Program-made: the position numbers and the translations under genes
In this document: positions 1 through 64,000 of the stretch, one piece after another
How positions within the stretch are numbered: position 1 is the stretch's first letter
How the letters are laid out: every line of letters starts with the position of its first letter
DNA from: Fibrobacter sp.
Lineage (GTDB): Bacteria > Fibrobacterota > Chitinivibrionia > Chitinivibrionales > Chitinispirillaceae
DNA: 64,000 bases
NCBI GenBank assembly: GCA_012728995.1
Contig: JAAYEB010000212.1
Coordinates: 1-64,000 of the forward strand
Direction: 5' to 3'
Notes under the pieces: generated by a model
The model's input: the letters and a program-made list of their open reading frames with translations, nothing else
The model's database searches: none
Told to the model about the DNA's origin: nothing

Positions 1-99
1 TAATTCAAGCTGTATTTCCTGGGAAAAAGAATCACTCAAATGAATTGAACAGATTAAAGCTGTCATGATAATTTTATATGCTAACTTTTTCAAGGTCAT
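1..99 (-). CDS. 5' end of an exported protein (partial)
   Basis: Only the first 33 codons lie in the window; the reading frame is open through base 1. The ATG is preceded by a near-perfect Shine-Dalgarno (GGGGAGGAGATA). The peptide begins MTLKKLAYKIIMTALICS, a basic N-terminus followed by a hydrophobic core, then SDSFSQEIQ, which looks like a signal peptide with cleavage near Ser26/Gln27. Function cannot be judged from this fragment. The strong ribosome binding site and signal peptide make it a real gene rather than chance. Confidence 0.72.
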   Translation of the reverse strand, partial: MTLKKLAYKIIMTALICSIHLSDSFSQEIQLEL

Positions 100-267
100 T
101 ATCTCCTCCCCTTGAATACTGAATCGTTTAAAGAACATTCTAGTACCATAATATAAGATAAATCTAATTAAAAATGTAAAATAGAATGAACATAACGCTG
201 TTGGCCATGTAGTTAAAATCTACTTTTGGTATGGACAATATAGTGAGTATATTTCAGTTAATTTAAT

Positions 268-1146
268 TTATTGTAGAACTTGTTTTCCACACCCGGCACT
301 ATCTTTATTAACCATTTTGTATAGTTGCACGATCTCCTCAGGCCACAATGTTTCATCAATAGTTTCAAGTATAAGAGGTATCTCTTCAAAACGGGGGTCA
401 TTCATTATGTAACTGAATGTTTCGAACCCCAGCTCACCTTTTCCTATGCTCTGATGACGATCCACTTTTGACCCTACTCCAGTTTTGGAGTCATTGAGAT
501 GTGCCCCCCTGAGATACTGGAATCCTATTATTGAATCCAGTTCTTTCATGGTTTTGCAGTAACTTTCAAAATCCCGAATATCATATCCTGCAGCATAGGT
601 ATGACACGTATCAATACAGAAGCCGATTCTGGACTTGTCATTTACCTTATCGATTATACTGGCAATATGTTCAAACCGGTAACCTACATTTGATCCTTGT
701 CCCGCTGTATTTTCCAGAACTATTGTAACTCCTGATGTCTCATCAAGGGCACGATTTATTGATTGTGCGATATTATCCAGACACTGTTCTTCAGAAATCT
801 GATTAAGATGACTGCCCGGATGGATATTAAGATAAACCAAACCCAGTTGACTACATCGTTTCAATTCATCTACTAACGCATTGTAAGACTTCTGCCTTGC
901 TTCTTTTTGAGGGTGACCGATATTAATAAGATAACTATCATGAACCAAAGCATGTTCTGGAAGATATCCTTCAGATTCCATATTCGACCTGAACTGTTTT
1001 ATAATATCAGAACTGATCGGTTTTGCATCCCATCTTCTCTGATTTTTTGTAAAGAGCCCAAACGCAGTTGCACCCACAGACCTTGCATTAAGCGGAGCAT
1101 TCTGGACTCCTCCTGTAATATGAACATGCGGACCGATTCTTTTCAT
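268..1146 (-). CDS. nfo: Endonuclease IV (AP endonuclease)
   Basis: 292 aa, the usual size for the family. Zn-dependent AP endonuclease of base excision repair that cuts 5' of abasic sites and oxidised bases. The three-metal ligand set can be followed along the chain: GPHVH near the N-terminus, HDSYLIN, the NIHPGSH His, LENTAG Glu, CIDTCH Asp/His, HLNDS His, DRHQSIG Asp/His and the late LET Glu. The start has a good Shine-Dalgarno (AAGGAGATAAC) directly before ATG. It lies 58 bp downstream of a beta-helix lipoprotein on the same strand and may be cotranscribed with it, although the two share no obvious function. Confidence 0.96.
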
Positions 1147-1204
1147 GTTATCTCCTTAAAAAACACTTATCTCATTACCTTACTGAAAACAGATCTTGAC
1201 AAAA

Positions 1205-2749
1205 TCAATATTGATATCCTATGTCAGTACCATAAAGCACACTCTGTTCACCTATTCTGTAATCATCCTCGTCTTTATTAACATAACAGGGGTCAACGTT
1301 CATAAACGGAATATTGTGCCTAAGATAAATTGAATCTGCCTGCATGGCCTCATTGTTTCCAAAAAAGTTTGTACCTGATGTCGTAAAAAAACCGATTCCC
1401 TCTACGGATGATTCTCGTCTGATACCAAATGATGTGTTATAGGTAATAAGCGAATTGGAAATTACAGAGGGTTTATTTGGCACTTCAAGTCGTATTCCAC
1501 CCATTCCATTATCAGAAATTGTGACTTTATTTAAATTCAGTCTGGCAGATATTGTATTTATACCATAAGCTCTGTTGTGAACAACCAGAATATTTTCGGC
1601 ACTTAAACTATGATCATTTTCCTCTCTGCTCTGAACACGAATTCCTGTGCCGCTGTTATGATAAATTTTGCAGTTTATCATTGTAACACTGCTTTCAATT
1701 ATTTCCAGCCCGTAATCTCTGTTGTTTGTAAAAACACAGTTTTCAAAACGGATTCTACCAGACCCGGATTCAAGTTTAGCCCCGGCAGTCTGACTACCCG
1801 AAAAGGTTAGATTGTGGAACTCGATATTCGTACTTGCAGAAATAAAAAAATCTGCCTGATCAAAAACGGTATTACCAAATGGAGAGCCTACTATTACAAT
1901 AGGTTCAGCAAGTGAATCACCCATATTGGTAAAACGCAGCTGAGCTACAATTGTAACGTTATCCAGATAAATGGTATCACCAGGAAGCAGTTCCGGAAGA
2001 AGAGCTTCAAGAGTATCAGGATCTGAATGTAATTTATTACTGCAATATAACATTAGTCTGGAAATTGATCTGTTATAAGACCGGATAATTTCATTTTCTT
2101 CATGAATACTGCGATTGTACCCGGTTATTAGCAATTCATTGGTATCAGAAACTGTTCTATTGTAGTTTTCCAATTCATTAAACAGTGAATCCCACATATT
2201 TATGTTTGAACTGATAAAATCAAATACAGAATCAATAAAATACGAATCATAAATACCTTGTGGACTACACCTTTCGTTACCTGAAGCGATTAAAGATGCT
2301 ACTCTCAAGGAATCAACCTTTATACTTTTTTTATAATTATCGATCTCGTTTATATCAGTAAACAGATTATAATATTGCAACGTGTCAATATATTTTTTAA
2401 AATCTATATCACAGCTATCACTGGAATCGTTGTGTTGTTCTATTGAGTCATTCAATAAGCTGATTGAATCTATGGAAAGGATCGCTTTATGGTTAAGATT
2501 CAAGATGGAATCATTATATTTCCTGATATTATCAAGGATACCCTCATAATCTTTTATAATGGCTCCATATCTTCTGATATTAAAGATGCAGGAATCAATA
2601 ACCGGATCAATCTGATCATGAAGCTCTTTACGAAACGGAGCCGGGCAACCATTAAGTGGATCCCAGGGATTATTTCTTTCGATACATTTGAGCAAGAACA
2701 GAAACAATACAATTGATAAAGATCTGAAAAACCAATACCTGTGCCCCAT
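1205..2749 (-). CDS. Lipoprotein with right-handed beta-helix repeats
   Basis: 514 aa. The N-terminus has a hydrophobic segment ending LFLLKC (Cys22), a lipobox, followed directly by NNPWDPLNGC, so the protein is probably lipid-anchored. Residues ~50-235 are rich in Asn, Ser and Asp and look helical or coiled. Residues ~250-490 carry repeated N/G/I-rich turns (for example FENCVFTNNRDYGLEI, INCKIYHNSGTGI) typical of parallel beta-helix folds as in pectate-lyase-like and DUF1565 proteins. The tail with DPCYVNKDEDDYRIG and DIGY resembles the C-terminal cap of such helices. Substrate is unknown; carbohydrate binding or lysis is possible. No strong Shine-Dalgarno was seen before the chosen ATG. 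Confidence 0.8.
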   Translation of the reverse strand: MGHRYWFFRSLSIVLFLFLLKCIERNNPWDPLNGCPAPFRKELHDQIDPVIDSCIFNIRRYGAIIKDYEGILDNIRKYNDSILNLNHKAILSIDSISLLNDSIEQHNDSSDSCDIDFKKYIDTLQYYNLFTDINEIDNYKKSIKVDSLRVASLIASGNERCSPQGIYDSYFIDSVFDFISSNINMWDSLFNELENYNRTVSDTNELLITGYNRSIHEENEIIRSYNRSISRLMLYCSNKLHSDPDTLEALLPELLPGDTIYLDNVTIVAQLRFTNMGDSLAEPIVIVGSPFGNTVFDQADFFISASTNIEFHNLTFSGSQTAGAKLESGSGRIRFENCVFTNNRDYGLEIIESSVTMINCKIYHNSGTGIRVQSREENDHSLSAENILVVHNRAYGINTISARLNLNKVTISDNGMGGIRLEVPNKPSVISNSLITYNTSFGIRRESSVEGIGFFTTSGTNFFGNNEAMQADSIYLRHNIPFMNVDPCYVNKDEDDYRIGEQSVLYGTDIGYQY

Positions 2750-2854
2750 TCAAGCAAAATACAATGATTTTTTTAATACGGCAATTACCTGTTTTCAAAA
2801 GTGGAAAATATAGAGGTCATGTAAGTATATTATTCATTCAGATATTCAATTATT

Positions 2855-3787
2855 ATGGAAATTAATCGATTAAATAATTATATCATATTTTCGTTGGGCT
2901 GTTTGCTGTTTTTATGTTTACACTCTTTTTCAAATACCTGTAAACCAAACAGTAAAACTCTCTATTTTTACTGTGATAAAGCAGTTCGTACCTCAACTGA
3001 CCCTGGTTTTACAACCAGAATTTACAATCAATTTCTTGAACCTCTGGGTGAAATCGGATACTGCCTTGATTTACTTAACCGAGAAATACTGTCAGATACT
3101 ATAAATAAAAATGATATGATACTGTATATTACCATGGAAAACGAATCAGACCATCATTTTGGTATCACCGATTCTGTTTTTTTCATGATCATCAATCTTA
3201 TCAGTATTGAAGACTGGAATTCTGGAAAAAGAGGTAAATTATTCAGTCACCCTCTTATATCTTTATCATATGAACCTGAAGAGCTTTCAACATTTGAAAC
3301 AGTATTAATCCGAAAAACTATTGAAAATCTTAGAACTCAATATGTGTGTAATTTAAGAATCCACTCCAGCCCACAGGGAGCACTTATACAATCTGAATCG
3401 GGACTGGAAGGGATTACTCCTCTGGAATGGGTTTTACCTGTAGGTGACATTTCTATTGAAGCGTCTCTTGATGGCTATGAGCAAATCAGAAAAAAACTGG
3501 ATATTAATGATCCGGGAATACATACTATTTTACTTCAAATGAATAAACGTCAATTTTACAACTCTAAATTTATCTATCCTTCAGTTGTATTTGGACTGGC
3601 AGCAATAACATGCTTTATTGCTGAAGGGCAGTACTATTCAAAATATACCAACCTCGGAAAAGGTGATTACTATGACAATCCTGAAAAATTCAACAAAGTT
3701 TTTAAAAGAGCAAAAAACTGTGAACGTATCGCTATCGCATCAACAATCCTTTGTGGGATCTCATTCGGATTAACATTCATTTTTTGA
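2855..3787 (+). CDS. Exported/membrane PEGA-domain protein
   Basis: 310 aa. Residues ~8-27 form a signal peptide or anchor. Residues ~168-230 form a PEGA domain: LRIHSSPQGALIQSESG, GITPLEW, then LPVGDISIEASLDGYE. Two hydrophobic segments follow (about 235-255 and 290-310), so the C-terminus is membrane-bound. PEGA domains are extracytoplasmic beta modules often tied to the cell envelope, and the specific role here is unknown. It stands alone on the plus strand between minus-strand genes. The ATG has no clear ribosome binding site, so the exact start is uncertain. Confidence 0.75.
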   Translation: MEINRLNNYIIFSLGCLLFLCLHSFSNTCKPNSKTLYFYCDKAVRTSTDPGFTTRIYNQFLEPLGEIGYCLDLLNREILSDTINKNDMILYITMENESDHHFGITDSVFFMIINLISIEDWNSGKRGKLFSHPLISLSYEPEELSTFETVLIRKTIENLRTQYVCNLRIHSSPQGALIQSESGLEGITPLEWVLPVGDISIEASLDGYEQIRKKLDINDPGIHTILLQMNKRQFYNSKFIYPSVVFGLAAITCFIAEGQYYSKYTNLGKGDYYDNPEKFNKVFKRAKNCERIAIASTILCGISFGLTFIF

Positions 3788-3877
3788 ATCTATCTTCTTA
3801 TCCTGCAGGTCAAAAATTTCGAAAATAAGATGATATTCAAAAATTACCGAAGCGTATTTTTCAAATTATATTTTACT

Positions 3878-3920
3878 AAAATATACCGAAAAAAGTGTAC
3901 TCCTTTTTCCGGTATATTTT
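3878..3920 (-). terminator. Intrinsic terminator (hsp20)
   Basis: A long inverted repeat pairs AAAATATACCGGAAAAAGG with its near-complement across a short loop, ending 18 bp after the hsp20 stop codon. On the minus strand it is followed by a T-rich tract. Since the arms are A/T-rich at both ends it could also serve the convergent PEGA gene on the plus strand. Confidence 0.75.
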
Positions 3921-3937
3921 GAATTGGAATGATCTTG

Positions 3938-4375
3938 TTATCCTTTGATTTCGATTTTTGTTCCCTTCTTCTCCGGTTCTCCGGTTTTAAGAAGAGATAG
4001 CTCAAGCACACCGTCTCTGTAACTGGCATTTACCTTTTCTTTTTCAATATTTTGCGGTAAGGTGAATGATCTTTGAAAAGAACCGGAAGATCGTTCCAGA
4101 TGAGTATATCCCTCTGTTTCTTTTTTGTATTCTTCCTTCTTCTCACCACTTATTATCAGCGTATCTCCTTCGATAAAAACATTTATATCATCTTTATTCA
4201 TCCCCGGCATATCAGCCCTTACAAGATATCTTTCCTTATCTTCAACAATATCAACTTTCGGAAAAAAAGTGGGAATTTCACGATTAGCCAACATGAATGG
4301 TTCATTGAAAAAATCCTCCATCAAATTACGAAATGATGAAATTGGATTCATCGTTCTCAAAGAAGGCATAGCCAT
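3938..4375 (-). CDS. Small heat shock protein, Hsp20/alpha-crystallin family
   Basis: 145 aa ATP-independent holdase. The alpha-crystallin domain spans residues ~40-135 (FPKVDIVEDKERYLVRADMPG, then LIISGEKKEE, then SFTLPQNIEKEKVNASYRDGVL with the typical DGVLEL strand). The short N-terminus MAMPSLRTMNP is Met-rich as in many bacterial Hsp20s. The start was taken at this Met rather than an upstream ATG because AGGAGG sits 6 bases before it. Monocistronic, with its own terminator; no CIRCE-like operator was seen upstream. Confidence 0.95.
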   Translation of the reverse strand: MAMPSLRTMNPISSFRNLMEDFFNEPFMLANREIPTFFPKVDIVEDKERYLVRADMPGMNKDDINVFIEGDTLIISGEKKEEYKKETEGYTHLERSSGSFQRSFTLPQNIEKEKVNASYRDGVLELSLLKTGEPEKKGTKIEIKG

Positions 4376-4607
4376 ATAAACCTCCTGATAAAAATTAGGC
4401 TTATTTAAAGATTCCTTATCGAAACAACTGCACAAAATATTAACAATCAAAAAAAGTACCTGTACCGAATAATCCTCTCCAAAACCGTAGAATCACTTTT
4501 TCATCATTGGACATATTCATACATAGCCTGTATCGGGGCATCTTATTTTCCAACAGCCAGTATCAGGAGGTCATGTTTGATAGTCTGGAAGAGGTCGGAT
4601 CTTTTTC

Positions 4608-5933
4608 TTAAATACTCAGAACCATTTTTGCAATAAGGAAATAAATAATAAGCCCTGATGCATCCACCAGTGTAGAAATTATAGGCGCGCTCACTACAGC
4701 AGGATCTATTCCAATTTTTTTTGCTGTCATAGGGAGTAATGAACCGGCAAAAGCTGCAAGAACAGCAATGGAAAACAGGGATAATGAAAGTATTATTGCC
4801 ATATTAATCCCAAAAACGATACTCACAAAAATGAATCCCATTATTCCAAGAACCAATCCAAGCAAAGCACCTACACGAATTTCCCGAAATAAGACAGCAC
4901 CGGTATCGCCGAAACGAATCTCACCTAAAGCCATTGCCCTAATAATGATTGTTGCAGATTGAGACCCGATATTACCGCCAATTCCAATCAAAAGAGGAAT
5001 AAAAAGAGACAAGGTAAGAACAGATTCAAGAGTACTTTGAAAAAGATTAAGCACATTGACCGTAAGGGTTGCAGCCAGCGCAAGCACCAGCAACCATACA
5101 GCCCGTGTTTTTGTCAAGCGCAGCATTGATGCAGTCAGATACGGTTCACGAAGTGGCTCCGAGGCTCCAGTACGCAGATAGTCTTCAGTATCACTTTCCT
5201 GGAGAACTTCCATGGCATCGTCAAAAGTCAAAACACCAGCCAGTTTTTCTTCACTGTCTACCACAGGAAGAGCAATCAGACCAAGATCCAGAAGAAGTCT
5301 GGACGCCTTTTCCTGAGACTCATCAGCCTTAACAGAATATGCTTCTTCGGTTAAAAGTTTTTCGGTTGTTATGTTGCAATCTGCCAGTACCAGATCACCC
5401 AGATCAATGGTTCCAATAAATTTGTGATTTTGATCTATTACCGGGAGCGAATAGATAGCTTCAACACCCCTTCCGGAACTTCTGACCCGTGCTATTGCTT
5501 CGTTGGATGTCATATTAATTTCGAGGTCCACAAATTCCGGACTCATTATTCGGCCCACAGAATTTTCCGGATATCCCAGAAGAAGAGATGTAAGTCGCCG
5601 CTCCTTGAACGATAAACCCTCAAGCAGCTTTTTAGCCAATAATGGAGGCATTTCATCCAAAAGACGAGCCCTGTCGTCCGGTTCAAGCTCCTCAAGAATT
5701 TCACGCACCCGCGGTTCTCTAAGTATATTAAGGATCTGTTGCTGAACTGAAGGATCCAACATCTCGAATACATCTATAGCTCTGGCTTTAGGAATGAGCC
5801 GGAATGCTATTGCTCGCTGTTCCGGATCACTCCTTGTAAGCTCCTCAACTATTTCGAGAGTTCCATTTTCATGAAACCATTGACGAAGTTGTTTGAAATT
5901 CTTTTCACTAATTAAATGAGAAAACTCTGACAT
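4608..5933 (-). CDS. mgtE: Mg2+ transporter MgtE (standalone form)
   Basis: 441 aa. Homodimeric Mg2+ channel of the inner membrane. Superhelical MgtE-N domain ~20-125 (LEELEPDDRARLLDEMPP), tandem CBS domains ~130-255 that sense cytosolic Mg2+, and a five-helix pore domain ~275-441 with GIGGNIGSQSATIIIRAMALGE and STLVDASGLIIYF, whose Asp matches the pore aspartate known from Thermus MgtE. The upstream Shine-Dalgarno is weak. A small exported protein lies 53 bp upstream on the same strand and may be cotranscribed. A second, EIIA-fused MgtE is encoded at 11526-13373. Confidence 0.95.
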   Translation of the reverse strand: MSEFSHLISEKNFKQLRQWFHENGTLEIVEELTRSDPEQRAIAFRLIPKARAIDVFEMLDPSVQQQILNILREPRVREILEELEPDDRARLLDEMPPLLAKKLLEGLSFKERRLTSLLLGYPENSVGRIMSPEFVDLEINMTSNEAIARVRSSGRGVEAIYSLPVIDQNHKFIGTIDLGDLVLADCNITTEKLLTEEAYSVKADESQEKASRLLLDLGLIALPVVDSEEKLAGVLTFDDAMEVLQESDTEDYLRTGASEPLREPYLTASMLRLTKTRAVWLLVLALAATLTVNVLNLFQSTLESVLTLSLFIPLLIGIGGNIGSQSATIIIRAMALGEIRFGDTGAVLFREIRVGALLGLVLGIMGFIFVSIVFGINMAIILSLSLFSIAVLAAFAGSLLPMTAKKIGIDPAVVSAPIISTLVDASGLIIYFLIAKMVLSI

Positions 5934-5986
5934 GAAAATAACATTTTCTAAAAAAACATAGTATCTGTGAGTAATACCATCCTTGT

Positions 5987-6190
5987 TTAAAGATCTGTAG
6001 TATCCTGCTGAGCCGTATCCTGCCCATTTCCAGTATCCTGCTGAACCGTATCCTGCTGCATAGTATCAGATGGAACTGCCCCCTCCTGCTGCGTATCACG
6101 CTGTTGTTGCTGACCGCCTCCACAGTTAAAAAATACTGTAATTAATAAAATTGTTACCACAACAACACCTGCTCTTTTAGCAATAGACAT
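5987..6190 (-). CDS. Small Gln/Asp/Thr-rich exported protein, possible lipoprotein
   Basis: 67 aa. An N-terminal hydrophobic segment (AGVVVVTILLITVFF) is followed by NCGGG; Cys23 could be lipidated, though FFNC is a poor lipobox. The rest is low complexity with a repeated QQDT unit (QQDTVQQDTGNGQDTAQQDT). The start is well supported by AAAGGAGGTG ahead of ATG. It precedes mgtE with a 53-bp gap. No function can be assigned; similar short repeat-rich lipoproteins are often surface or periplasmic filler peptides. Confidence 0.72.
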   Translation of the reverse strand: MSIAKRAGVVVVTILLITVFFNCGGGQQQQRDTQQEGAVPSDTMQQDTVQQDTGNGQDTAQQDTTDL

Positions 6191-6502
6191 GAGCCCACCT
6201 CCTTTGAAGGGTTTTAAGATAATAGAAAAGTTCTGATTAATCCATACATAATTAATTTTTTTTTATTATTACCTGAAATGGCCAGTATTCTCATTTTTGC
6301 ATCTAAACATCCCGACTGTAATAAATTCTCAAGAAAAAACGATCTATAATTCTTTTGGTATTATGAAAGAGTACACTAAACAATTTTAATCCTTGAAAAT
6401 GTATCAAAAATCATGCCTAAAAAACATGATAACTGTTTCAGGAATATGAAATTACCTGTATCCGTAGTATTTATAGGAGCAAAATGATGGAGGCTAAAAA
6501 TT
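6191..6502. other. Divergent intergenic region
   Basis: 312 bp between the minus-strand small exported protein and the plus-strand NmrA-type gene. AT-rich, presumably holding both promoters. I see no convincing -35/-10 pair, repeat or RNA gene. Confidence 0.4.
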
Positions 6503-7378
6503 ATGAAAGAAACAATACTCGTTACCGGAGGAACAGGTACAATTGGCAGAGAACTGATAAAACAGTTACGATCAAAGGATATTTGTGTAAGAATTGCTGT
6601 AAGAGATCCACAAAAAATACTGGAAATAGATACCAGCGGGTGCCCGGTAGTTTATTTCGATTATGAAAAACCGGATACATTTTATCACGCATTTGAGAAT
6701 ATAGACAGCCTTTTCCTGTCGGCACCTCTTAGATGCAAACATTTAGACCAATTGCTTCTTCCTGCAATTCAAACAGCAAAACTAATGGGTGTTGACCAAA
6801 TAGTTACGATGGGTGCAATTGGTGTAGAACAAGGAACAGATACCCCCCTGTCCATTTTTGAAAAGTGTATTATAAGCTCCGGTATTAATTACACAATTTT
6901 GAGACCAAATCTTCTAATGCAAAACTTTATAAATCTTGCTGGTGATTTTATTCGAAAAACAGGAAAAATCAATCTCCCGGCAGGGAATTCACGCATAAGC
7001 TTTGTAGATGGTAGAGATGTAGCCGAAGCTGCCCAAATAGCCCTGATCGATCCTGAATATCGTAATCATATCTACACTTTAACCGGGAAAGAATCTCTTA
7101 ATCATTACCAAATAGCCCGGATTCTCTCAAAAGTTACAGGTCGGGATATAACTTACACACCGGTCTCTCATAACGAAGCCAGAAAAAAACTTGAAGATGC
7201 AGGGTGGGACTGGGAAACAGCCGAATTGATGATAGGACTTTATGAGATTGCACGTCATGGATGGTGTGAGGAAATTCGAAATGACCTCAAAGAGATTCTA
7301 GGTAGAGACCCGATAGCATTTGAAAGTTTTGCACTGGATTTTCGAGACTACTGGATAAAATCTGACACACCTGAATAG
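6503..7378 (+). CDS. NmrA-family NAD(P)-binding oxidoreductase
   Basis: 291 aa atypical short-chain dehydrogenase. The Rossmann nucleotide-binding loop is at the extreme N-terminus (ILVTGGTGTIGRELI). The middle segment (VTMGAIGVEQGT, YTILRPNLLMQNF) and the later VDGRDVAEAAQIALID are typical of the NmrA/azoreductase-like branch, which often senses or uses NAD(P)H and lacks the classical Tyr-x-x-x-Lys. Substrate is unknown. GGAGG lies 10 bases before ATG. Monocistronic on the plus strand. Confidence 0.85.
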   Translation: MKETILVTGGTGTIGRELIKQLRSKDICVRIAVRDPQKILEIDTSGCPVVYFDYEKPDTFYHAFENIDSLFLSAPLRCKHLDQLLLPAIQTAKLMGVDQIVTMGAIGVEQGTDTPLSIFEKCIISSGINYTILRPNLLMQNFINLAGDFIRKTGKINLPAGNSRISFVDGRDVAEAAQIALIDPEYRNHIYTLTGKESLNHYQIARILSKVTGRDITYTPVSHNEARKKLEDAGWDWETAELMIGLYEIARHGWCEEIRNDLKEILGRDPIAFESFALDFRDYWIKSDTPE

Positions 7379-7816
7379 TAACAACTTTTTTTGGAGTCCT
7401 TTTCACTTAAAACGTCATTATATGATGACTGAGGACCAGAAGATTAGCCCGATAACAGCGGCTCTGTCTGTGAACGCCCCTGAAGCATGCGGTACTATGT
7501 CATATGGCTGGTTCATACAATAACATGCATATAGTAGATGAATGCCATTGTAATTTCGGCAATGATTATTTTATGGCTGTGAAGATCATATCTACCTGAC
7601 CAGTTATCAAAGCAATAAGTTGTTACCTCACTATCGAAATCTTTTAACACCAATCTTTTATGCGGAACCGCTCTCGCAGTCTCATCAAAAAATTAATCGT
7701 CTCCATTCAGGTAATATTAAGAACTTACCTGATTATTTGAATGTTCAATAATTTTTATTGCGGCTTTAGCGACAAAAAATCATTTTTTCCAATCACAGTC
7801 ATAAAGGAAAATTATA
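7379..7816. other. Intergenic region with possible repeat remnant
   Basis: 438 bp without a credible gene between the NmrA-type gene and argC. Its last third carries a sequence (about 7620-7710) related to the elements at 17.5 and 33.4 kb. The remainder shows no recognisable feature. Confidence 0.5.
7624..7710 (-). repeat. Dispersed intergenic repeat, copy A (partial)
   Basis: On the minus strand 7707-7690 reads AATGGAGACGATTAATTT, an 18-base exact match to 33364-33381. The likeness continues for about 25 more bases in broken form (ATGAG, CTGC, AGCGG in the same order). No clear second terminal repeat is seen, so this looks like a truncated or diverged copy. The left boundary given is a guess. 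Confidence 0.5.
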
Positions 7817-8755
7817 ATGTTCAAACTTTTTATTGATGGGCAGGAGGGTACAACAGGCCTTCAGATCAGGGACAGGATTAAATACCGTGATGATATAGAG
7901 CTTTTAGAAATTCCTCATGAAAAAAGAAAAGATCCACATCTTAAATCACAGTACCTGAACAGTGCAGATGTAGTTATATTGTGCTTACCGGATTCTGCTG
8001 CTCGTGAATCTGTTTCAATGATCAGTAATAATCATACACGTATTATTGATGCAAGCACAGCATTCAGAACCGCACCTGATTGGGCTTACGGAATCCCGGA
8101 ACTGGACAAGAATCAACGAAAAACGATACGTAACAGCTCACGGGTTTCCAATCCGGGATGTTACGCAACCGGTTTAATAATGCTTCTAAAGCCGCTGATA
8201 GCTAATAGTATTGTACCTTCGGATTACCCGGTGAGCATTTATGCAATATCAGGATATAGTGGGGGCGGCAAAAAACTGATTGCAGCTTACGAAGACGAAA
8301 AAGGCTGCTTTAAAGAACCTCGTTACTACGCATTGTCTCTTAGCCATAAACACATCCCGGAAATGACAAAGCACTCAGGTTTGTCCAATCCCCCCCTTTT
8401 TGTTCCAATTGTCGGAAATTATTATAAGGGTATGGTCGTGTCAGTTCCGTTACACCAGAAATTATTGTCAAAAAAAATCTCTGATCATGATATAATATCT
8501 TTGTATATGGAATACTATGATTCTGAACCATTTGTAAAAGTAATGGATGGTAGTCCAGAGCAGATTCTTGACAATGGCTTTTTATCACCAGTAGAATGCA
8601 ACGACACTAATATGATCGAATTATTTGTATTTGCAAAAGATGAGCAGTTGCTGACTATGACCCGGTTCGACAATCTTGGAAAAGGTGCTTCTGGCGCTGC
8701 TGTTCAGAACATGAATATAATGATGGATGTAGAAGAAACAAAAGGTTTAATCTGA
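7817..8755 (+). CDS. argC: N-acetyl-gamma-glutamyl-phosphate reductase, type 2
   Basis: 312 aa. NADPH-dependent reduction of N-acetyl-glutamyl phosphate to the semialdehyde in arginine synthesis. The length and GQEGTTGLQI nucleotide-binding start match the short type-2 ArgC rather than the ~345-aa type 1. The catalytic Cys lies in SNPGCYATG, with SGYSGGGK and SLSHKHIPEM further on. No other arg gene is in the window, so it is a stand-alone pathway gene. AAAGGA precedes the ATG. The next gene begins 35 bp after its stop. Confidence 0.93.
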   Translation: MFKLFIDGQEGTTGLQIRDRIKYRDDIELLEIPHEKRKDPHLKSQYLNSADVVILCLPDSAARESVSMISNNHTRIIDASTAFRTAPDWAYGIPELDKNQRKTIRNSSRVSNPGCYATGLIMLLKPLIANSIVPSDYPVSIYAISGYSGGGKKLIAAYEDEKGCFKEPRYYALSLSHKHIPEMTKHSGLSNPPLFVPIVGNYYKGMVVSVPLHQKLLSKKISDHDIISLYMEYYDSEPFVKVMDGSPEQILDNGFLSPVECNDTNMIELFVFAKDEQLLTMTRFDNLGKGASGAAVQNMNIMMDVEETKGLI

Positions 8756-8790
8756 AACAATTGTAAACTTTTTCAAATATCACAATTATC

Positions 8791-9570
8791 ATGAACTTTT
8801 TAAAAATTATCGGTGTTTTCGTTATTATAAATACCTTATCTTTTCAGGTTTATTCCATTGAAAATGAAACAGGTTATTCTTTTGAATACGGAAAAAGACT
8901 CTTACTTGAAACAAGAGACAGAATCTACAATTTTGATGTCTTTGACACCTCTGTCAACCTGAATCTGGCCAGATGCAACTTGATATTTTCTCGTCAATCA
9001 AACAAACAGCTCGGTCTTTACTGGAACGCAAAGGTTAGTTATCTTTGCGGTCTGGTAAACATGGGAAAAAATGACAAAAAAATCGCACTTTCATATTTTG
9101 AAGAAAGTCGCTCGATATTAATAAATATCATAAAAGAATATGGAGAGATCAGCAATGCCTACACTCTGCTGGCTGATGTTTACGTTCAACTTCTTTGGTG
9201 CAAGGGATTGGGGTACAAACTGGCGAATTTGAGGAAACTCAAAGTCTATCCTGAAAAAGCACTCTCTTTAGATCCCGGCAATGTAAGAGCCAACAACTCA
9301 CTTGCCCTCTTTTGTATCAAGGCACCACAAACTCTGGGAGGAAATATTGACCGGGCAATAGAACTCTTAAAAAGTATAGATAGTGATGATAAAGCTGAAA
9401 TGTTTACAACCTATTACACTTTAGGTACAGCATACTGGCAAAAAAATGATCTTGATAATGCTATAAAATATATGCATTTAGCCCTTGAGCTTTATCCAAA
9501 TAATAAATGGGTAATTGATGATCTGAAATTAATCACAGAAAAATATTCATCAACTCAATCTACTCCATAA
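8791..9570 (+). CDS. Exported TPR-repeat protein
   Basis: 259 aa. Residues 1-23 look like a signal peptide (FLKIIGVFVIINTLSFQVYS). The C-terminal half has TPR helices, the clearest being TTYYTLGTAYWQKNDLDNAI with a following ALELYPNN, and an earlier EKALSLDPGNVRANNSLA. TPRs mediate protein-protein contacts; the partner is unknown. Just downstream of argC on the same strand, but there is no good Shine-Dalgarno before the ATG. Its 3' end overlaps the convergent VIT/CCC1 gene by 16 bp. Confidence 0.75.
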   Translation: MNFLKIIGVFVIINTLSFQVYSIENETGYSFEYGKRLLLETRDRIYNFDVFDTSVNLNLARCNLIFSRQSNKQLGLYWNAKVSYLCGLVNMGKNDKKIALSYFEESRSILINIIKEYGEISNAYTLLADVYVQLLWCKGLGYKLANLRKLKVYPEKALSLDPGNVRANNSLALFCIKAPQTLGGNIDRAIELLKSIDSDDKAEMFTTYYTLGTAYWQKNDLDNAIKYMHLALELYPNNKWVIDDLKLITEKYSSTQSTP

Positions 9571-10328
9571 AACCTCCTCAGTACAGCACCTGCCAAATAA
9601 GCCAACGCGGCAGCTATTCCACCTGTCATTAATGTCTGTACGCCAGATTTAATTACAGGCGTCTTGAGAATAATCCCCTTTACCAATCCTATTAAAAGAA
9701 AAGCAAGGGCAGTTATTACTGAACTCATAATAAAGCGTGTGATGTAATTAAAATTCCCAAACAGAAACGGAATCAGGGGAAGAATTCCAATTATTAGAAA
9801 AGCCCAAAATGTAACCATTCCAGCCATTATTGGCGATGCTCCCTTGAGAGGTAATCCATACTCCTCTGTTACCATCGTCTCAAGCCACAACTGCTTATTA
9901 TTCGTAATCTTCTCAACTATCTTTTCCAGTATTTCACCTTTAAATCCTTTATTGCTGAAAATCTGGCGTATTTCCTGTCGCTCTCCTCCAGGTATTTCCC
10001 TTATTTGCTGTTCTTCTTTTTGCCAGGTTTTATCAATCTTTTCCCGTTCACTTTTTGAACGAAGGTAATTACTTACTGCCATACTGAATCCATCAGCAAT
10101 CAGATTTGCAAATCCTAATACTATTATTACAATCCTGTCAAAATTACCACCTGTTGCTCCGGCAACAACAGCAAACGTTGTAACAGATCCATCTATCCCA
10201 CCAAGAACCGCATCTCCCAGATAATTGAAACCTTTATTTTTCCTTATTCTGCGAGCTATTGCTTTTTCATCGTGCTCAGCTTTCAGATCATTTCTTTTCT
10301 TCCAGAACAAAAATACTACCCCCCCCAC
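9555..10328 (-). CDS. VIT1/CCC1-family iron/manganese carrier
   Basis: 257 aa membrane protein. Conserved N-terminal block YLGDAVLGGIDGSVTTFAVV and GFANLIADGFSMAVSNYLRS are hallmarks of the VIT1/CCC1 family that exports Fe2+ or Mn2+. A polar metal-binding cytoplasmic stretch (~85-160, Glu-rich) separates the first two helices from three C-terminal ones (~165-255). The start is unclear. The first in-frame start is a GTG that reads straight into a run of eight G (10319-10326). A TTG at 10310 with the G-run as pseudo Shine-Dalgarno is possible, and an ATG two bases upstream of the G-run is out of frame with the gene. Confidence 0.85.
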   Translation of the reverse strand: MGGVVFLFWKKRNDLKAEHDEKAIARRIRKNKGFNYLGDAVLGGIDGSVTTFAVVAGATGGNFDRIVIIVLGFANLIADGFSMAVSNYLRSKSEREKIDKTWQKEEQQIREIPGGERQEIRQIFSNKGFKGEILEKIVEKITNNKQLWLETMVTEEYGLPLKGASPIMAGMVTFWAFLIIGILPLIPFLFGNFNYITRFIMSSVITALAFLLIGLVKGIILKTPVIKSGVQTLMTGGIAAALAYLAGAVLRRFYGVD

Positions 10329-10773
10329 ATTATCTCACATTTCTGATAGCAAATCTGTATCCATTATTGAACAAATTTCAACAGTGGTACTCGATTGTTT
10401 AAAACAATTAGGAAAGCAGTATTATTTATTTTTCCAGAAAACGAAACTGGAAATTCTCTCAAATTCGATAATGCTGTTTTGAAATGATTTACGAATGGCA
10501 AATTTTGAAAAAGTCTATTATTTACCCTGGGCTCTTTCAATTAATGACTGAATCATGTTTTAGACAAATAGGAGTGTATTAAAAATAAAGCAATAATTTA
10601 TTTTAAAAAAAAGCACAAGAAAGGGAGGAAAAAAAATAGGGCAAGTATTAACCTCATTATTGAAATCAATTTGATTTCTTCCGGAACTGAATCGATCTCT
10701 TGAACAACTTGCCCCGCAGAACTCTACACGGGAATTAATCAATCAGATTAATTTAAATGTATACCGGAAAAGT
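10329..10773. other. Intergenic region, nothing recognised
   Basis: 445 bp, A/T-rich, with poly-A and poly-T runs around 10603-10640 and a short palindrome near 10660-10680 (GAAATCAATTTGATTTC). It holds the 3' flank of the RRM gene and the 5' flank of the VIT gene. No gene or RNA was recognised. Confidence 0.4.
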
Positions 10774-11097
10774 TTAATATCTTTGACGATCACGATTTCC
10801 AAATCTGTTGTTTCCACCACGGAATTTCCCGCCGCCATTACTACCAAAACTTCTCTGTGTACGTTCACGTGCAAGATCAACTTTCAAAGGTCTGCCCTCA
10901 AATTCATGATTATTCAACGCAGAAACTGCCTCATCAGCATTTTCCATTTCTACGAAACAGAATCCACGAGCGCGACCTGTCATACGGTCTGTAACAACGT
11001 TAACTGATGTAACTTCACCATATTGTGCGAAAAGATCTCTAACTGCATCTTCAGTAGCAGAGAAAGAAAGGTTACCAACAAATAGTTTTTGAGCCAT
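10774..11097 (-). CDS. RRM RNA-binding protein with Gly/Arg-rich tail
   Basis: 107 aa. A single RNA recognition motif covers residues 1-80: RNP2 is KLFVGNLSF and RNP1 is RGFCFVEM. The tail (SFGSNGGGKFRGGNNRFGNRDRQ) is Gly/Arg/Asn-rich like the cold-inducible Rbp proteins of cyanobacteria. Probably a single-stranded RNA-binding or chaperone protein of the cytoplasm. The start was set at MAQKLF, since GGAGG lies 7 bases ahead, not at the ATG four codons upstream. A related protein without the tail is encoded at 22898-23191. Confidence 0.92.
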   Translation of the reverse strand: MAQKLFVGNLSFSATEDAVRDLFAQYGEVTSVNVVTDRMTGRARGFCFVEMENADEAVSALNNHEFEGRPLKVDLARERTQRSFGSNGGGKFRGGNNRFGNRDRQRY

Positions 11098-11525
11098 TAA
11101 AGCCTCCATGAAATAAAATTAAAAGTAACAATGACGATTGCTCGTCGTTTATTAAAAAGTTATGTTCTATTATTGTTTTGAATATACGAAGCCTTTTGCC
11201 TGGGGTCTAATTATTCACTACCATATATGAGGATTTTACTTATCGTGGTTATTTCTCTGTGGATTGATTAATTACGACTGTTCACCTTGAATATGATTTA
11301 ACTTCTTTAAAGCTAGTATATAATAAGCGCAAGGAAATAGTCAAATTTTTTTTTAATCTGTTTAAAAAAACTTAACCCGGTCTTCCATTCATTATATACA
11401 AAATACGGTTTAAAACCAGTAACATTTAAATCAATATCTGATCAATTATTTTTTTTCTTGTACCCACCCTGGCAGACTCATCATCCTCAACAGAATTGCA
11501 GACAGCACATGGGTATAGCTGAATT
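11098..11525. other. Long upstream region of the RRM gene
   Basis: 428 bp between the RRM gene and the EIIA-MgtE gene. On the minus strand a small hairpin (ACGACGAGCAATCGTC) lies about 35 bases ahead of the RRM start, at about 11135-11155. This could be part of a structured cold-shock-type leader. Nothing else recognised. Confidence 0.35.
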
Positions 11526-13373
11526 TCAAGATGCAACCGGACCGAGAATGATTGAAGCGATACTTAAATAGATAAGCACTCCGAGAATGTCAGCCACCGA
11601 GGTTACAAGCGGACCACTTGCTGCAGCCGGATCCATTCTAAATTTACGAAGAATGAATGGCAGAGACAAACCGATCAGGCTTCCTAAAATTACTATAATA
11701 CTCATGGAAAGAGCAGTTACTACCCCAACCAGTACCCCAGAACGCCAAAATGCAATAAAAAAAACCGCTGTAGCCATAGATAAACCAATTACAGTTGAAA
11801 CCAGAAGTTCCCGCCACACTGCTTTGAAGTAATCATTCAATTTTAATTCTCCCAGAGCCATACTTCGAATAACAAGAGTAGCAGTCTGAGAACCAGCATT
11901 TCCACCGCTGGCTATAAGCAAAGGTAGAAAAAAAATGAGCGCCACAGCAGAAGAGATAAGATTCTCAAATCTGGCAATGCCTGCTCCTGACAGTATATTT
12001 ACAATAACAAGTATTACAAGCCAGGGTATTCGGCTGCTGTAGATAAGCCTCAATGGAGCTTTCAGATATGTAACTCCAATTGGCTGTATTGCGCTTCCTT
12101 TATGGAAATCTTCCGTAGCCTCTTCTTCTGCAACATCCAGAATGTCATCATTTGTAACAATACCCAAAAGAATGCCGTCCGAATCTATTACTGGCAGAGC
12201 ATACAGATCATATTTTTTAAATATCCGGACTGCATCTTCACGATCCTGAAGAGAATTGAGGTAAGCATAATGCCCATCCATTAGTTCTGATATCGGTGTT
12301 TTTGGTTCTGAAAGTATCATTTTCCTTAGAGTCAGATCATCTTTGAGAACTCCCTTCTCGTCAGTAACATAAATCATGACCAGTGTTTCTGAATCAGTTC
12401 CAACTTTTCGTATATGCTCCATTGCCTTTGCAACAGTCCAATGCTGCCTTACCGCAACATACCTGTTAGTCATTAATCTGCCAACACTGTCTTGTGGATA
12501 ACTCAACAAAGCGAGTGCTTCCTTACGCTCCTTATCACTTAACAGATTTAGAAGTTCCTGCATGACACGGGCAGGAAGTTCTTCAAAAAGTGCAGTACGA
12601 TCATCAGGAGGCAAAGCACTTATAACCTGTCTTGTTTCCTCCCTTGCCATATTCTCAAGCAAAAGGTTCTGTGAATCAATGTCAAGAAGTGAAAATACCT
12701 CGTCAGCCATCTGACGAGGTAAAAGCCTGTAAAGGACAATCCTGTCCATGTCTTCAACTACGGTAATCAACTCAGCTATGTCAGCAGCATTCTGTCCCGA
12801 AATCAAATTCCGAAGTTCATTTAATTTTTTCGATCTTAGCATCTCGATTATTTCTGGACGCAAGAGCTTGCTGAGAACAGGAATTGATGCAGATTCACCA
12901 TGCAAAGCTGGAAAAGAATACATTGCATCTATCCATTCATATAATCGCCTCTTGACTTCTTCAACATCTTCAAATTTGTCCAGTTCACGAAGGTCTTCCC
13001 GTTTTTCAAGGATTTTGGCTATTGAAGCTATCTCGTCAAGATAAGCTTTTGATGCTGTTTCAGGAATATAATAAAGAAAAATCAGATTAGCCTTTATCCC
13101 ATCAGTATAGTCGATTCCGTTTCTGCTCCATCCAATGACACAAACCAGACCACCACCTGCACTGGATCTGGCATGGGGAAACGCTATTCCATAACCAAGA
13201 TACGTATCTCCCATAGCTTCTCTTTCATGCACCTGATCAAGCAGATTTATATCAGAGTAAAATCCGGGTGTTTTCTGCATAACATCAGCAAGTTGGGACA
13301 AGGCACTCTCTTTATCCGAACTTTTAAGTTCAATTATCCGCTCGTCAAGAAGTGCTTTCAAGAGATACTGCAT
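11526..13373 (-). CDS. mgtE: MgtE Mg2+ channel fused to an N-terminal PTS EIIA (type 2) domain
   Basis: 615 aa, about 170 longer than a normal MgtE. Residues ~1-150 form a PTS EIIA-fructose/nitrogen domain with the phospho-accepting His in GYGIAFPHAR (His67), plus the family's FLYYIPETAS strand. MgtE-N follows (~165-295, ISALPPDDRTALFEELP), then CBS domains (~300-425, YALPVIDSDGILLGIVTNDD), then five membrane helices (~445-612) with SGGNAGSQTATLVIRSMALGE-type and TSVADILGVLIY pore motifs. The domain order suggests PTS-type phosphorylation or carbon/nitrogen state could gate Mg2+ uptake; this is inference. GAGGTTCAAT precedes the ATG. Monocistronic, 152 bp or more from neighbours. Confidence 0.93.
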   Translation of the reverse strand: MQYLLKALLDERIIELKSSDKESALSQLADVMQKTPGFYSDINLLDQVHEREAMGDTYLGYGIAFPHARSSAGGGLVCVIGWSRNGIDYTDGIKANLIFLYYIPETASKAYLDEIASIAKILEKREDLRELDKFEDVEEVKRRLYEWIDAMYSFPALHGESASIPVLSKLLRPEIIEMLRSKKLNELRNLISGQNAADIAELITVVEDMDRIVLYRLLPRQMADEVFSLLDIDSQNLLLENMAREETRQVISALPPDDRTALFEELPARVMQELLNLLSDKERKEALALLSYPQDSVGRLMTNRYVAVRQHWTVAKAMEHIRKVGTDSETLVMIYVTDEKGVLKDDLTLRKMILSEPKTPISELMDGHYAYLNSLQDREDAVRIFKKYDLYALPVIDSDGILLGIVTNDDILDVAEEEATEDFHKGSAIQPIGVTYLKAPLRLIYSSRIPWLVILVIVNILSGAGIARFENLISSAVALIFFLPLLIASGGNAGSQTATLVIRSMALGELKLNDYFKAVWRELLVSTVIGLSMATAVFFIAFWRSGVLVGVVTALSMSIIVILGSLIGLSLPFILRKFRMDPAAASGPLVTSVADILGVLIYLSIASIILGPVAS

Positions 13374-13717
13374 ATTGAACCTCGTTTACGGATTATTATA
13401 ATTAATAGAGCATGAGATTGATTCTGAAAAATACTCAGCACAAACAGTTTAATCAATAATTTACCAGCTTTTATTATACTTTATATACCTAAGAATTGCA
13501 TTTTAATAAATGTCTGATAGAAGAATTTCTAATAGTGTTATTGAAGAGATTAAATCAGTAAGAGCTTCTTTTGTAAAATGCAGCTCTTTATTCAACAGTT
13601 TGGTTTTTTGGCGCGGGTTTCCCGAGAAACTGAATTATACACATATTTTAAAATTCATAAAAGAAAGCAGCACACATGGTCTTCATAACCATTTTTGCGT
13701 GCTGCCAGCCGCCTCTG
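13374..13717. other. Intergenic region
   Basis: 344 bp between the EIIA-MgtE start and the end of the next minus-strand gene. It contains the terminator at 13667-13705. On the minus strand a TATAAT occurs about 95 bases upstream of the EIIA-MgtE ATG with no good -35. I saw no M-box-like Mg2+ riboswitch. Confidence 0.4.
13667..13705 (-). terminator. Intrinsic terminator of the 13.7-14.3 kb lipoprotein gene
   Basis: GCAGCAC...GTGCTGC outer stem with an inner ATGGT/ACCAT stem, 13 bases past the stop codon. On the minus strand it is followed by TTTCTTTT. Confidence 0.75.
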
Positions 13718-14266
13718 TTAAAGCGATTCTAAAAACTCATCAAAAGACTGTAAGTATTTTTTATTACCGGGAACCACCAGATGTTTCCTTGCATAAGCTC
13801 TTCCACCTGAATGCGCATCTCCCATATACACCTTTTCACTGTTTGCCATTCTGTTAGCCAGGCGATGAGTATTTTGTGCTCTTTTTGATGCATCTTTATA
13901 AGCATTATCAAGAACGGTACGTATTGATGGGGATCCAAGACGGTAAATATCTGATACAGCCCAGGTTATATGCCATACATCAAATCTTCTTAAACTATCT
14001 ACATAATTAAAATACAGGTCACTGATAGTTTCGGCCTGAGATTCATTGAAAAACTGATTGCGCATCGCCCAAATTGTAAGTGATGCCCCGGTTTTGCCAC
14101 GATCAAGTTCATATTCGGCCACCTGAAGAGACTGATCTATATCAATCCCCTCAAGCAAAACATCATTTCTATTGTGTGTCAGATATCTCATACATCCACT
14201 TATTAACAACAAAAATATCCCACCTGTTAAAGAATAAAACATCCACTTTCTTCTATTCCAGTTCAT
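13718..14266 (-). CDS. Lipoprotein of unknown function
   Basis: 182 aa. A basic N-terminus and hydrophobic segment end in LLLISGC, a good lipobox with Cys25. The mature part is mostly helical, with no family I recognise; it contains a C-terminal block with GDAHSGGRAYARKHLVVPG. The start is set at MNWNRRKW because GAGGAG is 7 bases ahead; an ATG two codons upstream is also possible. It has its own terminator. Confidence 0.7.
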   Translation of the reverse strand: MNWNRRKWMFYSLTGGIFLLLISGCMRYLTHNRNDVLLEGIDIDQSLQVAEYELDRGKTGASLTIWAMRNQFFNESQAETISDLYFNYVDSLRRFDVWHITWAVSDIYRLGSPSIRTVLDNAYKDASKRAQNTHRLANRMANSEKVYMGDAHSGGRAYARKHLVVPGNKKYLQSFDEFLESL

Positions 14267-14793
14267 AAACATTCTCCTCTCTCCCTTAAATATCGAGGTA
14301 TCATTTATGCATACGTCATGCCATAATATGATAAACTGGCTAGTTATCCCGAATTCGTCGTAAAAACAGATTTTGGCTTTACTCAAAATTTGAAGGTGAT
14401 TACTGAAGTGTATGAATATACAGATATGTCCTGGAAAAGAAATCAATTACATTCCGGATTTTTACACTAACCCAGAAAAATTGTAATTTAGAGTAATCTT
14501 GTAACTGGATCACTTCCGATCAGAACTGTTTCCTTGCTCCTGATCAGAAAAAAAAGTATGTTATATATTAATTCTTGTCCATATAAATCAGTGCACAGTC
14601 GCACAGATTCTGATTACAGGGTAAAAATGTTAAAAGCCGGGATTTAAGTCTGTTGTTTCGGGCTTTTTAGAAATGAAGTTTCTAAACTAAGCACGATTCA
14701 TCGATAATGTATGATAAGAACCGGAAAATTGTTTTTAATCCTATTTTGACAATAGATACTTATTATAATTACAATAGCCGGGAGAAATTAAAT
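14267..14793. other. Divergent intergenic region with possible RNA gene
   Basis: 527 bp between the lipoprotein and the Trm112-like gene. The part from about 14534 holds a possible promoter and a structured RNA ending in a terminator (separate entry). The part 14267-14530 shows nothing recognisable. Confidence 0.45.
14569..14670 (+). ncRNA. Candidate ~100-nt structured RNA or attenuator leader
   Basis: A terminator-like hairpin (AAAAGCC at 14632-14638 pairing with GGCTTTT at 14661-14667, then T and A) has no plus-strand gene ahead of it. Upstream is a second hairpin (AATCAG 14586-14591 with CTGATT 14610-14615, inner TGC/GCA). A plausible promoter TTGCTC-17 bp-TATGTT lies at 14534-14562. This could be a small RNA or a regulated leader of the Trm112-like gene that begins 124 bases later. 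I recognise no known riboswitch family. Confidence 0.35.
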
Positions 14794-15063
14794 ATGTTAG
14801 ATAATGAATTACTTGATATCCTTTGCTGTCCGGAAACAAAACAGGATCTTAAACTAATTGATGAAAAAACCAAGCAAAAGATTAATGATAAAATTAAATC
14901 TGGTGAATTAAAAAACAGAGGTGGAGAAACCATAAAAGAAACAATTGATACCGGACTTCTCAGAGAAGACCATAAATACCTCTATCCGGTCCGGGAGGAC
15001 ATCCCGATTATGCTCATTGATGAAGCTATCCCCTTCGAACAGTTCGACGCTTCTTCTGAGTAA
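14794..15063 (+). CDS. Trm112-like / UPF0434 family protein
   Basis: 89 aa. Begins LDNELLDILCCPETKQDL, the typical start of bacterial Trm112-like proteins, and ends with YLYPVREDIPIMLIDEAI, the matching C-terminal signature. Eukaryotic Trm112 activates methyltransferases; bacterial members are often small stand-alone proteins of unproven role. The insert between the two conserved blocks (~20-60, Lys-rich) is longer than in the 60-aa E. coli type, and only the first Cys pair is present. GGGAG precedes the ATG. The 3' end overlaps the convergent gene by 38 bp. Confidence 0.88.
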   Translation: MLDNELLDILCCPETKQDLKLIDEKTKQKINDKIKSGELKNRGGETIKETIDTGLLREDHKYLYPVREDIPIMLIDEAIPFEQFDASSE

Positions 15064-15652
15064 CTCTTAGTATTATAGTTGTAAAAGCATATAATAATAG
15101 TGAGATTAAAACGATACGGATATAAAATCCTTTAGAAAAGAACTCGTCCTTTTTCTTTTTACTACCGATCAGAAGCATTGAAGAGAGGGAATCTCCACAT
15201 TCGCTTTTTGCTGTTACTCTAACAGAATATACCCCATCACTGTCGACTTCCATAGATTCCCAGGGCAAAACCCACTCAAAAGTTATCAGCTTCAAACTGT
15301 CATAAGCCTGATAATCAAGACAATAAAATTCGCTTGCTGTATCATAAGGGATCCGGATATTAAGTGGAGTTGTCTCACCATACGGATCAATTGTAAAAAC
15401 CCATGAAGAACAGTTAACAGCATTTTTCGAACGTATATACCCCGAAACTCCATCAGGCGTATTAATTGCATCCCAGTACCATAAACTGTCTCTGTACCAT
15501 TTTTTGACAGTTTTACTGCTCCACTCCATTAAAAAGCCATCAGTTTGTATCCTTTTACCAAAACCACTGATATCAAAATCCTGCTGTGCCCCTGTTTTCA
15601 ATGCTGTCAAAATCATTAAAACTAAAATTTTGCCAATAATAACTGTTTTCAT
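15026..15652 (-). CDS. Exported protein with C-terminal membrane anchor, unknown function
   Basis: 208 aa. Signal peptide at ~1-22 (KTVIIGKILVLMILTALKTGA). The extracytoplasmic part starts GKRIQTDGFLMEW and has WYWDAINTPDGVSGYI, which recalls the opening of CBM9/DOMON-like beta-sandwich domains (a weak resemblance). Four Cys could form disulfides. A membrane helix at ~175-195 (FYIRIVLISLLLYAFTTIIL) is followed by a basic tail. The start at MKTVII is favoured by AGGGAT spacing. It lies about 110 bp downstream of the FGE-like gene on the same strand and may belong to that group. Confidence 0.65.
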   Translation of the reverse strand: MKTVIIGKILVLMILTALKTGAQQDFDISGFGKRIQTDGFLMEWSSKTVKKWYRDSLWYWDAINTPDGVSGYIRSKNAVNCSSWVFTIDPYGETTPLNIRIPYDTASEFYCLDYQAYDSLKLITFEWVLPWESMEVDSDGVYSVRVTAKSECGDSLSSMLLIGSKKKKDEFFSKGFYIRIVLISLLLYAFTTIILRVTQKKRRTVRRG

Positions 15653-15761
15653 AATAATCATCCCTGAGAAACTTGAAGTTCCTTAATATGAGAACCCGAA
15701 TCAGACAATTCAGGTATAAATTCGTTATGGCTATTCAAAATTATATGTTTTTATTAGTTCA

Positions 15762-16532
15762 CTATTTCTTTGTACATCGAAAACCTATACTCACCTCCGG
15801 ATATGCCGGTGAAAACCAATGGCGATTTGTAATTCGCAACTGTTTTTTACCGCTATACCATCCTCCACCTCTGATAACCCTGTATAAACCTGCCTGGGGT
15901 CCCTGTGGATCTCTCTTTTCTGAAAAAGAGTAATAATCCCGTTCATAAAAATCTGAAACCCATTCCCAGACATTACCGGTCATATCGTATAATCCCCAAC
16001 TATTAGGTTTATATGAACCCGTCTTTTGTGGATGTTTTTTTTCAGAAAATGGGCAATTTTGTGAAGAAGGTGGTGAATCGCCCCACGCATAAGTATATTT
16101 TTGACCGGCTTTTGCAGCATATTCCCACTGTGCTTCCGATGGAAGAGTCTTTCCTTTAAATCTGCAATATGCCTGTGCCTGATACCACGTAATACACACT
16201 ACCGGATAGTCAGGATTCCGATAACTTGAAGGTACTTTTACAGACATAAATTTTCCCCTGCTCCATACCATACAGTTGTCATAATGAGCAGGTGTGCATT
16301 TTCCAGCACGAACACAAGAATCGTACTCTTTTTCAGTTACCTGATATCTGTCTAAAGAAAATGAAGAAATCGCAACCTCATGTTCCGGAACCTCGTCAGC
16401 TTCACCATTATTATCACCCATGGTAAATGATCCTCCTGTTATCTGCACACTTTGCCCTGCCAAAGCTGTAGAAAACCACAGAATAATAGATACCAGGATA
16501 GTTTTAAGAGAACTGGATTTAAAATTACTCAT
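15762..16532 (-). CDS. Secreted FGE/SUMF1-fold protein lacking catalytic cysteines
   Basis: 256 aa with a signal peptide (~1-25). The rest is a full formylglycine-generating-enzyme/C-type-lectin-like domain: GGSFTMGDNNGEADEVPEHEV, YQVTEKEYDSCV, PVVCITWYQAQAYC, TLPSEAQWEYAAKAG, GNVWEWVSDF, RVIRGGGWYS and GFRC at the end. True sulfatase-activating FGE needs a Cys pair just after the RGGS block; here that segment reads WYSGKKQLRITNR with no Cys, so oxidase activity is unlikely. Probably a binding or structural protein. Its ATG overlaps the stop of the upstream PEGA gene by 4 bases (ATGA), which implies coupled expression. Confidence 0.9.
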   Translation of the reverse strand: MSNFKSSSLKTILVSIILWFSTALAGQSVQITGGSFTMGDNNGEADEVPEHEVAISSFSLDRYQVTEKEYDSCVRAGKCTPAHYDNCMVWSRGKFMSVKVPSSYRNPDYPVVCITWYQAQAYCRFKGKTLPSEAQWEYAAKAGQKYTYAWGDSPPSSQNCPFSEKKHPQKTGSYKPNSWGLYDMTGNVWEWVSDFYERDYYSFSEKRDPQGPQAGLYRVIRGGGWYSGKKQLRITNRHWFSPAYPEVSIGFRCTKK

Positions 16533-17275
16533 TTCTGTCCGAAACTCTCTATAAAAAGCAAAACCAGTCCAAAAAGAGCAAATGCACTAGCGACAACAAT
16601 GGTTTTAATCTTTTTTCCGTTTTTTTCTTCGGTATTCTGAACTGATTCAATTGTATCGGAAACGGCCACTGATGGTTCAAGCAGAAATTTCAGAGTATCA
16701 GATCTACCACTCGAAACATTTATTTTGCGTTCTACAGGTTTAAAGCCCGATGTCTCAACACGAATATTATATTCTCCGGGCTTGATGATTGAATCGAGAA
16801 AAGGGGTTTTTCCTGCAGATCTTTCATCAATGTAAACTTGTGCACCTGCAGGTTCACTTGTAAAAAATATGGAACCCGGTCGGTTGAGAACGAACCTAAA
16901 TGTAACAGAGGAATCGATCTGAAGTCCGATTTTCCTCATATAATACCCTTTTTTCTTTAATATTAGGGTATGTTTTCCTACAGAAACATCTTTAACAATA
17001 ACAGGACTTAAACCTATAACAGAATCATTAAAAACTACTGCAGCTTCCAATGGTTCTGTAATAATTGTTACATCAGTTGATCTATTCAAATTGGTATCAG
17101 TAGATTGAGAATCCGGATTTTTGGTTGCAGAATCAATACCGTGATCGTTATTTAATCTATCTGAAGCAGTATTATTTAACGAATCATTGTTGTTGTTCGA
17201 ACCTGGATTTCCCGATCCGTACGAAAAGGAAAATGAAAAAACGAACAATACTGTGCAAATAAATATTTTGCCCAT
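16529..17275 (-). CDS. Secreted double-PEGA-domain protein with C-terminal membrane anchor
   Basis: 248 aa. Signal peptide ~1-21, then an Asn/Ser/Asp-rich linker to ~65. PEGA domain 1 (~70-125: TIITEPLEAAVVFNDS, SVGKHTLILKKKGY) and PEGA domain 2 (~130-195: IFFTSEPAGAQVYIDERSAG, KPGEYNIRVETSGF). A C-terminal helix (~225-244, IVVASAFALFGLVLLFIESF) anchors it. TTGAGG lies before ATG. First gene of the overlapping pair with the FGE-fold gene, so the two products probably act together at the cell envelope. Confidence 0.85.
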   Translation of the reverse strand: MGKIFICTVLFVFSFSFSYGSGNPGSNNNNDSLNNTASDRLNNDHGIDSATKNPDSQSTDTNLNRSTDVTIITEPLEAAVVFNDSVIGLSPVIVKDVSVGKHTLILKKKGYYMRKIGLQIDSSVTFRFVLNRPGSIFFTSEPAGAQVYIDERSAGKTPFLDSIIKPGEYNIRVETSGFKPVERKINVSSGRSDTLKFLLEPSVAVSDTIESVQNTEEKNGKKIKTIVVASAFALFGLVLLFIESFGQK

Positions 17276-17843
17276 AAAAACCTCAATATAAAACTATTTT
17301 AAAAATAATTTTAATCTGATAATAAACAGTTTTCAAGCCTTGAATTTGCATAAGTGATTTAAAACCATGCATTTTCGGAGTTTCTATACTGCTGTTCTTT
17401 AAACAAGGAGTATCCTGGCAGAGAACAATTCATTTATATAACAGTACACAGGAATATACAACAAGGTAAAACCTTTTTATTTAATAGAGTTAGCTGTTAT
17501 GTTCCAGGGTACAGGAATTATTTTTAAAGTGAATGGAAACGATTAATTGGCAATCCTGTTGTATGGTGCCGGTTTTGAAAGATTGAACTGCACGAACGCG
17601 CATTGCCAAAAAACAGGTTTATGGCTTCAATTAGTTGTATCTACCCGGGTATTTATCAAACGCAAAGTATCCGGATGTGATTATTGTCCATGCCGGGATA
17701 CGATTATCGAGGCTGGTCGGGATATGGCTGCATCGCAAAGAAACTTGCGTAAAGAATCGTTCCTTTTTAGTTAAATACGTAATCTGAGCAAATTTTTTTA
17801 TAAAAGTTCACATCAGTGCTTTATCAGTCTGGATCATTCATTA
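17276..17843. other. Divergent intergenic region with repeat element
   Basis: 568 bp between the double-PEGA gene and lptD. About 240 bp in the middle is repeat copy B. The flanks carry no recognised gene. Confidence 0.5.
17530..17770 (+). repeat. Dispersed intergenic repeat, copy B
   Basis: Left end GAATGGAAACGATTAATT (17531-17548) differs from copies A and C at one position in the 17-base core. The right end GCGTAAAGAATCGTTCC (17748-17764) matches the right end of copy C (GCGTAAAGAAATCGCCTCC) and is an imperfect inverted copy of the left end. An internal hairpin (GTATCCGG near 17668, CCGGGATAC near 17693) lies between. A 75-codon open frame covers the element but has no ribosome binding site or recognisable product. 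Confidence 0.5.
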
Positions 17844-20360
17844 ATGTCCTTAATTTTTCAGCGAATCGTTTCGCTTATTTTTCTTACAGGGTTACTTTGT
17901 TTTATCAGTATTCATACTGCTTATTGTAATGAAACCGATACGATTGCAATTGCAGAGGAATTCGATACAACAAAAACAGATCGTAAAAGTAAACAGGGTA
18001 TTACAGATACTGTTTTTTATGAGTCTGCTCACATTCATTATGATGCAGAGAATAAAATGCTTCGTCTGACCGGTAATGCCAAGGTAAAATATCAGAAAAT
18101 GCAGTTATTTGCAGACACTATTCTGTATCAGATCGACCAGAATATCTTTACAGCTTCAGGAATGCCACAACTTGTAGAGGGAAATGATACTACAGTTGGC
18201 GATTTCATGATTTACAATGTAAAAACCCGCAGAGGCAGAGTTCGGTATGCTTCTACATATGTCGATGGCAACCATTTTCATGGAAGTAAAATCATCAAAT
18301 CTGAAAAAAACGAATTATATGTTGATGAAGGAGATTTCAGTTCATGTGCCCTGGTAGATACTCCGCATTACTATTTTTACGGAAAACAGATTAAAGTAGT
18401 TCCAAATGACAAAATAATCGGTAAACCAGTTGTCCTTAATATTGGAGATGCGCCCGTAGCAGTTCTCCCTTTCTTCATTTTCCCCATTAACCGTGATCGC
18501 AGGAGCGGAATTCTTACTCCGGCATGGGGTGGCAATCCTTCATCCGGAGGTTATGTCGATAACATTGGGTACTATTTTGCCCCAAATGACTATATGGATT
18601 TCACAGTCCGTGGAAAAGTCTCTGAATTCAAGGATTTTGTTATTGAAGGTTCGAGCAGATACAAAATTAAGTACCTTCTTGATGGTGGAATAAGTGCACG
18701 GTATGCCCTGTCTTCCGATTTTTTGAAACGTAATCAATTGTGGGGTATTGAGTATCACCACAACCAGGATCTCACACCTGATGGGTTAACAAAACTTAGC
18801 GGCTCCGGAAAGCTTGTTTCACAGAAAAACTTTTATCAGGAGATTTCTGAAGACAACCGGGACCTGCGCGAACAGGAGCTTACTGCCAATATGTCGTTGT
18901 CGCGCCAGTTTCCTAAAATCAACGGCAGTTCAAACATATCCTGGATGAGACGGCACAATCTTCTTGGAGATTCGATTACTGAAGACCTTCCATCGGTTTC
19001 ATTCACTCTTGCAAGCAGACCACTTATCTCTCAGGATGAAGATCAGGATTCGGCAAGATGGTTCAATAAAATTTATTACAGCTACAACGCAAGAGGCCTT
19101 GTAAGACATCATGAATACCGCAACATCAATGAAGAGTACTACTACCCGGGTATTACCAATTCAGTTTCAGTGAATTCACCGCAAACAGTATTTAAATGGT
19201 TCACAGTCAATCCAAGATTCAATGCCAGAGCGTCAACTTTCTACGGATATATGGATACCAGCATTTCATATTACGACACACTCCGGGATGAAGTATCCTA
19301 TTATCTCCAGGGATCCGAAAAAGACTACATGTACCCGGATTACGAGGAAATCTTGAGGGATACTGTTTCGTATGATAATCAGGGTTTTCCCGACAGTATC
19401 AGAATTGTTAAAATCAAGGAAACAGAAGTCGCACGATACGATACAACCAGAAATAAACTTATTACAGATGCCTCATGGAATGCATCTGTAGATTTGTCTA
19501 CCACACTATATGGAATTTTTCCTTTTAAAATATTCAATTTCACAGGGTTGCGTCATACCTTAACACCCAGGATCAGCTACTCATTTATACCTGAACATAA
19601 TCAGGACAAAAGGTTTTTCCTTAGTTTAAATCAGAGTTCTGGTCACAAACGGCAACAAATAATCAATCTGAGCCTGGACAATCAGTTTCAGGGAAAAACT
19701 GCCAAAAAAGCAGGAGAAGGTGAGAAGCCTGTTGAAGAGAAGTTTTCTATAATGTCAGTCAATTTATCAACCAGTTATGATTTTGAAGGTGAATCACGCA
19801 AATGGAGTAACCTTCAACTAAATGCATCTACATCATATAAAATGGTACGCCTCTCCTACAATTCTTCTTTCTGGATGTATGATGAGAATGATGCATTAAG
19901 TTTTCCGATAATGAACCAGATGTCTTTGGGAGTAAATGTTGGTACACTGAGTGCTAAAGGATCTTTTTGGGGCGGCGATCTCCTTGTATTAGATTCTCTT
20001 CAACCAGACGACCCTGTAAAGTATATGAACTCAGGTAATCAAAGCTGGGACATTAGTCTTACACCAGCGTACAATTTTCAACTTTCCCGCTCCAATCCTA
20101 CCGATATGTTCGAACCCAAAAAATCATTTAATCTCAGCGCATCTGCAAAAATCAATTTTACACCTAACTGGTCAATAAGCTGGAGTGGAAGATATAATTT
20201 CAATGAAAACCAATGGACCGAAAACAGTTTTAACCTCTATTGCGATCTTGAATGCTGGGATATGAGATTTCAGTGGAGACCAGAAAAACTCAATCCTGGT
20301 TTTTACTTTCTGATCAATATTAAAAAATTACCCGAACTGAAATGGGAAAAAAGAAGTTGA
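17844..20360 (+). CDS. lptD: LPS-assembly outer membrane protein LptD (OstA)
   Basis: 838 aa. Outer-membrane translocon that places lipopolysaccharide on the cell surface. Signal peptide ~1-30. OstA-like beta-jellyroll ~55-200 (ESAHIHYDAENKMLRLTGNA, then VKYQKMQLFADTILY) which receives LPS from LptA. The LptD plug/barrel begins with SSCALVDTPHYYF and FFIFPINRDRRSGILTPAWG; the rest is an aromatic-rich beta barrel ending CDLECWDMRFQW and NIKKLPELKWE, the C-terminal pattern of LptD in Bacteroidota/Fibrobacterota-type phyla. No LptE nearby. No clear Shine-Dalgarno; the ATG is the first with a proper signal peptide. Confidence 0.93.
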   Translation: MSLIFQRIVSLIFLTGLLCFISIHTAYCNETDTIAIAEEFDTTKTDRKSKQGITDTVFYESAHIHYDAENKMLRLTGNAKVKYQKMQLFADTILYQIDQNIFTASGMPQLVEGNDTTVGDFMIYNVKTRRGRVRYASTYVDGNHFHGSKIIKSEKNELYVDEGDFSSCALVDTPHYYFYGKQIKVVPNDKIIGKPVVLNIGDAPVAVLPFFIFPINRDRRSGILTPAWGGNPSSGGYVDNIGYYFAPNDYMDFTVRGKVSEFKDFVIEGSSRYKIKYLLDGGISARYALSSDFLKRNQLWGIEYHHNQDLTPDGLTKLSGSGKLVSQKNFYQEISEDNRDLREQELTANMSLSRQFPKINGSSNISWMRRHNLLGDSITEDLPSVSFTLASRPLISQDEDQDSARWFNKIYYSYNARGLVRHHEYRNINEEYYYPGITNSVSVNSPQTVFKWFTVNPRFNARASTFYGYMDTSISYYDTLRDEVSYYLQGSEKDYMYPDYEEILRDTVSYDNQGFPDSIRIVKIKETEVARYDTTRNKLITDASWNASVDLSTTLYGIFPFKIFNFTGLRHTLTPRISYSFIPEHNQDKRFFLSLNQSSGHKRQQIINLSLDNQFQGKTAKKAGEGEKPVEEKFSIMSVNLSTSYDFEGESRKWSNLQLNASTSYKMVRLSYNSSFWMYDENDALSFPIMNQMSLGVNVGTLSAKGSFWGGDLLVLDSLQPDDPVKYMNSGNQSWDISLTPAYNFQLSRSNPTDMFEPKKSFNLSASAKINFTPNWSISWSGRYNFNENQWTENSFNLYCDLECWDMRFQWRPEKLNPGFYFLINIKKLPELKWEKRS

Positions 20361-20599
20361 ACCTTAATTGGAAACCGAATAAGAGCCCGCCCGGAGATCA
20401 AAATCAAGCTGATCAAATCAGTTATACAGAAAACCAGTTCCCAAAATAGTTTAATTACTACAAATGCTGCTTCTTAGATCGGAGCCGCATAATCTGAATG
20501 TGGTTATCTGTAAACGCATCCAGGTAAACACTTTTTTTGATATTTTATGAATCAGACACATGATATTGATCGGGAGAATACATTTTTATTGTTTTAGAA

Positions 20600-21583
20600 T
20601 CAAATTCGCGATTTATCACAAAAACCACTGTCTGCTGGTTTGACTGTAATCTCCTCCTCTTTTCCTTTATATATAATTTTTACATTAACCGAATTTTCAT
20701 TACGTGCTTTTGAATAACGTGCAACTATTGAAGCTGCCAGGTTTTTAGTATCGGTGTCAATAATAGAATCAGTAATCCCAAATGGACCGGCAATATCTGA
20801 AATCTCGAAAAAACAGGTTTTTTCATTATGGAATTTTTCGAGAATGTTATTTTCAGATTCATTTCTTGATACTACAAGTTTATTTCCGTTGATCCTGAAA
20901 TGTCTTCCGTATGCCATGAGCTTGAAATCAAAAAGTGAAAGCTTTTTGCTTTTTGACAACATCTCATGGAAACGATTAGCTGTGTGAATATTCGTAAGGA
21001 TACAACCTCCTGCAGGAGTTGAATGAATCAGATTATGTTTTTTAGCATACTCAAGTTGTCTTTTTCTGCTCTTACCACTAATATCAAGTAATTTCTCACG
21101 ATCAATCAAGCCTTCAATTTCAGGTTTTGTTGGTGAAAACAACTTTGCAGAAAGTGGACGAATCAATATTCCTTTTAAATCTGCACTTTTCTCAATTTTA
21201 TGAAGACAATCCATACGCTGGGACATTGGTCGCTGCCCAACCACCTCTCCTGTAGCTATAAAAGAAGCTCCTTCTTCAACCATAATTTTAAAAGCTTTTT
21301 TCAATCGATGTATTCTGCAATCAATACATGGATTGGCATTTTTACCAAATCCAAATTTTGGATTTTTGACCATTGAAAGAAACTCCTCCCCCTCTTCCTC
21401 AATTCTGAGAGGAATTTCAAGAGCATGCGCATACTCTTTAATATTTTTATAAGAAAAACCAATACCGGAATAAAATGGAAGAACAAAATGTAGTGCCTTC
21501 AATGATATTCCTTGTCTTTTTAAAAGGTGAGCTGCAATTACACTATCAAGCCCTCCCGAAAACAATACCAAACCTTTAACCAT
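20600..21583 (-). CDS. PP-loop ATPase related to tRNA thiolation enzymes, with NFACT-R-like domain
   Basis: 327 aa. The N-terminus has the PP-loop LVLFSGGLDSVIAAHLL used to adenylate tRNA uridine. Cys are placed as in ThiI/MnmA-like enzymes: NPCIDCRIH (~108) and AGGCILTNIHTANRF (~200). The C-terminal third (YGRHFRINGNKLVVSRNESE) resembles the NFACT-R RNA-binding domain found fused to ThiI-like domains. A tRNA 2-thiouridine or related modification is likely, but the target position is not known. GAAGG precedes the ATG. Convergent with lptD, divergent from the acyltransferase. Confidence 0.8.
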   Translation of the reverse strand: MVKGLVLFSGGLDSVIAAHLLKRQGISLKALHFVLPFYSGIGFSYKNIKEYAHALEIPLRIEEEGEEFLSMVKNPKFGFGKNANPCIDCRIHRLKKAFKIMVEEGASFIATGEVVGQRPMSQRMDCLHKIEKSADLKGILIRPLSAKLFSPTKPEIEGLIDREKLLDISGKSRKRQLEYAKKHNLIHSTPAGGCILTNIHTANRFHEMLSKSKKLSLFDFKLMAYGRHFRINGNKLVVSRNESENNILEKFHNEKTCFFEISDIAGPFGITDSIIDTDTKNLAASIVARYSKARNENSVNVKIIYKGKEEEITVKPADSGFCDKSRI

Positions 21584-21787
21584 AATTTCAATAAACCTTC
21601 AATTATCTTAAAGAATCCATTATCACAACACATAAAAACATCACCAACTAAACGGTAAAACTTGTTTTTATGTTCAAATATAATAAAATAACTTTATCCT
21701 TTTGATACGAGACTGAATCAGGATTATTTTTAGGGTTAACAGAAATTCTCCTTAATCCGGCAGCATTTGTTTATCTGCAGATATAAA

Positions 21788-22681
21788 ATGAAAAAACACA
21801 AAAAATTCAGCCATTTTGTCGAGTATATAATTCTTCTATCAATAGAAAATTTTTTACATATTCTCCCAAGAAAATTTGCTCTTTTTTTGGGAAGTATCAC
21901 AGGTGGAATGATATACAGATGTGGCTTTTACCACAATATTGTTAAAAAGAACATGGAGCATGTCGGGTTATGGGACAAGAAACAAATGGAAGAGATAACC
22001 TGTAAACTATATCGTAATATGGGCAGGTATATGGTCGATTTTCTTAAATCATCAAAAAACAAACCACCCTTTAAAATTTACAATCTTGACTTAGTAGACA
22101 AATCATTTTCCCGTAAAAAGGGTATTATGATACTGCTTGCGCATTTTGGTAACTGGGAACTTCTTGCAGATATATTTGGAGAAAAAATCTCTGATCTCAA
22201 TGTAGTTGCGAAAAAGATGAAAAATTCAAGAATTGAAAACTGGCTGGCACGAAAACGTTCTCAAGCCGCCGTAATAACAATCTACACAGATCGTGCGTTG
22301 CGTAAAATACTCGAAGTTTTAAGGAAAAATGGAATTGTCGCCATCCTTATAGATCAACATGCAGGTAAACATGGAACAATGGTTCCTTTTCTTGGCAAAG
22401 AAGCAAATACAGTTCGTACTATGGCAGGAATAGTTTCAAAAACTGGATGCAGCGTTTTATCCACTTACGCTATTATAGACGAGCATAACAATTATAGTAT
22501 CGTTATTAATGAAGTACCTGCTGTAAATACTGAAGATATGAACGAAGATCAGAGAATATATGAATACCAACGAATTCATAATGAAATAATATCCAACTGG
22601 ATACGTGAGCACCCCGAACACTGGTTTGGATGGTTTCATAAAAGGTTCAGAGGAATAGTAAAATACAAAAGCCAAGTGTAA
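21788..22681 (+). CDS. LpxL/HtrB-family lipid A (or lysophospholipid) acyltransferase
   Basis: 297 aa inner-membrane acyltransferase. Hydrophobic N-terminal segment ~15-55, then LLAHFGNWELLADIFGE carrying the catalytic His-x4-Glu (HFGNWE), and GIVAILIDQHAGKHGTMVPFLGK and PEHWFGWFHKRF, which are standard LpxL/LpxM motifs. Adds secondary acyl chains to Kdo2-lipid IVA-type precursors; with lptD nearby it supports an LPS-bearing outer membrane. The ATG at 21788 (MKKHKK) is preferred over a TTG seven codons upstream; neither has a strong ribosome binding site. Confidence 0.88.
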   Translation: MKKHKKFSHFVEYIILLSIENFLHILPRKFALFLGSITGGMIYRCGFYHNIVKKNMEHVGLWDKKQMEEITCKLYRNMGRYMVDFLKSSKNKPPFKIYNLDLVDKSFSRKKGIMILLAHFGNWELLADIFGEKISDLNVVAKKMKNSRIENWLARKRSQAAVITIYTDRALRKILEVLRKNGIVAILIDQHAGKHGTMVPFLGKEANTVRTMAGIVSKTGCSVLSTYAIIDEHNNYSIVINEVPAVNTEDMNEDQRIYEYQRIHNEIISNWIREHPEHWFGWFHKRFRGIVKYKSQV

Positions 22682-22845
22682 ACAATCCCATATCTCGTTC
22701 ATCCAGAAAATAAAATAGATTTTTAATTACTGGTTACCATTGAAAAAGATTGGTTCAAAATAATTCTTTGAACACACATAACAAATATTATTAGTATATA
22801 TAGATAGATGGATTAAAAAAACGGGCTTTTAAGAGCGTAAAATAA

Positions 22846-22887
22846 AACTGCCACCTGCAAACTGGCACAAATCCGAAGGCGGCAGTT
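22846..22887 (-). terminator. Intrinsic terminator of the second RRM gene
   Basis: AACTGCCGCCT at 22887-22877 pairs with AGGTGGCAGTT at 22856-22846 (one mismatch), followed on the minus strand by TTATTTTACGC. It lies 10 bases past the stop codon. Confidence 0.8.
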
Positions 22888-22897
22888 ACATTTTAGT

Positions 22898-23191
22898 TTA
22901 CACTCTGTTATATTGAACCCGCATTGCAGTATTCCGGGATGGTTCTACCCTGTCCCGTGCTTTACTTATTCTGAGATTACGACCACCAAACATTGTATCA
23001 CCCAACTCACTGATAGCTGCATCAACATGTTCATCTTCCAGCTCAATGAAACCAAAACCTCTGGATCGTCCGGTTTCTCTGTCAGAGATGAGTACAACAG
23101 AATGAATCGGTTCAAACTTTGAGAAAAATCGACGTACATCAGTTTCTGTAGTTCTATAAGGTAAGTTACCGATGTAGAGCTTCTGAGACAT
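22898..23191 (-). CDS. RRM RNA-binding protein
   Basis: 97 aa. One RNA recognition motif: RNP2 KLYIGNLPY, RNP1 RGFGFIEL, with acidic loop residues between. It ends shortly after the motif (RDRVEPSRNTAMRVQYNRV) and lacks the Gly-rich tail of the paralogue at 10774-11097. The start was placed at MSQKLY because AAAGGAAGTAGT precedes it. Monocistronic with its own terminator and a long (485 bp) upstream gap. Confidence 0.92.
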   Translation of the reverse strand: MSQKLYIGNLPYRTTETDVRRFFSKFEPIHSVVLISDRETGRSRGFGFIELEDEHVDAAISELGDTMFGGRNLRISKARDRVEPSRNTAMRVQYNRV

Positions 23192-23676
23192 ACTACTTCC
23201 TTTGAAAATGGTGAAAAATATTAAACAGAAAACAGGTCTGTTCGAGTTCATGAATTTATTTACTCTTCGGATTCGAGATTGTAAATAATTGCTATCCCCG
23301 CGGCGGAAAACTTACAACTAACCTGTTTGCGCTTTGGAAACATGCAATTTCCATGCCTTTTTATTTTTTGGTTTTTTTAAAGAGACTCGCTACCCCCAAA
23401 GAAAGCATTCTCAATTTTGAGAAAATCTTTTTAAAAATGAAAAAACTGCATATCTCAATATTTTGCATTGAAATTCACACAAATTGATTGTCATAAGAAA
23501 CTATCAACTTCATCACTGTTTCTCAATTGTCACCAATTATTCCTTGTACTTACAAATTGGCATACCGGTTGCCTTAATGATGTTAGGAAACAAGCAATTG
23601 AATAATCAGAATTATGTAGTACTAAATTGCTGACCCATTTTGATATTATTGTGATCAATAAAAAGAGGAGTTGGTT
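23192..23676. other. Divergent intergenic region
   Basis: 485 bp between the RRM gene and the baeRF gene. An imperfect palindrome TTGGAAACATGCAATTTCCA occurs at about 23334-23353 and could be an operator. No gene or RNA family recognised. Confidence 0.35.
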
Positions 23677-24834
23677 GTGGATTTATTTACCGAAGACGAT
23701 CTCAGAGATCTTGTCTCAATACACTACCCTAACTGTGTTTCAATATACATGCCCTCATTCAGGACCGGCTCCGAAACACAGCAAAATCCAGTACGCTTTA
23801 AAAATTTAATTGCTGAAACGGAAAAGCGTCTTACTTCACAGGGTATGCGCGGTGTTGAAGCTGCAGCACTACTGTCACCAGCAAGAAGGATTTTAAAAAA
23901 TGGATCTTTCTGGCAGCATCAGGCAGAAGGTCTGTCTGCTTTTATCGCTCCCGGAATTCTCAAAATATTCAGACTGCCAACCACATTTCACCAGACAGTT
24001 ATTATCGGTCCACATTTTCACCTCAAACCACTCCTTCCCTTACTGACAGGGAATACCCGTTTTTATCTGCTTGATCTCAATATTAAAAATGTTCGTTTTT
24101 TTACTGGTGCCCGATTTATGTTTAGCCGAATCAATTCAGAAAAGATCCCATTAAGCCTCGAAGAAACTCTTCAGTTTGATATACAGGAAGGCCAGCAGCA
24201 ATTCGCAAGCAAGCCTCAAATGCAAGCTGGTAATCAAACAACCGTTTTTGGGTATGGGCGACAAACAGATAAAGAGAAAGTTAACATTCTTAATTTTTTT
24301 CACCGGGTCAATGATGCAATCTCTGATCTTCTTAAAAACAGCAATGCCCCACTGGTTTTGGCAGGAGTCGAAAATCTTCATCCAATATATAAAAAGGCAA
24401 ACACTTACCCTTACCTTATTGAAGATGGTCTGAAAATAGATGTTCATCACTTAACAGACGAGCAAATCCATGCAAGTGTATGGCCGATTCTCGAAAATTT
24501 CTTCTCCCGAAGAAAAAACAAGGATACAGCATTCTACAAACGCCTTAATGGCGAACACAGTCATCTAGCTGCAAATGATCTCAAGACAATAGTAGCTGGT
24601 TCAATACACGGAAGAATTAATACACTGTTTGTTACAAACGGACAATCCAGACTGTGGGGAAAGTTTATCGAAAGCAATGAGGAGATTGAAGTTCACAATG
24701 GTGAAATGCCCGGTGATGAAGATCTTCTTGATAAGGCTGCAATCAATACGATGTTAAGGGGAGGTATCGTGTACATTGTCGATCCTGAAGATATGCCGGA
24801 TAAAACTCCAGCTGCAGCGATTCTGAGATATTGA
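23677..24834 (+). CDS. Bacterial archaeo-eukaryotic release-factor-like (baeRF) protein
   Basis: 385 aa. Starts LFTEDDLRDLVSIHYPNCVSIYMPS and continues with FWQHQAEGLSAFIAPGI and HFHLKPLLPLLTGNTRFYLLDL, matching the baeRF families that share the eRF1/Pelota fold. Some members are thought to act on stalled ribosomes, but none of the family has a firm role here. The GTG start is chosen because AGAGGAG sits 6 bases ahead; a TTG two codons upstream is less well spaced. Monocistronic. Confidence 0.75.
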   Translation: MDLFTEDDLRDLVSIHYPNCVSIYMPSFRTGSETQQNPVRFKNLIAETEKRLTSQGMRGVEAAALLSPARRILKNGSFWQHQAEGLSAFIAPGILKIFRLPTTFHQTVIIGPHFHLKPLLPLLTGNTRFYLLDLNIKNVRFFTGARFMFSRINSEKIPLSLEETLQFDIQEGQQQFASKPQMQAGNQTTVFGYGRQTDKEKVNILNFFHRVNDAISDLLKNSNAPLVLAGVENLHPIYKKANTYPYLIEDGLKIDVHHLTDEQIHASVWPILENFFSRRKNKDTAFYKRLNGEHSHLAANDLKTIVAGSIHGRINTLFVTNGQSRLWGKFIESNEEIEVHNGEMPGDEDLLDKAAINTMLRGGIVYIVDPEDMPDKTPAAAILRY

Positions 24835-24935
24835 TCTGAATACAGATTATAGAGTCATCCTGATCATTTCTTTTTTAATGCTTATAGCAAGGTTTGAACA
24901 GTTCTGTTCAATATATAAGGCGTATGATATTGATT

Positions 24936-26339
24936 TTATAACATATCAAAAAAATCACGCTTCAAATCTTTAAGAATATTCTCCCTCTCTTCAGATAAAC
25001 AGGATTTTTCATTATGAAGATAAAACTCTTTGAAAACCCGATATTTTGAATTTTTAAGAAATTGTGAATCTATAGAGTTAATGGTTTGAATTGCAGTTTC
25101 ATTTTTGCCTGCTATTCTATAAATTAAGCACAAGCCGATATAAGCATCCAGATTTCCTTCTTTTCTTATTTGAAGTGATTTTTCGAACTCATGAAGAGAA
25201 TCAAGAAGTTTACCTGTTTTCAAATGGTATTTACCTGCAATATTATGTATTTCCGGCCGGTTCGCAACTGAGTTAAGAGCATTTTTAATTGTTTCTTTGG
25301 CCTCATCATACATCTGATTTTCAACCAGTATTCTTGTTAACCGTAAATATGCTTTTATACGGGTCATTCTGAAATCAACACCGACCTGCCCTACAACAGG
25401 TTTTAATTCAGGTATTTTTTTTAAATACTCTATTGCTTGAGGTATTCGTTTGCTACAGTTGCAGGCAATAGAAAGACTGTATAGAATATCTGGTCGTGAA
25501 GGCAAAAGGGTTTTAGCTTTTTCAAGTACATTTATTGCATCATTAAACTTTTCTTCTTTATTGAGAATATTCCCTAATCCAAGATATGCATGGGCAGTTA
25601 TTTCAGAGCTATTTTCTGAATTTTCTGCGATTTGAAGCACTTTATTATACCAGATCCTTGAATTTGAATAATCTTCAACAAGCAGGTACGAATCAGCTAT
25701 CTCAACAGCCATAACCAGGTCTGGCCCAATCAATTCGTACTCCTTAATGAGCATTTTGAGATTTCTATGGGCTTTTTGTTTTAACAGAACAGGGTTACTG
25801 TACCCATGGTGATAAATTACTATATTCTTTTTTTCAAGTTTCATCCCAAGTCTGAATGCACTTGGTGTTATCTGTTCGTGAATACTGCGTTCAAATCGTA
25901 TTTGGGGATGATTGGGAAACATTCGGGCCTGAAAAAATTCGGTCCCGGTATTTCCGGGATGTTCATTCCGTATAACAAAACTGAAAATTCTGTCCGGTTT
26001 CTCTTTTTTCAACTTGCTCAAAGTATCAAGCGACTCGGTTGGAATACTGTCATCAGCATCAAGCCACAGAATCCATTGGCAAGTTGCATTCTGAAGCGAA
26101 ATGTTACGAGACCACGAGAAATTTTGTCGCCATGGATCGTAAATAATTTTAGCACCAAACTTCTTTGCTGTTTCAACAGTACTGTCTGTAGATCCTGTAT
26201 CGACAACAACAAGTTCATCAGCAACAATATTTAGATTTTGAAGTGATCGTTGAAGATTTGCGCTCTCATTTTTTACAATCATGCATATTGAAAGAGCATC
26301 TTTGCGAATGGTTTTTTTTTGAATATAATCAGCTTGCAC
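24936..26339 (-). CDS. Family 2 glycosyltransferase with C-terminal TPR repeats
   Basis: 467 aa. GT-A domain ~15-215: LSICMIVKNESANL, VVVDTGSTDSTVETAKKFGA and LWLDADDSIP carrying the DxD metal/nucleotide-sugar motif. Residues ~215-450 are TPR-like helices (AHAYLGLGNILNKEEKFNDA, ILYSLSIACNCSKRIPQAIE). Such GT2-TPR proteins are often involved in protein or envelope glycosylation. The GTG start overlaps the last 11 bases of the upstream receiver gene, with no separate Shine-Dalgarno, so translation is probably coupled. Confidence 0.88.
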   Translation of the reverse strand: MQADYIQKKTIRKDALSICMIVKNESANLQRSLQNLNIVADELVVVDTGSTDSTVETAKKFGAKIIYDPWRQNFSWSRNISLQNATCQWILWLDADDSIPTESLDTLSKLKKEKPDRIFSFVIRNEHPGNTGTEFFQARMFPNHPQIRFERSIHEQITPSAFRLGMKLEKKNIVIYHHGYSNPVLLKQKAHRNLKMLIKEYELIGPDLVMAVEIADSYLLVEDYSNSRIWYNKVLQIAENSENSSEITAHAYLGLGNILNKEEKFNDAINVLEKAKTLLPSRPDILYSLSIACNCSKRIPQAIEYLKKIPELKPVVGQVGVDFRMTRIKAYLRLTRILVENQMYDEAKETIKNALNSVANRPEIHNIAGKYHLKTGKLLDSLHEFEKSLQIRKEGNLDAYIGLCLIYRIAGKNETAIQTINSIDSQFLKNSKYRVFKEFYLHNEKSCLSEERENILKDLKRDFFDML

Positions 26340-26694
26340 AAGTTTTTTTCACTATCTCACTAAATTGATCAAGAGAAAACGGTTTGGATATAAAAGGCAT
26401 GGAACTAAATTCAGGTGGAATTGACTGCGATTTGGAATCTGAAAACAGAATTGTCCTTTTAAAAATTTGAGGAAACTCGGAACAGATTTTTGAAAATAAA
26501 GAGCTATTCTGATCTTTTTCCATTTCCCAATTATACAACACCAAATCGTATTGGGGCTCTGCTTCCTGAATTTTTGCCAGGAAACTTGTTGAACTAAGAG
26601 CACGATCAATAACTACATCCCTAAAATTAATCTGAAGAATATCACGAATGATCTCGTGTGATTCCAGATCATCATCAGCAATAAGAATTTTCAT
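26329..26694 (-). CDS. Degenerate response-regulator receiver domain (Asn at the phosphorylation site)
   Basis: 121 aa, receiver domain only. MKILIADDDLESH gives the acidic pocket and FISKPFSLDQF the conserved Lys. At the phosphoacceptor position the sequence reads DLVLYNWEME, so Asn55 replaces Asp. It cannot be phosphorylated in the usual way and may bind partners constitutively. AAAGGAG precedes the ATG used; an ATG 28 codons upstream has no such signal. Overlaps the GT2-TPR gene by 11 bases. Confidence 0.88.
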   Translation of the reverse strand: MKILIADDDLESHEIIRDILQINFRDVVIDRALSSTSFLAKIQEAEPQYDLVLYNWEMEKDQNSSLFSKICSEFPQIFKRTILFSDSKSQSIPPEFSSMPFISKPFSLDQFSEIVKKTCAS

Positions 26695-26943
26695 AAGTCG
26701 ACTCCTTTCAAAGGAACCGCATTTTGGGACAGTTTTTTGCGGCACAATAAAGATAGTTGAATTGATGAGTTGATGCAAATTTTAGAGTTGAAAAGAAACT
26801 TCAATTTGGGTGTTTTTCAAATTTCATTCTATATAATTCAATGAGTTATGTATAACCGCATCGTAAACATGCTTAAACAGAAAAATTACAGAAATTTACG
26901 AATCCAGACTGTTTCTACTTCCCGCATGCAAAGATGAGACTCT

Positions 26944-28620
26944 TCAAATAACCAGATTATCGAATACCTGCAGCAAATTTTCATCACTTCTTAAACAACT
27001 TACCTTATACTGTCCTTCTCTTACAAGCCCATCAAGTAACAATCTGGATTTCAGTTTTTCATATGAATTGGGCACAAGATTGTACAATATTGGTTGTTTC
27101 AACCGTCTGGATCCTCTTTTGGCAGAATATTCAGGGTTTATAAATTTCAGGTGTTCATCAACAGATCTTATAAAGGCCTGCTGAGTGATTCCAGAAACCT
27201 GATCTGGAAATTCAACATACAATTTGTAAATATAGTTTTTTGGGTCACAAAACATGGTATAGAATTCAACATGAATTTGACTTGCTCGTTCAGCAGCATC
27301 AATAGCCTGCATTACCTGCGATTCGGAGAGCTTTTCTCCTGTAAGATTTGTAATACCTTCACCTTTCTGAATAAACTCAAAAAGCGGGAACTGATTATAA
27401 AACCCTTTCACACACACAATATCATTAATATTATACCTGTATAATCCACTTCCATTGCTAAAGATGATGTAATAATTCCTGCCGATTTCAAGCTCATGAG
27501 GGCCTAGTACATCCGGATTCTCCTTATCTATCGATTCCTCAGGTATAAACTCAAAGTGATATATATGAGCAAGCAAGACTGAATAATCCCATTCATTTTG
27601 TAAAGCCAGTCCAGCCCTTGCCTCACTGGCTTGATACCCAAATTCTCTGATTACAGTACTTTTTGGAAAAAAATCGGCAAGTTTAGGAAGAATTAATGAG
27701 CAATTGCCTTTTTTCCATGTGTTAACACATACAAGATCGGGCCAGTAATGCTTAGGCTTCAACTTGTCTCCATATTTTTCGAACAACTTTTCCAGCCACT
27801 TGGCTCTCTTAGAATCGGGCTTGAATTTACTTAGAACCATTTCACGAGACTTCGGCTCGATTTCATTTAATACATCCAGCCGCATACAACCATCACTAAT
27901 ATCCCTGATTAAGTCCTCACCTTCCTGAAGCACAGTTTTGTGGAATTGGAGGAGTGTTGAGGGATTAACTGTGATTATATAAGTAATATTTGTTCCCAAT
28001 GCACATCTAAGCATTGCATAATATTTTTTCTGATAATCCTTTATGCAGATCACCGGATATGGTGTTGAATAAAGATCTTTTAGAATACCCGGTATATTTC
28101 TGTATATAACACCCGAAATTGAACCATAGGGTGTTCCATCATCAACATATCCCTCAACCGCCGGTGCCACAGCAGATAGATTCTGCCCATCAAAAAGTTT
28201 GGGATTATCTCTCAAACAGGTATAAAACCATAACCTGCTTACACCGGTGTAGGCCTGCTCAAAATATGGCTTAGAAACAGGTATAAGCTTTGGCAGATCA
28301 CTGGTACCACTGGTCGTATTATAAAAAATTGGTTTACCCGGAAACAAAACATCCTGTTCACCACTACACATCCGGTCTATGTACTTACGATGCCCTTCGA
28401 AATCCCGCAGTGGAACGGCATCTCTGTATTCGTCAACTGTTTTTATTTTATCGAATCCATGCTCTTTTCCGAAAACTGTATTTTTACACGATTCAATAAT
28501 TTTATTCAAGACTCTGTCCTGAGCACTGCGAACATCACGGCTCTGTTTTTCAAGCTGCCTCATTAACGGAAATGAAGCAAAAAACAGTGCCAGTTTCTTT
28601 ATATTCGGATTAGTAAGCAT
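26944..28620 (-). CDS. GH3-family acyl-acid-amido synthetase-like protein
   Basis: 558 aa, the normal GH3 length. ANL-superfamily adenylating fold: FYNTTSGTSDLPKLIPVS is the phosphate-binding loop; TVIREFGYQASEARAGL and YYIIFSNGSGLYRYNINDIV hold the adenine- and hinge-region motifs. Plant GH3 proteins join amino acids to jasmonate or auxin; bacterial substrates are largely unknown. AAGGATG precedes the ATG. Stands alone; 249 bp upstream of the receiver gene on the same strand. Confidence 0.9.
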   Translation of the reverse strand: MLTNPNIKKLALFFASFPLMRQLEKQSRDVRSAQDRVLNKIIESCKNTVFGKEHGFDKIKTVDEYRDAVPLRDFEGHRKYIDRMCSGEQDVLFPGKPIFYNTTSGTSDLPKLIPVSKPYFEQAYTGVSRLWFYTCLRDNPKLFDGQNLSAVAPAVEGYVDDGTPYGSISGVIYRNIPGILKDLYSTPYPVICIKDYQKKYYAMLRCALGTNITYIITVNPSTLLQFHKTVLQEGEDLIRDISDGCMRLDVLNEIEPKSREMVLSKFKPDSKRAKWLEKLFEKYGDKLKPKHYWPDLVCVNTWKKGNCSLILPKLADFFPKSTVIREFGYQASEARAGLALQNEWDYSVLLAHIYHFEFIPEESIDKENPDVLGPHELEIGRNYYIIFSNGSGLYRYNINDIVCVKGFYNQFPLFEFIQKGEGITNLTGEKLSESQVMQAIDAAERASQIHVEFYTMFCDPKNYIYKLYVEFPDQVSGITQQAFIRSVDEHLKFINPEYSAKRGSRRLKQPILYNLVPNSYEKLKSRLLLDGLVREGQYKVSCLRSDENLLQVFDNLVI

Positions 28621-29046
28621 ATATTCATCCTTGAAATTGATTTTTGAACATAGAAAAAATGAAAAAAATGTGCAATTTTTATTTTCCTGTATTGAAATAT
28701 AAAAAAGGATTATATTTATACAATGTTATAAATTATAAAATCCTGATAACATTTTTTAACTTCCGATATTGATATAAAATATTTAAAGAAAACAGACCCG
28801 AAATAGCCTGGATTGTAGATTTGTTTTATTAGTTGAGTCTTTAAACACTTGCAATGAAAGGCCACTTGAAAAAGAATCAAACTACCGAAAATAATATTCA
28901 ATATAGTATTATTCTAATGTCATTGGTTACGGTAGAATCCATACCATCAGTTTAGTTAAATAAACCTTATAAATGATAATTTTCATTGTTTAGTATTCTG
29001 AAAAAGTTGTATTATTTTTTAAAAACATTCAATAAACAGGAATTAA
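28621..29046. other. Divergent intergenic region, nothing recognised
   Basis: 426 bp, very A/T-rich, between the GH3 gene and the histidine kinase. Both promoters should lie here. I see no repeat, RNA or credible small gene. Confidence 0.4.
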
Positions 29047-31011
29047 ATGTCTGAAACCAATTTTGAAAAATCGGAACAATCCAGTGAACTGGCTCATATC
29101 ATAAACTGCATTGCAGACTCAATCATTATAAAAAACCGTAAACATCAATGGGTTCTTCTCAATGATGTATTCTGTAAATTTATAGGGTACTCCCGTGAAG
29201 AACTCTTAGGTAAATCAGACCATGATTTTTTTCCTAAATACCAGGCAGACTTGTTTCAATATAATGATAACCTTGTATTTGAAACAGGGCAGGATAATTA
29301 TTGTGAGGAAGAAATTACCAATAAAAACGGTATAGTACACACCATTTTTACCAAAAAATCCCTTTTTTTTAATGAGAAGGGGGAACAGTTCATTATAGCT
29401 GTTCTTTCTGATATCACATCGCAAAAAGAAAAAGAAGAACAGATTAACAAACTCAACGCAGAACTGGAACAAAGAGTAACCCAGAGAACAAAAGCTCTTG
29501 CTGAAGAAAAAGAGTTACTGGCTGTTACATTGGCAAGTATTGGTGATGGTGTTATTTCGGTAGATATTCAGGGCAATGTCGTAATAATGAATCCTATTGC
29601 AGAGCATTTAACAGGATGGCAATTAAAAAATGCCAAATCAAAACCGGTTGAAGAGGTTTTTGTAACAGTAGATGAATTCTCAAGAAAAAATGCCAAAAAT
29701 CCAATATGCTGTATATTAAATTCTGATCCAAAAATTGAAGAAAAAAATCATACAATACTTTTGTCCCGAAACGGCTCAGAGTATATAATTTCAACTAATA
29801 CAGCACCGATTCGAGATAGTCGTGGTAATTTGATAGGTGCAGTACTTGTATTCAGGGATATTACAGAAAAAGAACGCATTGAAGAGAAACTTAATAATTC
29901 TCAAAAACTGGAATCAATAGGTGTACTGGCAGGTGGAATAGCTCACGATTTTAATAATATCCTTACAGGTCTTTTCAGTAATATTAACCTTGCAAAATTA
30001 AACCTGGACAGTAATACGAAACCGGCATCATATCTAGATGATGCATTGAATGTGCTTGAAAGAGCAAAAGGGCTTACACAACAATTATTAACATTTTCAA
30101 AGGGTGGTGCGCCAGTCAAAAAGGTCATCTCTATCGAAAACCTCCTTAAATCCAATACTCCTTTTTTCCTCAGCGGTACAAATATAAAATACGAATTTGA
30201 TTTTGAAAAAAAACTGTGGAACTGTGAAGCCGATGAAAATCAGATCGGACAAGTAATAGACAATCTAATATTAAATGCAAGGCAAGCAATGGGTTATGAA
30301 GGAATGCTTATTTTAAAAGCAGAAAATATTATTACCAAAGAAACCTGCGCATTACCATTACCCAAAAACAAAAAATTCGTCAAAATCAGTATCAGGGATT
30401 TTGGCCCAGGTATCTCATCAGATATCATTAATAAAATTTTTGACCCATTTTTTACTACCAAAAAAGAAGGCAGCGGTCTGGGGCTGGCAACTGCTTATTC
30501 AATTGTGAAAAAACATGAGGGTTTCATCGATGCTGTCTCATCTCCTGGTAAAGGCTGTACTTTCACCATTTTTCTCCCTGCGATAGAAAAAAATATACAA
30601 ATTGAAAATTCTCATCACACAAACCCAATAACAAATAAACATATTCTTCTAATGGACGATGAAGAAGTTATCAGAATAGCAACTTCAAAGCTTCTTACAA
30701 AAATGGGGCATCGTGTTAAAACAGCAATTAACGGCACAGACACAATATCTATTGTAAAAAGTTCATTCCAGACAGATGACCCTTTTGATCTCCTCATCCT
30801 TGATCTTACAGTCCCGCGTGACATCGGTGGATTCCAGACATTACAAAAACTTAAAAACCAATTCCCGGATCTTAAAGCTGTTGCAACTAGCGGTTATTCA
30901 GAAGATCCAATCATCGCCAATCCTCTGAAATACGGTTTTGTTGACGCTATCAGAAAACCATATGCACAAAAAGAACTGGAATTTATTCTTTGGAAACATC
31001 TAAACCATTAA
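29047..31011 (+). CDS. Hybrid sensor histidine kinase (PAS-PAS-HisKA-HATPase-REC)
   Basis: 654 aa, soluble (no membrane segment). PAS 1 ~10-130 (IIIKNRKHQWVLLNDVFCKF), coiled coil ~130-155, PAS 2 ~155-280 (GDGVISVDIQGNVVIMNPIA). The HisKA box GIAHDFNNILTG carries His300. HATPase ~355-515 with an N-box (QVIDNLILNARQAM), DFGPGI and GSGLGLATAY. C-terminal receiver ~530-650 with LLMDDEE, the phosphoacceptor Asp586 in LLILDLTVP, and the Lys in IRKPY. It senses a cytoplasmic signal and may phosphorylate an unlinked regulator; no partner gene adjoins. Confidence 0.95.
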   Translation: MSETNFEKSEQSSELAHIINCIADSIIIKNRKHQWVLLNDVFCKFIGYSREELLGKSDHDFFPKYQADLFQYNDNLVFETGQDNYCEEEITNKNGIVHTIFTKKSLFFNEKGEQFIIAVLSDITSQKEKEEQINKLNAELEQRVTQRTKALAEEKELLAVTLASIGDGVISVDIQGNVVIMNPIAEHLTGWQLKNAKSKPVEEVFVTVDEFSRKNAKNPICCILNSDPKIEEKNHTILLSRNGSEYIISTNTAPIRDSRGNLIGAVLVFRDITEKERIEEKLNNSQKLESIGVLAGGIAHDFNNILTGLFSNINLAKLNLDSNTKPASYLDDALNVLERAKGLTQQLLTFSKGGAPVKKVISIENLLKSNTPFFLSGTNIKYEFDFEKKLWNCEADENQIGQVIDNLILNARQAMGYEGMLILKAENIITKETCALPLPKNKKFVKISIRDFGPGISSDIINKIFDPFFTTKKEGSGLGLATAYSIVKKHEGFIDAVSSPGKGCTFTIFLPAIEKNIQIENSHHTNPITNKHILLMDDEEVIRIATSKLLTKMGHRVKTAINGTDTISIVKSSFQTDDPFDLLILDLTVPRDIGGFQTLQKLKNQFPDLKAVATSGYSEDPIIANPLKYGFVDAIRKPYAQKELEFILWKHLNH

Positions 31012-31023
31012 AAATTTATCATA

Positions 31024-31446
31024 TCAGGTAGGAGAAAGATCCTTTAATGGATCACATGATAAATTCTGAGCATTATCAATAATTTCCTGCTCAATTTTTT
31101 CATTAGAAACAGTATAGGCTTGTTTTTCCTCTTTTGACAACCGATCGATTTTTTGTCCAATCTCATCAATGAAACTCTTTCGAGTTTCCGGATCCAGTTT
31201 ATCAAGAATTCTTTGAATTTCCAAAACCCCAGCTAAATTCACTCTCTTTACACAAGTAAGGTAATGAATATAAGAAAGGACATCAATATCATTAAGAGAA
31301 TAAAGCCGCCGATTTCCTATTGTACGTGAGGGTTTAATCACTCCCTTTTCTTCATAAAATCGAAGCATACGGGGTTTAATTCCAAGATACTGAGCTACAG
31401 CACCTATTGTAAAAACCGGTTTTTCGGGGTTCAACATATTATGCAT
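31024..31446 (-). CDS. MerR-family transcriptional regulator (HspR-like helix-turn-helix)
   Basis: 140 aa. Winged HTH at residues ~11-80: FTIGAVAQYLGIKPRMLRFYEEKGVI and NRRLYSLNDIDVL. A helical dimerisation stretch follows (~85-120) and there is no Cys-rich metal-binding tail, so the ligand is unknown. The opening resembles HspR more than metal-sensing MerR, but no chaperone gene adjoins. Convergent with the hybrid kinase (12 bp apart). ATG at 31446 or 31437; neither has a clear Shine-Dalgarno. Confidence 0.88.
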   Translation of the reverse strand: MHNMLNPEKPVFTIGAVAQYLGIKPRMLRFYEEKGVIKPSRTIGNRRLYSLNDIDVLSYIHYLTCVKRVNLAGVLEIQRILDKLDPETRKSFIDEIGQKIDRLSKEEKQAYTVSNEKIEQEIIDNAQNLSCDPLKDLSPT

Positions 31447-31982
31447 ATATAAAAATATACTTGTTTTATTTATCTAAGGCAATACACACCTTACAATACG
31501 GCGTAAAATTATTTAACAATTTTTTGGTAGATTTATTACAAAAATGGTGTTACAATTATTATATTCCTGAATAGAGCAATTAAACAATTTGCCAAAAAAA
31601 CAAGTACCTGTCAGACAGACCTGATAGATATTGCGGTAGATGTAGGTTAATGAGATTATAATTGAGATTCGGCTATTAAACATAAAGTTATGATGTGTCT
31701 AAACCAAAAAAAAACGCATATATGACACATTACCATTCAGTGATTATTAATACTTTGAAACATTAATCGAATTCATTAAAAGCCCTTATCGGTATATTTC
31801 ATTTTTTTTAATCTGTGAGCGAATTCTTCGGTATCAGTCATTTTTCACAGAAAATTCTGCTTTCAAACTGTTGGTTGCGGCCGAAACATCCTTTTTTGCA
31901 GGTTTAAACCGGATTCTGAAAGAGCAGACCTGAAATTTTCTACAAAAGTTCGATAATATAATTATAAATGAAAGAGGTATTT
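31447..31982. other. Divergent intergenic region (merR / ablA)
   Basis: 536 bp. An inverted repeat ATGTGTC (31693-31699) and GACACAT (31724-31730) could be a protein site or hairpin. TATAAT at 31957-31962 lies close to the ablA start without a good -35. The regulation of ablA by osmotic stress seen in other organisms cannot be confirmed from sequence. Confidence 0.4.
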
Positions 31983-33347
31983 ATGAACATTACACCAGAT
32001 GAAGTCAGGACTGATTTATATGTTGAAGATCTAAAGCAACGTCAGCAGGAGATATACAACAATATCGGAACAGGAAATGAGAACTCATGGAAAGACTGGA
32101 AATGGCAAATGCGCCATGCGATCCGAACGATAGATCAGTTTGAGCATCTTACAGGAATAATTCTTTCGAGTGATGAAAAAATTCGACTTTCTAAAGTTGT
32201 TGAAATTTTTCCTCTTTCAATAACTCCATACTATTTGTCGCTTATAGATACAGAAAATTACAGTACAGATCCGGTTTTTCTGCAATCCTTTCCGTCTGTT
32301 CATGAATTGAATATTGATTCCAACGATATGAGAGATCCACTTTCTGAAGACCATGACAGTCCGGTTAAAGGAATTACCCACAGATATCCAGATCGCGTGC
32401 TGTTTCATATAAGTAACACATGTTCAATGTATTGCCGTCACTGCACAAGAAAAAGGAAAGTCGGCGATATTGATTCAATACCGGATCGGCAATCTATTGA
32501 AGAAGGGGTAAATTATATCCGTTCGAATTCAAATGTTCGTGATGTCCTTTTATCAGGAGGTGATCCGTTTTTACTCTCTGATGAATATTTGGACTGGATT
32601 CTTTCGAGGATTCGTGAAATACCGCATGTTGAGGTAATCCGAGTCGGGACAAGAACCCCGGTTGTACTTCCGTACCGGATTACTGATAACCTTGTTGGAA
32701 TTTTGAAAAAGTATCACCCTTTATGGATAAATACCCATTTCAATCATCCACAGGAAATTACCTCATCATCGAAAACCGCTCTGAGCAAACTGGCTGATGC
32801 TGGAATACCATTAGGAAACCAGTCAGTTCTGCTTGCAGGAATAAACGATTGTCCGCGTATTATAAAACGTCTCGTTCATCTGCTTGTAAAAAACAGAGTA
32901 CGCCCTTATTATCTGTTTCAGTGTGATCTTTCGGAAGGGCTTTCTCATTTCCGTACACCTATCGGAAAAGGTGTCGAAATTATTGAAAGTCTAAGAGGAC
33001 ATACAAGCGGGTTTGCAATACCTACATATGTTATAGATGCACCCGGTGGTGGTGGAAAAATTCCAGTAATGCCTAACTATCTGATCTCTCTTTCAACGAA
33101 TAAAGTTGTATTAAGAAATTATGAAGGAGTGATTACAACTTATGCAGAACCGGACTCGTATATTTCACCAACATGTGATAGAAATTGTGATGCCTGTTCA
33201 TTACAACTTAGGCTTAAGGAGGGCAGTGAATATAAAAGTGAGGGTGTTTTCAAGCTTCTTAGCGATTTTGACGATACTATAACATTGACACCTAGTGATA
33301 ATGAAAGAGTTAAACGCAGAGAAAATGACGATTCAGATGAAGAATAG
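31983..33347 (+). CDS. ablA: L-lysine 2,3-aminomutase
   Basis: 454 aa. Radical-SAM, PLP-dependent enzyme converting L-lysine to L-beta-lysine, the first step to the osmolyte N-epsilon-acetyl-beta-lysine. The [4Fe-4S] cluster motif CSMYCRHC starts near residue 147, [12 protein letters not shown] binds SAM, and the PLP Lys is in [15 protein letters not shown]. The C-terminal CDRNCDACS supplies the zinc ligands. The start is MNITPDE, since AGAGG sits 5 bases ahead; an ATG five codons upstream lacks this. Same strand as ablB, separated by 301 bp holding a repeat element. Confidence 0.95.
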
Positions 33348-33648
33348 AAAAAGAATAAATCCAAATGGAGACGATTAATTTACCATGAGCTGCATAGCGG
33401 CATTAAGCAGAAATGGTTGGCTGCCTGGGTCATATCTCCTGGTGATACGACCCAAGCAGTCATAAACCTTATGTCATTGTTCCCGAAAAAGAATCGCGTA
33501 AAGAAATCGCCTCCATTTAGGTAAAGATAAAAATGAGTTTCACATTACGCTTTTAATCTCTTTTATTTCAAGCTGTTTTCGAAAAATGCAAAATTATATA
33601 ATGACTTTATGCTGGCTTAAATAAACAATGTAAACAGTCTTCAAGAAT
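33348..33648. other. ablA-ablB spacer
   Basis: 301 bp within what is normally a tight operon. About half is repeat copy C with a strong stem-loop. No gene. Confidence 0.6.
33363..33518 (+). repeat. Dispersed intergenic repeat, copy C (best preserved)
   Basis: Ends are 13-base inverted repeats with one mismatch: AAATGGAGACGATT (33363-33376) and its inverse AATCGCCTCCATTT (33505-33518). Inside is a 16-bp stem with two mismatches (CTGCCTGGGTCATATC 33421-33436 with GATACGACCCAAGCAG 33444-33459, 7-base loop). About 156 bp, no coding capacity. It resembles a small non-autonomous element (MITE- or REP-like) and could also terminate or stabilise the ablA transcript. Confidence 0.6.
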
Positions 33649-34521
33649 ATGATTAACATAGAGAAAGAGTTTTGCCTTATGCAAAAACCGGATTCTGTAA
33701 TAACCATAGGTCAATCTATAGTTCAACACGGCACATACAATGATCGTGTTTATCTTATTAAATTACATCTTTCTGATTATCCGTTTATTATTAATGAAAT
33801 CAGAGAACTAGCTGAAAAGCACAATTACTCAAAAGTTTTTGCAAAAATACATTCTTTTGCCAAAGATGGTTTTATTCAGGCAGGATTTGAACAGGAAGCT
33901 TCAATCCCTGATTTTTACAGTCCCGGTTCACCTGTATTATTCATGTCTCTGTTCAGGAATCATAAACGTAAGGAATATGCAAATTATTCTCTTCTGTCAG
34001 AAATAATTAAACAGTCAGAAACATGGCCCAAAGAAGCCAGGTCTCCTCGATTACCTTCAGGATGGAAATCTTTCAAATGCTCTTTTGATGATATAAATGA
34101 AATGACAGAGATCTATAAAGAGGTATTTCCTACCTACCCGTTTCCAATACATGATCAGGTATTTATTAAATCAACAATGAAATCTGGTGTTTTTTATTAT
34201 GGCATAAGGGATAACAATAATCAACTTGTTGCCCTCTCGTCGGCAGATACAGATTTTTCATCTTTTTCTGCAGAAATGACAGATTTCGCAACACGCCCCT
34301 GTGCACGCGGCAACCATTGCGGACTGCACCTCTTATCAAGAATGGATGAAGAAATGCAAAAAAAAGGTATTAAGACTGCATTTACAATAGCCAGAAGTGC
34401 TTCGTATGGAATGAACAAAATTTTTAAACAACGAAACTATCTGTATTGCGGATCTCTGATAAAGAACACAAACATTTGTGGTTCTCTGGAAGATATGAAC
34501 ATATGGTACAAACAGTTCTGA
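33649..34521 (+). CDS. ablB: Beta-lysine N6-acetyltransferase
   Basis: 290 aa. GNAT-type acetyltransferase making N-epsilon-acetyl-beta-lysine from the AblA product and acetyl-CoA. The N-terminal half (DRVYLIKLHLSDYPFIINEI, VFAKIHSFAKDGFIQAGF) and EMTDFATRPCARGNHCG with GIKTAFTIARSASYGMN match the AblB family. Pairing with ablA on the same strand supports this strongly. An internal ATG at 33679 is an alternative start; neither has a good ribosome binding site. Confidence 0.92.
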   Translation: MINIEKEFCLMQKPDSVITIGQSIVQHGTYNDRVYLIKLHLSDYPFIINEIRELAEKHNYSKVFAKIHSFAKDGFIQAGFEQEASIPDFYSPGSPVLFMSLFRNHKRKEYANYSLLSEIIKQSETWPKEARSPRLPSGWKSFKCSFDDINEMTEIYKEVFPTYPFPIHDQVFIKSTMKSGVFYYGIRDNNNQLVALSSADTDFSSFSAEMTDFATRPCARGNHCGLHLLSRMDEEMQKKGIKTAFTIARSASYGMNKIFKQRNYLYCGSLIKNTNICGSLEDMNIWYKQF

Positions 34522-34698
34522 TATAATAATCAAGGATTCAAAACCATCTTTTAAAAATTCCGCTCCATGCATCATAATCTGGAACACCTGTTTACAAGTG
34601 TATTCTCGGACGAATGTAATAATTTTCCCAAATAGAAGGAAACAATCAGATACAAATCAATTCGTCTTGATACGTTCTTGTCGGAAATAATCACTGTT

Positions 34699-35130
34699 TT
34701 ATTTTACATCAACAATCCTGAAATCAACAACAATATCTTTCCCTGCCAGTAAATGGTTAGCATCAATTTTAATTTTTTCTTCAGAAATTTCAATTATTGT
34801 TGCAAATAATGAATCATCATCTCCGGCGAGCTCAAGTTTTTGACCAATAACCGGTTCGAACCCTTCAGGTAATTTGCACCGATCAAGTTCCTGCACCATT
34901 TCATCAATACGCGGTCCATATGCCTCATCACAAACCAGCTTTACACTTTTTGAGTCTCCACAAACTACTCCAACAACTGCTTTTTCCAATCCCGGAATTA
35001 AATCACCATTACCGACGATAGCCTCTACAGGTTCATTATCAAGAGTTGAGCCCATAACGGTACCATCTTCAAGCCGCACAGTATAGTCAATTTTTATTAA
35101 ATCTCCATCTTTTACGGTAGTCCTGTTCAT
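34699..35130 (-). CDS. FKBP-type peptidyl-prolyl isomerase (SlyD-like)
   Basis: 143 aa. FKBP fold with IF (insert-in-flap) domain: DGDLIKIDYTVRLEDGTVMGST at the start, GNGDLIPGLEKAVVG, then the insert ~65-120, then ANHLLAGKDIVVDFRIVDV (the usual NHPLAGK, here NHLLAGK). No His-rich metal-binding tail as in E. coli SlyD. Acts as a folding helper or chaperone. AGGAGATGAT precedes the ATG used. Confidence 0.93.
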   Translation of the reverse strand: MNRTTVKDGDLIKIDYTVRLEDGTVMGSTLDNEPVEAIVGNGDLIPGLEKAVVGVVCGDSKSVKLVCDEAYGPRIDEMVQELDRCKLPEGFEPVIGQKLELAGDDDSLFATIIEISEEKIKIDANHLLAGKDIVVDFRIVDVK

Positions 35131-35436
35131 ATCATCTCCTGTTATTCGATTATTACTTTTTAAAGAATCCCTGTCAATCAACCCTTTCATGTCAATTTAC
35201 CTTTTTGCCTGTTGCAAGTAAAATGTATTGTGTAATCATAGGGCAATATTTATGCCATTTGTTAGTAATTTCATTTTTTAGAATCAAACGGTATCACGAT
35301 AAGAAATGTGGATCTTTTTTGAGAATTTTGAGATTTTATTCTCAAAGAGAACATTCTTATAATGCTTTTAAAAATATTCTCGATCGCAATTAACTTTAAC
35401 CTAAATTACTGATTTACGTATGCCTTAAAGATATGT
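35131..35436. other. Intergenic region, nothing recognised
   Basis: 306 bp between the FKBP gene and the 3' end of the BamA-like gene. It presumably holds the FKBP promoter. No terminator of good quality was found for the tamB-bamA pair. Confidence 0.4.
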
Positions 35437-38178
35437 TTAGAAGGTGTATCCAATAGAGAAATGAAAGGCCCCTTTATCTTCATCTGGCTGAGGATCAAGT
35501 TTCCATCCATACAATACTCCAATAGGGCCAATTGGAGTTATATATCGTAATCCGGTTCCAGCAGAGAAACGGAATTGATCAGGTGATATTGACGTGAAAT
35601 CATTTTCGAGCCGTCCCATATCGGTAAAGACTGCAATCTCGATATTATATCCAACAGTGATTCTTGCTTCAATAGTTGCAGACAACGTTACCGTACCCCC
35701 ACTGGAATCAAGCAGATTTTCCTGAAAGCCACGGACATTTCGCGTTCCTCCCAGATAAAATCGCTGATCAGCAGGTACATTTAATACACCTCCATAAGGA
35801 TACAAACAACCACATCTGACAACACTTGCAAAAGTTAATGCAGTGAATGGTGTAAAAAATCCCCTTGTCTCAGCCTGCAATTTTATGAAATTATCCAGTT
35901 CAGCTTTGATACTTTTTGACATGTCAATATTGGTACTCAGATATATTCCTTTTTTTGGTCGTGTAAAAGAATCCCTGCGGTCATAAGAAAGTGATGGCGT
36001 AACAACAACCCTGTTACGAGGTCGTTCATCTCTGAATGTTTCATCATCCATTTCCTCTGAAACTCCATTGTCAAAATAAAGCCGGCGACGTTCATAACCG
36101 GTTACCAGACCATAAATCAGATGCTTCCCTTTTGTTGATGTCAAGCCAACTGAAAAGCCATACGATGTAGTACTCCAGTCCTGGTTTAATTCTGATTTTT
36201 TTTCACCAAACAGATTAAACAATGCACTATAATCATATCCGAATAACCGCGGTTCAAGCAAACCGAATTCACCCCGTCCACCAACCTGGCTGAGTTCTGC
36301 TCCTACCCACACCTCTTTGTTAAGACCAAACAAGTTTCGATCACCAATTTTTGCATTTAAAAACGGCCCCTTGTCCGACAAATAACCACCTGCTGCTTCA
36401 CCAAAGAATGGCGGGTTTTCCGAAACCTCTACAAATACGTGAACAGTATCCCACTTTTCCCGTAATCCTATTGTTCTAAATCGAACTGAATTGAACAAAC
36501 CAAGATCTCTTAGATTTTTCTGGCTATCAATTATTTTTTTCAATGAAAGGGGTTCTCCTGGTGAAGTCTTCATTTCTCTATGCAAAACTTTTTCACGTGT
36601 TCTGAATACACCTGTAAAGTTGACTTCACCCATTGAAATAAAGGGTCCTTTATTAACTTTAAATTCGATATCAGCAACAGTACTGTCATTATTAATTGTA
36701 ATTTCCGGAATTATTTCTGCATGTGGATATCCCTTTTCTGCGATTACTACCTGAAGTTCTCTGGCAATTTTATTGATTTTATGATTGTTGAAGGCATCGC
36801 CTCTATTTACAGAAATTATACTCTTTGTATTAACGCTACCGAATTCAGATGAGTCAATGGCAACTTTTCCGACCCTTGTCTGCTTACCTTCATCAACCTC
36901 AATGATAATATCTGCCGAGCTGCTGTTTTTTTCAACATTTTCTGATACAGACGCATTGAGAAACCCATGCGAACGATATAACATCTGAATAGCAAACACA
37001 TCCTCTTTTAGTTTATCCGGATTATATGCACGTTTTTTTCTGCTGCCCCTATCAACATGAAGCATTTGACCAAGCACAAGGTTTTTATCTAGCCCATTTA
37101 CTCCATTTACATTTATTGAAGACACAGTTGTACGTTTTCCACTCTTTACAGAAAAATGCACCTGTTTTTCGGTATATTTTCTTTTTACCAATTCATTATC
37201 ATCAATTTCAACCTGAGCATCCAGGTACCCTCCCTTTTCCAATCGCTTCTGTATCGCTTTGACAGACCTTCTAATCCCCATATTATTTTTATTGCCAGTT
37301 TTGTAAATGGAAATATCTTTACGCAAAGCTGCTTTACGATACCCTCGCTCACTTCGCTTTGAAAAACTTGTTTTGTAACGCATCCCCTCCTTTATAGTCA
37401 GTATTACATGAACAGAGTGGGTTGAAGAATCAGTTATAACCGAATCTTTTATTTCTATATCTGCAAACCTTTTTGATCTGTAAAACTCTACAAGATTGTT
37501 AATATCTTCCCTTAAAACAGCTTTCACAAATCTACCTGCACTCCCTGGTACCATCGAAGACGACCAAGTTTTCATTCTGATTTTCAGCTTAAAATCTGAA
37601 TAAGCTTTGTTACCATTGATTTCGAGGTTTTTCATTCTGTAATATTTTCCTGCCCGGACGGAAACATGTACAACCTGATCACAACTTTTCCGGTGTTTAA
37701 TAGATTTGACCTTTACTTCAGGTGATATAAAACCTTCTTTTTCGTATAATGATGTTATCAAAGAATCCTGGCCTGACAACATCCCGTTGTAAAACACATC
37801 ACCTGGATAAACACTCATAGCATTCAAGACATCATCTTCAAACAACGGGATTTCGCGTCTGATACGAATATCCCGTATATACTTAGCCGGAACAAGTGAA
37901 AAAGTCACCTTCCCGTCCAAAACTTCGACATCAGCCTTCTCAAAAAAACTGCACATCCTGAGTGCATCAAGCGACTGTTTTAATAAAACAGTATCCAATA
38001 CCTTGTTTTCTTCAATAGCAATAAGCTTTCGGGCCGTTTCGTATAAATGCTGGATATTATCTGGTTTTTCGTCTATATGCACTGATATGCTCTCAATTTG
38101 TTGTATCTGTGCATTGACATTTACATACCAGAGAAGCATCAGTAGAATCCACAGATTCCTTTTTATTAAATATTCCAT
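35437..38178 (-). CDS. bamA: BamA/TamA-family outer membrane assembly protein
   Basis: 913 aa, somewhat longer than E. coli BamA (~810). Signal peptide ~1-23 (WILLMLLWYVNVNA). A series of POTRA domains from ~25 to ~560 (five or more; YRMKNLEINGNKAYSDFKLK, GKRTTVSSINVNGVNGL, FISMGEVNFTGVFRTREKVL). A 16-stranded barrel ~570-913 with QRFYLGGTRNVRGFQ in the lid-lock loop and the terminal FHFSIGYTF, ending in Phe as OMPs do. Inserts barrel proteins into the outer membrane. It starts one base after the TamB stop, so the two are translationally linked. Since it pairs with TamB it could be the TamA-type partner; its size favours BamA. Confidence 0.88.
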   Translation of the reverse strand: MEYLIKRNLWILLMLLWYVNVNAQIQQIESISVHIDEKPDNIQHLYETARKLIAIEENKVLDTVLLKQSLDALRMCSFFEKADVEVLDGKVTFSLVPAKYIRDIRIRREIPLFEDDVLNAMSVYPGDVFYNGMLSGQDSLITSLYEKEGFISPEVKVKSIKHRKSCDQVVHVSVRAGKYYRMKNLEINGNKAYSDFKLKIRMKTWSSSMVPGSAGRFVKAVLREDINNLVEFYRSKRFADIEIKDSVITDSSTHSVHVILTIKEGMRYKTSFSKRSERGYRKAALRKDISIYKTGNKNNMGIRRSVKAIQKRLEKGGYLDAQVEIDDNELVKRKYTEKQVHFSVKSGKRTTVSSINVNGVNGLDKNLVLGQMLHVDRGSRKKRAYNPDKLKEDVFAIQMLYRSHGFLNASVSENVEKNSSSADIIIEVDEGKQTRVGKVAIDSSEFGSVNTKSIISVNRGDAFNNHKINKIARELQVVIAEKGYPHAEIIPEITINNDSTVADIEFKVNKGPFISMGEVNFTGVFRTREKVLHREMKTSPGEPLSLKKIIDSQKNLRDLGLFNSVRFRTIGLREKWDTVHVFVEVSENPPFFGEAAGGYLSDKGPFLNAKIGDRNLFGLNKEVWVGAELSQVGGRGEFGLLEPRLFGYDYSALFNLFGEKKSELNQDWSTTSYGFSVGLTSTKGKHLIYGLVTGYERRRLYFDNGVSEEMDDETFRDERPRNRVVVTPSLSYDRRDSFTRPKKGIYLSTNIDMSKSIKAELDNFIKLQAETRGFFTPFTALTFASVVRCGCLYPYGGVLNVPADQRFYLGGTRNVRGFQENLLDSSGGTVTLSATIEARITVGYNIEIAVFTDMGRLENDFTSISPDQFRFSAGTGLRYITPIGPIGVLYGWKLDPQPDEDKGAFHFSIGYTF

Positions 38179-38179
38179 A

Positions 38180-41100
38180 CTACCGTTTCTGCCACGTAAA
38201 TCGAAGTTCACCACCAAAAACACCCTTTGTATCCTGAAATCCAGCCAGAAATAAATTTTGTAAAATACGGTATTCAGCGGTTGCACGCTGCAATACTTCA
38301 CCACTTTCAGTTTCAACAGTATACTTTGTCCCTAAACGTCTGGTAAGTTGCTTGCCAACGGTAACAGCAATTCTGTCTGAATCATCATTGTCATCGTTTC
38401 CGGTTTCAACCTCCAGAACATCAAGCCCTGTTACATTCCTGATATCCTCTCCAAAAGTTGATGCAACCAGGGCAGCCAGCATCTGCTGATTAGATTCTCC
38501 TGAACCTAAACCCGACTGAAAATCATTCTGCAATTCATATGTTGTCATCCCAAGCACAAGAAGGGATATGATATCCTGATCTTCAAGCCCGGGATCATCA
38601 CATTCCAATTTGAAAACCATATTATCAGGTGACCCTGATACGATTATGGAAATTATACGGTCCTGAATTGGTATTTTACCCATAATATCAACTTGCGGCT
38701 CTATTGCATATGGATTTACAAAATCAATAACGCCCCGTTCTACCGTAAAAACCCTTTTAAGATAGGTTATACTTCCACTATCAACATTTGCACGCCCATT
38801 AAGCGTTGGCGTCTGAACAGTACCCATTAAATGAAGATCCGGTGAAATGGTAAGCTGGGCCAGATTATTATCAACACGAAATGGCGATCGTGCCTGAATA
38901 CCAACATCTATTTTCATGTTTTTGAGATATGGCATACTTGATTCATCAGACCGTACAGGTTCCATTCTTTTTCTCTGACCCATCCCGGCAAAAGGATTTA
39001 TTACAATATCCTGGTAATACAACCCGTCCAATAATACTATATCCCCTTCAACACTTGTAGTATCAGGATTTCCTGTAATCTTCAGTTTCGCATCAAACAT
39101 CACATCAAGCATATCAGGAACATTCACTGGCAATTTATTCAAAGTAATTTCAACTGTCAGATCAGCTGGTTCAAGTTTATCCAGTTTTAATTCACCATTC
39201 AAGCTTATGTCTCCTTCATCAAGTTTACCTGCAATCCTTTCGATTCGAACACTTTTCTGATCGCCAAGAATTCGCCCGTTGATTGAATTAAGCCGCTGTG
39301 ATATTCCTGGTAATGTAATACCAACATTTTCTAACCTTAAATCAGCCATTAAATCCGATTTTTCAGGTTTTCCCCTGAATACAACATCAATTAAAACTCT
39401 ACCCTCTACATCAGACAAATCTGAAGATAACTGTCGCAAAATATCCAGAGGTATTATTCCATTAACAACCACATCATGCGCACCGTCAACAAAACCGCTT
39501 GCTCGTCCATTAATCTGTCCTATTTCTGCCAGTTTCATGCCAAAATCAGGAACAACATACCTGTTATTTTGAAATCTGGCACTTAAATCATAAGTCTCAA
39601 GTACATTAAATTCTTTATAGTGCAAAACTAAACTGGATAAATCCAGTTCACCAGATATCCTTTGTAGCGAATCGGTATTGCCTTCAACCTGCAATGAAGC
39701 AGTTATTGCACCTTCCAGATCCTGACCCGATAAAGCAAGATATGGTTCTAACTGAAGATTATCTAAATGCAATTTTGCAAAAAAGTTACGTGTTCCCAGA
39801 TCATAAGCTGCATCCAGATTTCCGCCCACTACGCCAGCAACTTTTATTGTATTATCGATCAATTTCAAATTAAGGCTGATATCATCAATTGACTTCTCAC
39901 GCGATACAATATTACTGACAACAATAGAACCATCTGCAATCGGATCTGTATATGTACCTCCTGCTTCAATATTCATTGTGAAAATACCACCGAGCGAATT
40001 TACACTTTTGAGCAGCGACAACTCGTCAAGATTTATCTTTGGAACCTCAAGTCTCAAATCAAACGAATCCTTTAATGAAACCCATCCATTTACACTGATT
40101 TCCTGTTCAGGACCAACCTCAATTTGAAAAGGTTCAATAATGGCTTTCTTATGTTCCAGTCGGGTTATAAGATCAACTTTCGGAATATGCTGACCTGCCA
40201 CAATCAGATCAGATAAATTAACCTTTATTCCACCTGTCAAATCATTTACATTCCCGTTAATATCAGCATTAATTTTTATATTACCCTGCACAGAATCGAT
40301 AAAATCATCTATAAATAACCGATCAGATAATACTGAAACATTAAAACCAATCTGATCTAATGGAATCGGCACACCTTTGTTTAAAATTGACGCAACACCA
40401 CTAATTTCAACAAGCGAGCTATCATTAGTTAATATTAATTCATTCAAGTGTGCATTACCATTGCTGTCAAGTTTCATCACCAGACTGATATCTCCGACAC
40501 TGGTTTTCCCGAATTCCAGACAATCTGCATTCATATTAACATTAACAATGGGAGTCCTGAAATTACCTTCTACAAAAGCCGATAATTTCAGTTCTCCATT
40601 TCCACTATCTAACTTTGCCGTTTTTAAAAGATTATCAATACTTTTAACTGACAGTTCCAGATCTGCATTAATATTTTCTGTACAAATATCATAGATACCG
40701 TTTAATTGCAATCCCACTGTCTCATCCATTGCTCCTACCCCTATATCCACAGTTTGAACAGCAACTTTACCATCCGATACTTCAATTGTACATGCAACAG
40801 AACTGTTAATTGGTAAGAATGACGAATCGAACCAAAACTCTCTTAAATTAAAATTCATATCCAAAGATGAAATAAGTGAATCCGGATGTACTCCCATGCC
40901 GTCCAGTTTTATCGACATATCTGCAAGACCCTCAATTGAAGGCACCAGCTTACCTATTGAGAGACCCTCCCCCAAGATGTCCAGACTATATTTCAGTTTT
41001 TGTATGGAACCTGTATTTTCCAGAAAACCTTCAGGAAACATGCCAGCCAGATTAAAATCTCCAACCAGATCAACATTTCCCTCACCAACACCCAGATGAA

Positions 41101-42100
41101 ACGGCTTAAAGCTGAAAACTCTGTCATGAAGATGTGATTTTAAGAACAGACTATCAAGATGATATCCCCATACCTTTCCCTGATTGCAAGTAATCTCAAG
41201 ATCAAGATCCGGATTAGATACTTTACCCGAAACTGTCATTTTTAAGTTCGAAAAGCCATCTAATTTTCTACCTAATCCAAAAACCGAATCTATTTCTGCA
41301 AGCGACAACTCTAATTCAGAGCCAATATCCATTATCGGATCATTGTTCAATAGACCGCACTTTCCACTGACTTTAACTGTTGAATTGTCTGTATCTAATT
41401 TCAAATCTACAGTATCAATTTCCAGATTATTCATACAGGTTATTAGAGAAATGTTTCGTAAACAGATTTCTCTGCCCGAAAGTTCTATTAATGCAGAATC
41501 GAGAGCAACTGAAACATCTGCCCATAAATTAGCTGTTTTACCTTTTGCTGATATGGATAAACCATCCGCCTGTGCTTTAAAACTATCGTTTTCAGTCTTA
41601 AAAAAAGCACTCGCATCATTTATCTTTAATTTTCTGATCTCAAATGGAAACAATTCAGTTATTGTGTCTGCTTTTTTTTCAACAGTGTCATTTGCCAGCT
41701 CCTGCCCCCGGTAAAAAGCACTTACTATTGTAAGACAACCCACTGAATCATATTCAAGCACAACCCATGGTTGGTCCAGAATTACACTTTTCACAATAAC
41801 TTTTCGTTTTAACAAGCCAAGAACTGAAGCATCAACTGAAAACCTTTTAAAACCTGCAATCTTTTTCCCTTTCGGATCGCTCAACTCAATATTGCGAATT
41901 TCAAAACGCATACTTGTCAGGGATATATTTAAACTCCCTAAAGTTAGAGAGCCTGGAATCGCTTCGTTCACCTTCGAAATTATGAACTGATGAAAAGAAC
42001 TGCTTTTAACACCTACGAAAAGTAAACTTGAGAGAATCATAATTATAAAAAGAGGTATAAATATTATTGAAATAATGATTCGTTTCATAATCTGTTTCAT
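38180..42100 (-). CDS. tamB: TamB-like translocation/assembly module or AsmA-like lipid transfer protein
   Basis: 1306 aa. N-terminal membrane anchor ~7-30 (IIISIIFIPLFIIMILSSLL). Most of the chain is repetitive beta structure forming the long groove typical of TamB/YhdP/AsmA proteins, now thought to carry phospholipids between membranes. The C-terminal DUF490-type block (~950-1306) has DSGSITYLKRVFTVERGVIDF, EPQVDIMGKIPIQDR and LTRRLGTKYTVETESG. First gene of a two-gene unit with the BamA-family barrel. Start at 42100 or at an ATG four codons later. Confidence 0.9.
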   Translation of the reverse strand: MKQIMKRIIISIIFIPLFIIMILSSLLFVGVKSSSFHQFIISKVNEAIPGSLTLGSLNISLTSMRFEIRNIELSDPKGKKIAGFKRFSVDASVLGLLKRKVIVKSVILDQPWVVLEYDSVGCLTIVSAFYRGQELANDTVEKKADTITELFPFEIRKLKINDASAFFKTENDSFKAQADGLSISAKGKTANLWADVSVALDSALIELSGREICLRNISLITCMNNLEIDTVDLKLDTDNSTVKVSGKCGLLNNDPIMDIGSELELSLAEIDSVFGLGRKLDGFSNLKMTVSGKVSNPDLDLEITCNQGKVWGYHLDSLFLKSHLHDRVFSFKPFHLGVGEGNVDLVGDFNLAGMFPEGFLENTGSIQKLKYSLDILGEGLSIGKLVPSIEGLADMSIKLDGMGVHPDSLISSLDMNFNLREFWFDSSFLPINSSVACTIEVSDGKVAVQTVDIGVGAMDETVGLQLNGIYDICTENINADLELSVKSIDNLLKTAKLDSGNGELKLSAFVEGNFRTPIVNVNMNADCLEFGKTSVGDISLVMKLDSNGNAHLNELILTNDSSLVEISGVASILNKGVPIPLDQIGFNVSVLSDRLFIDDFIDSVQGNIKINADINGNVNDLTGGIKVNLSDLIVAGQHIPKVDLITRLEHKKAIIEPFQIEVGPEQEISVNGWVSLKDSFDLRLEVPKINLDELSLLKSVNSLGGIFTMNIEAGGTYTDPIADGSIVVSNIVSREKSIDDISLNLKLIDNTIKVAGVVGGNLDAAYDLGTRNFFAKLHLDNLQLEPYLALSGQDLEGAITASLQVEGNTDSLQRISGELDLSSLVLHYKEFNVLETYDLSARFQNNRYVVPDFGMKLAEIGQINGRASGFVDGAHDVVVNGIIPLDILRQLSSDLSDVEGRVLIDVVFRGKPEKSDLMADLRLENVGITLPGISQRLNSINGRILGDQKSVRIERIAGKLDEGDISLNGELKLDKLEPADLTVEITLNKLPVNVPDMLDVMFDAKLKITGNPDTTSVEGDIVLLDGLYYQDIVINPFAGMGQRKRMEPVRSDESSMPYLKNMKIDVGIQARSPFRVDNNLAQLTISPDLHLMGTVQTPTLNGRANVDSGSITYLKRVFTVERGVIDFVNPYAIEPQVDIMGKIPIQDRIISIIVSGSPDNMVFKLECDDPGLEDQDIISLLVLGMTTYELQNDFQSGLGSGESNQQMLAALVASTFGEDIRNVTGLDVLEVETGNDDNDDSDRIAVTVGKQLTRRLGTKYTVETESGEVLQRATAEYRILQNLFLAGFQDTKGVFGGELRFTWQKR

Positions 42101-42676
42101 ACTTTTTAAAAATAAAACCTGAACATTCGTCCCAATTGCACAATTCTTAAATGATGTATAATAAATCCATCAGATTAATAATTGTTCATAAAAAATTATG
42201 TGTTTAGCCTTAATGAGCAATCATTTCCCAACTGGGAGCTTATTCACATGACAGGTGTGATAGAGGTAACTTTTTCTGGTGCTGACATAATAATATTACA
42301 AGTCAGCAATATTTTCCGTTTTTAGGTGATATTTGCAACATTGTATTCCCGGATAATTTGCATTAATGTAAAGAAGAATAGTTCAATTCAGATATAATTC
42401 TAACAGTGCCGGATTAAGTAACTTAAAGAAATACATAAGTAGACATAAATATTTTTTTCCAGATTAGTTATTTCGAATTTCTGACCTTTTATTAAATCAA
42501 ATAGAACAAAATTATCAAGAAATACTTTCAGTGTTGGTTTGCACCTGTTATCTTTAAAGCGAACCCCGGGTCACACATATAAATAAGTATCATTTAAAAC
42601 ATCATAATTGAATACCTACACAAAGATACATTATTCATGCATTTTCCACTAAAGGAAAAAGAGGAGAATTGAAAAG
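42101..42676. other. Divergent intergenic region, nothing recognised
   Basis: 576 bp, A/T-rich, between tamB and the DUF1846 gene. I found no credible gene, tRNA or repeat; it should hold both promoters. Confidence 0.4.
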
Positions 42677-44194
42677 ATGCTAACCGGTATTGGATTTGAT
42701 AATGACAAATATCTTACAGAACAAAGTGCCGAGATTCTGGAACGAATTAAACTATTCGGTAACAAACTGTTTCTTGAATTCGGCGGAAAACTCCTCTATG
42801 ACTATCATGCTTCAAGAGTCCTGCCCGGTTATGATCCCAATGTGAAAATGCGCCTTCTCCAGAAACTTAAGGATAAAATCGATGTAATCATGTGCATTTA
42901 TGCAGGAGATATTGAACAGAGAAAAATGCGTGCCGATTTTGGGATTTCTTATGATGCAGATGCTCTTAAACTCATCGATGATCTCAGAGATTGGGGTATT
43001 GATATTTGTGCAGTCGTAATAACACGATTTGAAAACCAGCCAGCAGCAATTCAGTTCAAAAACCGCTTGAACCGAAGAAATATAAAAGTGTATACGCATA
43101 AAACAACAAAAGGCTACCCTACCGATGTAGAAACAATTGTAAGTGATAAAGGATACGGAATTAATCAGTATATCGAAACGACCAAACCAATAGTTGTTAT
43201 TACAGGCCCCGGACCAGGCAGCGGAAAGCTTGCAACCGCTCTATCTCAATTATACCATGAGAGTAAACGAGGAGTGAAAGCCGGGTATGCAAAATTCGAA
43301 ACATTCCCGATCTGGAATCTCCCCCTTAAACACCCGGTTAATGTAGCTTACGAATCTGCAACAGCAGACCTTCGTGATTATAATATGATTGACTATCATC
43401 ATCTTGAATCCTATAACATAGAAACTGTAAATTATAACCGGGATCTGGAAGCATTTCCGCTGCTTAAAAGAATAATCGAAAAAATTACTGGTCAGCCGTG
43501 TGCCTACAAATCTCCTACCGATATGGGAGTTAACAGAGTCGGATTCGGAATTGTTGATTACCAGGCAGTACATCAAGCCTCTGTTCAGGAAATTATCAGA
43601 AGATATTTCCGTTATTCATGTGAATATGCAATGGGGCTGACAGACAAAGAAACCGTTGAACGCGCAGAACTGATAATGAACAAAGTTGGAGCAAAAGCAC
43701 AAGATCGCCCGGTTGTACTTCCTGCCAGAAATGCTGCAGAATCAGCTCGTATGAAAAAGAAAGGTAATGATGGTATATATTGTGGTGCCGCAATGAAATT
43801 ACCAGATAAAACAATCATAACAGGAAACAATTCCCAGACCATGCACGCTGCAGCAGCTTTAATTCTTAATACTGCCAAACACCTTGCAGGTATACCCTCT
43901 ACTCTCGACCTGCTTCCTAAAAGCATAATCGAATCTCTCAACCATTTTAAACAGGAAGTTCTCAGGGGAAAAAGGTTAAGTCTGGATCTCGAAGAAACAC
44001 TAATTGCATTAAGTATCAGTGGCACTACAAATCCCGCTGCCCAATCTGCTATCGAGAAACTAAAAGAAATTCGAGGATGTGATGTTCATCTCACACATAT
44101 CCCCACACCTGGTGATGAAGCCGGACTGAGAAAACTTGGATTAAATCTGACTTGTGATCCTCAATTTTCTACGAATTGTCTTTTCACAGGATAA
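42677..44194 (+). CDS. DUF1846 family protein
   Basis: 505 aa, the full length usual for the family. Conserved blocks include the N-terminal GFDNDKYLTEQSAEILERI, the glycine-rich ITGPGPGSGKLATALSQLYHE (nucleotide- or phosphate-binding loop), PLKHPVNVAYESATADLRD and CGAAMKLPDKTIITGNN. Structures of this family show an unusual multi-domain fold, but the reaction is unknown. GAGGAG precedes ATG. It converges on fba, whose terminator overlaps the end of this gene. Confidence 0.92.
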   Translation: MLTGIGFDNDKYLTEQSAEILERIKLFGNKLFLEFGGKLLYDYHASRVLPGYDPNVKMRLLQKLKDKIDVIMCIYAGDIEQRKMRADFGISYDADALKLIDDLRDWGIDICAVVITRFENQPAAIQFKNRLNRRNIKVYTHKTTKGYPTDVETIVSDKGYGINQYIETTKPIVVITGPGPGSGKLATALSQLYHESKRGVKAGYAKFETFPIWNLPLKHPVNVAYESATADLRDYNMIDYHHLESYNIETVNYNRDLEAFPLLKRIIEKITGQPCAYKSPTDMGVNRVGFGIVDYQAVHQASVQEIIRRYFRYSCEYAMGLTDKETVERAELIMNKVGAKAQDRPVVLPARNAAESARMKKKGNDGIYCGAAMKLPDKTIITGNNSQTMHAAAALILNTAKHLAGIPSTLDLLPKSIIESLNHFKQEVLRGKRLSLDLEETLIALSISGTTNPAAQSAIEKLKEIRGCDVHLTHIPTPGDEAGLRKLGLNLTCDPQFSTNCLFTG

Positions 44195-44223
44195 AAAAAG
44201 AGACGCTCAATTCCAAGCGTCTC
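44192..44223 (-). terminator. Intrinsic terminator of fba
   Basis: GAGACGCT (44200-44207) pairs with AGCGTCTC (44216-44223) around an 8-base loop; on the minus strand it is followed by TTTTTTTAT. It also overlaps the 3' end of the DUF1846 gene, so read-through from both sides may stop here. Confidence 0.88.
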
Positions 44224-44247
44224 CCAACTTACATAAAGAATTTTTAA

Positions 44248-45243
44248 TTATGCATTACCAGCACTACCAAGAACATTTTCATTCTTATCAATCATCATTT
44301 TAATAAGCTCTTCACGTGCTGGTCCAAGATATTTTCTAGGATCAAACTCTTCCGGTTTTTCATTAAATGTTTTTCTTATCATTGCAGTCATAACCAGACG
44401 ACCATCAGAGTCGATATTTATCTTACATACCGCCGATTTCGCTGCACGACGAAGCTGATCAGCAGGTATACCAACTGCAGCTTTTAATTTTCCACCATTA
44501 TTGTTTATTATGTCTACATATTCAGGAAGAACAGAACTTGCGCCATGAAGAACAATCGGGAAACCAGGTATCCTCTTTTCAATCTCCTCAAGGATATCAA
44601 ACCTTAGTGGAGGAGGAACAAGAACACCCTCTTCATTTTTTGTACATTGTTCCGGTTTGAATTTATAAGCCCCATGTGATGTTCCGATAGAGATCGCCAA
44701 AGAATCAACTCCGGTTTTCTTTACAAAATCCTCAACCTGTTCCGGTTGTGTATAAATAGATTTTGCAGCCTGCACATCATCTTCAATACCAGCGAGTACA
44801 CCAAGTTCACCTTCAACTGTTACATCATATTTATGAGCATACTCCACAACTTTAGCTGTTAACTCAACATTCTTTTCATAAGAATGATGAGACCCATCAA
44901 TCATCACAGACGAAAAACCACTTTCAATACATGATACACACAATTCAAATGTATCACCATGGTCCAGATGAAGAGCGACAGGAATATTAAATCCTGCATT
45001 ACGTACCATTTCAACAGCACCCTGTGCCATATATCTCAGCAAAATTGGATTAGCATATTTTCGCGCACCACTGGAAACCTGCATTATCACCGGAGAGTTT
45101 GATTTACCACAAGCGGTAACGATTGATTGAATCTGCTCCATATTATTAAAATTATACGCAGGTATGGCATACCCACCTTCAAATGCTTTTTTGAACATTT
45201 CCCGGGTATTTACAAATCCTAATTCTTTGTAACTAACAGCCAT
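44248..45243 (-). CDS. fba: Class II fructose-1,6-bisphosphate aldolase
   Basis: 331 aa. Zn-dependent aldolase of glycolysis and gluconeogenesis. VALHLDHGDTFE holds the first Zn His and catalytic Asp, VEGELGVLAGIEDD the Glu, GTSHGAYKF and VLHGASS the other two His, and KINIDSDGRL the phosphate site. AAAGGACTG precedes ATG. It lies just past the ribosomal operon terminator and has its own terminator, so it is probably an independent unit. Confidence 0.96.
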   Translation of the reverse strand: MAVSYKELGFVNTREMFKKAFEGGYAIPAYNFNNMEQIQSIVTACGKSNSPVIMQVSSGARKYANPILLRYMAQGAVEMVRNAGFNIPVALHLDHGDTFELCVSCIESGFSSVMIDGSHHSYEKNVELTAKVVEYAHKYDVTVEGELGVLAGIEDDVQAAKSIYTQPEQVEDFVKKTGVDSLAISIGTSHGAYKFKPEQCTKNEEGVLVPPPLRFDILEEIEKRIPGFPIVLHGASSVLPEYVDIINNNGGKLKAAVGIPADQLRRAAKSAVCKINIDSDGRLVMTAMIRKTFNEKPEEFDPRKYLGPAREELIKMMIDKNENVLGSAGNA

Positions 45244-45277
45244 AAACAGTCCTTTCAGGAAAATTAATACAAAAATA

Positions 45278-45309
45278 GCCGATCACGAAATAAACTTTCG
45301 TGGTCGGCC
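45278..45309 (-). terminator. Intrinsic terminator of the ribosomal superoperon
   Basis: GGCCGACCACGAAA on the minus strand pairs with TTTCGTGATCGGC across a 5-base loop, followed by ATTTTTGT. It lies 21 bases past the rplQ stop codon. Confidence 0.9.
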
Positions 45310-45329
45310 ATTTCATTTAATATTCATTT

Positions 45330-45821
45330 TTATTTTTCAGAATCTGATGATGCTTCCGAAATTTCTTTTCCGACCTCTTCAGTAGCTTCATTTTTCTCAT
45401 TTGCCTGAGGTTGAGTTTTTTTAGCTTTTTCTTTCTTTTTCCTTTTCCGAACAGCATCACTGGTTCCTCTTCCAACCAGTTCAATAATCGACATTTGAGC
45501 ATTGTCTCCCTTTCGATTATCGATTTTGATGATTCTGGTGTACCCACCCTCACGCTCCTTATATCCTGGAGCAATGTCATCAAACAGTTTTTTAAGCACC
45601 GTCTTATCATTTATCCTTCGGGCAGCTATTCTAATCGAATTTAGATCACCTTTTTTCCCGTAGGTAATAAGACGCTCCACAACACTACGAACTTCTTTGG
45701 CTTTTGCCAGAGTAGTCGTCACCCTTTCCTTATCCAGAATCGAAACAGCCAAATTTGAAAGCATTGCTCTCCTATGACTGGCAGTTCTGTTTAATTTCCG
45801 TCCAGAAACCAGATGGCGCAT
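45330..45821 (-). CDS. rplQ: 50S ribosomal protein L17
   Basis: 163 aa. Begins MRHLVSGRKLNRTASHRRAM and has REGGYTRIIK, standard for L17. The C-terminal ~45 residues form a charged Lys/Glu-rich extension beyond the core. Last gene of the superoperon, followed by the terminator. Confidence 0.97.
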   Translation of the reverse strand: MRHLVSGRKLNRTASHRRAMLSNLAVSILDKERVTTTLAKAKEVRSVVERLITYGKKGDLNSIRIAARRINDKTVLKKLFDDIAPGYKEREGGYTRIIKIDNRKGDNAQMSIIELVGRGTSDAVRKRKKKEKAKKTQPQANEKNEATEEVGKEISEASSDSEK

Positions 45822-45878
45822 CGTTTTTACCTTCTATTGATCTTTGATACTTATTATTATTATCTAATTATATTCTAT

Positions 45879-46868
45879 TCAGGATACTTCCTGACCAACT
45901 CCCATAATGTTGTCTACATCCATACCAAATGTCAAGCCAAGATTTGTAAGAACCTGATTAAGCTCAATTAAGGATTTGCGTCCAAAATTTTTATATTTCA
46001 GCATATCAGATTCCTGATTTCTGACCAGATCTGCTAATGTATGTATGTTTGCTGCACGTAGACAGTTATTTGACCTTACAGATAATTCCAGTTCATCCAC
46101 TCTCATTTTCAGTAATTGACGAAGTCTTTCTGTTTTTTCGTCTCTTACCGTTTCCTGAACTGGCTCAAACTCACCCTCAATGTTAATAAAAACTTCCAGA
46201 TGGTCGTATAAAAGTTTTGCAGCATATCCCAGTGCATCTTCTACAGTTAAACTTCCATCAGTCCATATGTCAAAAATAATCCGGTCCATATCGGTACGTT
46301 GACCGACACGAGTGTTTTCAACAATATAATTTACTTTTTTTATAGGAGAGTAAATTGAATCTATTGGGATTGTTCCAACAGGATCTTCCTCCCTCCTGTT
46401 CAATTCGGCAGGTACATACCCTCTACCATCAGATACTCTCATTTCAATTTTCAGTTTTGCATCAGAATTGATAGTTGCAATATGCAGATCAGGGTTTAGA
46501 ATAATAACATCTGGATTCTTTTCAATATCTGATGCTTTTACCTCCCCTTCACCACTGACTTCTAGTCTGAGTGTAGTATCATGATCTGCAAGCAGTTTTA
46601 AGCGTAACTGTTTAATATTAAGAATTATATCAGTTACATCTTCAACCACACCCTCAATAGTAGAGTATTCATGCATTACACCATCAATTCGAATAGAATT
46701 TACTGCAGCCCCCTGAAGTGCCGATAGTAGAACTCTTCTGAGAGCATTTCCAATAGTATGTCCCCATCCTCTCTCAAGCGGTTCGACAATAACTTTTCCA
46801 TAATTCGGAATATTGTCTGGATTTTCAATCTGGATGCCTTTGGGCATCAGCAAGCTTTTCCATTTCAT
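45879..46868 (-). CDS. rpoA: RNA polymerase alpha subunit
   Basis: 329 aa. The N-terminal dimerisation domain carries LERGWGHTIGNALRRVLLSA and TNVTDIILN-like VTDIILNIKQL; the C-terminal alpha-CTD has ELSVRSNNCLRAANIHTLAD and LGLTFGMDVD. The start is taken at MKWKSLLMPKG, the common opening of the family, behind GGGAGAG; an earlier in-frame start inside rpsD was rejected. Gap to rpsD is 19 bp. Confidence 0.97.
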   Translation of the reverse strand: MKWKSLLMPKGIQIENPDNIPNYGKVIVEPLERGWGHTIGNALRRVLLSALQGAAVNSIRIDGVMHEYSTIEGVVEDVTDIILNIKQLRLKLLADHDTTLRLEVSGEGEVKASDIEKNPDVIILNPDLHIATINSDAKLKIEMRVSDGRGYVPAELNRREEDPVGTIPIDSIYSPIKKVNYIVENTRVGQRTDMDRIIFDIWTDGSLTVEDALGYAAKLLYDHLEVFINIEGEFEPVQETVRDEKTERLRQLLKMRVDELELSVRSNNCLRAANIHTLADLVRNQESDMLKYKNFGRKSLIELNQVLTNLGLTFGMDVDNIMGVGQEVS

Positions 46869-46887
46869 TTCGTTTCCACTCTCCCTT

Positions 46888-47511
46888 TTATCTGGAGTAA
46901 AGTTCGACCACGAGTTGTTCCTGGACATTAACCGGAATCTCGTTTCTTTCCGGTACACGAATCGCTGATCCTTCAAGCTTCACTTTATCTATTGAAAGCC
47001 ATTCTGGTGTATCTCGTAAGGATTTCAAAGAGCTGTGAATATTTTCCAATTTTTTGCTTTTTTCCCTTACCTGCACCAGATCCCCAGCTTTCAACTGATA
47101 AGATGGTATGTTAACCTTTTTACCATTGACTCTGAAATGATTATGCAAAACGAGCTGTCGAGCACTGGAACGAGATGGAGCAAATCCCAGACGATATACG
47201 ATATTATCCAATCTCATCTCAAGTAGCTGTAATAACCGGTCACCTGTAACTCCGGATGATTTTGACGATATAGTAAAATATCTTTCAAACTGTTTTTCCA
47301 AAACACCATAAATACGTCGTATTTTCTGTTTTTCACGCAACTGAAGATTATACTCAGTTGATGAGCGTCTACGTTTTGAAACTCTCATACCTGGGGGAAA
47401 CGGCCTTCTCTCAATAGCACAGTTCTCCGACTTGCACCGTTCTCCCTTTAACATTAACTTCATGCCTTCCCTGCGACATTGTCTACACCGCGGGCCGTGA
47501 TAAAGCGCCAT
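46888..47511 (-). CDS. rpsD: 30S ribosomal protein S4
   Basis: 207 aa. S4 domain RLDNIVYRLGFAPSRSSARQ with HNHFRVNGKKVNIPSY. The N-terminus has CRQCRREG and two further Cys (near 26 and 31), so it is the zinc-binding C+ form. AGGAGAAG precedes ATG. Usually also the translational repressor of the alpha operon. Confidence 0.98.
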   Translation of the reverse strand: MALYHGPRCRQCRREGMKLMLKGERCKSENCAIERRPFPPGMRVSKRRRSSTEYNLQLREKQKIRRIYGVLEKQFERYFTISSKSSGVTGDRLLQLLEMRLDNIVYRLGFAPSRSSARQLVLHNHFRVNGKKVNIPSYQLKAGDLVQVREKSKKLENIHSSLKSLRDTPEWLSIDKVKLEGSAIRVPERNEIPVNVQEQLVVELYSR

Positions 47512-47571
47512 GTCGTACTTCTCCTATATCTACTTATCTTATAATGCTAAATACTTTACAATGATCTATTA

Positions 47572-47958
47572 TTATACTCTTCTTCTTTTGGGCGGTCGGC
47601 ACCCATTATGTGGAACCGCAGTAAAATCCTTGATAGCTACTATTCGTAAACCTGCTGCGGCAAGCGCCCTGATAGCACCTTCTCTTCCATTCCCGGCTCC
47701 TCTCAAGTGCACTTCTATCTTTCGAACACCTGCATCAAAAGCCATTTTCCCTACAACCTCAGCTGCAATTCCAGCAGCAAAAGGTGTACTTTTTCTGGAT
47801 CCTTTAAAACCTGATTTCCCTGGCGTATTCCATACAATTACATTACCTTTTGCATCTGTTATATTAACAATTGTATTATTAAATGTTGCTCTAATGTGTG
47901 CAACACCCTCGGCAGATGCCTTTTTCTTCAATTTTTTTGTACCACTATCTTTATTCAT
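47572..47958 (-). CDS. rpsK: 30S ribosomal protein S11
   Basis: 128 aa. [32 protein letters not shown] and the C-terminal CRPPKRRRV-type ending ([12 protein letters not shown]) identify it. AGGAG precedes ATG at a somewhat long spacing. Confidence 0.98.
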
Positions 47959-47982
47959 TACTAGAATATCTCCTGGTTATTA

Positions 47983-48366
47983 TCAGCCCTTTGTTGGAGC
48001 CTTTTTCTTGTTCGCAATAGTACGTCTAGGTCCTTTTCGTGTACGCGCATTGGTTCTTGTACGCTGTCCGTTAGCAGGCAATCCACGGCGATGCCGTAAT
48101 CCCCTGTAGCATCCAACATCCATTAACCGCTTTATATTCATCCTTACAGAACCACGCAGATTACCTTCTGTCTGATATTCACTATCAACAATTCTTCTTA
48201 TTCTGTCCAACTCTTCTTCAGAAAGATCCTTGATCTTTCTGTTCACATCAATTCCAGCCTTTTCCAGAATCTCCTGCGCCGACGACTCACCTATACCGAA
48301 AACATATGTCAGCGCTATTAAACTACGCTTATTATTCGGAATGTCTACACCCGCTACACGAGCCAC
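47983..48366 (-). CDS. rpsM: 30S ribosomal protein S13
   Basis: 127 aa. [20 protein letters not shown] and [20 protein letters not shown] are diagnostic. Uses a GTG start behind AAGGGGG. Confidence 0.98.
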
Positions 48367-48442
48367 TTTGCGACCCCCTTATAAGAAATTCTAATGTTCA
48401 AATTCATTTTCATAATATCACTCAATTTTTTTTTACAGATTT

Positions 48443-48559
48443 TTATCCCTGACGCTGTTTATGCTTGGGACTCTTGGTGCAAATCACTCTGACTACACCT
48501 TTTCGTTTTATTATTTTACAATCTTTACAAATTCTTTTTACTGAAGCCCGGACTTTCAA
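48443..48559 (-). CDS. rpmJ: 50S ribosomal protein L36
   Basis: 38 aa with a TTG start (48559-48557) behind a clear AGGAGTG. The product [20 protein letters not shown], then [17 protein letters not shown], has Cys11, Cys14, Cys27 and His32, the zinc-binding form. It lies in the usual slot between infA and rpsM and is easy to miss because of its size and TTG start. Confidence 0.96.
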
Positions 48560-48570
48560 TTTGCACACTC

Positions 48571-48789
48571 CTATTTATATCTGTATACGATTCTTCCTCT
48601 ATTTAAATCATAGGGAGATAATTCAACCAGTACTTTATCTCCAGGCAGAATCCGAATATAATTCATTCTCATCTTACCGGAAATATGGGCCAATATTTCA
48701 TGTTTATTTTCAAGCATTACTTTGAATGTAGCATTCGGCAAAGTTTCTGTTATTTTACCTTCTACCTGTATCGAATCATTTTTTGCCAT
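48571..48789 (-). CDS. infA: Translation initiation factor IF-1
   Basis: 72 aa. [36 protein letters not shown] and [17 protein letters not shown] make the single OB-fold factor. Follows secY by 17 bp without the adk or map genes that often lie between. Upstream Shine-Dalgarno is weak. Confidence 0.98.
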
Positions 48790-48806
48790 AATATTTATCT
48801 AACAGG

Positions 48807-50129
48807 CTAGTGCCGCCTGCCCCGTAATCTCCCTTTCTTCATGAAACCTTCATAATTTCTCATCTGAAGATGAGATTCCAGTTGCTGCAATGTATCAAGA
48901 GCAACTCCAACTACAATCAGTACGCTTGTTCCACCAAAATAGAAATTTATTTTCATGCTGCCCATTAAAAGAAATGGTATTATTGCGATAAATGCCAGAA
49001 AAACAGATCCTGGTAGAGTGATACGACTTAAAACATTATCCAGAAATTCAGCAGTTTTCTTTCCTGGCCTTATACCTGGAATAAAACCACCAGATCTTTT
49101 CAAATTGTCAGCAATATCAAGTGGGTTAAAAATAACTGCTGTATAAAAATATGTAAAGAATATTATTAATAATGCATATATAATTGAATATAAAAAGCCT
49201 CCTGGAGCAAACATTCTTGTAATATCTTCCATAACTACAGATTCGGGAAAGAAACTCTTTATCATTCCAGGAAATGTCATAAGTGATGATGCAAATATTA
49301 TTGGTATAACACCTGCCATATTTAATCTTAATGGTAATACAGTATTTTGGCCCGCATACATCTTTGTGCCCACTACCTTTTTGGGCGTCTGTATTGGAAT
49401 TCTTCTCATAGCCTGAGTCATCATAACGATAAACGCAGTCATACCAATGATAATTGCAAGAATAATTAACTCCATAAAAGGATGCCGCGTACCTGCAATA
49501 ATCTGTTGAGTTTCAGCAATAACTGCATTTGGTAACCCTGCAACGATTCCTATAAATATTATTAATGAAATTCCATTTCCAATACCTCTATTAGTAATCT
49601 GTTCCCCAAGCCACATAATAATCATGGTACCTGTGGTAAGACTCAAAGCTGTCAAAAGTGTAAATTTTATTCCCATTAAGCTTGAATTAACAGCATGAAC
49701 GCCTGTAATTGGAGATGTTATACTCTGTAAAAAGATACTGATCCCAATAGCCTGGATTAGCGATAATAATACTGTTCCGTATCTTGTATACTGAGTAATC
49801 TTTTTTCTTCCCTCTCCACCTTCACGCTGAAGTTTATGAAAATAGGGAAAAACTGTTCCCAATAACTGGATTATAATTGAAGCACTGATATAGGGCATAA
49901 TACCCAGTGCAAAAACAGTTACTCTTTTGAATGCTCCCCCGACAAACATATCATAAAGACCAAATAAGGAATTCTGGGATTGAGCAAAAAAATCTGCCAA
50001 CACTCGTGGATCTATTCCCGGTGTAGGTACATGTCCACCCAGTCTATAAAAAAAGACCATTAGAAGCGTAAATAAAATACGCTTCCTTAACTCTGGAATT
50101 CTAAAAATATTCTTGAAAGTTTCAAGCAC
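48807..50129 (-). CDS. secY: Protein translocase subunit SecY
   Basis: 440 aa with ten membrane helices. LGIMPYISASIIIQLL, GIGNGISLIIFIGI and LKRSGGFIPGIRPGKKTAEF are typical. Inner membrane protein-conducting channel. GTG start overlapping the rplO stop by 8 bases. Confidence 0.98.
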   Translation of the reverse strand: MLETFKNIFRIPELRKRILFTLLMVFFYRLGGHVPTPGIDPRVLADFFAQSQNSLFGLYDMFVGGAFKRVTVFALGIMPYISASIIIQLLGTVFPYFHKLQREGGEGRKKITQYTRYGTVLLSLIQAIGISIFLQSITSPITGVHAVNSSLMGIKFTLLTALSLTTGTMIIMWLGEQITNRGIGNGISLIIFIGIVAGLPNAVIAETQQIIAGTRHPFMELIILAIIIGMTAFIVMMTQAMRRIPIQTPKKVVGTKMYAGQNTVLPLRLNMAGVIPIIFASSLMTFPGMIKSFFPESVVMEDITRMFAPGGFLYSIIYALLIIFFTYFYTAVIFNPLDIADNLKRSGGFIPGIRPGKKTAEFLDNVLSRITLPGSVFLAFIAIIPFLLMGSMKINFYFGGTSVLIVVGVALDTLQQLESHLQMRNYEGFMKKGRLRGRRH

Positions 50130-50574
50130 GACCTATTACCTCTGCTTTCCCTTTAGCTTTTTCTATCTTTTCTCTTGCAGTCTTGGAAAATGAGTGAGCC
50201 TTTATTGTAATTGGTTTTGTTATTTCTCCGTCACCCAGAACCTTAACCGGCCTGTCAATTTCATGAATAAGTCCAAGATCGTGAAGTGTTTCGATATTTA
50301 TCTCACCTTCATTATCCAGTTTTTCAAGATTACCAACATTTACTATCTGAAACTCTTTTTTAAAAGGATTATAAAAACCCCTTTTTGGTAACCTCCGAGT
50401 AAGGGGAGTTTGACCACCTTCAAAATAACTTTTTGTAGGAGCACCTTTTCGTGCTTTATAACCATTATTCCCTTTACCAGCAGTTGTACCCGTTCCGCTT
50501 CCCTGTCCCCGGCCGACTCTTTTTGAATTTTTCCTGCAGCCTGGTACTGGTTTTATTTCGTTCAGCTTCAGCAT
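50122..50574 (-). CDS. rplO: 50S ribosomal protein L15
   Basis: 150 aa. KRVGRGQGSGTGTTAGKGNNG and GGQTPLTRRLPKRGF are diagnostic. The start is MLKLNEIKP behind GGAGAATAAA, directly after the rpmD stop (TAAAATG). Confidence 0.97.
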   Translation of the reverse strand: MLKLNEIKPVPGCRKNSKRVGRGQGSGTGTTAGKGNNGYKARKGAPTKSYFEGGQTPLTRRLPKRGFYNPFKKEFQIVNVGNLEKLDNEGEINIETLHDLGLIHEIDRPVKVLGDGEITKPITIKAHSFSKTAREKIEKAKGKAEVIGRA

Positions 50575-50575
50575 T

Positions 50576-50767
50576 TTATTCTCCATCGATTTCTTCAAAT
50601 TTCACAAGATGTTTTACAGTATTAATCATACCTCTTATAGAAGGGGTATCATTATGAATAACCGTTTTGTTTATTTTACCAAGACCCAGAGCTTTAATAG
50701 TACATTTTTGATTTTCTAATCTCTTGATTGCACTCCTGATCTGTGTAATTTTTATTTTCCTGGCCAT
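50576..50767 (-). CDS. rpmD: 50S ribosomal protein L30
   Basis: 63 aa. KIKITQIRSAIKRLENQKCT and LGLGKINKTVIHNDTPSIRG match L30. AGAGGTTTAAG precedes ATG. Confidence 0.96.
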   Translation of the reverse strand: MARKIKITQIRSAIKRLENQKCTIKALGLGKINKTVIHNDTPSIRGMINTVKHLVKFEEIDGE

Positions 50768-50782
50768 CTTAAACCTCTTTTT

Positions 50783-51295
50783 TTATGCACTTGCTTTTTG
50801 TGTTGGTACTTGTCTTAATTTCCAGATCTGCTCTTTTGTCTTAAGCTGCATTAATCCATCCATTGTTGCCTTAACAACATTATGAGAATTCGTAGTACCT
50901 AAACACTTTGTCAAAATATTTTTGATACCAGCCAATTCCAATACAGCTCTTGCCGGTCCCCCTGCAATAACACCGGTTCCAGGTGCAGCTGGTTTAAGTA
51001 TAATTTTACCTGCTCCAAAATGCCCTATTACCTCATGGGGTATAGTACCATTTATCAGATTTACTACTACCAGATTCTTTTTGGCAGCTTCTATAGCTTT
51101 TCTTATTGCCTCGGTAACATCATTTGCTTTTCCCATTCCGATTCCAATTTTTCCGTTCCCATCACCAACAGTGACAAGTGCATTAAAACCGAATCTTCTT
51201 CCGCCTTTAACTACTTTGGCAACTCTACTTACAGATACCAGTCTGTCTGTTAACTGAGATTCTTCGCCACTACCAATAAATTCTTCGTTGCTCAA
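50783..51295 (-). CDS. rpsE: 30S ribosomal protein S5
   Basis: 170 aa from a TTG start (SNEEF...) preceded by AAAGGGG; a GTG at 51337, overlapping rplR, would give 184 aa and is the alternative. [31 protein letters not shown] and [20 protein letters not shown] identify S5. Confidence 0.93.
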
Positions 51296-51314
51296 GCCTT
51301 CAACCCCTTTCACT

Positions 51315-51689
51315 TCAGAAGACCAACCCTTTTTCACGGGCTGCTTCAGCCAGTGTTTTTACTCGTCCGTGGAACAGATACCCTTTTCTGTCAAACACTA
51401 CACTTTTTACACCCTTTTGTATCGCCATATCTGCCAGTAACTCGCCAACTATTTTCGATACATCTTTTTTTGTTAAATCTTTTCCAATAACTTTTTCCGA
51501 AAAAGATTTTCCCCGGCTTCCCACCTGAACGATTGTTTTTCCATTTATATCATCAACCAACTGTGCATATATGTGCTTTAAACTTCTGCGGACACACAAT
51601 CGAGGGCGATCGGGTGTACCAATCACTTTTTTCCGTACACGAGCAGCTCTTCGAGAGCGCTCACTGATCCTTAATTTTGCTTTATCCAT
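51315..51689 (-). CDS. rplR: 50S ribosomal protein L18
   Basis: 124 aa. [20 protein letters not shown] and the C-terminal [20 protein letters not shown] are diagnostic. ATG at MDKAKLR; a GTG six codons earlier (51707) is possible but less well placed. Confidence 0.96.
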
Positions 51690-51715
51690 TTTTATATTTC
51701 GCTCCACACTTTAAC

Positions 51716-52264
51716 TTATTTACCAGCAGCTTTTCCAACTTTTCTTCTAATCTGTTCACCCAGATATCTTATACCCTTCCCTTTATAAGGCTCCGACGGT
51801 CGGATACGACGGATATCTGCAGCAACCTGGCCCACTTTCTGCTTATCAATTCCCTGTATGGTTATTTTGTTAGGATTATCCAACGTAAATGTGATACCAT
51901 CAGGAGCTTTATATGGTTTCGGACTTGCAAACCCAACAGATACTGCCAAATCCTTCCCTTTTAATTCTGCCTTGTATCCTACACCAACAATTTCCAGTTC
52001 ACGTTTATACCCTTGCGAAACACCAGTTACCATATTGTTGATCAGTACTCTGTATAGCCCCCAAAGTGCTTTAACATTTTTATTATCTTTACGATCCTCT
52101 TTCGGGCTAACATGAACCTCGTTTTCCTTTACCTCAACAACTATTTCAACAGGAAATTCCCTGGCAAGCAAGCCTTTGCTTCCCTTGACTTCGATCTGTC
52201 GTCCGGTTACGGAAACCTCAACATCTTGAGGAATTTTGACCGGTAATTTACCTATACGAGACAA
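51716..52264 (-). CDS. rplF: 50S ribosomal protein L6
   Basis: 182 aa. SRIGKLPVKIPQDVEV and the C-terminal IRRIRPSEPYKGKGIRYLGE signature. TTG start behind AAAGGAG. Confidence 0.97.
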   Translation of the reverse strand: MSRIGKLPVKIPQDVEVSVTGRQIEVKGSKGLLAREFPVEIVVEVKENEVHVSPKEDRKDNKNVKALWGLYRVLINNMVTGVSQGYKRELEIVGVGYKAELKGKDLAVSVGFASPKPYKAPDGITFTLDNPNKITIQGIDKQKVGQVAADIRRIRPSEPYKGKGIRYLGEQIRRKVGKAAGK

Positions 52265-52322
52265 GATTTACTCCTTTATTATAAACCGAATCAGTTCTCT
52301 TTGAGGATACTTCTGGTAAATA

Positions 52323-52718
52323 CTACCAGACCATACCAATCACTTCTCCGCCTACATTCATTTTTCTGCATTCATAATCGGTCATGACACCCTTTGATGT
52401 AGTTACAATTGCTATACCCATTCCATTAAGGACTTTTGGTATTTTTTTAGTGCCCTTGTAAAATTTTCTTCCAGGTGTACTAACTCTTTTTAATCCCTGA
52501 ATAGCATTCTTCTGATCTTCGTTGTACTTCAATAAAACCTTAATTGTTCCCTGCTTACCATCATCTACAAAAGCATATTTACTAATGAAATGATTTTCGT
52601 ACAGTATTCTTGTAATCTCCCTTTTCAAATTTGAACCAGGGATATCAACAGTTCTCTTTTTTGCCTGAGCAGCATTTCTGATTCTATTGAACATATCAGC
52701 AATTTGATCCGTCAACAT
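52323..52718 (-). CDS. rpsH: 30S ribosomal protein S8
   Basis: 131 aa. DQIADMFNRIRNAAQAKKRT and KKIPKVLNGMGIAIVTTSKG with the terminal GEVIGMVW. AAAGGG precedes ATG. Confidence 0.97.
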   Translation of the reverse strand: MLTDQIADMFNRIRNAAQAKKRTVDIPGSNLKREITRILYENHFISKYAFVDDGKQGTIKVLLKYNEDQKNAIQGLKRVSTPGRKFYKGTKKIPKVLNGMGIAIVTTSKGVMTDYECRKMNVGGEVIGMVW

Positions 52719-52743
52719 TAATTCAGCCCTTTCTTAATAAACA

Positions 52744-52929
52744 CTACCAACTGGCCTTAACTACACCAGGAATTTCTCCTTTAAGTGCCATTTCACGGAA
52801 ACATATTCTGCATAACCCAAAATCCTGAATGAAAGCTCTAGGTCTCCCACACCGCCGACACCTGTTATACTTTCTTGTAGAAAATTTTGGTTTTCTTCTG
52901 CTTTTTTCAATTAATGCTTTTCGTGCCAC
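52744..52929 (-). CDS. rpsN: 30S ribosomal protein S14, zinc-binding type Z
   Basis: 61 aa short S14 with two CxxC pairs (RCRRCGRP and LCRICFRE), the zinc-binding form. KASW ends the chain as usual. GTG start behind GGGAG. Confidence 0.97.
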
Positions 52930-52944
52930 ATCTATCTCCCAGCT

Positions 52945-53505
52945 CTATTTTCTAAAAGGCATTCCCATTTCCTGTAAAAGTCCCAATGCCTCTTCATTGG
53001 TATTGGCAGTTGTACAGATACAGATGTCCATACCTGATATTTTTGATACTTTATCACGATCAATTTCCAAAAAGACTATCTGTTCTTTTATTCCCATATT
53101 ATAATTCCCGAAGCCATCAAACGACTTTCGTGACAGTCCTCTAAAATCCCTTATTCGGGGAATGGTTATAGCTACAAGCCTGTCAAAAAATTCATACATT
53201 CTGTCGTTACGAAGCGTCACCTTAACTCCGATAGGCATATTTTCCCTAAGCTTGAAATTTGATATAGCTTTTCGGGCACGAGTTACCACCGGCTTCTGTC
53301 CTGTTATTTCACGCATACACATTATTGCTTCATCCAAAAGTTTTGCATCAGAAACAGCATCACCAACACCCATATTAATCACGATCTTATCAAGACGTGG
53401 AATATCCATATCGTTTTTATATCCAAACCTTTTTTTGAGCGCAGGGACTGTATTCTTAAAATACTTCTCCCTCATTCTGGGTTTAATTTTTGTCTCTGTA
53501 CTCAC
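52945..53505 (-). CDS. rplE: 50S ribosomal protein L5
   Basis: 186 aa. [37 protein letters not shown] and [11 protein letters not shown] are diagnostic. GTG start overlapping the rplX stop by 4 bases (GTGA). Confidence 0.97.
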
Positions 53506-53819
53506 TCTATCATCTCCTTAGCCTTTTTTGAAAATCTTACTCTTTTACCGTTATCCAGAATACTTGTTCCCACTCTTGTCGGTTTACCAGTTTTTGGACA
53601 TACAAGCATCAAATTGGAAATATTAATTGATGCTTCTTTTTCAATAATACCACCCTGCTGATTTTTCGGGTTTGGCTTCATATGTCGTTTAACCATGTTA
53701 ATACCTTCGACAATTGCCCTTTTCTTTTCAGGAATAACTCTTAATATTTTTCCTGTTTTTCCCTTATACTCACCAGTTATTACCTTAACAACATCATCTT
53801 TACGCAGCCGAAATGCCAT
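53502..53819 (-). CDS. rplX: 50S ribosomal protein L24
   Basis: 105 aa. KOW motif [20 protein letters not shown] and [20 protein letters not shown]. The start at MAFRLRKDD is chosen; an ATG two codons earlier is equally usable with the GGGAG upstream. Confidence 0.95.
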
Positions 53820-53841
53820 AATCATTAATCTCCCATTATTT

Positions 53842-54210
53842 TCAGAGAACTTCCGGTGCAAGAGAAATTATACGTGTAAACCTTTTTTCTCTAAGTTCGC
53901 GTGCAACCGGTCCAAATATTCGTGTTCCTTTTGGTTCTCCATTGTCATTTATAATAACGGCAGCATTATCACTAAAGCGGATATATGTTCCGTCTTTACG
54001 TCCGTACTCCTTTTTTGTACGCACTATTACCGCTTTTGCCACCGTTCCCTTTTTTACTGCTCCATTAGGCATAGCATCTTTTATCGAAACAACAATAACG
54101 TCACCTACCCGGGCATAACGCCTTCGCGTTCCGCCAAGGATTCGGATACATTCCACCTTTTTAGCGCCGGAATTATCGGCTACGTTTAACCATGTTTCAA
54201 CCTGTATCAT
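53842..54210 (-). CDS. rplN: 50S ribosomal protein L14
   Basis: 122 aa. [20 protein letters not shown] and [20 protein letters not shown] identify L14. GAGGGAG precedes ATG. Confidence 0.98.
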
Positions 54211-54256
54211 TACTCCCTCACTTGCTTCTTTTTAGAAATAACGAATAACCGATAGC

Positions 54257-54514
54257 TTATTTTGCCTTCTCCAGCACTTCACTAACACGCCATCTCTTGG
54301 TTTTTGACAACGGACGTGTTTCGGTAATTCTCACTTTATCACCAATTTTACATTCATCTTTTTCATCATGAGCCACATATCGTTTATCCAATCTTACAAT
54401 TTTACCATATGTAGGATGCATAAACTTCCGCTGAACCTCTATGACAACACTTTTGTTCATTTTGTCACTAACGACAACACCTATTCGTTCTTTACGTTCA
54501 TTTCTTTCTGCCAT
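54257..54514 (-). CDS. rpsQ: 30S ribosomal protein S17
   Basis: 85 aa. [20 protein letters not shown] and [20 protein letters not shown] are typical. GAGG precedes ATG. Confidence 0.97.
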
Positions 54515-54578
54515 GCGTTTTCCTCACTGGATACCAGGTTTTTTGCACTTTACTACCCTTTTGGGTGTTTATTTATCA

Positions 54579-54776
54579 TTAAGGTGCAACCGTGGCCTTT
54601 TCATTTTTTATCGTTTTTACTCTGGCAATATCTCTTCTTACTAATCTAAGCTGTAAAGGATTTGCCAACTGCCCCATCTTTGCCTGAAATCTCAGATTGA
54701 ATAGTTCTTCTTCCAACTCGTCAATCTTTTTTTCAATTTCTTCCCGTGACATTTCACGAATTTCTCTTGCTTTCAT
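54579..54776 (-). CDS. rpmC: 50S ribosomal protein L29
   Basis: 65 aa. [20 protein letters not shown] and [14 protein letters not shown] match L29. AGGG precedes ATG. Confidence 0.97.
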
Positions 54777-54787
54777 GACTGTATACC

Positions 54788-55198
54788 CTACTTTTCTGCT
54801 TCTATGAAACGTGCCTGTATCGGTAGTTTCTGTGCTGCCAGCCGAAAAGCCTCTTTTGCAATATCCGACTTTACGCCAGCCATTTCAAACATCACTGTTC
54901 CCGGCTTTACAACAGCCACCCATCCCTCTGGAGCACCTTTACCTTTACCCATTCGGGACTCCGCCGGATGCTTTGTATATGGTTTATCCGGAAATACTCT
55001 TATCCAGATTTTTCCGCCTCTTTTAATAAATCTTGTCATAGCAATACGCGCAGCCTCAATTTGTCTGTTATCAATCCATCCAGGCTGCATCGATTGTAGT
55101 CCGAATTCACCAAATGATATCTTGTTACAGCGAGTAGCCATGCCACGCATACGCCCACGTTGTGTCTTTCTCCAGGTAACTTTTTTCGGTGACAGCAT
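54788..55198 (-). CDS. rplP: 50S ribosomal protein L16
   Basis: 136 aa. [20 protein letters not shown] and [25 protein letters not shown] precedes ATG. Confidence 0.98.
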
Positions 55199-55214
55199 CT
55201 TTTTTCAATCCTCC

Positions 55215-55886
55215 CTAAGCACGTACACCTTCACCAGCCGTAACTTGCTGTTTTTCATTACGACCAATAACTTCACCTTTACATATCCATACTTTTATAC
55301 CTACACAACCATAAGTTGTATGTGCCGTTGAAGTTGAATAATCGATATCAGCACGCAAGGTATGTAATGGAATACGCCCTTCCTTATACGTCTCAGTTCT
55401 GGCGATTTCAGCACCGTTAAGCCGTCCTGAGATCATTACTTTTATTCCTTCGGCTCCCATTCTCATTGCCGTAGAAATTGCTTTTTTTGTAGCCTTTTTG
55501 TAAGAAACCCTTTTTTCGACCTGTCGCGCGATATTATCGGCAACAAGCTGACTGTCCATTTCCGGTTTCTTTACCTCTCTTATGTTAATCTGTATCTCTT
55601 TTTGTGTAAGATGTTGGAGTTCTCCCTTAAGCCTCTCAACTTCTTCACCTTTCTTTCCAATAACAATACCTGGTCTTGATGTATGTATTCCAACAGTAAC
55701 TCTCTTGGCAGTACGTTCTATTTCCAAAGCTGAAATCCCACCATGCTCAAGACGTTTTCTCAGATAATTCCTTATAAGAATATCTTCATACAGATAATCT
55801 GCAAAACGATCCTTAGCGAACCAGTTTGAAAACCAGGATCGGGTTATCCCCAACCTTATACCTACCGGATTCGTTTTCTGACCCAC
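55215..55886 (-). CDS. rpsC: 30S ribosomal protein S3
   Basis: 223 aa. [20 protein letters not shown], the KH-domain [20 protein letters not shown] and [23 protein letters not shown] start behind AGGAGGAG. Confidence 0.98.
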
Positions 55887-55898
55887 AACTCCTCCTGT

Positions 55899-56243
55899 TT
55901 AATTCTCTACCGTTACAGTAATATGACACATGCGCTTTAAGATTTGTGATGCACGTCCCTGAGCCCTGGCCCGAAACCTTTTCATCACTGGCCCTTCATC
56001 AACTCGTATTTCCTTTATACGAAGCTCTTCCAGATCAATAGCAGTATCTGTATTTTTGCTTTGCATATTGGCAACCGCTGACTTTAGAACCTTAGCAATA
56101 TCAGTCGCAACTTTTTTATTAATATTAAATTCAAGAAGCCCCAAAGCCTCTCCAACCATCATTCCCCGGACTGCATCCGCAACCAACCTTGCTTTCCTTG
56201 GCGCCGATCGCAAATATTTAATTTTAGCAATTGATTCCACCAT
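55899..56243 (-). CDS. rplV: 50S ribosomal protein L22
   Basis: 114 aa. RSAPRKARLVADAVRGMMV and the C-terminal RFRARAQGRASQILKRMCHI. The ATG abuts GGGGAGGA; the GTG at codon 2 has better spacing and may be the true start. Confidence 0.96.
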   Translation of the reverse strand: MVESIAKIKYLRSAPRKARLVADAVRGMMVGEALGLLEFNINKKVATDIAKVLKSAVANMQSKNTDTAIDLEELRIKEIRVDEGPVMKRFRARAQGRASQILKRMCHITVTVEN

Positions 56244-56254
56244 TCCTCCCCGGG

Positions 56255-56539
56255 TTATCTCTTTGCTGTTTTATCACTTTTTGCACCACTATGTCCACGA
56301 TACTGACGTGTGGGAGCAAATTCACCTAATTTATGTCCAACCATATTTTCAGTCACATAAACCGGCACAAATTTATTACCATTATGCACCGCAAATGTAT
56401 GTCCGACAAACTCAGGAAGTATCATAGATCTTCTTGACCATGTCTTAATTACTTTTTTTTGGCCACTTTTGTTAGACTCATCTACTTTCTTTAATACATG
56501 GTCGTCTACAAACGGCCCCTTTTTTATTGATCTCGACAT
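56255..56539 (-). CDS. rpsS: 30S ribosomal protein S19
   Basis: 94 aa. [39 protein letters not shown] and [21 protein letters not shown] precedes ATG. Confidence 0.98.
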
Positions 56540-56556
56540 AATTTATCCTTTTCCTT

Positions 56557-57384
56557 CTACTTCGTTCGTCTCCGTACTATGTACTTATTTGAAAGCTTAC
56601 GAGAGTTTCTTGTCCTGAGGCCTTTCGCCTTCTGCCCCCAAGGTGATACAGGATGACCACCTCCGGCAGTTTTTCCCTCTCCACCACCCATAGGATGATC
56701 AATCGGGTTCATTGCCACTCCACGTACAGTTGGCCTTATCCCTAAATGACGAGAACGTCCCGCAGATCCAAGTGCCATGTTCATATGTTCAGGATTACTT
56801 ACCTGTCCAATTGTAGCACAACAGTTTTCATGAACATTTCGTACTTCACTCGAAGGGAATTTGAGTTGTACCATTTCCCCTTCTTTTGCTACTATCTCGG
56901 CATACGCACCTGCGCTACGGGCAATCTGCCCACCTTTACCCTTTTTTATTTCAATATTGTGCACCATGGTACCGGCAGGTATATTTTTCAGCTGCATGCA
57001 GTTTCCTTCAGAAATGTCGGTTACAGCTCCAGAAACTACTTTCATCCCTGCTTTCATATTCGATGTAGCTAATATGTAACGTCTCTCTCCGTCCATATAT
57101 TTTATCAATGCTATAAACGAACTTCTATTTGGATCATATTCAATAGTTTCAACTATACCAGCGACATCATATTTATTTCTCTTAAAATCAATTTTCCTGT
57201 AAAACCTTTTGTGTGCACCACCCCGGTGACGGACTGTAATGACTCCCCTATTATTACGCCCATTGATCTTTTTCTTTACCTCAAGTAAAGGTTTATACGG
57301 CTCATCAGTTGTTACCTGTTTAAAATCGTTTGTTGATTTGTACCGTAAAGCAGGCGTTACAGGATTATATGTTTTTATTGGCAT
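56557..57384 (-). CDS. rplB: 50S ribosomal protein L2
   Basis: 275 aa. [40 protein letters not shown] and [14 protein letters not shown] hold the conserved His of the peptidyl transferase region. Start at [11 protein letters not shown] behind TTGGAG. Confidence 0.98.
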
Positions 57385-57419
57385 ATAGAACTCCAATTCC
57401 TCTCGTACACCTTAGTGTG

Positions 57420-57710
57420 CTATACCTCACCGAACTTCGCAATTGTCTGCCCTTCTCCGAGCTTTACAATCGCTTTTTTCCAGTCAGAACGATAACCGGA
57501 AAAACGTCCCATCCGTTTTTTCTTACCTTTGACTACCATTGTATTTACATCGACAACTTTGACTCCAAACAGATTCTCAACTGCCTTTCGGATCTGTGGT
57601 TTCGTAGCTGTTCTCATTACCTCAAACACATACCTGTTCTGATTTTCTTTCAGTATGGTATTTTTTTCAGTAATGGATGGATATCTTATGATCTGATGAT
57701 ACTTACTCAC
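57420..57710 (-). CDS. rplW: 50S ribosomal protein L23
   Basis: 96 aa. [20 protein letters not shown] and [23 protein letters not shown] start overlapping the rplD stop by 4 bases. Confidence 0.97.
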
Positions 57711-58336
57711 AATGACACCACCTCTTTTACTTTTCCGACCAATTTCTCGTCTGAAAATATTATGTTCTCATTTTTTAAAACATCATATGCGTTAATTTCA
57801 GAAACATTTTTTATTTCTAGATCCCTGATGTTTCTACCTGAAAGATATATGTTTTGAGACTCGCTATCGACTATTAACAGGTTTTTCCTGCCATTTAACG
57901 ATATTGCCTTTAACATATCCTGAATTGTCCTGGTTTTTGGCTCATTACATTCGATATGATCAATAACAACCACATTCTCACTTTTAGCCCTTGAAGAATA
58001 AGCTGATTTCAAAGCCAGCCTTTTCATCTTCTTTGGAATCCTGGAATAGTAATCCCTTGGTTGTGGACCAAAAGCTTTCCCGCCTCTTACCCAGATCGGA
58101 GAAGTATTTGAGCCGGCCCTTGCCCGACCTGTACCCTTCTGTTTCCATGGTTTTTTACCACCACCGCTTACTTCAGCTCTGGTTTTTGTTTTGGCAGTTC
58201 CCTGACGCTTATTAGCCAAAAGCTGAGTAATAACCTGATGTAAAAGGGCTTCATTTACATCAGCACCAAAGACGTCTTCAGGTAATTCAATTTCACCTTT
58301 GACTGTCCCATCCTGTTGAAATATTTTAGCATTCAT
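57707..58336 (-). CDS. rplD: 50S ribosomal protein L4
   Basis: 209 aa. [20 protein letters not shown] is the conserved loop reaching the exit tunnel. In many bacteria L4 also represses its own S10 operon. AGGAT precedes ATG. Confidence 0.97.
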
Positions 58337-58358
58337 TATAATATTATCCTGGAAGAAT

Positions 58359-58985
58359 CTACCTGGATTCGTTTTTCTTTATGTAAACAATTCCTTTATT
58401 ACACCCTGGAACCGACCCCTTAACGAAAACCAGTTCCTTTTCTTTATCTATACCCATTACTTCAAGTCGTTTCATTGTAATTTTTGCATTTCCATAATGT
58501 CCCGACATTTTTAGACCTGGAAATACTCTTGATGGATCCGAATTTTGACCAATAGACCCATGCTCCCTAACATTTGTATTACCATGACTTTCACGACCTC
58601 TTGTAAAATTGTACCGTTTGATTGTACCAGCATGCCCTCGACCTTTTGATATTCCAGCCACATCGACATACTTTACATTCTCTAATAACTCGACACCAAC
58701 AACCTGCCCAGGCTGAACTTCTTCATTTTCATCAAGTTCAAATTCCTTTATAATTTTTGTCAGCGTTTTTCCGTTTCCTTTGAAATGTCCGATAAGAGGT
58801 TTATTCACTTTTTTCTCTTTTACCTCTTCAAACCCCAACTGTACTGCGGCATATCCGTCTTTTTCTTTTGTTTTCACCTGATGAACTACATTACCACCAG
58901 CATTTATGACAGTGACAGCAACAGTCCGACCCATCTCATCAAACAAACGAGTCATCCCAATTTTTTTTCCAATTAACCCCTGCAT
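58359..58985 (-). CDS. rplC: 50S ribosomal protein L3
   Basis: 208 aa. GLIGKKIGMTRLFDEMGRTV, GISKGRGHAGTIKRYNFTRG and GSIGQNSDPSRVFPGLKMSG. GTGAGGA precedes ATG. Confidence 0.97.
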   Translation of the reverse strand: MQGLIGKKIGMTRLFDEMGRTVAVTVINAGGNVVHQVKTKEKDGYAAVQLGFEEVKEKKVNKPLIGHFKGNGKTLTKIIKEFELDENEEVQPGQVVGVELLENVKYVDVAGISKGRGHAGTIKRYNFTRGRESHGNTNVREHGSIGQNSDPSRVFPGLKMSGHYGNAKITMKRLEVMGIDKEKELVFVKGSVPGCNKGIVYIKKNESR

Positions 58986-59032
58986 ATATAAATCCTCACC
59001 TAGCTTTCTGTGAATCAGCTCAATAAAACAAA

Positions 59033-59341
59033 TTACACTTTAATTTCAACATCTACACCAGCAGGTAAATCCAGTTTCATCAAAGAATCTACAGTTTGCG
59101 GAGTCGATTCAAGAATATCAATCAGACGTTTGTGCACACGTGTTTCAAACTGTTCTCTCGACTTTTTGTTAACATGTGGAGAACGCAATACCGTGTATAT
59201 AGTTTTTTCTGTAGGTAAAGGTATAGGTCCTGAGATCCTTGCACCTGTTCCCTTGGCAGTACGAACAATGTCTGATGCCGACTTATCTAGTATGTTGTGA
59301 TCGAATGACTTCAAACGAATTCTTATTCTTTCACCTGGCAT
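59033..59341 (-). CDS. rpsJ: 30S ribosomal protein S10
   Basis: 102 aa. [20 protein letters not shown] and [26 protein letters not shown] precedes ATG. Directly downstream of fusA by 43 bp; the tuf gene common at this spot is absent. Confidence 0.98.
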
Positions 59342-59384
59342 GAATTTATGCTCCTTGTTTTTCTTTTCCTGTTAATATCCCGTT

Positions 59385-61466
59385 TTACCGTCGACCAATC
59401 CGACGTAAAATTTCATCTTCAATCGCTTTGGAGGTAACTTCGTATCGATCAAATTGCATCGTATAGACAGCTCTTCCCTGAGTAATTGATCTTAACGCAG
59501 TTGCATAACCAAACATTTCTGATAAAGGCGCCTCAGCATCAATTACCTGAGCATCTTTTCTTGGATTGATTCCAAGAACCTTACCTCTTCTGCTATTTAA
59601 ATCATTAATAACCGGCCCCATAAAATCAACTGGTACAACAATCTCAATTTTCATTACCGGTTCAAGTATTGAAGGATTTGCTTTTGAGCATGCACTTTTA
59701 AAAGCCATCGTACCAGCAATTTTAAACGCCATTTCAGTTGAATCTTCTGCATCGAATCTGGCATGTTTTAAAAATACCCTTACTCCAGATAACGGATATC
59801 CTGAAAGAATGCCACCACTTGAAGCTTCTTCAATGCCTTTTTTTACTGCCAATACGAATTCAGGCTGGAAATTCGGATCATCAATACCACTCTCAAAAAC
59901 GATTCCCCTTGATGTCTCAATCTGCTCTAGCTTAATCCCGATCTTGGCATATTGATTTTTGCCGCCAATGGGTTGAGAAAGTTCATATTCCTCAAAAACA
60001 GGTACAGTGATCGTTTCTCTATAAGAAACCTGTTGATTACCTACATAAACACCAATATTAAACTCTCTAATTAACCTATCTACCAGAATTTCCAGATGAA
60101 GCTCTCCCATACCTGCAATTAACCTTTGACCGGTTTCAGCATCTATACTTATTCTACATGTTGGATCCTCATCACTTAGCCTTTCAAGTGCTGTAACGAG
60201 TTTTTCCTCATCAACAGTACTTTTTGGTTCAATGGAACGAGATAAAACCGGTTCTGGAAATGTCATTTTTTCATAAACGATCTGGAAATCCTGATCACAT
60301 AATGTATCACCTGTAGTAGTATCTTTTAATCCAACCAGTGCTACAATATCCCCAACTCTCATTATCTGTTCTGCATGTCTTTTATTTGAATGCATTCTAA
60401 AAATTCTTGTTACTTTTTCCCTTGCTTTTGTTCTTGGATTAAAAAAGCTGTCTTTAAAACCAGCCTTACCAGAATATACTCTTACATAAGATAACTTACC
60501 GACATGCGAATCAGTAGCAATTTTAAAAACCAGAGCAGAAAAAGGATCATTCTGATCTGGAAACCTTTCGATTGCAACATTTTTTACAGGATCAGCCCCT
60601 TTAACCGCCCCTCTGTCTTCAGGGGATGGCAGATAATCACAAATCGCACCAATAAGTTGTTGTATGCCTTTATTTTTAAAAGCAGAACCACACAAAACAG
60701 GGCAAATCTTATTTCCAATTACTCCGCCCCTTATAGCCTCTTTAATAATTTTTTCATCAGGTGAAATGCCCTCCAGAATCTGTTGCATAAGTTCATCATT
60801 AAAATCTACAACAGACTCCAACATTTCTTCCCTGCCCTCCTGTACTTCATCAAGAATACTCGCCGGTATATCTTCTTCTATTACCTTTGCACCCAAAGTT
60901 TCTTCATCATATCGGTAAACTTTCATTTTAACCAGATCTATGACACCCTCAAATTCACCCTCTTTTCCTAACGGCAACTGAATTGCAACCGGTACAGCAG
61001 AGAGTTTTTTTCGCATCATTTCGATACAGTTTTCAAAATCCGCACCAACACGATCCATTTTATTTACAAACGCAATTCTGGGAACGTTATATTTATCGGC
61101 TTGACGCCAAACAGTCTCAGACTGAGGTTCTACGCCTCCCACAGAATCAAATACAGCAACTGCGCCATCCAGTACTCTCAAAGAACGTTCTACTTCCATA
61201 GTAAAATCTACATGACCAGGAGTATCAATAACATTAATCCGATACCCCATCCAGTTACATGTAGTTGCAGCAGAGGTGATCGTAATCCCACGTTCACGCT
61301 CCTGAACCATCCAGTCCATAACAGCATTTCCATTATGAACTTCCCCCATCCGGTGCACTATCCCAGAATAAAAAAGGATACGCTCCGTTGTGGTTGTCTT
61401 CCCTGCATCAATATGAGCCATAATGCCGATATTTCTTATTAATTTCAATTCTAATATATCACTCAT
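59385..61466 (-). CDS. fusA: Elongation factor G
   Basis: 693 aa GTPase of translocation and ribosome recycling. G1 [20 protein letters not shown]2 [12 protein letters not shown]3 [13 protein letters not shown]4 [10 protein letters not shown], then domains II-V including [20 protein letters not shown]. Weak Shine-Dalgarno (GAGAACTG). 92 bp downstream of rpsG. Confidence 0.98.
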
Positions 61467-61558
61467 AACAGTTCTCGATCGACACTTAACAGTATTTTTA
61501 TTCCCGATTCAGGATATATCAACTGTTAAATCAGCTCATAATATAAAATCAAAGATCT

Positions 61559-62029
61559 TTACCAACGAAAATGAGCAAAAGCCCTGTTAGCTTCAGCCAT
61601 TTTATGAGTATCTATTTTTTTCCTGACAGCACCGCCTTCATTTTTTGAAGCCTGAATAAACTCATTCGCGAGTTTTTCTGCAATGCTCTTCTCGGAACGC
61701 TGTTTTGCATATCCAATCAACCAACGAATAGCTAATGATGTTCTTCTATCAGAGGGAACTTCAATTGGAACCTGATAGTTTGCACCACCTATACGTCGCG
61801 ATTTAACCTCAAGTACAGGTTTAACATTTTCAACAGCTTTCTTGAATACCCCGATCCCATCTTGCCCGGTTCTCTCTGAAATCATTGTAATAGCTTTGTA
61901 AAAAACCCCCTCAGCAAGTCGTTTTTTACCGCCCTTTACAACGTTATTTACAAACTGAGTAACCAGTGTGCTATTAAACTTAGGATCAGGAATTAGATCT
62001 CTTTTTTGAGCTTTCCTTCTTCTCGACAT
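61559..62029 (-). CDS. rpsG: 30S ribosomal protein S7
   Basis: 156 aa. RRRKAQKRDLIPDPKFNSTL, RRIGGANYQVPIEVPSDRRT and ANRAFAHFRW at the end. AAAGGATTAAT precedes ATG. Confidence 0.98.
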   Translation of the reverse strand: MSRRRKAQKRDLIPDPKFNSTLVTQFVNNVVKGGKKRLAEGVFYKAITMISERTGQDGIGVFKKAVENVKPVLEVKSRRIGGANYQVPIEVPSDRRTSLAIRWLIGYAKQRSEKSIAEKLANEFIQASKNEGGAVRKKIDTHKMAEANRAFAHFRW

Positions 62030-62038
62030 ATTAATCCT

Positions 62039-62413
62039 TTATTTTTTCGGACGCTTAACACCATATTTTGAACGACTACGCTTACGATCCGTTACACCTT
62101 GTGTATCAAGAGCACCCCTGATAATATGATAACGAACCCCCGGAACATCTTTAACACGACCACCTCTAATCAAAACGATGGAATGTTCCTGTAAGTTATG
62201 CCCTTCACCTGGTATATACGCATTAACTTCCATATGATTGGTTAAACGCACTCTAGCCACTTTCCGCAATGCGGAATTAGGCTTTTTAGGTGTAGTGGTA
62301 AAAACTCTTGTACATACACCGCGCCTTTGTGGACACCCATGCAGTGCCGGAGATTTGCTCCGTACCTGCAAACTCTTTCGACCTTTACTTATAAGTTGAC
62401 TAATAGTTGGCAC
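62039..62413 (-). CDS. rpsL: 30S ribosomal protein S12
   Basis: 124 aa. [20 protein letters not shown] and [20 protein letters not shown]; the streptomycin-site loop reads PKKPNSA, with the wild-type Lys, and [23 protein letters not shown] start behind GGAGGATGACAG. Confidence 0.98.
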
Positions 62414-62491
62414 CTGTCATCCTCCAAAAAAAGACAGTCACTAAAAATAATAATTTGTATAATAACAAACAAACAAATTCTGATCTATTTA

Positions 62492-64000
62492 TCAGAATTG
62501 TCCGCCGATATCAACAAAATCTTCACTAGTATCATGCTCCATTACAGGAGCAGCCTCATTTTCCAGATTTTTTACCCTAAGACCCCTATATCTTTTCGAT
62601 CCAGTTCCAGCAGGAATTAGGTTACCCATAATGAGGTTTTCCTTTAATCCATTGAGATTATCCACTTTACCCTCTACTGCAGCTCTGGACAACACTTTTG
62701 TTGTTTCCTGGAATGATGCAGCACTGAGAAAAGATTCTGTAGTAAGAGATGCTTTAGTAATACCAAGCAACATAGGTTTAAATGTTGCAGGCTCACCACC
62801 CTCAGCAATTACCCGCTCATTCGCTTCGCGCAATCTCTTCTTATCAACATCATCTCCCTCAAGATATTCAGTGTCACCAGCCTTCTCAATACGAACTTTT
62901 CTGAGCATCTGTGCAACTATCACTTCAACATGCTTATCATTGATTGTAACACCCTGAAGTCGATAAACAGCCTGAATCTCATCAAGCAGATATTGCTGAA
63001 CTGCATTTTCACCTTTAATCCTAAGGATATCATGCGGATCTATAGATCCCTCACTTAAACGATCTCCAGCCTTAACACGGTCACCTTCATGAACCCGCAG
63101 ATGTTTTCCAAGCGGAATCAGATATTCACGGCTTTCATTCTGCTCGTCACGAATAATAATTTTTTTGTTACCACGTTCATTTTCACCAAATTCTACAAAA
63201 CCATCAATTTCTGAAACCACAGCAACATCTTTTGGTTTCCGTGCTTCAAAAAGCTCTGCAACCCTGGGAAGTCCACCTGTAATATCTCTACTTTTACTGC
63301 TTTCACGAGGGATCTTTATAAGAATATCACCCTCTTTAACATCCACTCCTTCCCTTATCTGCAAAAATCCACCTGTTGGAACAGCAATATTAGCAATTCT
63401 CTGTCCGGATTCATCAAGAATCTGTATATGCGGATGGAGTCTTCGTTCACGATGTTCAACAACTACAATATTAGTAATTCCCGAACGTTCATCGTATAAC
63501 TCCCTGACAGTTTCACCCTCAACCAGATCGTGAAAACGAATTTTTCCACTTTTGGGAGTCAATATTACATTATTATAGGGATCCCATTCAAAAAGAATCT
63601 CACCTTTCGCAACTTTCTGACCATCCTCTACTTTTGTAAAAGATCCATAAGGTACATTGTAACGAAATCTTTCCCTCTCCAAATCATCATGAATCGTAAT
63701 CTCTCCGGAACGATTCATAACTACCATTCCATTTTCATGCTTTACAGTCTCTACGTTATGAAATTTTACATAACCTTCAATTTTTGCGGTTTCCTTCGAT
63801 TGCGCAATAAGTCGTGATGCTGTTCCACCGATATGGAATGTACGCAATGTCAGCTGCGTACCTGGTTCACCAATACTTTGAGCAGCCATAATACCAACTG
63901 CTTCCCCTAAATTAACCGGCTTACCCGTAGCCAGGTTACGACCATAACAATGCTTACAAACACCTGTCGGAGAATCACAGGTTAAGACTGATCTGATAAC
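62492..64000 (-). CDS. rpoC: RNA polymerase beta' subunit (C-terminal part, 5' end beyond window)
   Basis: 503 codons of the C-terminal part; the frame is open to base 64000. It begins within the second zinc site ([19 protein letters not shown]), followed by [23 protein letters not shown] (trigger-loop region and bridge-proximal helix). Later blocks include [33 protein letters not shown] and [15 protein letters not shown], then a short acidic tail. 78 bp ahead of rpsL, so rpoC leads into the str genes. Confidence 0.97.

Follow-up and report, generated by a model that had tools for sequence, protein, structure and literature searches.

The window, the 64,000-nucleotide stretch of Fibrobacter sp. 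DNA that we analysed, carries a gene in which a PTS EIIA domain is joined to a complete MgtE. Judged from sequence and gene association, the gene product is probably a Mg2+ channel carrying, in covalent linkage, an EIIA from a subfamily specialised for Mg2+ import, and the phospho-state of this EIIA would control uptake. The features of the gene, together with a second MgtE in the window, are as follows.

11526..13373, minus strand: EIIA-MgtE fusion gene, 615 aa, one open frame (Pfam/NCBIfam; 8 other fused homologues)
13380..13383, minus strand: GAGG, probable ribosome-binding site by sequence, a few nt before the start codon
12924..13373, minus strand: EIIA domain, residues 1-150, with PTS_EIIA_2 at 9-145 (Pfam; 214 bits with the subfamily profile in its own genome)
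13173..13175, minus strand: His67 codon, predicted phospho-acceptor (FPHAR), conserved in 34/34 subfamily members
13128..13142, minus strand: signature C78-x-x-G81-W82, then S83 (C, G, W and S each in 34/34 subfamily members)
13041..13043, minus strand: Tyr111, where classical EIIAs have their second active-site His (Tyr or Phe in all 34 members, His in 8 of 10 controls)
12489..12791, minus strand: MgtE N domain, residues 195-295 (Pfam MgtE_N)
12129..12293, minus strand: CBS domain, residues 361-415 (Pfam; Mg2+-sensor acids kept in comparison with T. thermophilus MgtE, 2yvx)
11559..11927, minus strand: MgtE transmembrane pore domain, residues 483-605 (Pfam MgtE; D595 is the Asp432 equivalent)
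4608..5933, minus strand: second, standalone MgtE, 441 aa, divergent, with several Mg2+-sensor acids replaced (ORF, Pfam/NCBIfam, tree)

The fusion gene reads from the ATG at 13373 to the stop codon at 11526-11528 on the minus strand, a strand that the preliminary description had left unnamed, with no internal stop or frameshift. In particular, no frameshift or assembly junction was found near codon 150, the weak point named in a preliminary description of this DNA. That description had also read the protein as a PTS EIIA domain with an intact His67 (GIAFPHAR) ahead of a complete MgtE, and all four Pfam domains (PTS_EIIA_2, MgtE_N, CBS, MgtE) were found far above cut-off. PTS_EIIA_2 (PF00359) matched with an E value of 6e-21 and 75.4 bits (gathering cut-off 27), and the NCBIfam model TIGR00400 (mgtE) with 410 bits (cut-off 232.75). 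The EIIA part reached 50.2 bits with the PtsN model TIGR01419, under its cut-off of 138.7, and was also under the cut-off of the NCBIfam FruA-IIA model. A scan for promoters and terminators around the gene gave nothing above shuffled expectation, and an Rfam scan of the window for the M-box and other riboswitches gave no match. A 257-aa VIT-family (Fe/Mn) transporter is encoded 1.2 kb from the fusion gene (window positions 9555-10328, minus strand).

Close relatives were sought in 84,980 species genomes, and seven full-length fusions came back, in Kiritimatiellae, Lentisphaera, Hydrogenedentes and WOR-3 MAGs. The eighth, L185, came from a profile search. This makes nine fused genes, from Kiritimatiellota, Lentisphaerota, Hydrogenedentota, WOR-3 and the window's genome. 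L018, whose contig breaks off just upstream of MgtE, is probably another. A tree built from 102 MgtEs united all nine fused proteins with L018 in a single group (support 100). The group adjoins unfused MgtEs of Kiritimatiellota/Verrucomicrobiota, and MgtEs from the phylum to which the window belongs branch elsewhere. A search of 167 further genomes of that phylum did not find the fusion. The preliminary description had named absence of the fused form from all relatives as a refutation; this does not hold, as the fused form exists in other phyla. Because the own-phylum MgtEs branch elsewhere and the other genomes searched in the phylum lack the fusion, the window's copy was most likely acquired horizontally. 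The same 0/167 count would suit an assembly chimera, or a ptsN-like gene that is read through into mgtE by chance. This candidate was ruled out by the eight further fused genes, which have the same architecture, come from independent genomes and fall with the window's gene in one MgtE clade; the uninterrupted frame also speaks against it. We give it practically no weight.

The clue to a wider family was that in three relatives the closest EIIA is a protein of 260-273 aa encoded right behind a P-type ATPase of 882-905 aa. At the three loci scanned the ATPase is MgtA, with 1041-1055 bits for TIGR01524 (cut-off 611). A subfamily profile was built from 8 fused and 3 MgtA-linked EIIAs and used to survey 168 genomes of the window's phylum, 388 sampled genomes of the phylum of the Kiritimatiellae MAG, 68 of the phylum of the Hydrogenedentes MAG, and a WOR-3-type phylum of four genomes, in which one member was found. 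Subfamily members scored 149.7-246 bits, and other EIIAs in the same genomes at most 96 among the matches listed. In the window's own phylum the gap was between at least 214 and at most 96 bits, and the lowest-scoring member outside it had 149.7 bits. In an EIIA tree, the subfamily was split from control EIIAs by a branch with support 100/99. By profile score and tree, the fused EIIA is a member of a distinct subfamily.

Of the 34 members collected, 25 are free and the other 9 are fused to MgtE. For each of the 25 free ones, the gene immediately before it, in the same orientation, is mgtA. Thus every member in the sampled set (three phyla, the named loci and the four-genome phylum) is linked to a Mg2+ importer, either physically or by operon. 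The free form is about 260-280 aa long, and about 20 of the 25 genes begin 0-6 nt past the mgtA stop codon, the usual distance being 0-4 nt, a spacing that suggests translational coupling with mgtA. Most free forms (L128:4756-5541 and 22 others) carry an extra C-terminal alpha/beta domain of about 105 aa with a conserved Cys near its end. This domain had no Pfam match. The free form was predicted with a pLDDT of 85, and Foldseek against the PDB matched its EIIA part only, with PtsN structures (3urr, 2a0j, 1a6j) as best matches. A weak fold likeness to the cytoplasmic domain of SLC4 anion exchangers (7x1i, 5jho; E 5e-3 to 1e-2) was also returned. These exchangers are eukaryotic, unlike the bacterial EIIA subfamily, and no phospho-His relay is known for their cytoplasmic domain. 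Behind a second mgtA of genome G031, a generic PtsN-like EIIA lies about 0.5 kb downstream (L238:2380-2919, minus strand), with a small membrane-type ORF between them.

The two forms of the subfamily differ in the company of mgtA. Among the 388 genomes, all 19 with the free form fell among the at least 40 with mgtA (p = 1.6e-21); these counts are minimum values, as scoring was confined to the best candidates of each genome. In the 27 genomes examined directly, mgtA was present in 18/18 with the free form and in 0/9 with the fusion (Fisher p = 2e-7); both p-values are inflated by the relatedness of the genomes, and the absence of mgtA is subject to incompleteness since the genomes are mostly MAGs. 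No genome across the surveyed phyla had both forms. The MgtAs with an EIIA partner formed one clade (93/95), apart from MgtAs without a partner. Rooting the EIIA tree on other EIIAs placed the fused clade (92/96) among the mgtA partners (89/92). The simplest history, which has moderate support from these trees, would be that the EIIA moved from the MgtA operon to MgtE.

For the active site, we aligned the 34 members with 10 other EIIAs as controls, nine from the window's genome plus E. coli PtsN for orientation. Every member (34/34) has the phospho-acceptor His67 and Pro66, and the nine fused proteins all keep His67 (GIAFPHAR). C78, G81-W82-S83, Y89 and Y101 are also invariant in the subfamily. 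At the CxxGWS positions, C and W occur in none of the controls, G in four and S in three. Glu114 is found in 33 of the 34 members and in 0/10 controls. The second active-site His, which is typical of PTS_EIIA_2 although a Pfam match does not depend on it, is present in 8 of the 10 controls and is Tyr or Phe in every member, so the phospho-chemistry may differ from that of a classical EIIA. This pattern would fit a terminal phospho-acceptor that does not need to hand its phosphate to an EIIB. With this substitution and a score far below the PtsN cut-off, the parallel to EIIA-Ntr drawn in the preliminary description holds as a functional analogy and fails as a family identity.

Partners for a phosphorelay are at hand. 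HPr was found in 27/27 genomes examined, with the fused or the free form. In the window's genome HPr has the GIHARPA motif and the regulatory Ser, and its gene is cut by a contig edge; five EI-type proteins are present.

The MgtE part appears complete. D595 (codon 11589-11591, minus strand) aligns with the pore Asp432 of T. thermophilus MgtE, and eleven cytosolic acids are kept by comparison with 2yvx (E225, D257, D377, E379, D389, D410, D413, E418, E421, D422 and D581). In T. thermophilus MgtE, these residues serve as pore, Mg2+-sensor and gate positions. Since the pore Asp and the sensor/gate acids are kept, the fused channel seems to have all it needs to gate itself by Mg2+. The fusion is like known MgtE in its N domain, CBS domain and pore and differs from it by the N-terminal 150-residue EIIA, which from its sequence looks like an added input on top of that gating. 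The standalone MgtE, which had been reported before, is a real gene. It is very divergent, with 31% identity to the fusion, and at least three of its Mg2+-sensor acids are gone (D214 to S, D226 to G and E255 to S, in T. thermophilus numbering). A division of labour between the two MgtEs, as the preliminary description proposed, is speculation.

In the mechanism that we propose, HPr~P would phosphorylate His67. Phosphorylated and free EIIA would bind in different ways to the N/CBS gate on the cytosolic side of MgtE, and this docking might raise or lower channel opening, in addition to the Mg2+ sensing of MgtE itself. Mg2+ uptake would thereby track the PEP/phosphorelay state of the cell, the presumed physiological signal. 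In relatives that bear mgtA, the same EIIA may act on MgtA in trans. An AlphaFold model of the fusion (pLDDT 54, from an alignment of 8 sequences) was too poor to show docking. EIIA proteins regulate sugar and K+ transport. In E. coli, unphosphorylated PtsN inhibits the K+/H+ antiporter YcgO (PMC11808508). By analogy with this pair, we lean slightly towards unphosphorylated EIIA restraining import. PtsN-YcgO is also an EIIA-2 type protein controlling a cation transporter, as is proposed here, but it consists of separate proteins and concerns K+, whereas the fusion is one protein and concerns Mg2+.

PTS-state control of Mg2+ uptake had been suggested in the preliminary description. It is now well supported at the level of association: one EIIA subfamily goes, in the sampled set, exclusively with two unrelated Mg2+ importers, no member has lost the phospho-His, and HPr accompanies it in every genome examined. 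One regulatory domain shared by two unrelated importers argues strongly that both are controlled by the same logic. Gene association alone does not prove direct control of transport; the EIIA might instead influence expression or stability.

The same observations can be read in other ways. The EIIA might be a non-phosphorylated ligand or metal sensor, whose rebuilt pocket (Cys78, Tyr111, Glu114, GWS) gates MgtE or MgtA by binding a small molecule or ion. The loss of the second active-site His in all 34 members would suit such a sensor, as would the new invariant C78, W82 and Y101 and the near-invariant E114. However, His67 and Pro66 are kept throughout, and HPr is always there. An EIIA of the same genome that is fused to a diadenylate cyclase (DAC) has lost its His (PQAR), so the retention of His67 looks selected. 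We therefore regard a ligand sensor as unlikely. A reversed flow of information, in which MgtE or MgtA senses Mg2+ and, through its conformation, determines how far the EIIA is available or phosphorylated, and the EIIA then reports Mg2+ status to the PTS network or other targets, seems less likely still. It would make use of the full Mg2+-sensing apparatus kept in MgtE, and it has a precedent of sorts in Salmonella, where the amount of EIIA-Ntr falls at low Mg2+ and EIIA-Ntr lowers PhoP-activated gene expression, with mgtA among the genes measured (PMC6456747). Against it, a tether to a membrane channel limits a role as free messenger, and no second target was seen in the loci.

Finally, the EIIA could have hitch-hiked as a stability, assembly or localisation module of Mg2+ importers, with no PTS-dependent regulation. 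The evidence is indeed one of association, and the free form has its extra C-terminal domain without assigned function, but the strict conservation of the phospho-acceptor and the co-occurrence of HPr in 27/27 genomes make this very improbable. Control of uptake by the phospho-state of the EIIA thus stays our preferred reading. In its larger form, the PTS would have a branch of its own for Mg2+, in which an EIIA phosphorylated by HPr was first an operon partner of MgtA, later became fused to MgtE in genomes lacking mgtA, and gates import by its phospho-state; for this form we find the balance even.

If such a branch exists, it would give a second example, beside LacS, of a bacterial transporter outside the PTS that is controlled through its own phosphorylation. 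LacS carries a fused EIIA-like domain that is phosphorylated by HPr (PMC10710835). Both are secondary transporters with a covalent EIIA domain, but LacS has an EIIA-Glc-like domain on a GPH sugar transporter, where the fusion has an EIIA-2 on a Mg2+ channel; the EIIA superfamilies differ and only the principle is common. Compared with PtsN/EIIA-Ntr, which also acts on ion transport, the subfamily shares the EIIA fold and the phospho-His and is set apart by its score, the Tyr/Phe, the CxxGWS signature and the membrane tether or mgtA link. MgtA is unrelated to MgtE; the partner gene in its 25 loci encodes the same EIIA subfamily as the fusion, but separately and mostly with the C-terminal extra. 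The constituent families and the transporter-fused EIIA of LacS were already known. New are the EIIA-MgtE architecture with its MgtA counterpart and an EIIA subfamily tied, in the sampled set, only to Mg2+ importers. A description of either arrangement was not found in the open-access papers that were searched, and domain databases may list the architecture. With the shared EIIA, point mutants can be used to test whether Mg2+ uptake is directly linked to the phosphorelay (PEP supply, carbon/nitrogen state).

The window's genome has 10 EIIA-2 domains, several of them on transporters. The carriers include MgtE, two Na/H-exchanger-type antiporters, a P-type cation ATPase, an amino-acid permease, a diadenylate cyclase and HTH domains. 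Since EIIA fusions are broadly used in this genome for control of transport and second messengers, a regulatory role of the MgtE-borne copy is more credible. The ATPase (1072 aa, Ca2+ or Na,K-type; L124:5315-8530, plus strand, G000 contig C82) has its EIIA at the N-terminus. The two antiporters and the permease have theirs at the C-terminus (L122:3640-5943, plus; L127:2843-5329, plus; L126:5502-7442, minus), and the EIIA of L127 has lost the PH motif. HTH-EIIA fusions occur in two copies (L123:5876-6523, plus; L005:1196-1927, minus), with HTH_17 assigned by Pfam for L123 only. In the cyclase (L120:3264-4655, minus strand, G000 contig C284), the EIIA with Gln in place of the phospho-His is fused to a DacZ-type sensor and the DAC domain; this protein is possibly a PTS-derived input to c-di-AMP.
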